Made by a program: the position numbers and the translations under genes | Shown here: positions 1 through 41,236 of the stretch, piece after piece | How the letters are laid out: each line of letters starts with the position of its first letter | Position numbering within the stretch: the first letter of the stretch is position 1 | From: Dehalococcoidia bacterium | GTDB lineage: Bacteria; Chloroflexota; Dehalococcoidia; Lucifugimonadales; UBA1127 | Assembly: GCA_029936935.1 (NCBI GenBank) | Contig: JAPYRQ010000008.1 | Coordinates: 1 to 41,236, forward strand | DNA: 41,236 bases | Direction of reading: 5' to 3' | The notes under the pieces: generated by a model | Databases searched by the model: none | The model's input: the letters and a program-made list of their open reading frames with translations, nothing else | What the model was told of the DNA's origin: nothing

Positions 1-1306
1 CGGTCAGGAGATTCATCACCAATCCCGTCGGCAGCTTGGGCATGAAGAAGGTGCCCTTTGGTGGCAGCCGTTGGCCTTCGCGCACCAGCGATTCAAACAA
101 CGTCATACCCAGCGGTGGCACAAGGAAGGCAGCCTGGCACGTCCCATCGGCAATGCTCTTGAGGAGCACATCCAATTCAGGTACGTATGCGAGCTGGGAC
201 TGGTCACCACTTGCTCCACCCAGTACCGGGTCCAACACTGCCTGGTGAAGTAACCACGACTCACACTGGTACAGGTCAGGCGTGGGCGCGTAGGGCAAGG
301 AGCCGGGTGGGAGCTTGCGGCGCAGTGTCAGCAGGGAAAGCCTGCCCTCTTCCGGTTCTATGAGGCCAAGGGTGGGGGTTCCCGCCCGGTTCTTCCAGGT
401 CTCATTCAAAAAGGCACCCATAGTCTCCGCGTCCATCCCGCCGAGGGGGCGCGACTCTACCGTGAAGAGGCCGTAGACCTGCTCCTGCAATGCGGAGAGC
501 TTATCGTTGGTTAGGCCCGAGAGCGCGCGATGGAACTGGTGGAGCTGCATACCCGGGTCGTCTACATCGATCAGGCACATCAGGACGAACTCAGATCCTT
601 GGGAGTCGAGCCGTACTTTTTCACGGTCGCGGATGATGTCTCGATAGGCCAGAGCCGTTTCGTATCGATGGTGGCCATCGCCGATGTAGATCGGGATGCG
701 CTTCAACAGCAGTCGTAACTGCTCAGATACGTCGCCTTCTTTGAGCATCCACACCTTGTATGAAGTGTCGCCCTTCATCGTAGCAGTGAAGTCCGGGGCT
801 TTCTCCGCCATCTGGTTCAGCAACAACGGTCGGATGCCACCTGGATCGCGGTAGAGACCCATGATTGGGCTAAAGTTGGTGCCACAGGACTCCATCATGG
901 CCAGTCGATCTTCTTTCGGCCCTTTGCGAGTGTGCTCATGGGGCAGTACCACTCCGCGCTCATATTCTTCCAGGTGCACAGCGGCGTAGATGCCCAACCG
1001 TTGGCGCGTGCCGCCGGCGTCCGGGTAATCCTCCTGCATCAGGTAGTAGGCAGGCTCCTCTTCACGTATGACGATGTCGTCAGCAGTCCACTCCTTGAGT
1101 TGTACCGCAGATTGGGCGTAGACATCAGCGCCTTCGATTTCAGGTTTGGGCAGTTCCAAACGCACCACGTTGTGCTGACTTTGGGCGAGGAGCTGCTCAC
1201 GTTGTTCCGGGCTGATGCCATCGAAGGGCGGACATAATTCGTCGCCGACTGCAGCGGATTTTTCAGGATTGAATCTGAGGCCACGAAAGGGGCGTACGTC
1301 TGCCAA
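1..1306 (-). CDS. DUF1015 family protein, 3' end cut by window edge
   Basis: Conserved bacterial protein of the DUF1015 family, whose biochemical function is not established. The reverse strand reads open from a TTG at 1306 through the window edge, giving about 435 codons. The N-terminus begins MADVRPFRGLRFNP, the usual family opening. A GDGHHRYETAL motif lies near residue 210 and a PKLPTGLVMNLL stretch sits at the very end of the visible part; both are family hallmarks. The family is usually 400-440 aa, so only the stop and perhaps a few residues are missing. The TTG start is chosen because AAGGAG lies about 6-10 bases upstream and no other start precedes the conserved N-terminus. It diverges from ligA. 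Family recognition is firm; the role is unknown. Confidence 0.85.
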   Translation of the reverse strand, partial: MADVRPFRGLRFNPEKSAAVGDELCPPFDGISPEQREQLLAQSQHNVVRLELPKPEIEGADVYAQSAVQLKEWTADDIVIREEEPAYYLMQEDYPDAGGTRQRLGIYAAVHLEEYERGVVLPHEHTRKGPKEDRLAMMESCGTNFSPIMGLYRDPGGIRPLLLNQMAEKAPDFTATMKGDTSYKVWMLKEGDVSEQLRLLLKRIPIYIGDGHHRYETALAYRDIIRDREKVRLDSQGSEFVLMCLIDVDDPGMQLHQFHRALSGLTNDKLSALQEQVYGLFTVESRPLGGMDAETMGAFLNETWKNRAGTPTLGLIEPEEGRLSLLTLRRKLPPGSLPYAPTPDLYQCESWLLHQAVLDPVLGGASGDQSQLAYVPELDVLLKSIADGTCQAAFLVPPLGMTLFESLVREGQRLPPKGTFFMPKLPTGLVMNLLT

Positions 1307-1337
1307 GGTAACTCCTTTGGGGAAGCTGGTTGCTAAC

Positions 1338-1366
1338 AGTATATAGAAGGCCCGCCGACACTCCAA
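1338..1366 (-). promoter_or_regulatory. Candidate promoter for the DUF1015 gene
   Basis: On the reverse strand TTGGAG (1361-1366) and TATACT (1338-1343) are separated by 17 bases, and the TTG start lies 31 bases beyond the -10. The -10 matches consensus at five of six positions; the -35 is weak. Confidence 0.4.
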
Positions 1367-1504
1367 TAGGGAAGGAGGTTAAAGTATTGGATTTTGGAGG
1401 TATTTTCCACCGGGGAAGGGTACCCTGAGTCTTTGGGCTGGGCCAAGGGAGAATCCCCTTGACGCAGGGCGAGGAAATGGTAGCCTACTGCTATGAATCC
1501 ATGA

Positions 1505-3544
<2,040 letters not shown>

Positions 3545-3562
3545 TTGCACGTCTAATACATA

Positions 3563-3604
3563 GTAAGTACCCGTCAGGCTTACAGGTCCAGGATGTCGTC
3601 CTGG
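3563..3604 (+). repeat. Dispersed hairpin element, copy 1 (after ligA)
   Basis: The conserved arm GTACCCGTCAGG (3567-3578) is followed by CTTAC, AGGT and the hairpin CCAGGA-TGTCG-TCCTGG (3588-3604). It lies in the 79-base gap between ligA and the next gene, in the same orientation as both. It belongs to the family described in the findings. Confidence 0.75.
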
Positions 3605-3623
3605 CGCCCTGGAAAGGATATCT

Positions 3624-5621
3624 ATGCCCGGCCCAACATTGGAATTCTTGCTGGAAGCCTCTGAGGAACCTCAACCCTGGACGGCGGTCTATAACGGCCT
3701 TGAATACTCTGGCGAAGTCATCTCCGCTGACGCCTGGGAATCGCGCTGGGGGGAGCCGCTTGTCGGTGACATGTTCTTCCGCATGGTGTTTTTGAGCGCA
3801 ACTTCAGCGAATGCTGACTATGAGTTGAAGGATTCGAGAACGGCTGTGTGCCTGTCTGGCGAATCGCTGAAATCGGACGCAGGGCCATTAGACGCAGAAG
3901 TGCGCAGTATCAGAGAGGCACGGGCAGCATATGCTACACGCCCCGGGGAAGGAGCAAACCCACTGCGAGGCGCACTTGAAGAAGCGGAACAGCTAGCGCT
4001 GAAACACCTCCTGGATGCCGCTTCTGAGGCGTTTGCTACTGGTACGGTGGTGCGGCCTGACGGAGATGTACACGACGCGGACGATATTGTCCCCGGCCCT
4101 GTAAACGATTATTGGATAGACAACCTTGCGGAACGGCTCCTGGCTGATGTCTACCCCCTAATCCCCAACGATGGCCTGGCGTTTCCCTATCCGTTGGACT
4201 CTCAGGTTTTATCACAGCTATTCCAGACCATGTTCGCTTCCCATCCGACCGCTGATGCGCTTGAGGCGTTTCGAGACTTTGGCCCGGGGCTGGAACTGGC
4301 CCCGCCTGGCTACGACGACTGCCCAATCATCGATGTCATTCAGGAGGTCATGGCCGGAGAAGGCAACAAAGTCGCGGTCTCCGTGTTGATGGATCGACTC
4401 ACTCACGAGGAAGGTATTCCAAACCCACTGGCTACACTGTATCTACTGGCGTTCATCGCCAGGAACACACCTGCCGTTCAGGTATCGGTACGTGAGAACA
4501 ACGCAATTCGGACGATAGAGGGCGCAGCATTCCGAGGGGACTGCATCACCTGGGACGTTTTGGGGAGCATCGCATGGGGTCCGGAGTTGGTTGACGCACT
4601 GGATGTCCTGAGCTTGCTTCAGCCACCTACGTGGCGCACGGCTGCCCCGTACTTTGAGCGTGTGGCTGAGGCTGAGGCTGCGTCCGCGTCTAACAACGAT
4701 GAGCAGCAAGCGAAACTCATGGACTCTCTGAAGGAACTGGCGATAGAAACAGCGGAAATCGCTTCCGCGATAGACTCTCTTTCAAACGCCCAGGGTGTCC
4801 CGCTGCCCGCATTGCTGCTAACGAATATTGAAACGCTGCGAGCTGTGGCTGCAGCCAGCGACTTTGTTGAGTTCTACCGCGCCTGCGCCCAACACGCCGG
4901 ATCACCACCTCGGCTGGGAGAGGCACTGGACAGGGTGCGCGGACTGAAAGCCTTTGCGGCTGAAGGTGCCCACTACCAGAACATGATGGCGTACGTCGAA
5001 TCAGTCCCTGCAACAGGGGGGCCAGGGGAGTTGATGCTGATTCGAGAGGCGTTGTTGGCCCAATTGGCGTTTGGCCAGTTGTTGGACGCTCCATCTCGAT
5101 GGCCGGCGTTGCGAGAGCAGGGTGAGGGGTTCATTCGTCAGTATGAAGTCCAGTATCGGGCTCACCACGTGGAGTACCATAAGCAGATGGCCGTGCTTCG
5201 GGAGCGAATGGATAGAGCCTCGGGCAGGGTTGAGACGCTGGAGCGACTGAACGGTCTTTCCGCCGTCGATGCTGCTGTAAACCCGGAACTGCCGCTGGAG
5301 CAGACCATCCAGCCTTGCGATGTAGCAGGCGACCACATCGCTCTGGAGACGCGATCGACCTGCGAGGCATGTGGCCTGGATACGTGGGGAGAGCCGCCTA
5401 TCGGGGACGTTGACGACTGCCTCCACAAGCTTGAATTAGCCTTGGAAACGCAGATGGCGCGGCTTCGCGAGCGATTTGTTGGGCTGGTGCTGGATGAGGC
5501 GGGCACCCCACCGGTGGAGCGATTCCTGCGCGTCCTCCGCGCCGCCGATGTGGGTGCCTTGCCTGATGCCCTAGACGACCGTGTCGCCGAATTTTTGAAG
5601 ACGTTATTGCCACCGCAATGA
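3624..5621 (+). CDS. Uncharacterised 665-aa acidic helical protein
   Basis: I do not recognise this protein with confidence. It is 665 aa, acidic, with no signal peptide, no membrane segment and no nucleotide-binding (Walker) motif. The middle is alanine/leucine-rich and probably helical. The last third has a predicted helical segment with a HHVEYHKQM motif near residue 515 and then three cysteines, a lone one followed by a CxxCG pair (STCEACG), near residues 560-585. That arrangement loosely recalls the C-terminal part of very large DUF6079/PglY-like proteins, minus their ATPase, but this is only a pattern impression. ATG 3624 is preceded by GGAAAGGA. The stop lies 10 bases before pth, so the two are probably cotranscribed. 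Confidence 0.7.
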   Translation: MPGPTLEFLLEASEEPQPWTAVYNGLEYSGEVISADAWESRWGEPLVGDMFFRMVFLSATSANADYELKDSRTAVCLSGESLKSDAGPLDAEVRSIREARAAYATRPGEGANPLRGALEEAEQLALKHLLDAASEAFATGTVVRPDGDVHDADDIVPGPVNDYWIDNLAERLLADVYPLIPNDGLAFPYPLDSQVLSQLFQTMFASHPTADALEAFRDFGPGLELAPPGYDDCPIIDVIQEVMAGEGNKVAVSVLMDRLTHEEGIPNPLATLYLLAFIARNTPAVQVSVRENNAIRTIEGAAFRGDCITWDVLGSIAWGPELVDALDVLSLLQPPTWRTAAPYFERVAEAEAASASNNDEQQAKLMDSLKELAIETAEIASAIDSLSNAQGVPLPALLLTNIETLRAVAAASDFVEFYRACAQHAGSPPRLGEALDRVRGLKAFAAEGAHYQNMMAYVESVPATGGPGELMLIREALLAQLAFGQLLDAPSRWPALREQGEGFIRQYEVQYRAHHVEYHKQMAVLRERMDRASGRVETLERLNGLSAVDAAVNPELPLEQTIQPCDVAGDHIALETRSTCEACGLDTWGEPPIGDVDDCLHKLELALETQMARLRERFVGLVLDEAGTPPVERFLRVLRAADVGALPDALDDRVAEFLKTLLPPQ

Positions 5622-5631
5622 AAGTGCCGGA

Positions 5632-6219
5632 ATGAAAGTTATCGTAGGCCTCGGAAACCCTGATAAGAAGTATGACAATACTCGACATAACATCGGAGCT
5701 ATGGCAGTAGCCCGGCTTTCGAAGCTGTGGGGCATTTCGCTGGCCCGTCGCAACCCCCATGCCCTTGTTGGTCAGGGAGTGGTTGGTGACGAGACCGTAG
5801 TCCTCGCAAGGTCTCGCACGTACATGAACCAAAGCGGCGGCCCCGTGGCCTATTTGGTTGATCGATTCCGCATCCCCCTGGAAGACCTGCTCATCATCTA
5901 CGACGATATGGATCTCCCCCTCGGGATGACCAGGATCAGACCTGGTGGAAGCAACGGCGGGCACAACGGACTGCGTTCCATCATAGATGTGCTTAAGACT
6001 CAGGATGTGCCCAGAATGCGTTTGGGGGTGGGTCGATCCCCTGTTGCCGATGCCATTAGCCACGTTCTGGGCCAGTTCAGCAAGGCCGAGACGCCGGGCG
6101 TTGAACGACTCCTGGATAGGGCGGTGGAAGCGGCGGTCTGCTTTGTTGAAGAGGGCGTCAATGGTGCCATGAACAAATTCAACCAGATACCCACCGATTC
6201 CGAGGACTCCGGGAATTAG
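5632..6219 (+). CDS. pth: Peptidyl-tRNA hydrolase
   Basis: Cleaves peptidyl-tRNA released by stalled or aborted translation, recycling tRNA in the cytoplasm. At 195 aa it has normal length. The N-terminus carries GLGNP with Asn9 and the catalytic histidine at 19 in NTRHN; further on are the family motifs TYMNQSGGPV, IYDDMDLPLG (catalytic Asp) and GGSNGGHNGLRSI. The ATG at 5632 lies 10 bases after the preceding stop with only a weak AGTGCCGG-like ribosome site, which suggests translational coupling to the upstream 665-aa gene. The association with that gene may be only positional. Confidence 0.96.
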   Translation: MKVIVGLGNPDKKYDNTRHNIGAMAVARLSKLWGISLARRNPHALVGQGVVGDETVVLARSRTYMNQSGGPVAYLVDRFRIPLEDLLIIYDDMDLPLGMTRIRPGGSNGGHNGLRSIIDVLKTQDVPRMRLGVGRSPVADAISHVLGQFSKAETPGVERLLDRAVEAAVCFVEEGVNGAMNKFNQIPTDSEDSGN

Positions 6220-6285
6220 AGCGGCATCTTTACGGCTCGTGTATCATAAATGCCGCTTAAACCAAGGATATTGAAAGGGGACACT

Positions 6286-6612
6286 ATGTTCTATGAACTT
6301 CGGACTTACACTGCCATGCCAGGGAAGCTGCCCAATGTTATAGCACGATTTCGGGACTTCACATCGGAAGCCTTCACACGACACGGCTATCACATCATCG
6401 GCTTCTGGACGAACCACATCGGCGGCTCCAACCAGGAGTTGATTTACATGTTGCAGTGGGAGAGCTACGAGGAGCGTATCAAGTGCTTCGCGTCCTTCCG
6501 ATCAGACCCTGAGCGCACTAAGTTCTTTGCAGAATCCGAGAAGGATGGCCCCATTGTGGCCAGTGTGAACAACGTTATGCTGGAGGCGACCGACTTCTCA
6601 CCGTTGAAGTAG
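6286..6612 (+). CDS. NIPSNAP family protein
   Basis: Small protein of the NIPSNAP domain family, a ferredoxin-like dimeric alpha/beta-barrel fold; bacterial members are mostly of unknown function and often lie near catabolic genes. The product begins MFYELRTYTAMPGK, the typical NIPSNAP opening, and is 108 aa. An upstream in-frame ATG at 6250 would add 12 residues, but the ATG at 6286 has AAAGGGG at a good distance and matches the family N-terminus, so I use it. The gene is followed by a clear intrinsic terminator. The domain call is firm and the substrate unknown. Confidence 0.85.
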   Translation: MFYELRTYTAMPGKLPNVIARFRDFTSEAFTRHGYHIIGFWTNHIGGSNQELIYMLQWESYEERIKCFASFRSDPERTKFFAESEKDGPIVASVNNVMLEATDFSPLK

Positions 6613-6628
6613 AGGCTGTTTGAAACAG

Positions 6629-6675
6629 AAAACGCGCCTTCCTGATTTGATTCAGGTTGGCGCGTTCTTTTTAGG
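6629..6675 (+). terminator. Intrinsic terminator after the NIPSNAP gene
   Basis: AACGCGCC (6631-6638) pairs with GGCGCGTT (6659-6666), with an inner CCTGA/TCAGG stem, followed by CTTTTT. Reading leftward, the stem is followed by TTTTCTGTTT, so it may also end the ruvA transcript; the two genes converge here. Confidence 0.88.
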
Positions 6676-6711
6676 TGGCAGCAGGCATATGAGTGGAGGG
6701 CCTAGCCCTGG
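6674..6711 (+). repeat. Dispersed hairpin element, copy 2 (3' end of ruvA)
   Basis: GCAGG, CATAT, GAGTGG and the hairpin AGGGC-CTA-GCCCT (6697-6709) match the element family (compare 29718-29756). The 5' arm is degraded to GGTGGCAGCAGG. The ruvA stop codon TAA (6712-6714) directly adjoins the hairpin and the protein ends in Gln-Gly, as do two other genes ended by this element. Confidence 0.65.
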
Positions 6712-7296
6712 TTAGCCCTGGGAGAGGGCTTGGAGAGCCAGGCGTATCTGTTCTTCTAACGGCAGGCTGGGGTCTGCTCCTGCTGTAGTGACCGCTGTCC
6801 GCGCCTCGATGGCTGAGTACCCCAGAGCCAGAAGTGCCTCGGTCACATCGTCGGCTGTGGAGATTGCTGGTGGCGCACTGCTGCCAACCCAGACCATATC
6901 CAACTTACCCTTCAACTCTACAACAATGCGCGCTGCCGTTCGCTGGCCAAGGCCGTGTACTTGGGCCAACGCCTTGGTGTCCTCAGCCGCCACAGCAGAG
7001 ACCAACGCCTCCGGTGTTAGCGTAGACAGGCAAGCGTGGGCGTGCTTGGGGCCAATGCCTGAAACACCGATTAACAGATCAAACAGTGTCAACGCTTCAA
7101 GAGTAGTGAAGCCATGGAGAATCAATGCATCATCTCTCACCATCAGCCGCGTGTGCAGGTGTACGGTCGAGCCTGTCGAGCCAAGACCAGGGATAGCGGA
7201 TGTGGGTACCGATACCTGAAGGCTGACACCACCAACCGTGACGGTCACCCAATCCGGACCTTTAGCCTCAAGGGTTCCTCTGATGCCCGTAATCAC
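6712..7296 (-). CDS. ruvA: Holliday junction helicase subunit RuvA
   Basis: DNA-binding subunit of the RuvAB branch migration complex, which grips four-way junctions and loads the RuvB motor. The 194-aa product begins MITGIRGTLEAK (OB-fold domain), has the helix-hairpin-helix motifs LIGVSGIGPKHAHACL and VHGLGQRTAARIVVELKGKL near residues 70-130, and ends with the flexible-linked domain III that contacts RuvB. CAATAGGAGGCAACCGTG places a ribosome site just before the start region. It lies 82 bases downstream of ruvC; ruvB is about 28 kb away in this window. The C-terminus (SQG) abuts a dispersed hairpin element. Confidence 0.96.
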   Translation of the reverse strand: MITGIRGTLEAKGPDWVTVTVGGVSLQVSVPTSAIPGLGSTGSTVHLHTRLMVRDDALILHGFTTLEALTLFDLLIGVSGIGPKHAHACLSTLTPEALVSAVAAEDTKALAQVHGLGQRTAARIVVELKGKLDMVWVGSSAPPAISTADDVTEALLALGYSAIEARTAVTTAGADPSLPLEEQIRLALQALSQG

Positions 7297-7371
7297 GGTT
7301 GCCTCCTATTGCGCAGATAGCTGTGGGCCTTTATCTGGGACTAAAGCCGGGAAAGTTGAATGGTCTCTTTA

Positions 7372-7395
7372 GTACAGGTCAAGGACTGGTCCTTG
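7372..7395 (+). repeat. Dispersed hairpin element, copy 3 (3' end of ruvC)
   Basis: AGGT followed by the hairpin CAAGGAC-TG-GTCCTTG (7380-7395); the upstream arm is barely recognisable. The last codons and the TGA stop of ruvC (7379-7381) lie within it, so the hairpin encodes the end of the protein. Confidence 0.5.
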
Positions 7396-7912
7396 TCAGG
7401 GAGTTCATCCGCTCCTGCTGCACGTAGCAAAGTGCCACAGCAAGTGCGTCCGAGGCGTCTGCCGGTTCAGGAGGCTTTGAGAGGTTGAGAAGCAAGCCTA
7501 CCATCGTCGCAACCTGATCCTTGCTCCCTTGCCCGTAGCCGGACACAGCACTTTTCACCTGTGCAGGGGCATAACGGAACACTGGGAGGTTGTAGTGGGC
7601 GGCGACTATGAGGGCGACGGCCTGGGCCTGCCCCACGGCGATGGCTGAGCGAACGTTGGCCCTGAGCCCGCCGCGTGCAGCGCCTTGCACCGGGACAAAG
7701 GGTTCTTCCACCGCAATGACGTCAGGGTGCAACAATTCTACGAGTTGAAGAAGCTCTGCATGGATGTTGTGGAGTCGCTCTCCAATAGAGAGGGATTTCT
7801 TTGCGTTCAGGACGCCTGCAGCAAGGTAGCGGCCTTCCCAGTTTTCCACTTCAATCAGGCCATAACCCATGTGCTGGGTGCCGGGGTCAATGCCAAGGAC
7901 GCGCTGGCTCAT
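7379..7912 (-). CDS. ruvC: Holliday junction resolvase RuvC
   Basis: Endonuclease that cuts Holliday junctions symmetrically after RuvAB branch migration. The 177-aa product opens RVLGIDPGTQHMGYGLIEV with the first metal-binding aspartate at 9. VIAVEEPFV supplies the glutamate, and DASDALAVALC carries the last acidic pair, so the catalytic set is complete. The start is 8 bases from the yebC stop, and ruvA follows, giving yebC-ruvC-ruvA as one run. The final residues (TRTSP) are encoded within a dispersed hairpin element. Confidence 0.95.
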   Translation of the reverse strand: MSQRVLGIDPGTQHMGYGLIEVENWEGRYLAAGVLNAKKSLSIGERLHNIHAELLQLVELLHPDVIAVEEPFVPVQGAARGGLRANVRSAIAVGQAQAVALIVAAHYNLPVFRYAPAQVKSAVSGYGQGSKDQVATMVGLLLNLSKPPEPADASDALAVALCYVQQERMNSLTRTSP

Positions 7913-7920
7913 CGGTTAAT

Positions 7921-8679
7921 CTACGCTGCGGATCCGTACTTTTCCAGAACCGCTTCAGGGAAGTCCGCGTTGGTGTGGACCTTTTGAACATCGTCAAGGT
8001 CTTCCAGCTTGTCCAGGAGCCTGAGCGTCTGCTCCGCGGTCTTCTCGGTCAGCACCATCTGTGTGGTGGGAACCATCGTCACCTCTGCGGACAGGGCTTT
8101 AAGGCCCGCTTCTTCAAGGGCTAGGCGGAGGGTCTCAAAGTCCTCAGGGGATGTGCGTATCTCCAGAGTCTTTTCATCAGCTATGGTGTCCTCAGCCCCG
8201 TTCTCAATGGCGAGGAGCTCAGCTTCTTCCATTTGCTGGGGTGTCACTTCCAGGGTAATGACGCCCTTGGACTCAAACATGTATCCAACGGAGCCTACCT
8301 GTCCCATCTTCCCGTTGTTCCTATCGAAAGCGTTCCGTACTTCAGACGATGCACGGTTGCGGTTGTCCGTCACGGTCATGACCAGGATGGCCGCACCGCC
8401 GGGGCTGAACCCCTCGTACATCAACTCTTCCAAATCGGCCTGACCTTCACCCTGGCCGGTGGCGCGTTTGATTGCTCGTTCAATGTTGTCCAGAGGCATG
8501 TTTCCAGAACGGGCCTGCTGGATGGCTAGGCGCAGGCGAGGGTTCATGTCAGGGTCTCCGCCGCCGGACTTGGCCGCGACGACGATCTCTTTGGTCAATC
8601 GTGTGAAGAGTTGGCCGCGCTTGGCATCAAGTGCGCCCTTTTTGTTCTTAATCGTAGACCATTTGGAGTGCCCGCTCAT
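7921..8679 (-). CDS. yebC: YebC/PmpR family protein (TACO1-like)
   Basis: Member of the YebC/PmpR/TACO1 family, described as transcriptional regulators and, more recently, as factors that relieve ribosome stalling on proline runs. The product begins MSGHSKWSTIKNKKGALDAKRGQLF, the classic signature, and is 252 aa. A longer reading frame begins 10 codons upstream, but AAGGAGGACAC lies directly before the ATG at 8679 and decides the start. The location just before ruvC-ruvA is a widely conserved arrangement in bacteria. No anomaly is seen. Confidence 0.95.
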   Translation of the reverse strand: MSGHSKWSTIKNKKGALDAKRGQLFTRLTKEIVVAAKSGGGDPDMNPRLRLAIQQARSGNMPLDNIERAIKRATGQGEGQADLEELMYEGFSPGGAAILVMTVTDNRNRASSEVRNAFDRNNGKMGQVGSVGYMFESKGVITLEVTPQQMEEAELLAIENGAEDTIADEKTLEIRTSPEDFETLRLALEEAGLKALSAEVTMVPTTQMVLTEKTAEQTLRLLDKLEDLDDVQKVHTNADFPEAVLEKYGSAA

Positions 8680-8732
8680 GTGTCCTCCTTGCCTGTTCTC
8701 TGCCGCCATTCTAGCGACTTGATAAAGCTAGG

Positions 8733-8775
8733 TCAAAGGCCCCGCAAGGCGGGGCACCCACATGAGGGGACACGA
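8733..8775 (-). repeat. Dispersed hairpin element, copy 4 (rimM-yebC gap)
   Basis: On the reverse strand CCTCATGTGGGT precedes the hairpin GCCCCGC-CTT-GCGGGGC (8739-8755), in the same order as other copies. It lies in the rimM-yebC gap. The stem has no long T-run after it, so it is not a standard terminator, though CCTTT follows. Confidence 0.5.
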
Positions 8776-8811
8776 AGAGACTAGGGTAAATGTGGAGTGG
8801 CAGTGAAGAGA

Positions 8812-8849
8812 TGTCCGGCAGGGGGCTGGGACTATGGGCCGGCCCTGGC
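8812..8849 (+). repeat. Degenerate dispersed hairpin element, copy 5 (3' end of rimM)
   Basis: GTCCGGCAGG, then ACTATGGGCCGGCCCTGG, resembles the element with a GGGCC/GGCCC stem. It ends at the rimM stop codon (8849-8851), the position typical of the better copies. Confidence 0.35.
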
Positions 8850-9370
8850 TAGAAGAGGCCGGTTATCGGTTCGATAGTGATAACGCCAGATTCCAGGTCT
8901 ACCTGGGTGACCACGTCCGGCGTGGCAGGAATGAGAACCTCGCCGTCAGAGGTCTGAACGACGTACACATCGTTGCTGCCTGTTGAAATGATGTCGGATA
9001 CTTTGCCCAGGGACTGCCCGCCAGACGTCCTGACCTCCAGGCCAACGATCTGAAAGTGATAGAAGGTCCCTTCCGGCAGTTCTGGGGATTCACTGGAGAG
9101 TGTTTCTAAAATCGCCCCCTGAAGCTCTGCAGCATCGTCGCGACTGTTGACGCCCTGGAACTTGATGAGCAGCGTCTTCCCTTGTTTGCGTGAACCCTCG
9201 CTGATATAGGCACGCTGCCCAATGAAAAAGCGTGCTCCGGTGACGAATCGGTCCGGGATGTCGCTGAGGGATTCAACTTTGACGTGACCAATTCTGCCCC
9301 AGACGCCCAATACGCGAGCCACGGCAGTACGGTCAGGAGAAGACGATGGCGAATCGGGAGAAGTCGACAT
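8849..9370 (-). CDS. rimM: Ribosome maturation factor RimM
   Basis: Assists maturation of the 30S ribosomal subunit head by binding protein S19. The 173-aa product has the N-terminal RimM beta-barrel (VARVLGVWGRIGHVKVESLSD, about residues 17-38) and a C-terminal PRC-barrel (GKVSDIISTGSNDVYVVQ). The first 14 residues are Ser/Pro-rich and variable. The ATG at 9370 lacks a clear ribosome site; expression is probably coupled to khpA, 39 bases upstream. In most bacteria trmD and rplS follow; here yebC-ruvC-ruvA follow instead. Confidence 0.94.
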   Translation of the reverse strand: MSTSPDSPSSSPDRTAVARVLGVWGRIGHVKVESLSDIPDRFVTGARFFIGQRAYISEGSRKQGKTLLIKFQGVNSRDDAAELQGAILETLSSESPELPEGTFYHFQIVGLEVRTSGGQSLGKVSDIISTGSNDVYVVQTSDGEVLIPATPDVVTQVDLESGVITIEPITGLF

Positions 9371-9409
9371 GATTAAAGCAGCGACCTGAGGGGTGAGACC
9401 AGGGCGGGG

Positions 9410-9637
9410 TTAAAGAATCTGGAGTGAAGCACGGACGCCCTGCTTGATGGCAACCACCCTGAGCATGATGCGCATTGCTTCTGCAACGCGGCCCTGCTTC
9501 CCAATGATGCGGCCCTTATCGTCAGGGTCTACCTCAAGCTGGATGACGTATACGCCATCTTCTTCAACCTGGGTCACCTTGACCGCATCAGGGTTGTGTG
9601 CCAACGACTTGGCGATGTATTCGATGAGCTCACGCAT
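9410..9637 (-). CDS. khpA: KhpA family KH-domain RNA-binding protein
   Basis: Small single-KH-domain RNA-binding protein (YlqC/KhpA family), implicated in post-transcriptional control in Gram-positive bacteria, often in partnership with KhpB. The 75-aa product carries the GxxG loop as GRIIGKQGR near residues 42-50 and is the usual length. It starts 3 bases after the rpsP stop, so it is cotranscribed and probably translationally coupled. The rpsP-khpA-rimM order is widely conserved. Confidence 0.93.
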   Translation of the reverse strand: MRELIEYIAKSLAHNPDAVKVTQVEEDGVYVIQLEVDPDDKGRIIGKQGRVAEAMRIMLRVVAIKQGVRASLQIL

Positions 9638-9640
9638 GCG

Positions 9641-9889
9641 TTAAGCCTTTTCCAGAACACCTAAGTTCCGTAGCATTCGTGAAACCGGTTCGGAAGGCTG
9701 GGCGCCGTTCTTAATCCACTCGGCGGCCTTCTCGGTATTAATCTCAATTGTTGCAGGTTCAGTTCGAGGGTTGTAATGCCCCAGCTGCTCAATGTACCCA
9801 CCGTCTCTAGGTGAGCGGGAATCCATTACCACAATGCGGTAGCTAGGCTGGTGCTTCTTACCCATACGCCAAAGTCTGATGCGCAGCAT
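9641..9889 (-). CDS. rpsP: 30S ribosomal protein S16
   Basis: Structural protein of the small ribosomal subunit. The 82-aa product begins MLRIRLWRMGKKHQPSYRIV, then SRSPRDGGYIEQLGHYNP, both defining S16 features. AGGAG lies about 11 bases before the ATG. A near-consensus promoter lies upstream at 9928-9957, making rpsP the first gene of the rpsP-khpA-rimM (and probably yebC-ruvC-ruvA) run. Confidence 0.97.
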   Translation of the reverse strand: MLRIRLWRMGKKHQPSYRIVVMDSRSPRDGGYIEQLGHYNPRTEPATIEINTEKAAEWIKNGAQPSEPVSRMLRNLGVLEKA

Positions 9890-9927
9890 ATAAAACAGGG
9901 CTCCTCGTTAGATATAACTTCCAAAGT

Positions 9928-9957
9928 ATTATAGGTACCCTTTATACCTACTGTCAA
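9928..9957 (-). promoter_or_regulatory. Near-perfect sigma-70 promoter for rpsP
   Basis: The reverse strand reads TTGACA (9952-9957), an 18-base spacer, and TATAAT (9928-9933), both consensus hexamers. The expected start is about position 9921, leaving a leader of about 30 bases before rpsP. The stem of a dispersed hairpin element begins 2 bases upstream of the -35. Confidence 0.88.
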
Positions 9958-9958
9958 A

Positions 9959-9993
9959 CAAGGGCACTGCCCTTGACCCACGTACCCGGGCGG
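9959..9993 (-). repeat. Dispersed hairpin element, copy 6 (upstream of the rpsP promoter)
   Basis: On the reverse strand CCGCCCGGGTACGTGGGT is followed by the hairpin CAAGGGC-AGT-GCCCTTG (9959-9975). The order matches the family; the 5' arm has diverged. The hairpin touches the rpsP -35 region. Confidence 0.5.
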
Positions 9994-10030
9994 CTTCTCA
10001 CTACGTGTGCCAGAGTGTATCCGTCTCTCT

Positions 10031-10069
10031 TGGTTACCGCCAGGAACTCAGGTACTACAAGAATCCTGC
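10031..10069 (+). repeat. Degenerate dispersed element, copy 7 (3' end of the permease gene)
   Basis: GGTTACCGCCAGG, AACTC, AGGT and then a poorly paired tail ending CCTGC just before the permease stop codon (10070-10072). The 5' arm is well preserved, while the hairpin has decayed. Confidence 0.4.
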
Positions 10070-11314
10070 TTATTCGCGGCGGAGGGCTTCAATGGGATGG
10101 AGTTTGGCTGCTTGCATGGCTGGATAACTACCGAAGAATAACCCTATACCACCTGAAACGACCATTGATAGTGCTGCGATGTCCGTACTGAACGATGTGT
10201 TAAGTGTCGAGCTCCCAAATTTGATTCCGTCGAGCACCTGCGTCAAACCTAAGCCCAAAGCTACACCCAAGAATCCACCCGTAAGGCTCAACAGAACAGC
10301 CTCAACTAGAAATTGAGATAGAATATCTCTGCGTTTCGCCCCCATTGCCTTGCGGATACCAATCTCTCGTGTTCGCTCCGTCACCGACACCAACATAATA
10401 TTCATGATCCCGATGCCACCTACTAGTAGCGATATGCTGGCGATTGCACCTAAGAACAACACGAACGTGTTCGTGGTCTCTTCCAATGCTTCAATTGTTT
10501 CTTGTTGGTTAGTGATCGTGAAGTCGTCTTCATCAGTGATACGATGTCGGATTCGAAGGATATTGGTGATCTCGTCGACCGCAGCATCCGTTGCCTCTTC
10601 GTCCCGCACTTTAACATTCACAACTTGTACGCTGATTTCACCCTGAGGTGTCCTCTGCGTTCCCAGACGATAGTAGGCGGTACTAATGGGAACATAAGCT
10701 TGGTCATCTTGGTTACCAAATCCACCGGAACCCTTGCTTTTCATCACGCCAATGACCTCAAAATCTCGACCATTTACTCTAATCGTCTGGCCGATGGGCT
10801 CACGGAACCCGAAAAGGTTCTCAACAACATCCGGACCCAATATGATGACTTGTGAAGCCATATTTATGTGTGTTGAAGTGATTGATTGCCCCTTTTCTAT
10901 CTCAAAGCTACGTACAGATAGGTATTCAGGGGTAATACCTATCAACCGAGTATTGGAGTTTTCCCGTTGATAAACCAACTGACCTCGGAGTTGCGTCTCT
11001 GGCGCCACAGAAACAACAGAGGGGGCCAGTATCGGGTCTGTTAACGCCAGGGAGTCCTCTAGAGTGAGGTTGGCTGCACTACCCTGGGCTCCACTGAATC
11101 CAAAAGAGCTGGTTGCCCCGGAACGAATAAAGAGTAAATTGGTGCCCAGGGATTCGATACGAGAGGTTATGGATTCCTGTGCTCCACGTCCGATGGCCAT
11201 CAAAGTTATGACGGCGGATACGCCGATGATGATACCTAGCAGCGTTAGGCCAGAACGCAGCTTATTAGAGTTCAGTGCGTCTATAGCGATGAAAAATGTG
11301 GTGAAGAAATTCAT
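10070..11314 (-). CDS. MacB-like ABC transporter permease
   Basis: Integral membrane subunit of a MacB/FtsX-type (type VII) ABC transporter, which couples cytoplasmic ATP use to movement of substrate outside the membrane. At 414 aa it has an N-terminal membrane helix (GLTLLGIIIGVSAVITLMA), a MacB-PCD extracytoplasmic domain of about 220 residues, and three C-terminal helices (about 290-405) in the FtsX fold with the conserved VTERTREIGIRKAMGAKR turn. It ends in the usual HPIEALRRE. The start codon overlaps the stop of the ATPase gene as ATGA, indicating coupling. The ATPase domain is a separate gene, unlike MacB itself. Confidence 0.9.
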   Translation of the reverse strand: MNFFTTFFIAIDALNSNKLRSGLTLLGIIIGVSAVITLMAIGRGAQESITSRIESLGTNLLFIRSGATSSFGFSGAQGSAANLTLEDSLALTDPILAPSVVSVAPETQLRGQLVYQRENSNTRLIGITPEYLSVRSFEIEKGQSITSTHINMASQVIILGPDVVENLFGFREPIGQTIRVNGRDFEVIGVMKSKGSGGFGNQDDQAYVPISTAYYRLGTQRTPQGEISVQVVNVKVRDEEATDAAVDEITNILRIRHRITDEDDFTITNQQETIEALEETTNTFVLFLGAIASISLLVGGIGIMNIMLVSVTERTREIGIRKAMGAKRRDILSQFLVEAVLLSLTGGFLGVALGLGLTQVLDGIKFGSSTLNTSFSTDIAALSMVVSGGIGLFFGSYPAMQAAKLHPIEALRRE

Positions 11315-12033
11315 AAATCCACTCCGTTTGAACTAATACCCGCACCAGCTGTAAGCGGAATTGTAACTGGAGCATCATTCACCACATGGCCATCACGGAA
11401 AGAAACGATTCGGTCAGTGTGTTGGCCAACGTTTGCTTCATGAGTTACCAAAAGAACTGTTAGCCCTTCGTCCCGATTTAATCGCTGCAAAACGGTCAAT
11501 ATTTCATCACTGGACTTAGAGTCTAGATTACCGGTAGGCTCATCAGCTAGAAGGATCGAGGGATTCTTGACCAGTGCCCGAGCGATGCCAACTCTTTGTT
11601 GTTCTCCACCGGAGAGTTCAACAGGCCGATGCAGAGCTCTATTGTGCAATCCGACCTTATACAATGCTTCCATAGCTCTGTTTCTTCTGTTGTGTCCATC
11701 CCCATACATCAACGGCATCTCTACGTTACTCAGTGCAGTGGCGCGAGGTAACAAGTTATAGGTTTGAAAAACAAACCCAATTTTGTTATGACGTATTTCC
11801 GCAAGTTGGTTGTCATTCATTTGACCTACATCTTCGCCCTCAAGGACATACTGGCCAGAAGTGGCTACATCTAAGCAGCCAAGAATGTTCATCATTGTAG
11901 ATTTGCCGGAGCCAGAAGGACCCATTATTGCCAGCATTTCTCCTTGCGACACAGTAAGGCTTACATTTTGTAGGGCAGCAACTTCCACGCTGCCCATCTG
12001 GTAGATTTTGGAGATATCATGAATATCTATCAT
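11311..12033 (-). CDS. MacB/LolD-type ABC transporter ATPase
   Basis: Cytoplasmic ATPase that drives the adjoining permease. The 240-aa product has Walker A GPSGSGKST near residue 40, the Q-loop in FVFQTYNLLPRATALSNVE, signature LSGGEQQRVGIARAL, Walker B ILLADEPTGNLDS and the H-loop VTHE; all catalytic elements are intact. The order adaptor-ATPase-permease on one strand defines a tripartite-like exporter. It lies 44 bases after the adaptor gene. The substrate cannot be deduced; relatives handle lipoproteins, peptides or antibiotics. Confidence 0.93.
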   Translation of the reverse strand: MIDIHDISKIYQMGSVEVAALQNVSLTVSQGEMLAIMGPSGSGKSTMMNILGCLDVATSGQYVLEGEDVGQMNDNQLAEIRHNKIGFVFQTYNLLPRATALSNVEMPLMYGDGHNRRNRAMEALYKVGLHNRALHRPVELSGGEQQRVGIARALVKNPSILLADEPTGNLDSKSSDEILTVLQRLNRDEGLTVLLVTHEANVGQHTDRIVSFRDGHVVNDAPVTIPLTAGAGISSNGVDL

Positions 12034-12077
12034 TTATACAGATCGCAATTCTAAAGATTATTTTATGGCGGACGTAA

Positions 12078-14036
12078 TCACCTGGTTCTGGCGCCTTGTC
12101 CCCTGCCTGAACTGCCTTGGCCGCCGGAATTACCACCGCCAAGGCCGCGCATTTGTTGCATCATTTGGCGGAATTCGGCCCTCGGATCAGAGGAGCCAGC
12201 TTGGGTGGTTGAAACAACCATGTCGCCCTCTTCGACACCTGTTAAAGCGATGGTCCAGAAGCCGTCACTAGTCCCCAGCGTGACTTCACGTTCAGTAACA
12301 GTGTCACCTTGACTAATTAGCACTGTTGGTTGGTCGATGGTTCCCGCGATAGAAGTACTCGGGATGAGCAGGACATCGGATTCTTTTTCAATCACGATCC
12401 TTGCGGTTGCGTTCATTTGCTCTCGCAACCTCAAACGACCAGGGGTTTGCACTTGGATTCGAACAGGGAAGGTCACCACACCCTGCTGGTTGGTGCCAAT
12501 CGGAGATACATTGGTGACCACACCGGGAAATTGCGGTCCCGGTAGGCTGTCGAGCGTTATAAGGGCATCTGCCCCGACGCGCACCATGAGGACATCAATC
12601 TCATCTAGTCGGGCGTCTACCTCTGCGATGGAGGAGTCGACTACCTCGAACGCTAAGTTATTCGCGCCTGAGGTTCGTCCTTCTACGACACCCACTTTGC
12701 TGATGAATCCGTTAAATGGTGCCTTGAGCACCGCCAACTCCAACTGCTGTTTGGCTGTGCCAACCTTTGCTGTGGCTCCATTCAATTCCGCCTTTTTCAG
12801 AGCCAAGGTCAATTTGTCTGGTAAAGCTATGAGATCTGCCAATGTTTCGTTGGCGTCCTCAAGCTGTGCGGAAGCCACTTCCATATCGCGTTGTTTCAAC
12901 ACGATTTCTAGGGAGTTCACGCCATCTAAGGTTGTTTGTAACTTATCTACTGCAGTATTAAGTACTGTGGTCGCTGTATCTACTGCCTTTAAAGAAGTAG
13001 ATATTGTCTTTGCGGCGGTAGTATCTGCAGCCGTCCATGCGCTAGCTGCTTTGTCCAATACTTCCCATGATTTATCGATTTCGGTTCGAACACAGATGTC
13101 TTGTTTGACCAACGTGAGTTTTGCACACGTGCCATAGATGTTTCCGGGGTACAGCGAGAGCCAGGTATAAACAGTAAACTCGCTCCAATCGGTATCAGGA
13201 TCTTCAACCAGATCTGGAGTGAATGCCAAAATCGAGTGGATCTTAGCGTCGCGTTGGAGGGGTGCGAAAAGGAAACCCAAATCTATTGCATGCCAGGAAA
13301 GGAATTCGTCAGGAGTCGTTTCGTATTCTGCTTCGACCAGTTTGATTCCGAGGAATTTGTTGATTGTAACCTGATAGTCTGCCTTCGCATTGTTAAGAGC
13401 ATCTGTTGCAACTTGGACCTTTGATGCTTGATTGACTTGTTGGAATGCTAGATCATTTTGAGCGCTTCCAAGCGCTGATGTTGCCGTCGTTTTATGGCTT
13501 TGGAGTTCTACCAACGCTGCCAATGTAGCAGGTTCTTGTATGTCAGCGAGGGCATCAGTGGATTGATCAAGTTTCAATTCTGCAGAGGCGACTGCTGCAC
13601 GGGCTTTAGCCAATCCCAGATCGGTTTGGGGTTCCTGGGCCAATGCATAGGCGTTTGTAGCGTCTTGTAGGTTAACCTGAGCTTGAGCCAAATCCTTTTG
13701 GAGTTGGGCCACGGTGTCGTCGTCTAAGCGCGCCAGTATTTTCCCCGTCTGCACTTGATCACCCACTTCTACAGACACCTCGGCCACTGTTCCCTGGGAA
13801 CCGAAGTACAGGCTTTCACGAATGGGGAACACAATGCTGCCACTGCTGGTAATCTGGTTGATGAGATCGCCCTTTCGCACCTCGACAAACTGTTGGCCGT
13901 CTTCCAGCGGCTCACTATCGGATGAGTCGCTTTGGGTGTAGGCGTACCCGCCGCCCGTCGCTCCCAACACCACGACCGCGATAGTGATTGCCTGCCAGAC
14001 CTGAAGCGTCTTCAACCAGTTGATCAGTGCTCCCAT
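12078..14036 (-). CDS. HlyD/MacA-like adaptor protein with long coiled-coil and insert
   Basis: Membrane-anchored adaptor of an ABC exporter. The 652-aa product has one N-terminal membrane helix (about 15-33), a first half of the split lipoyl domain (GTVAEVSVEVGDQVQTGKILARLD, 82-105), long alanine/glutamine-rich coiled-coil arms (about 110-225 and 325-440), and the second lipoyl half (LKAPFNGFISKVGVVEG). A beta-barrel and membrane-proximal domain follow, and a Gly/Ser/Arg-rich tail closes the protein. The usual length is 350-450 aa. The excess includes a 90-residue aromatic, cysteine-containing insert at about 228-318 placed between the coiled-coil arms. GGAGGAAGTCC precedes the ATG. The next genes are the matching ATPase and permease. 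Confidence 0.88.
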   Translation of the reverse strand: MGALINWLKTLQVWQAITIAVVVLGATGGGYAYTQSDSSDSEPLEDGQQFVEVRKGDLINQITSSGSIVFPIRESLYFGSQGTVAEVSVEVGDQVQTGKILARLDDDTVAQLQKDLAQAQVNLQDATNAYALAQEPQTDLGLAKARAAVASAELKLDQSTDALADIQEPATLAALVELQSHKTTATSALGSAQNDLAFQQVNQASKVQVATDALNNAKADYQVTINKFLGIKLVEAEYETTPDEFLSWHAIDLGFLFAPLQRDAKIHSILAFTPDLVEDPDTDWSEFTVYTWLSLYPGNIYGTCAKLTLVKQDICVRTEIDKSWEVLDKAASAWTAADTTAAKTISTSLKAVDTATTVLNTAVDKLQTTLDGVNSLEIVLKQRDMEVASAQLEDANETLADLIALPDKLTLALKKAELNGATAKVGTAKQQLELAVLKAPFNGFISKVGVVEGRTSGANNLAFEVVDSSIAEVDARLDEIDVLMVRVGADALITLDSLPGPQFPGVVTNVSPIGTNQQGVVTFPVRIQVQTPGRLRLREQMNATARIVIEKESDVLLIPSTSIAGTIDQPTVLISQGDTVTEREVTLGTSDGFWTIALTGVEEGDMVVSTTQAGSSDPRAEFRQMMQQMRGLGGGNSGGQGSSGRGQGARTR

Positions 14037-14190
14037 GGACTTCCTCCATTGAATAACTTGGTTTACCTTTTACAAAACTGCCCACAAAACCTCGCTACAA
14101 ATGAAAACGAGAAATTGGAGACAAGGTTAGGAGGCGGTATTGTTTAGTGCACACGTCACGTTAGACGCAGTGTTTGTCGATGAGATGCCA

Positions 14191-14823
14191 TTAATGGCCC
14201 TCAGCTTCGTTTTCTTCAATGACCTTGTCTATCACCTGCTTGAAGAACTCATACGGGTGCGCACCGGTGAATAGGTATTTCCCGATAGTGAAGGCCGGAA
14301 TGCCGTTGATCCCGTGCGCCTGTGCTTCCTGGTATTGATGTTGCACAGTGTTTGTATGGGTCTGCTGCTTCAAGGCTTCTGCAAGCTTCTCCGGATCCAA
14401 CCCCACCTCTACGGCTGCTGCTTGAAGAACGGATAGCTGCTCAATGTCCTCGCCCCGCTCCCAATACGCACGGTAGACCGCGTGGTGGAAAGGTATCTCA
14501 AGCCCGTTCTGCTTCGCGTGCTCCGTGGCTTCCAGCGCCGGGACTGTATACGGCGTGTGAGGACTTCGTCGCATGGTGAGGCCAGCTTCTTCCGCCAGAG
14601 TCCGAAGCGGCTCGTTCAGTTCACCGTTGGAGCCCTCGCCCTCACGGGGTTGCCGTTCCCGCCCACCGGGTTGGATGTCAGGACGGAGGAAGAACGCGTG
14701 GGTCTCAACCTCTATGGAGTATTCCTCTTGGAGCCGTGTCAGCCTGTCCAGGCCGATATAGCACCAAGGTCATATGTAGTCATACCAAACAGTGATGGGA
14801 ATTGTCTGCGTCTTGCTCGCCAT
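14191..14823 (-). CDS. FrnE/DsbA-like oxidoreductase, probable selenoprotein (TGA at codon 18)
   Basis: Thioredoxin-fold protein of the DsbA/2-hydroxychromene-2-carboxylate isomerase family, FrnE branch, acting in cytoplasmic thiol-disulfide chemistry; no signal peptide is seen. Read from ATG 14823 it is 210 aa, with a single in-frame TGA at codon 18 (14770-14772). The context is WYDYI-TGA-PWCYIGLDRL; relatives read DxxCPWCYIG, so TGA stands exactly at the first catalytic cysteine, giving U-P-W-C. The remaining frame is intact to the TAA at 14191, including the family motif GINGIPAFTIGKYLFTGAHPY. AGAGGG precedes ATG 14823, and TATACT with an extended TGA motif (14866-14871) lies upstream. A frame starting only at 14574 would lack the active site. 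The alternative is a nonsense pseudogene. Confidence 0.8.
14739..14756 (-). promoter_or_regulatory. Candidate bacterial SECIS hairpin after the TGA codon
   Basis: On the mRNA strand the stem TCGGCCT-GGAC-AGGCTGA folds as seven pairs (one G-U) with a four-base loop starting GG. The loop lies 21-24 bases after the TGA at 14770. Bacterial SECIS elements have a short stem shortly downstream of UGA with a G in the first loop bases, so position and loop fit. It is a small structure, and folding was judged by eye. Confidence 0.55.
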
Positions 14824-14865
14824 GGAATACCCTCTGCATGTAGTTGCGCCTGGATTTGTGGCGAC

Positions 14866-14871
14866 AGTATA
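14866..14871 (-). promoter_or_regulatory. Candidate extended -10 promoter of the FrnE-like gene
   Basis: The reverse strand reads TGATATACT, an extended -10 with TGn before TATACT; no good -35 is visible. It is 42 bases upstream of the ATG at 14823, supporting that ATG as the true gene start. Confidence 0.45.
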
Positions 14872-14929
14872 TCATGCGTAGACGCCTGCTCCGAGGTGGG
14901 GTTTTGTATCTGAAGACGACCGATTCACC

Positions 14930-14958
14930 TTGACATGAATGGGGTTGAACGCTAGTCT
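14930..14958 (+). promoter_or_regulatory. Candidate promoter for the fmdB-like gene
   Basis: A consensus TTGACA (14930-14935) is followed after 17 bases by TAGTCT (14953-14958), a weak -10. The GTG start at 15003 lies 44 bases downstream. It would be divergent from the FrnE-like promoter. Confidence 0.5.
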
Positions 14959-15002
14959 GAATATAGATATCACCCGTATTTTTAGGCGAGATTGGGGGCA
15001 CC

Positions 15003-15368
15003 GTGCCCAGGTACGATTACCAATGTACAGAATGTAAACATCGATTTGAGCTCAAACAGGGCTTCGATGCAGAGACCGTTACAGATTGCCCGGAGTGCGG
15101 CAAGATAGCTGAACGACAGATTAGCCTGGTGCCCGTCATCTTCAAGGGCAGCGGCTGGTATGTGAACGATTACGGCAAGAAGAAGAGCACCCTTGGTGAG
15201 TCATCTCCTTCAAGCGGGAGTGACGGCGATAGCAGCAGCTCCAGCGATGGTGGCGGCACCAGCCATGATGATGGTGGACATAGCCATGGTGGTCACAGTC
15301 ACACCCATGACCACGGCGCTCCTGCTACTCCGGCCCCTGCAGCCGAGTCCTCTTCCTCAGACAAGTAG
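15003..15368 (+). CDS. FmdB family zinc-ribbon protein with His-rich tail
   Basis: Small zinc-ribbon protein of the FmdB/CxxC_CXXC_SSSS family; members were named as putative regulators, but the function is unproven. At 121 aa it begins MPRYDYQCTECKHRFEL with CxxC and a second CxxC in DCPECGK, which form the ribbon within the first 40 residues. The motif GSGWYVNDYGKK is typical. The C-terminal half is Ser/Gly-rich with repeated HSHGGHSHTHDH, likely to bind metal ions. GTG 15003 is preceded by TTGGGGGCACC. The stop lies 13 bases before dtd, so the two are likely cotranscribed. Confidence 0.87.
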   Translation: MPRYDYQCTECKHRFELKQGFDAETVTDCPECGKIAERQISLVPVIFKGSGWYVNDYGKKKSTLGESSPSSGSDGDSSSSSDGGGTSHDDGGHSHGGHSHTHDHGAPATPAPAAESSSSDK

Positions 15369-15381
15369 CGGGAACCCCCTC

Positions 15382-15831
15382 GTGCGGGCGTTGATTCAAC
15401 GTGTCTCGTCCGCCTCCGTCAGCATTGATGGCGAATCCCTTGGTAGCATTGCGACTGGTTTTGTCGTGCTCCTTGGCGTAGGCCAGGGTGACTCACCGGA
15501 AGATGCTCGTTACCTTGTCGATAAGACCCTCAACCTCCGAGTCTTCCCCGACGATGCTGGACGCTTTGACCGCTCGCTAATGGACATCGATGGCGATCTA
15601 CTAGTGGTCAGCCAGTTCACCCTCTACGCCGATACCCGCAAGGGCCGTCGACCCAGCTTCACAAGTGCAGCGCTCCCAGAAGTAGCTATGCCGCTCTACC
15701 AAAGCACCGTTGAGCTGTTCAAGGCGTCGTGCAAAAACGTGGTCACGGGTCGCTTTGCTGAGCACATGCTTGTGGACATCCAGAACGACGGCCCGGTCAC
15801 CATCATGCTGGACAGTCAGGGCACGCCCTGA
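15382..15831 (+). CDS. dtd: D-aminoacyl-tRNA deacylase
   Basis: Removes D-amino acids (and achiral glycine mischarged on tRNA-Ala) from tRNAs, protecting translation. The 149-aa product begins VRALIQRVSSASVSIDGE read from GTG 15382; the frame is open further upstream, but that part overlaps fmdB and is not DTD-like. The catalytic-loop motif LVVSQFTLYADTRKGRRPSF and the C-terminal NDGPVTIML (Gly-cisPro-type) motif are both present. The usual protein ends shortly after NDGPVT; the extra LDSQGTP and the TGA stop are encoded within an inverted copy of the dispersed hairpin element. Confidence 0.95.
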   Translation: MRALIQRVSSASVSIDGESLGSIATGFVVLLGVGQGDSPEDARYLVDKTLNLRVFPDDAGRFDRSLMDIDGDLLVVSQFTLYADTRKGRRPSFTSAALPEVAMPLYQSTVELFKASCKNVVTGRFAEHMLVDIQNDGPVTIMLDSQGTP

Positions 15832-15851
15832 ACCCATGCTACCTGGTGGTC
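15816..15851 (-). repeat. Dispersed hairpin element, copy 8 (3' end of dtd)
   Basis: The reverse strand reads CCACCAGG, TAGCAT, GGGT, then the hairpin TCAGGGC-GT-GCCCTGA (15816-15831). The dtd stop TGA is the end of the hairpin. It is oriented opposite to most other copies, as expected because dtd is on the plus strand: relative to the gene it ends, orientation is the same as at nadC, moaD and the rest. Confidence 0.75.
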
Positions 15852-15898
15852 TGTTAAGGGAAACCTGTGGTTAGCGTGGATTCAGGAATCGCTTTGTT

Positions 15899-15936
15899 GG
15901 GTAACCGCAGGATTATGGGTCGAGGGCACGCCCTCG
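15899..15936 (+). repeat. Dispersed hairpin element, copy 9 (tandem, first)
   Basis: GGGTAACCGCAGG (15899-15911), ATTAT, GGGT and the hairpin CGAGGGC-AC-GCCCTCG (15921-15936). It is the first of two tandem copies in the gap where dtd and nadC converge. Confidence 0.8.
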
Positions 15937-15967
15937 CAGGCATGTGGGTCCAGGGCATCGCCCTGGC
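15937..15967 (+). repeat. Dispersed hairpin element, copy 10 (tandem, second; 3' end of nadC)
   Basis: CAGG, CATGT, GGGT and the hairpin CCAGGGC-ATC-GCCCTGG (15950-15966). The long 5' arm is shortened because the copy abuts copy 9. The nadC stop TAA (15968-15970) lies one base beyond the stem. Confidence 0.8.
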
Positions 15968-16822
15968 TTAGCCCTCGTAGGAAATGTCCATGCTGATGTC
16001 CAGAGCTTGAGCCGAGTGGGTCAGCGCCCCCACGGAGATTAAGTCGACACCAGTGGCTGCCACAGCCTGCACTGTTGCCAGGTTGATGCCACCGGACGCT
16101 TCAAGCAGTGCACGACCCTTGTTGGCCTCCACCGCCTTGCGCATCTCGTCGGGCGACATGTTGTCGAGCAGCAGCAGCTGCGCCCCGGCTTGTAGCGCTT
16201 CTTCGGCTTCCGCCACCGTAGTGACTTCAACCTCAACCTTGATGGTGTGTGACGCACGCTCGTGGGCCTGTCGGACGACATCGCCAAGGGACATCCCCCG
16301 GAGCTTCAGTGCGGCAATGTGGTTGTCCTTTATGAGAACGCCATCGCCAAGGTTCTGACGATGGTTGCGCCCACCGCCGCATCGCACGGCGTACTTCTCT
16401 ATTGACCGCAGGCCGGGAATCGTCTTGCGTGTATCGATGATCTGGGCGCCGGTGCCTTTCACCGTCTCCACGTAGGTTGCCGTGGCCGTTGCTATGCCGC
16501 TGAGGTGCTGAATGAAGTTCACCGCAGTGCGCTCCGCCTTGAGCATGGTGGCCGCCGAGCCGCTGACCCGAAGGATGATGCTGCCTCGCTCCATGGTTGC
16601 ACCGTCGGCCAGCGCAACTTCCACGTTGAGCGAGGGGTCTACGCGATGGAACACCGCAGCAGCGATCTCACCACCAGAGAGCACCCCCGGCGACTTCGCG
16701 TGGAGGGTGGCCGTTGCCTGAAGGTCGTCCGGCACCAGCGCGTCAGTTGTGGCATCGCCAATGCTCAGGTCTTCCTGGATGGCCCGGTCAATGAGATCGT
16801 TCACTTCTGGGGTGAGTGGCAT
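15968..16822 (-). CDS. nadC: Nicotinate-nucleotide pyrophosphorylase (carboxylating)
   Basis: Converts quinolinate and PRPP to nicotinate mononucleotide with loss of CO2, the third step of de novo NAD synthesis. The 284-aa product has EDLSIGDATTDALVP near the N-terminus, the RKTIPGLRSIEKYAVRCGGG substrate-binding segment, DGVLIKDNHI, and a C-terminal barrel with LLLDNMSPDEM and EASGGINL; all are standard. GGCGGGAATC precedes the ATG with a longer-than-usual gap. It is the last gene of the nadA-VOC-nadB-MBL-nadC run. The stop is followed by tandem hairpin elements. Confidence 0.96.
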   Translation of the reverse strand: MPLTPEVNDLIDRAIQEDLSIGDATTDALVPDDLQATATLHAKSPGVLSGGEIAAAVFHRVDPSLNVEVALADGATMERGSIILRVSGSAATMLKAERTAVNFIQHLSGIATATATYVETVKGTGAQIIDTRKTIPGLRSIEKYAVRCGGGRNHRQNLGDGVLIKDNHIAALKLRGMSLGDVVRQAHERASHTIKVEVEVTTVAEAEEALQAGAQLLLLDNMSPDEMRKAVEANKGRALLEASGGINLATVQAVAATGVDLISVGALTHSAQALDISMDISYEG

Positions 16823-16836
16823 CGTGTGATTCCCGC

Positions 16837-17685
16837 CTAAATCGTAAGTTGGAGAAGGTCATGGCCTACTTTGAAATTGCCTTTGTACGTGGATGTGATT
16901 ACACCTGTTGCCCAAGACTCATCGAAGTTGCCTGGAAGGTGAGAGACCACCAGCCTTGGTACGCCTGCTTCCTGCGCGAGTAGCCCTAGCTGATCCGGAG
17001 CTGTGTGCGAGTCAGCTATGCGATTGCGTATCTCAGGCTGAGTTTGCAGTTGGTTGCCTTGTGGATCGACCATATAGTTCGCTTCGTTTGCAGGTCGACC
17101 TTGCGTCAACTCGTGCACCAATAGGTCCGCCCCAGTTGCCGCTTTGATGATGGCATCGCAGGGGGCGGTGTCGCCGGAAATCACCATCTTCGCCTTGTCC
17201 TGTTCAAACACAAATCCGAGGGCTGGCTTCACATAACCGTGATCGACTTCAACAACCGTGGCCTGCCAGTCGGTGCCAGTGACCATATCACCGTCGTTCA
17301 CCTCGATGACGTTGGGAGTCATGACCTCATCGCCGACACGGTCATGAAGTCGACGGAGCTTGATATCGAACTCGTATGCGTGGATCAGCCGGTTAACGAA
17401 CTCTTGCGTCTGTGGTGGCCCAACGATGGTGTACGGCTTAGGTCGATTGGCGATCCATCCGCTGATGAGCAAGTGGGCCAGATCTATCGTGTGATCGGAG
17501 TGCATGTGGGTGATGAAGATGTAGTCGAGTTCCACTGGGTGCTTGCCGACTTCCACCATCCTACGCCCTGCGCCGCTACCGCAGTCCACTAGAATCGACG
17601 AGTCTCCTATTTGTACGTGTTGGCTCGGACCCGCCCGTAACGGGTTGGGGTGCGGTGTGCCTGTGCCGAGCAGTGTTAGCTCCAT
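16837..17685 (-). CDS. Metallo-beta-lactamase fold hydrolase (RNase Z-like)
   Basis: Two-metal hydrolase of the RNase Z/ElaC-like branch of the metallo-beta-lactamase superfamily. The 282-aa product begins MELTLLGTGTPHPNPLRAG, with metal ligands in THMHSDHTIDL (about residues 70-80), ISGDTAPCD, and HELTQG, and a late histidine in VVSHLPG. A longer frame extends 19 codons upstream into nadB, but AGGGAGGGCACC directly before the ATG at 17685 supports the shorter form. It sits between nadB and nadC, 17 bases from nadB and 14 from nadC. Whether it processes tRNA or acts on a metabolite (possibly in the NAD pathway) is not clear. Confidence 0.85.
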   Translation of the reverse strand: MELTLLGTGTPHPNPLRAGPSQHVQIGDSSILVDCGSGAGRRMVEVGKHPVELDYIFITHMHSDHTIDLAHLLISGWIANRPKPYTIVGPPQTQEFVNRLIHAYEFDIKLRRLHDRVGDEVMTPNVIEVNDGDMVTGTDWQATVVEVDHGYVKPALGFVFEQDKAKMVISGDTAPCDAIIKAATGADLLVHELTQGRPANEANYMVDPQGNQLQTQPEIRNRIADSHTAPDQLGLLAQEAGVPRLVVSHLPGNFDESWATGVITSTYKGNFKVGHDLLQLTI

Positions 17686-17702
17686 TGGTGCCCTCCCTGT
17701 GG

Positions 17703-19256
17703 CTAGTGGCGTGACTTTGTTATGACCGTGTGGCATTCCCAAGTCGAGGAGGTGTCTGGAAAATCGGTGCGGTAGTGTGCCCCGCGACTCTCCTGACGTA
17801 GCAATGCCGATGTTGTCATCAGTCTACTCAGCGTCACCATGTTGGCAAGCTCATGGGTGGTTTGGTTGGTGCCCGCGGGTAGTTGGGTCTGCCATGCATC
17901 TAGAGTCCTTGCTGCATTATCCAAACCATCCAGGTCCCTTAAGATGCCCACGTTGTCCCACATGAGTTCTTGTAGGGATTCTTTGGTAGGTGGTCCGGCC
18001 TTAGAGTCAGTAGCCTTAGGCTCATCAAGTTCAACGACGCCCTCAGGCTTGGGGCCACTCCATCCGCCCTCTAAGGTACGTTGCACCAGCCGTTCTCCGA
18101 ACACCACCGTCTCCAGGAGAGAGTTGCTGGCGAGTCGATTGGCCCCATGAAGCCCAGTACCGGTAACCTCGCCGCATGCGTACAGACCCGGTAGCGTCGT
18201 CTCGCCCTCTGTGTTGGTAAGAACGCCCCCCATCATGTAGTGGGCTGCCGGCGATACCGGAATGGTGTCCACCGTGATGCCCAGGCCATGGGAGAGGCAT
18301 GTGTTATATATGCTGGGGAACCGTGTGGTCAACATCTCCGCCGGGAGGTGTGTTGCGTCAAGCACCACGTGATCGGCACCTGTTGCGTGCATCTCTGCCA
18401 GTAGAGAGCGTGAGACCACATCTCGCGGCGCCAGGTCTCCCTGAGGGTGGTAACGCTCCATGAACGGTTCACCGTTTGTGTTGCGAAGGATTGCCCCTTC
18501 ACCACGCATGGCCTCCGTTATCAGGAACGGTGGCGCGCCGGGGAGGCAAAGGGCTGTTGGGTGGAATTGGTAGAACTCCATGTCTATTACCGCTGCCCCC
18601 GCATTAAATGCCAGTGAGACACCATCGCCGGTCGTGACCTCCGGGTTGGTGGTGTATCGGTAGAGTCGACCGGCCCCGCCCGTCGCGAGGACGGTATACG
18701 TGCCGAAATATTCAGATTCTTTGCCGGTTCGACTATCCAGTCCGGCAACGCCGGTTACACGACCACCATCATCGTTCAGGAGTAGTCGGGTAGTAGTGAC
18801 GTATTCCTGGACGTGGATGCGCGACGAACGGGCCAGTGCAGCCAGCGTAAGTTCGATTTGAGCACCTGTGGCGTCACCGCCTGCGTGGAGCACTCGCGGC
18901 ATTCGATGAGCGGCCTCTCGACCTAAAGCGATTTCTCCGTTGGTGGTATCGAATAGGACGCCCAACCGTACCAATTCTGCAATCGCCCTAGGGCCTTGTT
19001 CGGCCAGGATGCGGGCAGCTTCCTCGTTACAAAGGCCAGCACCGGCGGCAAGGGTATCGTCAAGATGGTAGCGTGGCGAGTCTTCCGGCCCGACTGCCGC
19101 AGCGATGCCACCCTGGGCGTACTGGGTATTGCAGTCCTCAATGCTGCCCTTGGTGAGTATGAGGACTGTGCCGTGTTCCATCGCCAGCAGCGCCGTATAG
19201 AGCCCGGCAATGCCGCTGCCAATGATGATGTAGTCATAGTGTGGTTGTATTGTCAT
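17703..19256 (-). CDS. nadB: L-aspartate oxidase
   Basis: Flavoenzyme oxidising L-aspartate to iminoaspartate, first step of bacterial de novo NAD synthesis. The 517-aa product has the FAD-binding GSGIAGLYTALLA motif near residue 12, NTQYAQGGIAAAVGPEDSP, HDRAD-like helix regions, the catalytic segment EFYQFHPTAL, and GLYACGEVTGTGLHGANRLASNSLLE near residue 365; a C-terminal helical domain follows. This matches NadB rather than succinate dehydrogenase because it lies between nadA and nadC. The reverse-strand ATG at 19256 has no strong ribosome site. A dispersed hairpin element lies in the gap before it. Confidence 0.95.
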   Translation of the reverse strand: MTIQPHYDYIIIGSGIAGLYTALLAMEHGTVLILTKGSIEDCNTQYAQGGIAAAVGPEDSPRYHLDDTLAAGAGLCNEEAARILAEQGPRAIAELVRLGVLFDTTNGEIALGREAAHRMPRVLHAGGDATGAQIELTLAALARSSRIHVQEYVTTTRLLLNDDGGRVTGVAGLDSRTGKESEYFGTYTVLATGGAGRLYRYTTNPEVTTGDGVSLAFNAGAAVIDMEFYQFHPTALCLPGAPPFLITEAMRGEGAILRNTNGEPFMERYHPQGDLAPRDVVSRSLLAEMHATGADHVVLDATHLPAEMLTTRFPSIYNTCLSHGLGITVDTIPVSPAAHYMMGGVLTNTEGETTLPGLYACGEVTGTGLHGANRLASNSLLETVVFGERLVQRTLEGGWSGPKPEGVVELDEPKATDSKAGPPTKESLQELMWDNVGILRDLDGLDNAARTLDAWQTQLPAGTNQTTHELANMVTLSRLMTTSALLRQESRGAHYRTDFPDTSSTWECHTVITKSRH

Positions 19257-19274
19257 AACGTCGAATCGCTCTTT

Positions 19275-19314
19275 GGGTAACCGTCAGGCACACGGGTGCA
19301 AGGTTAACCCTGCA
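19275..19314 (+). repeat. Dispersed hairpin element, copy 11 (3' end of the VOC gene)
   Basis: GGGTAACCGTCAGG (19275-19288), CACAC, GGG, then the hairpin TGCAAGG-TTAA-CCCTGCA (19297-19314), with one A-C mismatch. The stop codon TAA of the VOC gene (19304-19306) is the hairpin loop, and the C-terminal Gln-Gly is encoded by the stem. Confidence 0.85.
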
Positions 19315-19777
19315 GGTTGACCTTGAAGGGTATCGGGCCGCGTAGTACGGGTTTGCCATCGGGCCACTGGTCTTTGGGCAGCTCGTACGTGACCTCAATC
19401 TCATTGCCGTCGGGGTCAAGGAAGTAGATGCCGAATGCGACGCCGTGTTCGCCGTAGCCGACGATAGTAACGTTGTGTTCTTTCAACTTACGGTGGAAGT
19501 TCTCAAGCTCCTCGATCGACTCCACTTGCCACGCCATGTGGTACATGCCCACGCGGTTCGACTGCGGGCCAGGTGCGTCGGGGCCAATCTCCTGGGTTGC
19601 CAGGTCATGGGTGGTTTCCTGGGCGTCCGTGCTGTAGAAAATCATGCCGGGGAACTCTGCGCTGATGTTGAGTCCCATGACTTCCGTGTAGAACTTCTTG
19701 GAACCCTGTGCGCTTCGCACCCGGATCACCAGGTGGGTCAATCGCTTGAGTTTCGTTTTTGTCGTCGTCATGGCCAC
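19304..19777 (-). CDS. VOC/glyoxalase family dioxygenase-like protein
   Basis: Vicinal-oxygen-chelate fold protein of 157 aa. It shows the two beta-alpha-beta-beta-beta modules: LTHLVIRVRSAQGSKKFYTEVMGL near residue 12 and MYHMAWQVESIEELENFH near residue 78, ending with GIYFLDPDGNEIEVTYE. Metal ligands His (HLVIRV, HMAWQV) and Glu (EIEVTYE) are in place, as in catechol dioxygenase-like members. It sits between nadA and nadB, an unusual position that may reflect a role with a NAD-pathway or related aromatic intermediate, but this is speculative. The stop lies inside a hairpin element. The substrate is unknown. Confidence 0.85.
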   Translation of the reverse strand: MAMTTTKTKLKRLTHLVIRVRSAQGSKKFYTEVMGLNISAEFPGMIFYSTDAQETTHDLATQEIGPDAPGPQSNRVGMYHMAWQVESIEELENFHRKLKEHNVTIVGYGEHGVAFGIYFLDPDGNEIEVTYELPKDQWPDGKPVLRGPIPFKVNLQG

Positions 19778-19831
19778 TCAACCTTTCGATATTCCTTGGA
19801 TCATTGGAAGTAAATTAAACAATGTCCTTGA

Positions 19832-19866
19832 GTAACCGCAGGAGACTAGGTGCAGGATAATCCTGC
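19832..19866 (+). repeat. Dispersed hairpin element, copy 12 (3' end of nadA)
   Basis: GTAACCGCAGG (19832-19842), AGACT, AGGT and the hairpin GCAGGA-TAA-TCCTGC (19852-19866). The nadA stop TAG (19866-19868) begins at the last base of the stem. Confidence 0.85.
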
Positions 19867-21089
19867 TAGGAGAGGGAGAGCATCCTGTCCAGCGCCACCT
19901 TGGCGTAGTGCGCCGTCTCCAATGTCACTGATACCTGATTGGGTACGCGACCCGCCAGGAGCTCGTCCGTCACCCACAGCAGGTACGCCGGGTGGATGCG
20001 ATACATCGTGGAGCAGGGGCAGACCACCGAGTCGAGGCAGAACACCGTCTTGTCGGGGTTCTCATGGGCTAGCCTACTGACCAGGTTGATCTCCGTGCCT
20101 ACGCCCCATACCGTGCCTGGAGCTGCTTCGCTAATCATCTTCACGATGAGCTCAGTCGAACCCACATAGTCGGCCTGCTGCACTGTTTCCAGCGGGCACT
20201 CAGGATGCACGATGACCTTCACGTCCGGGTACTCCTGCCGTGCAGTGGCAATCTGGTCAGACGTGAAACGGGTGTGCACAGAGCAGTGGCCCTTCCACAG
20301 GATCACCTTGGAGCGTTTCAGCGCCTCAGCTGTGTTACCGCCCAGGGGCTGGAAGGGGTTCCACAGGAGCATCTCATCAAGGGGGATGCCCATCTTGAAT
20401 CCAGTGTTGCGACCAAGGTGCTGGTCAGGTAAAAACAGGACGCGTTTGCCCTGTTGAAACGCCCAGTCGACGACTTTGTCAGCGTTGGACGACGTGCAAA
20501 CCGCTCCGCCGTTTTCGCCGACTAGGGCTTTGATGTCGGCCGTGGAGTTCATATACGTCACGGGGATAACGGAGCCTGTGCCCAACGTGGACATCAGGTC
20601 ATCCCAGCAGTCGAGCGCGTCGTCGGTGGGGGCCATGTCCGCCATGGAGCAGCCAGCGTTGATGTTGGGCAACACCACCTTCTGGTGTTGGCCGCCCAAC
20701 ACTGCTGCCGTCTCTGCCATGAAGTGAACGCCGCAGAAGATAATGAACTCGGAGTCTTGCTGTTCAGCCGCGTACTGAGAGAGTTTGAGTGAGTCTCCGC
20801 GGAAGTCCGCGAACTGAATGATGTCCTCGCGCTGGTAGTGGTGGCCCAGGATGACCGCCCTGCTGCCCAGCTGCGCCTTGTTAGCTTCGATTCGAATCGT
20901 CAGCTCTTCGGGTGACATGTTGACGTAGTTAGCGGGGAGCTTTTGCCAACGAACGCCGGCGTTAAACTCCTCGGCAAGAGACTTGGTCTCCAACGGCTCC
21001 ACCTGACAGAAGGCGGATTGCTCCAACTCCGTCAGAGGCACCCGTGGGTTGTGCAATTTTGCTTCAACTATTGAAAGGTTGACGGCCAT
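19866..21089 (-). CDS. nadA: Quinolinate synthase
   Basis: Iron-sulfur enzyme condensing iminoaspartate with dihydroxyacetone phosphate to quinolinate. The 407-aa product has an N-terminal extension of about 60 residues before the conserved core. AVILGHHYQREDIIQFADFRGDS (about 78-100), FCGVHFMAETA with Cys119, SVVCPCSTMYRIHP and HPECP supply the three cluster cysteines. The length is within the long-form NadA group. It leads the nadA-VOC-nadB-MBL-nadC block, 16 bases from the miaB stop, so miaB and nadA may share a transcript. Confidence 0.96.
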   Translation of the reverse strand: MAVNLSIVEAKLHNPRVPLTELEQSAFCQVEPLETKSLAEEFNAGVRWQKLPANYVNMSPEELTIRIEANKAQLGSRAVILGHHYQREDIIQFADFRGDSLKLSQYAAEQQDSEFIIFCGVHFMAETAAVLGGQHQKVVLPNINAGCSMADMAPTDDALDCWDDLMSTLGTGSVIPVTYMNSTADIKALVGENGGAVCTSSNADKVVDWAFQQGKRVLFLPDQHLGRNTGFKMGIPLDEMLLWNPFQPLGGNTAEALKRSKVILWKGHCSVHTRFTSDQIATARQEYPDVKVIVHPECPLETVQQADYVGSTELIVKMISEAAPGTVWGVGTEINLVSRLAHENPDKTVFCLDSVVCPCSTMYRIHPAYLLWVTDELLAGRVPNQVSVTLETAHYAKVALDRMLSLS

Positions 21090-21105
21090 ATCGCTCCTTC
21101 AGAAC

Positions 21106-22461
21106 CTAGTCCATCACCGGTACGCCCTGGAGTGACCAGGGTGCTGTTTCTGTGATTTTGACCTGGGTCATGCGACCGTGAAAATCCCTGTCGTCTTCAA
21201 AGAAGACTAGTTTGTCTGTGCGGGTGCGGCCCTTCCATTTGCCGTTGCCCTGGCCTTCCACCAACACTTCAACCGTCTCATCCAGTAGTGCTGCGTTGAT
21301 GCCTGTGGCTATCTGTTCCTGGAGGGCATCGACTGCCATCAACCGGCGCTTCTTCTCTTCCTGAGGAACATCGTCGACGAGGGTTCGGTCAGCAATCGTT
21401 CCAGTACGTGTCGAGTATTGGGCAACGTGTACTTTGTCGAAACGCGTCGCCTCCAGTAGGTCGTAGCTGGCCTGGAACGCAGCATTGCTCTCGCCGCAGA
21501 ACCCCACAATGAGATCCGTGCTCATGGCCACGCCGGGCACGGTGCTGCGGATTTTTTCAATGATGCGGAGGTAATGGTCAGTGGTGTAGGGACGGCGCAT
21601 GGCGGTAAGAACGTCGTCATCGCCAGCCTGGATAGGTAGGTTGATGTGTTCACACACCTTGGGCAACTCCGCCACGGCGTTGATAATCTTGTCGCTCATG
21701 TGCAGCGGATGCGAAGTCAGGAACCGGATGCGTTCAAGCCCCTGTACCTCTTGTAGTCCGTAAAGGAGGTCGGCAAGATCGCCCTCGCCTGGTACGTCCA
21801 GTCCATAGGCGTCCACTGTCTGGCCCAGAAGCGTAACTTCTCGTACGCCTCGGGCAGCAAGTAACTCAGCCTCGTGCACGATTTCCTGTAGGGGCCTGCT
21901 GGCCTGCCTACCTCGTCGATAGGGGATGATGCAGAAGCTGCAGAAATAATCGCAGCCCTGGATGATGGGGATAAAGCTTGTTACGTCTGCGTTGATGTCA
22001 GAGAGGTTGCTCAGGCAGCCCTCGGGATCGATGCCAAGACGCTCGCCAAGGAGGTTGATCAGCGGCTCGTACTGCTGGGGTTGCATGAACACATCAACGT
22101 GCTTGAATCGTTTGGCCAGTTCTTCCGTCTTCGGCCCTACCATGCAGCCCATGAGCGCAACGATTTTGTTAGGGTTGTTTGCTTTGATTGGTTTCAGCAT
22201 GCCAATGGTGCCTGTGACCTTGTCCTCCGCGCTTTGGCGGACAACGCAGGAGTTGAGAACGACAACATCTGCATTCTTTATGGAGGATGCTTCTGAGAGC
22301 CCCATCTGTTGGAGGGCGCTACCCAGGCGGTCTGAGTCTGCCGTGTTCATTTGGCAGCCGATGGTCCAGATGAAGTAGTTGCGAGGCACAGCATTTCGCT
22401 CAGCGGCCGTCTCCGACTGCTGGGTAAAGCTTGCCCCCCAATGTAGTTCCTGGATTGCCAT
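21106..22461 (-). CDS. miaB: tRNA-2-methylthio-N6-dimethylallyladenosine synthase MiaB
   Basis: Radical SAM methylthiotransferase modifying A37 of tRNAs that read UNN codons. From ATG 22461 it is 451 aa; a GTG two codons earlier is equally possible. The N-terminal UPF0004 domain contains IWTIGCQMNTADSDRL and LNSCVVRQSAEDK with its cluster cysteines; the radical SAM motif is CDYFCSFCIIPYRRGRQASR; the C-terminal TRAM domain follows (ETVEVLVEGQGNGKWKGRTRTDK). The GRQASR context indicates MiaB rather than MtaB or RimO. It is immediately downstream of a tRNA-Ser gene on the same strand. Confidence 0.93.
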   Translation of the reverse strand: MAIQELHWGASFTQQSETAAERNAVPRNYFIWTIGCQMNTADSDRLGSALQQMGLSEASSIKNADVVVLNSCVVRQSAEDKVTGTIGMLKPIKANNPNKIVALMGCMVGPKTEELAKRFKHVDVFMQPQQYEPLINLLGERLGIDPEGCLSNLSDINADVTSFIPIIQGCDYFCSFCIIPYRRGRQASRPLQEIVHEAELLAARGVREVTLLGQTVDAYGLDVPGEGDLADLLYGLQEVQGLERIRFLTSHPLHMSDKIINAVAELPKVCEHINLPIQAGDDDVLTAMRRPYTTDHYLRIIEKIRSTVPGVAMSTDLIVGFCGESNAAFQASYDLLEATRFDKVHVAQYSTRTGTIADRTLVDDVPQEEKKRRLMAVDALQEQIATGINAALLDETVEVLVEGQGNGKWKGRTRTDKLVFFEDDRDFHGRMTQVKITETAPWSLQGVPVMD

Positions 22462-22490
22462 CAGCACTGCCTAGAGAGGATTTGAATGAG

Positions 22491-22582
22491 TGGCGGAGGG
22501 ACAGGGATTCGAACCCTGGAGAAGCCGTTAAGCCTCTAAGCGCTTAGCAGGCGCCCGCACTAGACCACTATGCGATCCCTCC
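22491..22582 (-). tRNA. tRNA-Ser (anticodon GCU)
   Basis: On the reverse strand the acceptor arm GGAGGGA (22576-22582) pairs with TCCCTCC (22495-22501), followed by discriminator G and an encoded CCA (22491-22493). The anticodon loop CTGCTAA sits on a GGCGC/GCGCT stem, giving anticodon GCU for serine AGC/AGU codons. A long variable arm, typical of serine tRNAs, precedes the T-arm CAGGGTTCGAATCCCTG. Length is 92 bases with CCA. Confidence 0.95.
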
Positions 22583-22871
22583 GCGTTGTACCTGAACATA
22601 TCTATCGTATCAAGGGGTCATAGATAGGACAATACGAAAATCGGCGCTATTTTGAAGCTGATATTGTGATTAATTGCACAATTAAGCTAATAAAAAGTGA
22701 CATTCTTAGTCGCTAATAATCGATTATTTCACAATAACCGCTCGCAAACGAAGCACCTCCCCTGCTTCATAAAACTTTCACTCAGCGGTATCTCTGTTAA
22801 GAACCTCCAGCGAGTATGGGTCTAGGGCTCGCCCTAGTGGTACACTGGCGCCACCTCGAGGGGAGACACCA
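22583..22871. other. AT-rich intergenic region with perfect palindromes
   Basis: The region between the tRNA-Ser and the MFS gene is much more AT-rich than its surroundings. It holds TTAATTG-CA-CAATTAA (22670-22685), a perfect 14-base palindrome AATAATCGATTATT (22715-22728), and a hairpin element at 22803-22837. I see no coding sequence. It probably contains divergent control sites for the tRNA/miaB run and the MFS gene. Confidence 0.5.
22803..22837 (+). repeat. Dispersed hairpin element, copy 13 (upstream of MFS)
   Basis: AACCTCCAG (22802-22810), CGAGTAT, GGGT and the hairpin CTAGGGC-TC-GCCCTAG (22822-22837). It is one of the few copies found upstream rather than at the 3' end of a gene. 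Confidence 0.7.
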
Positions 22872-24164
22872 GTGCCCGACGACACAACATCGCAGACCCG
22901 CAGCCCACGCATCTTTCACGGCTGGTATATCGTGGGCATCGCTGTTACCTCGTCGATGCTCCTGTCCGGGTTCCAGACCTACGCCTTCAGCTTCTTCTTC
23001 AAGCCAATGAGTGAAGACCTTGATATCAGTCGCAGCGCCCTCTCAGCTGTGTTCCTGATCCGCGCAGTCATCATGGGCTTCCTTGCGCTACCCATCGGTA
23101 TGGCAGTTGACCGTTACGGGCCGCGCGCATTGGTCACCATCGGTATCCTCATCGGTGGCCTTGCTACGATGGGCATGGCATGGGTGAGCGGCCTGCTGAG
23201 CTTCTACCTGGTCTTCGGCGTCATCCGCGCCTTCTCTCTGACTCTGTCCGGCGCTGAAGTCACAACTACCGTGGTAGCAAAATGGTTCATCCATTATAGG
23301 GCGAGGGCTCTGGCGATCTCTGCCATCGGCGTCCCCTTGGCCGGTGTGCTGCTGGCACCGCTGGCGGCACTGCTGATCAACCTCTACGGCTGGCGGAACT
23401 CCTTCATCATCTTCGGCGCAGCTACCCTGGTCATTCTTGTGGTGCCTGCCTGGCTGAAGATGCGTCGAATGCCGGAGGATATCGGCCTTCATCCTGATGG
23501 CCGCACGCCCGAGGAGGTTGAAACGCGAGCAGTCGCGTCTGGCGTCACCGTCGTTCCTGAACGTAACTGGACCATGGGCGAAGCTGTCCGCACTCCCGCG
23601 CTGTGGCTGATAACCATCAGCCTGAACCTCACCATCTTCATGACTTCCAGCATCACTCTCCATCAGGTTCCCTACATGTCCGATAAGGGGTTCTCCGCCA
23701 CGATAGCGGCATCAGCGGTGATACTCATGACGTTCATGGCTGTGATGGCCAAGTTCTTCTGGGGGTACATGGCGGAGCGTTACCCCTTCCGCTACTGCAT
23801 GTTTGCCAGCCAGCTCTCCGATGCTGTGGGCATTACGCTGCTGCTGACCGCATCCACCAACTTCGGCATACTGGCGTACGCGTTCACCATGGGCATCGGA
23901 CGGAGCGAGGGGTTGTGGAACGCCCACGCGTACTCAACGTACTTCGGCAGGCGGTTCCTTGGAAGTACCAGGGGCATCGTGGCGCCGATTCGAATCCTTG
24001 CGAGTGGCGGCGGGCCCCTTGTCACTGGCCTGTTCTTTGATGCCAACGGCGACTACGTGATTATCTTCCGCATCTTCATCGGCGTGACGCTGCTAGGGGC
24101 TGTCTGTTCGTTGCTGGCAACACCACCCAAGGTGAAAGAGCCTGTGGAGTCTGAGGCTTCCTAA
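22872..24164 (+). CDS. MFS transporter (oxalate/formate or monocarboxylate type)
   Basis: Twelve-helix major facilitator transporter of the oxalate:formate/monocarboxylate (MCT-like) branch, 430 aa. The N-terminus has FHGWYIVGIAVTSSMLL, then the GMAVDRYGPR loop motif between helices 2 and 3. A central cytoplasmic loop (about 198-235) contains RMPEDIGLHPDGR, typical of this branch, and a second half-repeat follows. It probably moves small carboxylates, which fits the catabolic genes elsewhere in the window, but the substrate is not deducible. GGGGAGACACC precedes the GTG start at 22872. Confidence 0.88.
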   Translation: MPDDTTSQTRSPRIFHGWYIVGIAVTSSMLLSGFQTYAFSFFFKPMSEDLDISRSALSAVFLIRAVIMGFLALPIGMAVDRYGPRALVTIGILIGGLATMGMAWVSGLLSFYLVFGVIRAFSLTLSGAEVTTTVVAKWFIHYRARALAISAIGVPLAGVLLAPLAALLINLYGWRNSFIIFGAATLVILVVPAWLKMRRMPEDIGLHPDGRTPEEVETRAVASGVTVVPERNWTMGEAVRTPALWLITISLNLTIFMTSSITLHQVPYMSDKGFSATIAASAVILMTFMAVMAKFFWGYMAERYPFRYCMFASQLSDAVGITLLLTASTNFGILAYAFTMGIGRSEGLWNAHAYSTYFGRRFLGSTRGIVAPIRILASGGGPLVTGLFFDANGDYVIIFRIFIGVTLLGAVCSLLATPPKVKEPVESEAS

Positions 24165-24170
24165 TTAGCC

Positions 24171-24824
24171 TTACCCCGTTGGCGTAGATATCCACACCAG
24201 GATACCGAACAGGACGATGAGCCCTTCAGCCCTCTGTATTGGCGCCGTGCGTAGCTCCTCGCCGTATCGCGTGACCCAGTATGCGTTAAGCGCGCCCTGG
24301 TTCCATACGATGATGGTGGTGGTCAGCGTCATTACCATGATTCCCAGGAGAAGAACCACGCCGGGGTTGAGAGTGTAGAAGGACGTTAGCGCCAATCCGA
24401 AGGCCGCAAGACCTAGCGCAACGACCGTTCCTGCGTTCAAAGTCGTAGGGACGCCTGCCCTGGTTGCCAGCTCCTGGATGATGGTTGAGTGGCGATGCAG
24501 CCTGAACATCTGGTAGAAGGGCACAGCCCAGGTGAGGGCGTGCCATACGGGAAAATGCTGTTCGTCGGTCTCTTTATCAAGTTGTTTCCAGGTGATGTAG
24601 AGCCAATAGAACATGTACAACCCGCCGGAAAGAATACTGGCAATAATCAGCCTGTTGGCCTCAAATCGAAGAAGGAGATCGGGCTGGACTTTCAACTCCT
24701 CGAGTTTTGCCATCGACTCCGGCGATACTTCGTCAAAGGCGGTGTGCCCGCACTGTCGGCAGAATCGGGAAGCAGCAGGACCTACCTCGCCGCATCGCGC
24801 ACATTTTTTGTAGTCGTTCGTCAT
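24171..24824 (-). CDS. Zinc-ribbon membrane protein (DUF4234-like)
   Basis: A 217-aa membrane protein. Its N-terminus has a short zinc ribbon made of CARCG and CRQCG (residues 8-26), followed by a linker and about four membrane helices (SILSGGLYMFYWLYI, HALTWAVPFYQMF, a helix around 130-170, and VLFGILVWI). The GLYMFYWLYITWKQLD segment resembles the DUF4234 motif. The function is unknown. AGGATATGC provides a plausible ribosome site. It converges with the MFS gene, whose stop is 6 bases away. Confidence 0.75.
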   Translation of the reverse strand: MTNDYKKCARCGEVGPAASRFCRQCGHTAFDEVSPESMAKLEELKVQPDLLLRFEANRLIIASILSGGLYMFYWLYITWKQLDKETDEQHFPVWHALTWAVPFYQMFRLHRHSTIIQELATRAGVPTTLNAGTVVALGLAAFGLALTSFYTLNPGVVLLLGIMVMTLTTTIIVWNQGALNAYWVTRYGEELRTAPIQRAEGLIVLFGILVWISTPTG

Positions 24825-24883
24825 AGCATATCCTCCCGTTCATCCCGAGACTGGCGAAGGACGGGAGTCAATAACCTCACTTT

Positions 24884-24920
24884 GGACCCGTCAGGGAATT
24901 TGGGTGTGGGCTGCGCCCAC
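24884..24920 (+). repeat. Dispersed hairpin element, copy 14 (3' end of moaE)
   Basis: GGACCCGTCAGG (24884-24895), GAATTT, GGGT and the hairpin GTGGGC-TGC-GCCCAC (24906-24920). The TGA that stops moaE (24891-24893) is the complement of the TCA in the conserved GTCAGG arm. Confidence 0.75.
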
Positions 24921-25325
24921 CCAGACAGAACCATCTTCAAAGAACTCTTTTTTCCAGATGGGGACGATCTCCTTGATGCGGTCCACTACGTACATCGCGA
25001 TAGCGAAGGCTTCTGCTCGATGGGGCGCGGCGACTGCGACAATCAGGCTTGCTTCACCCAACTCCAGCCTGCCGATGCGGTGCGCCACAGCCATGTCCGT
25101 GATGCCCCAGCGTTCCTGCACCTCGTCAAATATCTGCAGGAAGGTCTTCTCAGCCATCTCCGGGTAGGCCTCGTACTCCAGACGCACTACCGTCCGACCG
25201 CCTGTCTCGTCGCGAGTTGTGCCCTCGAACGTGACCACGCCGCCGTTGGCGTTACTCTTTACCAACGCCGTTACCGACGCTGCATCAAGCGGTTCTTCTG
25301 TTATGAGGATTCGTTCTGTTTCCAT
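24891..25325 (-). CDS. moaE: Molybdopterin synthase catalytic subunit MoaE
   Basis: Large subunit of molybdopterin synthase, which transfers sulfur from the MoaD thiocarboxylate to precursor Z. The 144-aa product contains GGVVTFEGTTRDETGGRTVVRLEYEAYPEMAEK near residues 29-60, HRIGRLELGEASLIVAVAAPHR, and KEIVPIWKKEFFEDGSVWVG near the end, with the catalytic lysines. The final residues (AAHTQIP) and the TGA are encoded by a hairpin element. It starts 21 bases after the moaD stop, and a second element copy fills that gap. Confidence 0.94.
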   Translation of the reverse strand: METERILITEEPLDAASVTALVKSNANGGVVTFEGTTRDETGGRTVVRLEYEAYPEMAEKTFLQIFDEVQERWGITDMAVAHRIGRLELGEASLIVAVAAPHRAEAFAIAMYVVDRIKEIVPIWKKEFFEDGSVWVGAAHTQIP

Positions 25326-25338
25326 GATGTCTCTCTTA

Positions 25339-25374
25339 GGTAACCGTCAGGAGCTTGATGTGGGCTCAGCCCAC
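25339..25374 (+). repeat. Dispersed hairpin element, copy 15 (3' end of moaD)
   Basis: GGTAACCGTCAGG (25339-25351), AGCTT and the hairpin GTGGGC-TCA-GCCCAC (25360-25374). The hairpin and arm encode the last eight residues of moaD and its TGA stop (25347-25349). Confidence 0.85.
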
Positions 25375-25634
25375 CCGCCGGATACAGGGGGGATCAGGGC
25401 GATCTCATCGTTTGGCTCAAGGACGTAGTCGCGTTCCGTGTATTCCTGGTTCACGGCCACCATCGTCGTGGGCATAAGAGGCAATGTGGACGGGTGAAGC
25501 TCGCCCAGCGATGTCAGTGCATCCGCAACGGTTGAGCCTGATTGCAGCGTGACTTCAATGCATTCCTGGCCGACCCGTTCGCGGTAGATCGCGAAGAGCC
25601 GAAGAGTGACTGTAACTCCGTCCGATGATGCCAT
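25347..25634 (-). CDS. moaD: Molybdopterin synthase sulfur carrier subunit MoaD, C-terminally extended
   Basis: Ubiquitin-fold sulfur carrier; its C-terminal Gly-Gly is adenylated by MoeB and carries the thiocarboxylate used by MoaE. From ATG 25634 it is 95 aa, with the beta-grasp core (VTVTLRLFAIYRERVG) and the conserved tail ALIPPVSGG. Unlike standard MoaD, the protein does not end at GG: eight more residues (WAEPTSSS) follow, encoded by a dispersed hairpin element. A frame starting at 25670 is longer, but TATAAT (25641-25646) lies only six bases before ATG 25634, and no ribosome site is seen, suggesting a leaderless start. It is cotranscribed with moaE. Function requires removal of the tail, or it is impaired. 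Confidence 0.88.
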   Translation of the reverse strand: MASSDGVTVTLRLFAIYRERVGQECIEVTLQSGSTVADALTSLGELHPSTLPLMPTTMVAVNQEYTERDYVLEPNDEIALIPPVSGGWAEPTSSS

Positions 25635-25640
25635 GTGCCG

Positions 25641-25646
25641 ATTATA
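25641..25646 (-). promoter_or_regulatory. Candidate leaderless -10 box of moaD
   Basis: On the reverse strand TATAAT is followed by six bases and then the ATG at 25634, so transcription would start at or next to the A of ATG. No Shine-Dalgarno sequence is visible and the -35 region is weak. Confidence 0.45.
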
Positions 25647-25687
25647 CCCGGCACCACCGAACGGAGCCATATGTTTCGATGAAGGAG

Positions 25688-26617
25688 TTACCCGAGTTTC
25701 ACGGTGCTCAACCGCTGCTGGAACTCCGCTGCGGTGAAGCTGTACTCCTGGGTACCCGTTACCTCAACGGCGAATGAGGCACACACGCTGCCCATCAACG
25801 CCGCTTCGGCCAGGTCTTTGCCCTCGATGAGGCCCTTGATGAGCCCACCGCGGTAGGAGTCGCCTGCACCTGTCGGATCCAAAACCTGCTTCGGCTTCAC
25901 CACGGGGATGGTGGTGGACTTGTCACCGGTGGTGATCACCGAGCCTTCTTCGCCCTTGGTCGTGATGACCGACTTCGCCAGCTTGCCCAGGGCCGCCATG
26001 TCCAGCCCCGTGGTGTTGGTGATAAGCCCCATCTCGTAGTCGTTGGCGATCAGGATGTCCGCACCATCGATGCACTCTTTAAGGCCGTCGCCTGTCCAGA
26101 TGGGCAGTGACTGGCCGGGATCGAAGATGTAGCGGATGCCCCTTTCCTTGTAGATGCGACTGTAGTTGATCATGTCGTCCAGGTTGCCGGGCGATATCAT
26201 GCCAATGCTCTCCTCAGGCTTGTAGCTGCTGAAATCGAAGTCGGACGTGAACATCATCGCTCCGGGATGGAAACCGGTGATCTGGTTGTCGCCCATGTCG
26301 GTAGTGATGTAGGCCCCTGCCGTCGGCTGGTCATCAATCACCTTGATGCCGCTCTTCGGCACTGAATTCTTTTCCATCCACCCATAGTACCGGGAGTAGT
26401 CGTAGCCGATGGTTGCCAGGGTGTGGGGCTGCTCACCAAGGAGTACCAGGCAGTAGGAGATGTTGCCGGCAGTGCCGCCAGGTCGCTCCACGAGGCTATC
26501 CACGTTGAAGCTGACGTTCAGATTGTGGATCTTGTCAGGCATGATGTGGTCTGAGAATCGACCGGGGAAGTTCATGATGCGGTCATAGGCTAGAGAACCG
26601 GACACAAAGATATTCAT
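25688..26617 (-). CDS. PfkB family carbohydrate/nucleoside kinase
   Basis: Sugar or nucleoside kinase of the PfkB/ribokinase family, 309 aa. The N-terminal region has the glycine motif VERPGGTAGNISYCLVLLG (about 43-61); the C-terminal signature DPTGAGDSYRGGLIKGL (about 242-258) carries the catalytic aspartate and anion hole. The overall sequence, including GSLAYDRIMNFPGRFSDHI, is close to the adenosine kinase-like subgroup, but the substrate is not certain. AGGAGCAAC precedes the ATG. It lies 53 bases upstream of moaD on the same strand. Confidence 0.9.
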   Translation of the reverse strand: MNIFVSGSLAYDRIMNFPGRFSDHIMPDKIHNLNVSFNVDSLVERPGGTAGNISYCLVLLGEQPHTLATIGYDYSRYYGWMEKNSVPKSGIKVIDDQPTAGAYITTDMGDNQITGFHPGAMMFTSDFDFSSYKPEESIGMISPGNLDDMINYSRIYKERGIRYIFDPGQSLPIWTGDGLKECIDGADILIANDYEMGLITNTTGLDMAALGKLAKSVITTKGEEGSVITTGDKSTTIPVVKPKQVLDPTGAGDSYRGGLIKGLIEGKDLAEAALMGSVCASFAVEVTGTQEYSFTAAEFQQRLSTVKLG

Positions 26618-26757
26618 GTTGCTCCTGTGTGGTGTGGTTTTGTGCGGAGCTTAAGGCTAGCTTGGGTAGATGGGTGTGTCAACGATGGCGAGGCGGAAGT
26701 AAGAGGCACCTGATGGTAGTGCTTTGTAGAGAATTCGCCGATTTGCGGTGGATTGGG

Positions 26758-27087
26758 CTAATTCTTCGCAGAAGCCCCCGATGTTGGACCTGCATCTCGT
26801 CGTCGTCCCCGCCTGCGGTTCCAGCCCATGACAACAAGCAACTCACCCACAGAGGCGTTGCTCACATCGTCCTTTAGAGGGACATCCGGATGGATCTGGT
26901 AGGAGTTCTGCCTACCGGTCTTCGTCTTGGTGACATAGCCGGCTTCCTCCAGATCATTGATGATCTTATGCGCTGCCCGCTCCGTGATGCCGGAAGCGTC
27001 ACCAATCTCCCTTGCAGTCCGCCCTAGGCGCATTGCGATGATTGCAAGAACCCTTCCGTGGTTTGTTATGAACGACCAATCAGCCAT
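26758..27087 (-). CDS. Winged-helix transcriptional regulator
   Basis: Small DNA-binding protein of 109 aa. The N-terminus WSFITNHGRVLAIIAMRLGRTAREIGDASGITERAAHKIINDLEEAGYVTKTKTGRQNSYQI forms a MarR/HTH-type winged helix (about residues 4-66), with the recognition helix around ITERAAHKIIND. The C-terminal 25 residues are Arg-rich then small polar (RRRGRRR). It faces away from the EamA transporter across a 300-base gap and may regulate it or the upstream genes. GGAAGG is about 11 bases from the ATG. Confidence 0.8.
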   Translation of the reverse strand: MADWSFITNHGRVLAIIAMRLGRTAREIGDASGITERAAHKIINDLEEAGYVTKTKTGRQNSYQIHPDVPLKDDVSNASVGELLVVMGWNRRRGRRRDAGPTSGASAKN

Positions 27088-27387
27088 GAGAAAAAGCCTT
27101 CCTCTTCATTGACGCTAACGCCTTAATACTGTAGCATAAAACCTGAACTGTATTTCATGTTTTATTTATGACGTATTAATAATCCTGTAAAAATATTCAA
27201 CGCTTACCTAACAGTGATTCCAGTTCATTGGTCAGCGTTCTTTTTTAGACCGCGCCAGTATTGGCAAAAACGATGGTCTTTGTCAAGCAGGATTTAGGTG
27301 AACCCCGTGGCAATTATCGAGCGAACGCACCATTGGGTGCCGGCGTTTTAGAGTCAGCTACAACACTAATCGGATAGGTAGGATCAA
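27088..27387. other. Divergent intergenic region, regulator/EamA
   Basis: Three hundred bases with no coding sequence. The left part (27110-27200) is AT-rich, with TGTAGCATAAAAC and TATTAATAATCC that could hold promoter elements for either side. An orphan intrinsic terminator on the plus strand lies at 27199-27246. The rest, up to the EamA start, is unremarkable. Confidence 0.4.
27199..27246 (+). terminator. Orphan intrinsic terminator, possible leader attenuator
   Basis: AACGCTTACC (27199-27208) pairs with GGTCAGCGTT (27230-27239) with one internal mismatch, followed by CTTTTTT. No plus-strand gene precedes it for 3 kb, so it could end a short leader or small RNA upstream of the EamA gene. 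No small RNA was demonstrated. Confidence 0.55.
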
Positions 27388-28254
27388 TTGGCGGTAGAGA
27401 GTCTTCTCCTGGGTTTGACTGCAGCGGCGATTTTCGGATTCGCCGACCTGATTGCTGTGGTCGTCGCGAGGAGGATACCTCTCGTTCGCTTATTGCTGTG
27501 GGTTCATGTCGGGGCCTTCATCATCGGCGTACCATACTTACTACTGGCTGCTGACCTCGGCGCATTGTCTCCCGGTCACTGGGCTCTCTTTGGCGTTCTC
27601 AGCCTAGTGTTCCTGGGTATGCAGTCAACCTTTTACAAGGGACTTCAGATTGGCCCTGTTGTGCTTGTGAGCCCCATCGTGTCGGCGCATCTGGTCATCG
27701 TCATCCTCCTGTCCACCATCTTTCTTGGCGAGCGGTTGGAATCTGTTCAGATGCTTGGGATCAGCATCGCCATGTTCGGGCTTCTGATGGCAACCATGAC
27801 GTTACAGAGTGACCCATCACGGGGCAGCAACGCGGGTAAAGGCGTCACCTATGCGCTGATTTCCATGGTGGGCGTCGGGGTGTTTATTTTCGCTGTCGGT
27901 GCACTCTCCAAGGAGATCGGCTGGTTCCTTCCCATCTTCTTGGTACGCGCCGGAAGTTTTTTCATCCTCCTCCCTGCGCAGCGGTTCGCTAAAGCTGGAT
28001 CCTGGTGGTCTCCATCACCCAAACTCGTGATGATTGCAATCCTGGTAGGGGCACTTCAGTTCAGCGGCCTGGCTGCGTATGCATCTGGTGCACAGATGGG
28101 CTCTGTCTCTCTGGTGGCGGCAATGTTCTCCATCTACCCGATCATCCCAATGATTGGCGGTGTGATCTTGATGCGTGAGCGGATCGTTCCACGGCAGGCA
28201 GCTGGGTTGGCGTCAGTCTGCGCGGGTTTGCTAGTGCTCGGCATGACATCCTGA
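27388..28254 (+). CDS. EamA/DMT family transporter
   Basis: Drug/metabolite superfamily permease with ten predicted helices built from two EamA repeats, 288 aa. The first repeat begins LLLGLTAAAIFGFADLIAVVVARR; the second begins at about residue 150 (GVTYALISMVGVGVFIFAVGAL). A motif ending each repeat (LGERLESVQMLGISIAMFGLL and MRERIVPRQAAGLASVCAGLL) is typical. The start is TTG 27388, with TAGGTAGGATC upstream; no better start exists. The substrate is unknown. Confidence 0.87.
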   Translation: MAVESLLLGLTAAAIFGFADLIAVVVARRIPLVRLLLWVHVGAFIIGVPYLLLAADLGALSPGHWALFGVLSLVFLGMQSTFYKGLQIGPVVLVSPIVSAHLVIVILLSTIFLGERLESVQMLGISIAMFGLLMATMTLQSDPSRGSNAGKGVTYALISMVGVGVFIFAVGALSKEIGWFLPIFLVRAGSFFILLPAQRFAKAGSWWSPSPKLVMIAILVGALQFSGLAAYASGAQMGSVSLVAAMFSIYPIIPMIGGVILMRERIVPRQAAGLASVCAGLLVLGMTS

Positions 28255-28338
28255 GGATTTCAGTAACAACTTCGCCTGCTGCTAAACGCACTCCACAGTG
28301 AAACCTCCATCTGCTTGATTACGGGCGCCTTCCATCCG

Positions 28339-28359
28339 GGCTGTCTGACATTGACAGCC
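28339..28359. promoter_or_regulatory. Inverted repeat overlapping a TTGACA upstream of the SDR gene
   Basis: GGCTGTC (28339-28345) and GACAGCC (28353-28359) form a perfect 7-base inverted repeat with a seven-base centre. TTGACA (28351-28356) overlaps the right half. It could be an operator at a -35 box; the matching -10 is weak. Confidence 0.35.
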
Positions 28360-28411
28360 TACCTGTGCCCTGTGTACGCTCCCAGCCTAAATACACACTC
28401 AGGAGATACCC

Positions 28412-29176
28412 GTGCAGTTTGAAGGAAAAGTCGCAATCATCACCGGCGCCGCAGGGGGCATCGGCAGTGAAGTTGCAAAGACGTTTGCAGCAGGCGGTTG
28501 CCATGTGGCCGCGCTGGACATCAATGAACCTGCCTTGGAGGCACTGGCGGAGAAGGCTGACGGCCTGCCGGGCCAAGTGACCCCTGTACTGGCTAACGCC
28601 TTCGATCCTGAAGAAGTCCAGAAAGCGGTGGCGTCTGTCCTTAGCTGGACTGGTAGGATAGATATTTTGGTCAACTGCGTTGGCGGCAGTACCGTGATTT
28701 CCAACACTGACCGGCCAGTGGAAGAGTTATCGCTTGAGGAGTGGAAGAAGGTCCTGGATTTCAACCTTGATTCTCCCTTCCTGTTCTGCAAAGAGGTGCT
28801 CCCCCACATGAAGGCGCAAGGCTTTGGGAAGATCGTGAACATGTCGTCGAGGGCAGCCACGGGCTTGGGCGGTTCCCCAGCGCCGTATACAGCGGCTAAG
28901 GCAGGCATTATCGCCATGACTACGCGCATCGCCAATGAAGCTGGCCCCTATGGAGTCAATGTGAACGCCGTGGCCCCGGATACCACGCTCACAGACCGGA
29001 TACTCAACGAACTTTGGACTGACAAACCCGATGCGGATAAGCAGGCATACCTGAACAGTGTGGCCTTGCGCAGAATGGGGCAGCCAGAGGATCAGGCGAA
29101 AGTCATCGCGTTTCTGGCATCGGACGGCGCCGACTTCATATCCGGGCAGACAATCCACGTGAACGGCGGCATGTAA
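28412..29176 (+). CDS. Short-chain dehydrogenase/reductase
   Basis: NAD(P)-dependent oxidoreductase of the classical SDR family, 254 aa. The cofactor-binding TGAAGGIGSEVA motif lies near residues 11-22, with VNCVGGS, catalytic Ser in NMSSRAA, and the YTAAK catalytic pair near residue 157. C-terminal SGQTIHVNGGM is family-typical. An acidic residue at the end of beta-2 (ALDIN) suggests NAD rather than NADP. AGGAGATACCC precedes GTG 28412. The substrate is probably a hydroxy acid or alcohol, not known. Confidence 0.92.
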   Translation: MQFEGKVAIITGAAGGIGSEVAKTFAAGGCHVAALDINEPALEALAEKADGLPGQVTPVLANAFDPEEVQKAVASVLSWTGRIDILVNCVGGSTVISNTDRPVEELSLEEWKKVLDFNLDSPFLFCKEVLPHMKAQGFGKIVNMSSRAATGLGGSPAPYTAAKAGIIAMTTRIANEAGPYGVNVNAVAPDTTLTDRILNELWTDKPDADKQAYLNSVALRRMGQPEDQAKVIAFLASDGADFISGQTIHVNGGM

Positions 29177-29240
29177 ACGCGGCATTGGCCGTGAAAATGC
29201 AGTACTATTGACGGCAATTCACGGGTGAAGGGGGAGAATC

Positions 29241-29693
29241 ATGGCAAGGATAAAGCACATAGCAATCGCAACCGACGATCCGGAGGCCACAGCGAAGTTC
29301 TACATCGAAGGCCTCGGCATGAAGCAGGTAGGCAAGTTGGACACGCCGACGGACGAGGGCTACTACCTCACGGACGGCTACATCAACCTGGCCATCCTGA
29401 AGTTCAAGACTGAGGGGGAAGCCGACACAGAGGGCGGGCCCAAGTGGACGGGCATGCACCACTTCGGCTTCAACGTGGAGACCATGCCGGACGCTGAGGA
29501 AAAGATCTTGGCAGCTGGTGCCAAATTGAAGCGTAAACCGATGGACGCGGATGGTAACCCCCGCACGGGTAACGTTGAAGTGAAGTTCACCGGCCCTGAC
29601 GGCATCACCATCGACCTATCAGAGTTTGGTTGGGTAGGCCAACGTGAAGAGGACGAGGCCCGGGATACTACGCTCAAGGCAGCTAAGGCCTAA
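29241..29693 (+). CDS. VOC/glyoxalase family protein
   Basis: Second vicinal-oxygen-chelate protein in the window, 150 aa. The product begins MARIKHIAIATDDPEATAKFYIEGLGMKQVGK, the first module with metal-binding His; MHHFGFNVETMPDAEEKI opens the second module, and VKFTGPDGITIDLSEFGW holds a late glutamate-like position. It resembles methylmalonyl-CoA epimerase/glyoxalase-type proteins but cannot be assigned. GGGGGAGAATC precedes ATG 29241. It lies 64 bases after the SDR gene. Confidence 0.87.
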   Translation: MARIKHIAIATDDPEATAKFYIEGLGMKQVGKLDTPTDEGYYLTDGYINLAILKFKTEGEADTEGGPKWTGMHHFGFNVETMPDAEEKILAAGAKLKRKPMDADGNPRTGNVEVKFTGPDGITIDLSEFGWVGQREEDEARDTTLKAAKA

Positions 29694-29717
29694 CCGATAA
29701 GTAGGGTTCGCGATTTA

Positions 29718-29756
29718 GGTAACCGTCAGGCACATGAGTGCTAGACTTAGCCCTGC
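29718..29756 (+). repeat. Dispersed hairpin element, copy 16 (3' end of the HpcH/HpaI gene)
   Basis: GGTAACCGTCAGG (29718-29730), CACATG, AGT and a weak stem GCTA-GACT-TAGC (29740-29751) then CCTGCC. The aldolase stop TAA (29747-29749) falls in it. The arm is perfect; the hairpin is shorter than in other copies. Confidence 0.75.
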
Positions 29757-30619
29757 CTGCTTGTGAGACGGTGTCCCTCGTCCAGACCATCGAAGGTCCA
29801 GGCGGGTCTGGTCATGAGGAACCGGTAACCAAGGTCTAAGAGATTGCCAACGTTCTGTTTGAAAACGTGGGGGTGGCCAGCTACCACCCCTGCGTTTTTG
29901 CATATCTCACCTATCTCGCGCAACGCATCCTTGAACTCTTTGTTATCGTACTGCTGTGGGATGCCCATATCGTGGGTAAGATCGGCCTCGCCCACAAGCA
30001 CCACGCCGATGCCAGGCACCTCTGCCAGTACCTCTTGCAAATTACCCAACGCCTCCATGCTCTCGCACATGGTGACTACCACAAGCTCGCCGTCGGGGTT
30101 CAAAGGCCACACATCGCACCGCTGGTAGTACTCGTCTCGTGACAGACCCCAGTACCGTGCTGCGTTGGTTGCTGCGTCGCCCCGAAGTCCCCGTGGCTCG
30201 TAATACGACGAGTTCTTCTTGGCCGGGTATCGACATGCCGCCACGGCGTTGTACGCGTCCTGTACGGTTGTTATCTGCGGCCAGACCACGCCGTACGCGC
30301 CAAGGTCCAGAACCTGCTTGGCGAACCACTGCACGCTCTCTCCACCGTTGGGGGGAATGCGCACCATAGGGGCCACTGCCGGCGCGACCGTCGGCGCATC
30401 GTGTATCTGCTGTCGATGCAGCATGAACTGCATGCTTAGCTGTAAATCCTTGATGTCGTAGGGGTTGTGCTCAAGCTCGTACACGACGCCATCGTATTTG
30501 GTGAATGACAGGTTCACCGCGTTCTCAATGCCAGGCGATGAGAAGGTTGTGAAGGCCGCCGGAGTCTCCTCCAACGCCCGTACGACGCCGTTTAGTCTGT
30601 GTCCTTTACCCGTTGGCAT
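29747..30619 (-). CDS. HpcH/HpaI family aldolase
   Basis: Class II (metal-dependent) aldolase of the HpcH/HpaI (2,4-dihydroxyhept-2-ene-dioate aldolase-like) family, which cleaves 2-keto-4-hydroxy acids. The 290-aa product contains YDGVVYELEHNPYD, PMVRIPPNGGE, MCESMEALGNL (metal Glu) and VVLVGEADLTHDMG (metal Asp), with the conserved barrel order. It sits with FAH-fold genes, often a catabolic partner for ring-cleavage products. AGGA lies about 11 bases before the ATG. The C-terminal RQG ends in a hairpin element. The exact substrate is unknown. Confidence 0.87.
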   Translation of the reverse strand: MPTGKGHRLNGVVRALEETPAAFTTFSSPGIENAVNLSFTKYDGVVYELEHNPYDIKDLQLSMQFMLHRQQIHDAPTVAPAVAPMVRIPPNGGESVQWFAKQVLDLGAYGVVWPQITTVQDAYNAVAACRYPAKKNSSYYEPRGLRGDAATNAARYWGLSRDEYYQRCDVWPLNPDGELVVVTMCESMEALGNLQEVLAEVPGIGVVLVGEADLTHDMGIPQQYDNKEFKDALREIGEICKNAGVVAGHPHVFKQNVGNLLDLGYRFLMTRPAWTFDGLDEGHRLTSRQG

Positions 30620-30657
30620 AGCTATTACATTCCTACTTTGAGTTCCAAATTCGATTC

Positions 30658-30697
30658 GGTAACCGCCAGGTCACTCGGGTCCAGGGCTCGCCCTGGC
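30658..30697 (+). repeat. Dispersed hairpin element, copy 17 (3' end of FAH gene 1)
   Basis: GGTAACCGCCAGG (30658-30670), TCACTC, GGGT and the hairpin CCAGGGC-TC-GCCCTGG (30681-30696). The stop TGA of the FAH gene (30698-30700) follows one base later. Confidence 0.85.
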
Positions 30698-31654
30698 TCA
30701 ACCGCCTTTGGGTTGGAAGGGCCATGTCCCATTGTTGGGTTGCGTCTTCATGCCCTCTCGTCGTTCTGCGTTGAGCTTCGGGTCACGAAGGGCATGGGCG
30801 TCCCACGTACGCTTCAAGCTATCGACCACGTGCTGCGAACTGCGGCCAACCTTTTCGATCTCGATCTCAGCGAAATCGCCGTCCTGCAGTGGACCCAGGT
30901 TGCCGTGGTTGGTGCCTGCAAGAATGAGGTCGCCGGGCTTCAGTGTCATGACGTGCGACAGCGTTGCAATCATGTACGCGATGCTGTGCTCCATATCGCT
31001 GGTGTTGTAGGTCTGGCGCAGCTCTTCGTTGACCCAGTACTTCACATCAAGGTCATTGGGGTTGCTGATTTCATCGGCGGTAGTGATGGCCGGGCCGATG
31101 GGCAGGAACGTATCAAAGCTCTTACCGTAGTCGCCCGGAAGGCTGGCTTCGTCCTCTTGCGGTGCGCGTGCCGACACATCGACAGCGGTGGTGTAGCCGA
31201 ACACAATGCTCAGTGCCTCTGACTCAGAGAGGTTATGCCCCTCTTTGCCGATGACCACGCCCAACTCGGCCTCATGGTTGAAGATGACGGGATGGAAGGT
31301 TGGCAGAACCACAGTCTCGCCAGGGCCGATGATCGCTTCAGGCGACTTGAAGAAGGTCTTCAGGGGGCGCATTGGCTCAATCTTGACGCCCTCCATGTAG
31401 TTTCCGTTACCGGCAAGAATTTTCCCCGGTCGCGGTAGTGGTGCGCAAAGCTTGACCTTGTCCATGGGGATGACCGTGCCGGTGCTCTCCAGGTCTGCCA
31501 GCTTGCTCTTGAGCGAATCGAAGTTGACGATGATCCGCTCCATGTAGTGCTGGGACGAGGATATCTTGTACTGCGACACTGCGTCTGAGATGTCCACCAC
31601 GCCGTCTGCTTTTACGATGCACGGTAGAAACTCGTTATAAAATCCTATCTTCAT
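30698..31654 (-). CDS. Fumarylacetoacetate hydrolase family protein (copy 1)
   Basis: FAH-superfamily protein of 318 aa. These enzymes act on acylpyruvates, 2-keto-4-pentenoates and related diketo acids. The N-terminal 65 residues are variable (MKIGFYNEFLPCIVKADGVVD); the C-terminal FAH domain carries NHEAELGVVIG (metal Glu), FGYTTAVDVSARAP (metal Asp), GKSFDTFLPIGPAI, and a LILAGTNHGNLGPLQDGD motif near residue 255. It is a close paralog of the next gene, with a gap of 91 bases. AGGAGCAATAGA precedes the ATG. The enzymatic substrate is not deducible from sequence. Confidence 0.9.
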   Translation of the reverse strand: MKIGFYNEFLPCIVKADGVVDISDAVSQYKISSSQHYMERIIVNFDSLKSKLADLESTGTVIPMDKVKLCAPLPRPGKILAGNGNYMEGVKIEPMRPLKTFFKSPEAIIGPGETVVLPTFHPVIFNHEAELGVVIGKEGHNLSESEALSIVFGYTTAVDVSARAPQEDEASLPGDYGKSFDTFLPIGPAITTADEISNPNDLDVKYWVNEELRQTYNTSDMEHSIAYMIATLSHVMTLKPGDLILAGTNHGNLGPLQDGDFAEIEIEKVGRSSQHVVDSLKRTWDAHALRDPKLNAERREGMKTQPNNGTWPFQPKGG

Positions 31655-31745
31655 TCTATTGCTCCTAATCTGAGTGAGACTAAAGCCGGTCCATGGCTTG
31701 CCTTATAAACTGCTTGTTCGATAGTTCGCTAGGGAACAAAAAGGG

Positions 31746-32714
31746 CTAGCCTCCCTTGGGCTGGAAGGGCCATGTACCCGCGTTCGGTGTGCCCTTGAGG
31801 CCTTCGCGACGCTCAGCCATCTCGCTTGGCTTGCGGAGTGCGTGGGGATCCCACGTCCGTTTCATGGAGTCCTGGACAAGGTGGCCATTGTGACCGACCT
31901 TCTCAATCTCGATTTCCCCGAAGTCGCCGTCTTGCAGTGGCCCGAGGTTGCCGTGGTTGGTGCCGGCAAGGATGAGGTCGCCGGGCATCAGCGTCATGAC
32001 GTTGGACAGCGTCGCAATCATGTACGCGATGCTGTGCTCCATGTCGCTGGTGTTGTATTCCTGACGAAGTTCCTTGTTGACCCAGTACTTCACGCCCAAG
32101 TTGTTGGGATCGCTGATCTCGTCAGCCGTGATGATGGCTGGGCCGATGGGCAGGAATGTATCGAAGCTCTTGTCGTAGTGGTGAGGTGGTGTTCCGGGGA
32201 CTTCGGCCTCGTCTTCCACCGGTGCGCGAGCGGACACGTCTACCGCGGTGGTGTAGCCGAAGACGTAGCTGAGCGCATCAGCCTCTGAAACCTGTTTGGT
32301 TTCCTTGCCGATGATGACGCCGAGTTCGGCTTCATGGTTGAAGATGACTGGCCTAAACGTTGGGAACACGATTGTGTCTCCAGGGCCGATAACGGCATCA
32401 GGCGATTTGAAGAACGTTCGTAGCGGCCGTGGCGGGTCGATGGGCACGCCCTCCATGTAGTTACCCTCGCCGCAGAGAACCTTGCCGGGTCGTGGCAGCG
32501 GTGCACGCATGCGTACTTTGTCGGCGGGAATGACCGTGCCGGATGCCTCTTGCTGCTGAAGCGATGAACGAATGCCATCGAATCCGGTGATGATTCGCTG
32601 CATCAAGAGTTGGGGCACACCTTCATCCAGGTCTTTCACCTGATCGGTGATATCGACCACACCGTCGTCCTTGACGATGCAGGGGCGATAGTCGTCGTAG
32701 AAACCAATCTTCAT
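31746..32714 (-). CDS. Fumarylacetoacetate hydrolase family protein (copy 2)
   Basis: Second FAH-superfamily gene, 322 aa, paralogous to its downstream neighbour: long identical stretches include FKSPDAVIGPGDT, EELRQxYNTSDMEHS and the C-terminus NxGTWPFQPKGG. Metal ligands NHEAELGVIIG and AVDVSARAPVEDEAE are intact. It differs by a small insertion (EVPGTPPHHYDKSFD) that may line the active site. A longer frame starts at 32756, but GGAGGTAGAC before ATG 32714 and agreement with the paralog's start support the shorter one. The tandem pair suggests recent duplication and divergence in substrate. Confidence 0.9.
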   Translation of the reverse strand: MKIGFYDDYRPCIVKDDGVVDITDQVKDLDEGVPQLLMQRIITGFDGIRSSLQQQEASGTVIPADKVRMRAPLPRPGKVLCGEGNYMEGVPIDPPRPLRTFFKSPDAVIGPGDTIVFPTFRPVIFNHEAELGVIIGKETKQVSEADALSYVFGYTTAVDVSARAPVEDEAEVPGTPPHHYDKSFDTFLPIGPAIITADEISDPNNLGVKYWVNKELRQEYNTSDMEHSIAYMIATLSNVMTLMPGDLILAGTNHGNLGPLQDGDFGEIEIEKVGHNGHLVQDSMKRTWDPHALRKPSEMAERREGLKGTPNAGTWPFQPKGG

Positions 32715-33032
32715 GTCTACCTCCATGCTGTGTGTCGTGTTGAAAAACAGAGCCACACGACTTTGCCTTTGGGGCTTTGGAGTTGGGAGGATATATTCTC
32801 AGCGATGGAGGGTCAAGGGTTGATTACTGTCATCCTGAGGCGACGAGTAGAGCTTACTGCTCACTGAAATTAGGTCCATATGCTGGGGTAGCAGGATGTT
32901 TAACTGCGCGCACTGCCAAAAATTTCAAGTATCCACAACGTTTGCAAAAGCAATTTCATATAGTAGCGTTAGCTAGACGGAGCCATGTTGTCAGATGCTG
33001 GTTTCGATACAAAACGAAGGTTGGAGGACAGC

Positions 33033-33386
33033 ATGGCAAAACTGTCGTATTTACTTGAGTTCACTATCAATGATGGACAGCTAGAGGCGTTCAAGGAAAA
33101 GGCAGCAGGCTATATCAAAGCAGTACAAGCGGGAGAGCCCGGCACCCTCATATACGAGTGGAGCCTTGAAGAGAACGGGAATCGTTGCATGTTGCACGAG
33201 GTATTCGAAAGCTCAGAGGCGCTGTTGACGCATTTTGCGAACGTTGGGCCAAGCCTCCCCGACCTGATAGCCATTGCGCTCATTACCAGGCTTGAGGTCT
33301 TTGGCGATGTGAGCGGTGAAGCACGGGCAGCCGTTGGGACTCTTGGTGCAAAGCACTTTACCGGCTTTGCTGGTTTTACTCGATAG
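33033..33386 (+). CDS. Antibiotic-biosynthesis-monooxygenase-like small protein
   Basis: Small protein of 117 aa with the ferredoxin-like ABM/Dabb fold pattern (KLSYLLEFTINDGQLEAFKEKAAGYIKAVQ, then CMLHEVFESSEALLTHF), similar to antibiotic biosynthesis monooxygenase-domain proteins. Members are often cofactor-free oxygenases, or act as small binding proteins; the substrate is unknown. The frame begins earlier at 32985, but GGAGGACAGC directly precedes ATG 33033. It is followed by a strong bidirectional terminator. The call rests on overall pattern rather than a catalytic residue. Confidence 0.65.
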   Translation: MAKLSYLLEFTINDGQLEAFKEKAAGYIKAVQAGEPGTLIYEWSLEENGNRCMLHEVFESSEALLTHFANVGPSLPDLIAIALITRLEVFGDVSGEARAAVGTLGAKHFTGFAGFTR

Positions 33387-33451
33387 ATTCAACCCTGGGT
33401 AACCAACTCAGACATTGTCGCGGGTTGGGATGCCTGGACTGATTTGTCCAT

Positions 33452-33494
33452 AAAAGAAAGCCTCCAAGCGAATGCTCGGAGGCTTTCTTTTATT
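33452..33494. terminator. Bidirectional intrinsic terminator
   Basis: AAAAGAAAGCCTCC pairs with GGAGGCTTTCTTTT; the inner AGC/GCT stem has a GAAT loop. Runs of T on both strands make it fit both the ABM-like gene (plus) and the histidine kinase gene (minus), which converge here. Confidence 0.88.
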
Positions 33495-33532
33495 ACCATG
33501 TTTCAAACCCAGGATTGGGCCGGAGTGGGCGT

Positions 33533-34954
33533 TCAGTTAGCCTGGCCTAGCAAACCCAAGTTTCTTCCCTCTCTGACAGCCTGTGTCCTACTCTTTACAC
33601 CAAGCTTCTGATACAAGTGCCTCAGGTGAAAGTTCACCGTGTTCTCACTGACAATGAGCACCGCTGTAATTTCCTTGGTTGGTGCGCCGTTTGCCAGCAG
33701 GTTGAGGACTTCACGCTCCCTCAGGGTGATGTCCGGGCGAGGGTCTGATTTGGGGCCGCTTGCCAGGCTACTTATCAGAGACGACGGAACCAGTGAGCCC
33801 CCGGCAAAGACCGTCCTAATGCCGCTCAGGACCTCTTCCCTGCCCGCTCCTTTGACCACGTATCCCTTTGCGCCTGCCCTGATCCCTTCGCGGGTATGAT
33901 CATCGTCCTGATACACCGTGAGCAGGATGATCTTGCACTCAGGAAGGGATTGCGTAAGCTCCTTTGTTACTTCTATTCCGCTCATCGATGGCATGTTCAC
34001 GTCCATCAGAATGATGTCAGGCTGTAGCTCAAGAGCTTTGACGATGGCCCACTCCCCGGTGTCAGCTTCTCCAACCACTTCAATGTCATCTGCTATTTCC
34101 AGCCAGGCACGGATGCACTGCCGGATTAACTCATGGTCGTCAACGAGAAGGATTCTGCAGTTGCCTACTTCGGTGGTATCTTTGAATGCCAGTTGTTCTG
34201 GCTCAATCGGAATTACTTCTGCGTCCGTGGCTGATAATGGTATTCGATTGATGATGCGGGTCCCGGCCCCACGGGCACTGACAATGGTTAATTCACCGCC
34301 AGCAAGCGATGCGCGTTGGTCCATTACGCCCAACCCGAACCCGGTGAGCCCAATACGCCTTTTTGTTTTCTGGGCACGGACATCAAACCCAACACCATCA
34401 TGCACAATGTGGAGGACAACATCGTCAGGCCCAAAGATGATTTCAACGGTTACCATAACGGCGTTACTGTGTTTGTAGCAGTTGGACAAAGCCTCCTGGA
34501 TGATACGGTAGACTGCCAGCGTGGAACCCTCAATTGCGTCCACTGGCTCAATCCTCTGGGGTTTCATCTGCACGTTTAGTCCACGTAGCCGGAAAAGCTT
34601 CGCCTCGGCCTCAATCCCAGCTGCCAATCCACCGGGTTTTAGTTCTATTGGCTGGGAATCCAAAATGGATGACCGGGTCTGGGCCAAACATGCCTGAGCC
34701 AGGTCAATGGCTTCCAAGACTCGATTGAGGATGTCCATCCGATTCGTCGGGACCAGGTGTTCAATGGATTCCAGTTGGGTCACCAGTGCGGTCAACGTCT
34801 GAGCGACCGTATCGTGGATTTCTCGCGCTACCCGTGTCTGCTCCTCCAGCACCACCAGTTCCTGATTCGCCTGCTGAAGTTCCTGTTCTTGAAGCAGTTG
34901 CCGTGGCTGCTCGTCCACCTGCAGTTCCAAGCTGTTTTTGCTCTGCCTCTGCAA
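33533..34954 (-). CDS. Histidine kinase-response regulator-LuxR fusion (start region possibly frameshifted)
   Basis: One polypeptide joining two halves of a NarL-type two-component system, 473 aa from TTG 34954. An N-terminal coiled coil (about 1-35) is followed by HisKA_3 with REIHDTVAQTLTAL (phosphoacceptor His near 43) and HATPase (ALSNCYKHSNAVMV, DGVGFD, GLGVMDQRA). A REC domain follows (LLVDDHELI, DIILMDVNMPSMSG; Asp phosphosite near 310), then a LuxR-type HTH (LTLREREVLNLLANG, ENTVNFHLRHLYQKLG). TAG lies immediately before the TTG. A second frame from ATG 35000, with GGGAG upstream, continues the coiled coil to about 34945, so the original start may be 35000 with a +1 shift at an A-run. 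Confidence 0.87.
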   Translation of the reverse strand: MQRQSKNSLELQVDEQPRQLLQEQELQQANQELVVLEEQTRVAREIHDTVAQTLTALVTQLESIEHLVPTNRMDILNRVLEAIDLAQACLAQTRSSILDSQPIELKPGGLAAGIEAEAKLFRLRGLNVQMKPQRIEPVDAIEGSTLAVYRIIQEALSNCYKHSNAVMVTVEIIFGPDDVVLHIVHDGVGFDVRAQKTKRRIGLTGFGLGVMDQRASLAGGELTIVSARGAGTRIINRIPLSATDAEVIPIEPEQLAFKDTTEVGNCRILLVDDHELIRQCIRAWLEIADDIEVVGEADTGEWAIVKALELQPDIILMDVNMPSMSGIEVTKELTQSLPECKIILLTVYQDDDHTREGIRAGAKGYVVKGAGREEVLSGIRTVFAGGSLVPSSLISSLASGPKSDPRPDITLREREVLNLLANGAPTKEITAVLIVSENTVNFHLRHLYQKLGVKSRTQAVREGRNLGLLGQAN

Positions 34955-35000
34955 CTAGACGCTCTTCCTGTTGTTTCCTGTGGGCAAGGCCGTGGACCAT
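34940..35000 (-). pseudogene. Possible out-of-frame N-terminal segment of the histidine kinase
   Basis: ATG 35000 is preceded by AAGGGAG and opens MVHGLAHRKQQEERLVAEAEQKQ, a charged coiled coil that would join naturally to the kinase coiled coil if the frame shifted by +1 near the AAAAA at 34936-34940. This could be a sequencing or assembly indel, programmed shift, or mutation; alternatively translation begins at TTG 34954, which has GGAAGAG upstream. Confidence 0.45.
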
Positions 35001-35348
35001 GAGACTCCCTTCGTGCTGTTACTGGCTTGTGAAATAGTGCGTCGCAAGCCAAGAATTCTCTGCTGACTGTTGTCGTTCGGCGGAAAAGGACAATGTGTTA
35101 CCTAAACCTTTACCCGCCGGGAATCGAGGTTATCAGACGCGGAGGTGATTGGGCACAGACAGTAATGGTTGTATTTACCCTACTAATGTTTTTTGTAGGC
35201 AACCTCAGGGCATTACAAGATCGCTTTTGCGCGAATCAGGCCGAATGGGAGATTCTCAACGCAGGAAGATCCAGCTCACCACTCTAGATACAGCTAAGGA
35301 TTTGTCTCCAGGCAGTAACTATCAGGCAGACACAAAAGCGAGTAAATT

Positions 35349-35386
35349 GGTAACCGTCAGGTATACGGGTCCAGGGTGAACCCTGG
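35349..35386 (+). repeat. Dispersed hairpin element, copy 18 (upstream of ruvB)
   Basis: GGTAACCGTCAGG (35349-35361), TATAC, GGGT and the hairpin CCAGGGT-GA-ACCCTGG (35371-35386). Its last bases form the TG of a candidate extended -10 for ruvB. Confidence 0.85.
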
Positions 35387-35392
35387 TAGAAT
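35384..35392 (+). promoter_or_regulatory. Candidate extended -10 of ruvB (leaderless)
   Basis: TGGTAGAAT fits an extended -10 (TGn before TAGAAT, 35387-35392), and the first ATG (35398) lies five bases downstream. Transcription would start at or near the start codon. The TG belongs to the 3' arm of the hairpin element. Confidence 0.45.
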
Positions 35393-35397
35393 GGTGC

Positions 35398-36462
35398 ATG
35401 ATGGAGAACATGGAAGACCGATTGGTCTCAGCTGCTGAGCAGGGTGAGGACACAGGTGTTGATCGCACCTTGCGACCTCGCCGACTCTCTGAGTACGTGG
35501 GCCAAACGAGGGTCAAAGAAAATTTACAGATCGGCATCCAAGCTGCCAAACAGCGTGGAGAGTCGCTGGACCATGTGTTGCTCTATGGCCCACCGGGGTT
35601 GGGGAAGACCACACTGGCCCATATCATTGGCCATGAGCTTGAAGTCAACGTGAAGATTACCTCCGGCCCAGCTATCGAACGCCCAGGCGACCTCGCTTCT
35701 GTCCTTACGAGCCTCAACGAGGGCGACATCCTCTTCATCGATGAGATCCATCGCCTCAGCCGCGTGGTGGAAGAGGTGCTCTACCCGGCGATGGAGGAGT
35801 TCGGCATTGATCTGGTCATCGGCAAAGGGCCTGGCGCACGGAGCCTCCGGTTGAACTTGAAGCCTTTCACCCTCATTGGCGCTACAACGCGGTACGCCAT
35901 GGTCAGCCCGCCGCTGCGAGACCGCTTCGGCCTGGTGCATCGCTTGGACTTCTACAAGCCGGAAGACCTCCTACAGATCATCTCCAGGTCCGCGGAGATC
36001 CTAGGTGTTGAGGCGGATGCTGAAGGCCTGGCTGAAATAGCACGACGTTCCCGAGGCACGCCCAGGATTGCCAACCGCCTTCTGCGTCGCGTACGTGACC
36101 ACGCGCAAGTGCTGCAAGGTGGAGCAATCACCAAAGAGGTGGCGCTGGAGGCCTTGTTTCGCCTGGAAGTGGACGAGCTTGGTCTGGATCAGGTCGATCA
36201 CCAGGTGCTGCACGCCATCGTGGAGAAGTTCGATGGTGGGCCAGTAGGCCTGGAAACCGTCGCTGCATCGATTAGCGAGGACGCCGACACTGTCATGGAC
36301 GTGTACGAGCCTTTCCTGCTGCAGCTTGGCTTTCTTGAACGAACACCTCGGGGTCGAGTCGCTACGCGGCTGGCCTATGAGCATCTTGGTTTGAAGTACG
36401 TGAGCCCCAAGAAGGGCGCGGAGTCCCCGCAACTGCGCCTTGATGATGAAGAGACACAATGA
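35398..36462 (+). CDS. ruvB: Holliday junction branch migration helicase RuvB
   Basis: AAA+ motor of the RuvAB complex. The 354-aa product has the RuvB N-terminus ([19 protein letters not shown]), Walker A GPPGLGKT with Lys70, Walker [12 protein letters not shown], sensor 1 [19 protein letters not shown] with arginine finger, and the C-terminal winged-helix domain ending [20 protein letters not shown]. The start at ATG 35398 has no upstream ribosome site; ATG 35410 ([11 protein letters not shown]), preceded by GGAGAAC, is an alternative. The stop overlaps the rnhA start by ATGA. Confidence 0.96.
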
Positions 36463-36962
36463 CCATGATGCCCCGCGTCACTATTTACACCGATGGCTCT
36501 GCCCTGGGCAACCCCGGCCCCGGAGGCTACGGCACCGTCCTGATGATGGATGAGCATAGGAAAGAGCTTTCGGGCGGCTTTCGCCTCACCACCAATAATC
36601 GCATGGAGATACTGGCAGTCATCAAGGGGCTTGAAGCATTGCAGGAACGATGCCACGTGGAGCTTTACAGCGATAGCCAGTATGTCATCAACGGGATTAT
36701 CAAAGGCTGGGCGAAGAAGTGGAAGTCCAAGGGCTGGATGCGCAACAAGACGGACAAAGCTATAAACCCGGACTTGTGGGATCAGTTGCTGACCCAGGTG
36801 GGCAGGCACGATGTGGCGTTCAACTGGGTTCGTGGCCACACGGGTGTCGAGGAGAACGAGCGGGCTGACAGGTTGGCCGTGGGCGCTGCTGAGGGTAATG
36901 GCCTAACGGGTGGATTGATGGTGGATGAGGGCTACGAGTCGGTCAACGGAAGAATGAGCTAG
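36459..36962 (+). CDS. rnhA: Ribonuclease HI
   Basis: Cleaves RNA in RNA-DNA hybrids. The 167-aa product begins [20 protein letters not shown] with catalytic Asp12; [13 protein letters not shown] carries the Glu; [15 protein letters not shown] carries the next Asp; [19 protein letters not shown] carries the His and last Asp. A basic protrusion region ([11 protein letters not shown]) is present, as in E. coli RNase HI. The C-terminus is about 15 residues longer than the core. The start overlaps the ruvB stop (ATGA). Confidence 0.95.
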
Positions 36963-36964
36963 GT

Positions 36965-38872
36965 TTAGCCTTCCGGAGCTAGTTCCGTTGGTACCTGCGT
37001 CCTGGATGCATCGGCGAAGTAGGTGTTGTACAGCTTGGCGTACGCCCCGCCCATGGTCATGAGTTCAGCGTGAGTACCCTGCTCCAATATCTCCCCATGC
37101 TCCAGCATCACGATCTTATCAGCGTTGCGGATGGTGCTGAGGCGGTGGGCGATGACGATTGACGTCCTGCCCTGGAACACCTCGGTCAATGCCTTCTGAA
37201 TGACGCTCTCACTGTAGCTATCGATGTTCGCCGTGGCCTCGTCGAGGATCAAGATGGCGGGGTTGGCGATGAGTGCACGGGCAAAACTCAGGAGCTGGCG
37301 CTGTCCAACGCTCAGGTTCTGGCCACGTTCCTTGAGCGGCGTGTCATACCCTTCAGGCATCTTCTCAATGAACTCGTGGGCGCCCACGGTCTTGGCTACC
37401 GCGACCACGTCTTCGTGGGTTGCATTGGTCTGGTTGTAGGCGATGTTCTCCCTGATGGTGCCGGAGAAGAGGAACGGCTCTTGAAGCACCATAGCCGTCT
37501 GGCGGGCCAGGGAGTCCTGGGTCACATCGCGGATGTCATGGCCATCGATGGTGATGCGACCTTCCGTGACATCGTAGAAGCGATTCAGCAGTGCCACCAG
37601 GGTGGTCTTGCCCGCGCCGGTCTGTCCAACAAGGGCCACCGTCTGCCCTGGCTCGATAGCGAGGTCTATCCCCTTCACCACTTCGATTTCCGGCACATAG
37701 TGGAAGCGGATGCCCTCAAGGGCGATTGCACCTTTGACGGGTGGAAGGTCTATGGCGTCCTCTTTGTCCTCGACATCGACCGGGGTGTCTAGCAAAGCGA
37801 AGATGCGTACCCCGGATGTCATTGCTCGTTGGAACTGGGTGTACTGCATCGTCAGGTTGCGGATGGGATCGAAGAATCGCTGTACGTACAGCACGAAGGC
37901 GACGATGACGCTGACTTCCAATGTCCCGTTGATTGCCTGCCGTCCGCCAAAGACGACCACAAGGCCAATGGCTACGGCGGTCAGTATCTCAACCGTTGGC
38001 ATAAGCGCTGCTGATAAGCGGCTTGCATGAAGATTGGCCTCCAGGTGACCGTTGTTGACCTCATCGAACCGCTCCATGTTCGTCTCTTCACGGTTTAAGG
38101 ACTGGACAACGCGGATACCAGAGATGTTCTCCTGCAGGTTGGCATTCACAACTGAGATTGCCTGGCGTACACGCATGAACGTTCCCCACGCGATCTTCTG
38201 CCAAACAAGCATGATGCCTATCAACACCGGGATGACGGTGAGGGTTATCAGCGCAAGTTGTACGTCCAGCAGGAACAACGCAACCACAATGCCGCCAAGG
38301 CTGAGGACGTCCGCCAGGCTGGAGACCACTAGGTTTAGGAACTCCTGCAACTGGTTCACATCGTTCTGGCCGCGGGACATGATGCGCCCCACTTCATTCT
38401 TGTCGTAGAACGATGGGGAGAGACGTTGAAGGTGCTCAAAGATACGTGTCCGCAGCGAGTAGAGGACGCCCTGGCTGACCCGAGCCAACGTCACCTGGTA
38501 GAAGTAGTTGCTGACGAAACGAAAACCCATGTTCACGGCGAAGAGCATCATTACAAAGCCAAGTGCGCCTACGGTAGCGTTTTCGCCGGCATCCACCTGC
38601 CTCCCTGCTTCCACCAACTCATCGATACCGAGTTTAATGATCCAGGGTTGGGCCACAATGGTGAATGTTGTCAGGAGCATGGTCACAAGACTGAGGATCG
38701 CCAGGCCTTTGTAAGGGAAGACGTAGACAAACAATCGCATGACTACCCGATGGTTGTAGACGGATCCCAACTCACCTTCATCGTCCATCCCTGCCCTGCG
38801 GCCCATGCGACCCATGCCGCCGCCGCCCATACCGCCGCCGCCCATACCGCCGCCACCACCGCCGTGCATCAT
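36965..38872 (-). CDS. Heterodimeric ABC exporter subunit, catalytic-type
   Basis: Half-transporter with six membrane helices and an ATPase domain, 635 aa. The N-terminus is an unusual Met/Gly repeat (MGGGG units, residues 1-25) encoded by a short tandem DNA repeat. Walker A GQTGAGKTTL, Q-loop QEPFLF, signature LSVGQRQLLSFAR and Walker B ILILDEATANID retain the catalytic Glu, with H-loop AHRLST. The signature deviates from LSGGQ, as is common in this half of BmrCD/LmrCD-type heterodimers. The start overlaps the preceding ABC gene by four bases. It probably exports lipophilic compounds or drugs. Confidence 0.92.
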   Translation of the reverse strand: MMHGGGGGGMGGGGMGGGGMGRMGRRAGMDDEGELGSVYNHRVVMRLFVYVFPYKGLAILSLVTMLLTTFTIVAQPWIIKLGIDELVEAGRQVDAGENATVGALGFVMMLFAVNMGFRFVSNYFYQVTLARVSQGVLYSLRTRIFEHLQRLSPSFYDKNEVGRIMSRGQNDVNQLQEFLNLVVSSLADVLSLGGIVVALFLLDVQLALITLTVIPVLIGIMLVWQKIAWGTFMRVRQAISVVNANLQENISGIRVVQSLNREETNMERFDEVNNGHLEANLHASRLSAALMPTVEILTAVAIGLVVVFGGRQAINGTLEVSVIVAFVLYVQRFFDPIRNLTMQYTQFQRAMTSGVRIFALLDTPVDVEDKEDAIDLPPVKGAIALEGIRFHYVPEIEVVKGIDLAIEPGQTVALVGQTGAGKTTLVALLNRFYDVTEGRITIDGHDIRDVTQDSLARQTAMVLQEPFLFSGTIRENIAYNQTNATHEDVVAVAKTVGAHEFIEKMPEGYDTPLKERGQNLSVGQRQLLSFARALIANPAILILDEATANIDSYSESVIQKALTEVFQGRTSIVIAHRLSTIRNADKIVMLEHGEILEQGTHAELMTMGGAYAKLYNTYFADASRTQVPTELAPEG

Positions 38873-40644
38873 GACCGGGCCTCGCTGTTATGGCTGTTTG
38901 CGGTCAAGGAATCGATTGTCGGTTCGTCAGGAAGGAGTTGAAGCTCATAAAGCCGTCTGTACAACCCGTTCTGATCCACCAGTTCTTTGTGGGTGCCACG
39001 CTCAGTGATTCTGCCGTCTTCCAGCACAAGGATCTGATCCGCGTGCATCACGGTACTGAGGCGATGAGCTATTACGAAGGTGGTGCGTCCCTTCATCACG
39101 CTCTCAAGGGCTTCCCTAAGTTGATGTTCCGTGTTGGCATCAATGCTTGATGTGGAGTCGTCCAGCACCAGTATCGGCGGATCCAGCAGTACGGTTCGGG
39201 CAATGGCCAGTCGTTGCCGTTGGCCTCCGCTGAGGGTGATGCCGCGCTCTCCTACCCAGGTGTCATAGCCATCCGGCAATTCCAACACGAAGTCATGGAG
39301 CTGCGCGATGCGTGCTGCTCGCTCAACATCTTCCTGATTGGAGCCGGGCCTGCCGTACGCAATGTTGTCGGCAATGGTCGCCGAGAACAAGAACACGTCC
39401 TGCATGGCGATGCCCACGTTGCTTCGAAGCGATGCGAGGGTTGTGTCTCGAACATCTATGTCATCCAGTGTGATGCGACCCTCAGTGGCATCGTAGAAGC
39501 GGGGTATCAGGTGCACCACGGTGGTCTTGCCACTTCCCGGCATGCCCAGAAGGGCTACTACCTGGCCTGGTTGTGCCTCAAGCGAGACATCGCGGAGGAC
39601 GGGCTCATCGCCGTAAGCGAACGATACGTTCTCAAACCGCACGTGGCCTCGGACTCTGGGCATCTCTGTGGCGTCAGGGCGTTGCTGCACCGGTGAGGGC
39701 GCGTCCAACACCTCGAAGATGCGCTGTCCCGCGGATACGGCCCGAGAGAAGTTGTTGATGATCATGCCGGACATGCGGACGGGGCCCTGGATGAGGCCCA
39801 GATAGAAGATGAACTGTGTCAGTTCTCCAGGGGTGAGCCGTTCATTGACGATCTCCTGACCGCCGAACCAGATGATGGCTCCGGTGGCCCCCGCAAACAC
39901 CAACTGGATGAAAGACGAGTTGGCTACCTGGAGCTTACTGACCCTGATATGGGACTCAGAAAGGTCTTTGATGACTACGTCAAACTTCGCTTTTTCATAA
40001 TCCTGGGCACCAAAGGCACGGACTACCCTGACGCCGGAGAGGTTCTCCTGCAACACGGTGGTCATCTTGCCAGTTGTCTTCAGGACGTAGTTCCATATCT
40101 GGCGAAGAGAAAGGCTCACTACCGCTGAGCGGTATGCGACTATCGGGACAAATGCCAGTCCAATGAGGGCAAGCCGCCAGTTGGTCAGGAAGAGGAGCCC
40201 TGCTGCGCCGAAAACCAGCATGAATATCTGCACTGCCCGTAGTAGACCACCCTGGACGAAGTTGCGAATCGCCTCGACGTCCGCAGTCGCCCGCGACATT
40301 TGATCGCCGGTCTGACGCTCGTCGTGGTAGGAGAAGCTGAGGCGTTGAAGGCTGGCGAACATGGCGTTGCGGATGTCGTAAGCCACAAGCTGACCAGTCC
40401 ACTCACTCAAGTAGGTCTGGCCGTAGGCGAAGGCACCACGAAGCCCGTTGACCAGCAGAATGAGCCCTGCTAATCGAACCATAGCATTAAAATCGCTCCC
40501 TCCCAGTACATCATCCACCGTTTGGCCGAGTAGACGAGGCACCATGAGGGCGAAAGCGCTGCTACCGATGAGGGCTACGTATGCTGCAACCATATGGCGA
40601 GGGTGTCGCCATGCCATCCCCAAGATACGCATGAAAATACTCAT
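38869..40644 (-). CDS. Heterodimeric ABC exporter subunit, degenerate-site type
   Basis: First half-transporter, 591 aa: a six-helix membrane domain (about 1-300) then an ATPase domain with Walker [12 protein letters not shown]-loop QDVFLF, perfect signature [13 protein letters not shown] and Walker [13 protein letters not shown]. The residue after the Walker B aspartate is Asp rather than the catalytic Glu, a mark of the degenerate half of heterodimers such as BmrC/LmrC. AGGGGCGT lies before ATG 40644. With the overlapping downstream gene it gives one consensus and one degenerate ATP site. Confidence 0.93.
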
Positions 40645-40782
40645 ACGCCCCTATTCTACGCGCATGGGGAAGAGGGTGCCAGCGTGTGGGGCTGTGATTA
40701 CCGTTCACTTCTCATGTACAATAGGTACAACTCCAACGTCCGTCAGGGAACGAAAGACCCGAAGGGTCCCGGAAGGGTCAAA

Positions 40783-41236
40783 TTGCCAGATTTCAAGGTC
40801 GTATCAGACTTCGTGCCCACAGGTGATCAGCCTAAAGCGATTGAGGCTCTAGCTGAGGCTGCCAATCGCGGCGACCGCTATCAAACGCTGTTGGGCGTTA
40901 CCGGCAGCGGCAAGACCTTCACCATGGCCAAAGTCGCGGAGTCGGTGCAACGACCTACCCTGGTCATCGCACACAACAAGACGCTGGCGGCGCAGCTTGC
41001 TACAGAGTTCCGGGAGTTCCTGCCGAACAACGCCGTCGAGTACTTCGTCTCCTACTACGACTACTATCAGCCGGAAGCCTACATTCCTCGTACAGACACG
41101 TACATTGCCAAGGACGCTTCCGTCAACGATGAGATAGACCGCCTGCGTCACTCGGCTACGCGCTCTCTGCTGACGCGACGGGACGTGCTCATCGTGGCCT
41201 CTGTGTCCTGCATCTACGGCCTTGGGGACCCTGAGG
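40783..41236 (+). CDS. uvrB: Excinuclease ABC subunit B (5' part)
   Basis: Damage-recognition helicase-like subunit of nucleotide excision repair, cut by the window edge after about 151 codons. The visible part has [20 protein letters not shown], Walker [13 protein letters not shown] (about residues 38-49), [17 protein letters not shown], the beta-hairpin [40 protein letters not shown], and VSCIYGLG, which are diagnostic. The start is TTG 40783, with GGAAGGG at good spacing; an in-frame ATG lies at 40714 but would add non-family sequence. The upstream region contains CCGTCAGG and a GACCC/GGGTC stem, possibly a decayed hairpin element. Confidence 0.95.

Follow-up and report, generated by a model that had tools for sequence, protein, structure and literature searches.

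The question raised by this locus is whether a DsbA-like gene with a stop codon at its first catalytic position is a broken gene or a gene for a selenoprotein. In the window, i.e., the whole 41,236-nt stretch analysed, the minus-strand frame starting at ATG 14823 was found to read MASKTQTIPITVWYDYI-TGA-PWCYIG, with the TGA at codon 18 as its sole internal stop and 192 more codons following it up to a TAA (Table 1). The coordinates and codon counts of the original prediction were right for this frame, and so was its point that automated annotation misses the active site: all that a mechanical ORF finder reports is the 127-aa part from ATG 14574, which begins downstream of UPWC. With the TGA read through, residues 10–198 matched the Pfam family DSBA (PF01323) at 116.5 bits (cut-off 25.6), and the 127-aa remainder, which begins after the active site, scored 66.6 bits. 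Regarding the two signals that had been claimed upstream of the ATG, the ribosome-binding site stood, with AGAGGG located 6 nt before the start codon, whereas the extended -10 is unsupported: TGATATACT is visible by eye only, and a promoter scan found no sigma-70-like site upstream of ATG 14823. The gene adjoins a divergent FmdB-like zinc-ribbon gene (PF09723; 15003–15368, plus strand) with ordinary CxxC motifs; FmdB selenoproteins with UxxU have been reported in GOS data.

Table 1. Positions of the features of the predicted selenoprotein gene in the window, and of a second DsbA-family gene in the same genome.
Feature	Position	Strand	Remarks
Predicted Sec-containing FrnE/DsbA-like oxidoreductase gene	14191..14823	-	210 aa if the TGA encodes selenocysteine; ends with TAA 14193-14191
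Predicted selenocysteine codon, TGA codon 18	14770..14772	-	First catalytic position of UPWC; from the frame and aligned relatives
Cys21 codon	14761..14763	-	Single cysteine of the protein; probably the resolving residue in UxxC
Bacterial SECIS-like hairpin	14727..14768	-	Core stem 14756-14739 with apical loop GGAC at 14749-14746; folding energy -21.5 kcal/mol (z about -3)
Pro176 of GINGIPAF	14296..14298	-	Cis-Pro loop presumed for the thioredoxin fold; corresponds to GITGVPFF in the alignment with D. radiodurans FrnE
AGAGGG	14830..14835	-	Ribosome-binding-site-like, 6 nt upstream of the ATG
Short 127-aa ORF	14191..14574	-	Call of a standard finder; not the real gene start
Second DsbA-family gene	L002:1351-1986 = G000:C25:28221-28856	-	One in-frame TGA; VFFDYT-U-PFVYNAAVW

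The family was found to be present in 144 of 393 genomes of the class Dehalococcoidia, and most of the listed places contained exactly one internal TGA. A comparison of 91 fetched loci, among them the window gene itself and a duplicate (L054, apparently the same contig region as L025 of genome G337), showed that the column of codon 18 contains TGA in 68 loci, Cys in the other 23 and any other residue in none. The motif around this column is [IVL]-U/C-P-[WFY]-C, and PxC follows the column in all 91 loci. Since so many loci contain TGA at this exact column and all others contain Cys, a chance event is excluded. This is in agreement with the original prediction, which had argued that the TGA replaces the redox Cys exactly and not by chance, and had proposed a search for relatives in which TGA aligns with Cys. 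A seeming TAA at the catalytic column of genome G108 (L068) was rejected; this locus has Cys there, and its single stop is located elsewhere in the alignment. The GTDB contig collection, when scanned, yielded only L054, which is a near-identical sister record (91% identity), and one weak match from Deltaproteobacteria. When a tree was computed with column 18 left out, at least 11 switches between Sec and Cys forms were required, compared to 20.5 with shuffled labels, and the starred branches force at least five switches.

Folding of the 50 nt starting at the TGA gave one hairpin, which sits directly downstream of the codon. It fits the published description of bacterial SECIS elements, in which a small apical loop containing a G is located directly after the UGA (PMC1088965). 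Among 67 distinct Sec sequences, 89% of the cells of stem columns 17–24 with 28–35 were paired, compared to 66% in the 23 Cys forms, and the number of stem pairs per sequence differed accordingly between the two forms (Mann–Whitney p = 3e-7). Pairing fell to 28–60% when the partners were slid by 1–4 columns, and the observed value was reached by none of 2000 partner shuffles. Besides, a G occupied the first position of the apical loop in 65 of the 67 Sec forms, compared to 11 of the 23 Cys forms. Members of the genus to which the window belongs have a stem displaced by one pair, and the same G lies within their loop. Folding energy alone did not separate Sec from Cys forms (p = 0.86), whereas pairing at the fixed stem columns and the G in the loop did, and the hairpin of one locus (L027) was barely better than shuffles (z -0.4). 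Four stem pairs showed compensatory changes on both sides, e.g., C-G, G-C and U-A at 21–31, in a set of 16 diverse sequences picked by hand, the count over 67 sequences being the unbiased one.

The genome (2.05 Mb in 105 contigs, 94.6% complete) was found to contain a tRNA-Sec (70.8 bits; anticodon tca (UCA) according to ARAGORN), selA (555 bits), selB (341 bits) and a Sec-type selD (380 bits), which are the genes that the original prediction had proposed to search for. In the selD gene (L020, G000:C99:11065-11988), an in-frame TGA occupies the known position of Sec (AHCAGUAAK), and SelD is thus a selenoprotein itself. Across the class, selA was detected in the genomes of 96 of 112 places with TGA, compared to 14 of 37 TGA-free places (Fisher p = 5e-8), a comparison in which the places are phylogenetically related rather than independent and the genomes are drafts. 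The remaining 16 TGA-bearing places, one of them from the same genus, are in genomes without a detected selA, which is likely due to missing contigs in the draft assemblies.

Machinery, TGA/Cys column, intact frame and independent genomes agree with the original prediction of selenocysteine at the first catalytic position. We therefore regard the gene as almost certainly encoding a selenoprotein, namely a probably cytoplasmic DsbA-like thiol/disulfide oxidoreductase of the FrnE subfamily with selenocysteine as its first catalytic residue, and we infer very strongly from these sequence data that selenocysteine would indeed be inserted at codon 18. A pseudogene formed by nonsense mutation, with the 127-aa C-terminal ORF or nothing expressed, would account for a stop codon that breaks the frame and for an ORF finder that sees the short part alone, but it is highly improbable. 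The TGA is common to 67 other records with 31–91% identity to the window gene. Frameshifts or extra stops, which the original prediction had suggested looking for in relatives, were not encountered: the TGA was the sole stop within the alignment in all 68 TGA forms, and the best tblastn alignments cross the TGA without a frameshift. Comparisons with three same-genus relatives showed purifying selection on both sides of the TGA, with pN of 0.02–0.23 vs. pS of 0.39–0.81 for codons 1–17, and pN of 0.05–0.17 vs. pS of 0.47–0.71 for codons 19–83, which are located upstream of the short-ORF start and show a pattern resembling that of the undisputed part of the gene. The low pN compared to pS before the short-ORF start shows that the region discarded by annotation is selected as protein-coding. 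The hairpin, too, is conserved specifically in the TGA forms, and a pseudogene is refuted by a column in which TGA is conserved and only Cys occurs in its place.

An error of sequencing or assembly that turned TGC or TGT into TGA is less probable still. The window is a draft contig from a 105-contig assembly, but the same TGA, for which a read error had been named as a point to check, is present in three other, independent genomes of the same genus (G337, G239, and G352), which rules out a read error, and it recurs in many families of the class. Reassignment of TGA throughout the genome, e.g., to Trp or Gly, or readthrough without selenocysteine, is about as improbable as a pseudogene. The frame is equally open with TGA read as W or G, and indeed under any residue reading; however, neighbouring genes, e.g., those at 11311–12033 and 12078–14036, are terminated by TGA, which shows that this codon has kept its standard meaning. 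Relatives without TGA invariably have Cys at the homologous position and never Trp or Gly, the Trp codon in the selenoprotein gene is TGG, and tRNA-Sec, selA, selB, and selD are all present.

The closest solved sequence to the predicted selenoprotein was that of Deinococcus radiodurans FrnE (DR_0659, PDB 5cnw; residues 5–201, E 1e-18), whose CPWCYIG aligned to UPWCYIG and whose GITGVP aligned to GINGIP. According to PMC8945050, FrnE proteins are predicted cytoplasmic thiol oxidoreductases of the DsbA family, and for D. radiodurans FrnE a role as disulfide reductase of the cytoplasm has been proposed, with a C-terminal CX4C regenerating the active site. The window protein belongs to this subfamily in that its nearest solved structures are FrnE and its active site is of the CP(W/F)C type (motif as given in PMC8945050). 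It differs from the D. radiodurans protein by having Sec for the first Cys and, because Cys21 is its single Cys, by having no C-terminal CX4C. The same source describes CX4C as present in many FrnE proteins and not obligatory; like the window protein, the D. maricopensis and S. roseofulvus FrnE proteins lack it (PMC8945050). A cytoplasmic location appears probable from this membership and because no obvious signal sequence is present. No NCBIfam equivalog was found, the match to the DsbG-like selenolipoprotein family NF041057 scoring 48 bits compared to a cut-off of 190.

As the likely mechanism, SelB carrying Sec-tRNA-Sec would bind the mRNA hairpin directly after the codon once translation arrives at UGA codon 18, and Sec would be inserted in place of termination. 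In the resulting enzyme, Sec18 would attack substrate thiols or disulfides to form a mixed selenenylsulfide, Cys21 would resolve this adduct to give a UPWC selenenylsulfide, and an outside reductant would regenerate the latter. The redox direction and the substrates of Sec-FrnE in this scheme are presumed ones.

COG2761, under which related selenoproteins have been filed, is the COG of FrnE. Nine DsbA-like UxxC selenoproteins from the Sargasso Sea were assigned to it in 2005 (PMC1088965), and the GOS study of 2008 described 63 sequences with PF01323 and UxxC as 'DsbA 1', commoner in marine samples (PMC2398784). Besides, a DsbA-like selenoprotein was listed for 41 organisms in a 2016 report, and 'DsbA-like protein form 1' is included in a 2026 review (PMC13188914). 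The window gene, which likewise has PF01323 and UxxC, was compared to these by description and resembles them also in the apical-G hairpin after UGA, the widespread Cys homologues and the marine origin. They differ in being known from metagenomic reads or other phyla, and the searched passages of the 2005, 2008, 2016 and 2026 papers do not mention Dehalococcoidia or assign the family to this class. Titles and abstract openings of the literature on selenoproteins together with Dehalococcoidia, Chloroflexi, SAR202 or Chloroflexota did not report the gene either. Thus, the DsbA-like UxxC selenoprotein family is already known from marine metagenomes, and the window gene is a confirmed further member of it. 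The 'new selenoprotein' of the original prediction was upheld as a selenoprotein and as new for the gene and the lineage, but not for the kind, which dates back to the UxxC proteins of 2005 (PMC1088965).

A second DsbA-family gene with one in-frame TGA was found in the same genome. Its motif, UPFV, contains a lone selenocysteine and no resolving Cys, and among 12 fetched loci, of which this gene is one, the catalytic codon was TGA in 11 and Cys (CPFV) in one. UPFV fits the five UxxV sequences described as 'DsbA 3' in the GOS study (PMC2398784), a subfamily distinct from that of the window gene in having a lone Sec without a resolving Cys. Two UPFV relatives, L123 and L126, contained, in addition to the TGA, a further TAA or TAG inside the match range of the profile search, whereas their tblastn alignments contained the TGA only; the extra stop may be the true gene end.

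These results correct a gene that is cut at its active site by automatic annotation, and they link a selenoprotein family, for which metagenomic reads have been the main source, to a host lineage. What they add is the lineage context, i.e., a widespread and often Cys-switching Sec-FrnE across the class Dehalococcoidia, and a second DsbA-family selenoprotein, with lone Sec in UxxV, in the same genome. Sec-FrnE may be a core redox selenoprotein that occurs throughout Dehalococcoidia and has largely escaped description, with marine Dehalococcoidia as a main source of the anonymous DsbA-like selenoproteins of ocean metagenomes, a proposal that we consider about evenly balanced between true and false. 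If it is true, the repeated switching between Sec and Cys would be a natural series for asking which properties a disulfide oxidoreductase gains from Sec, and the switches within one class, at least 11 in number, provide a good set of Sec and Cys enzymes of otherwise similar sequence.
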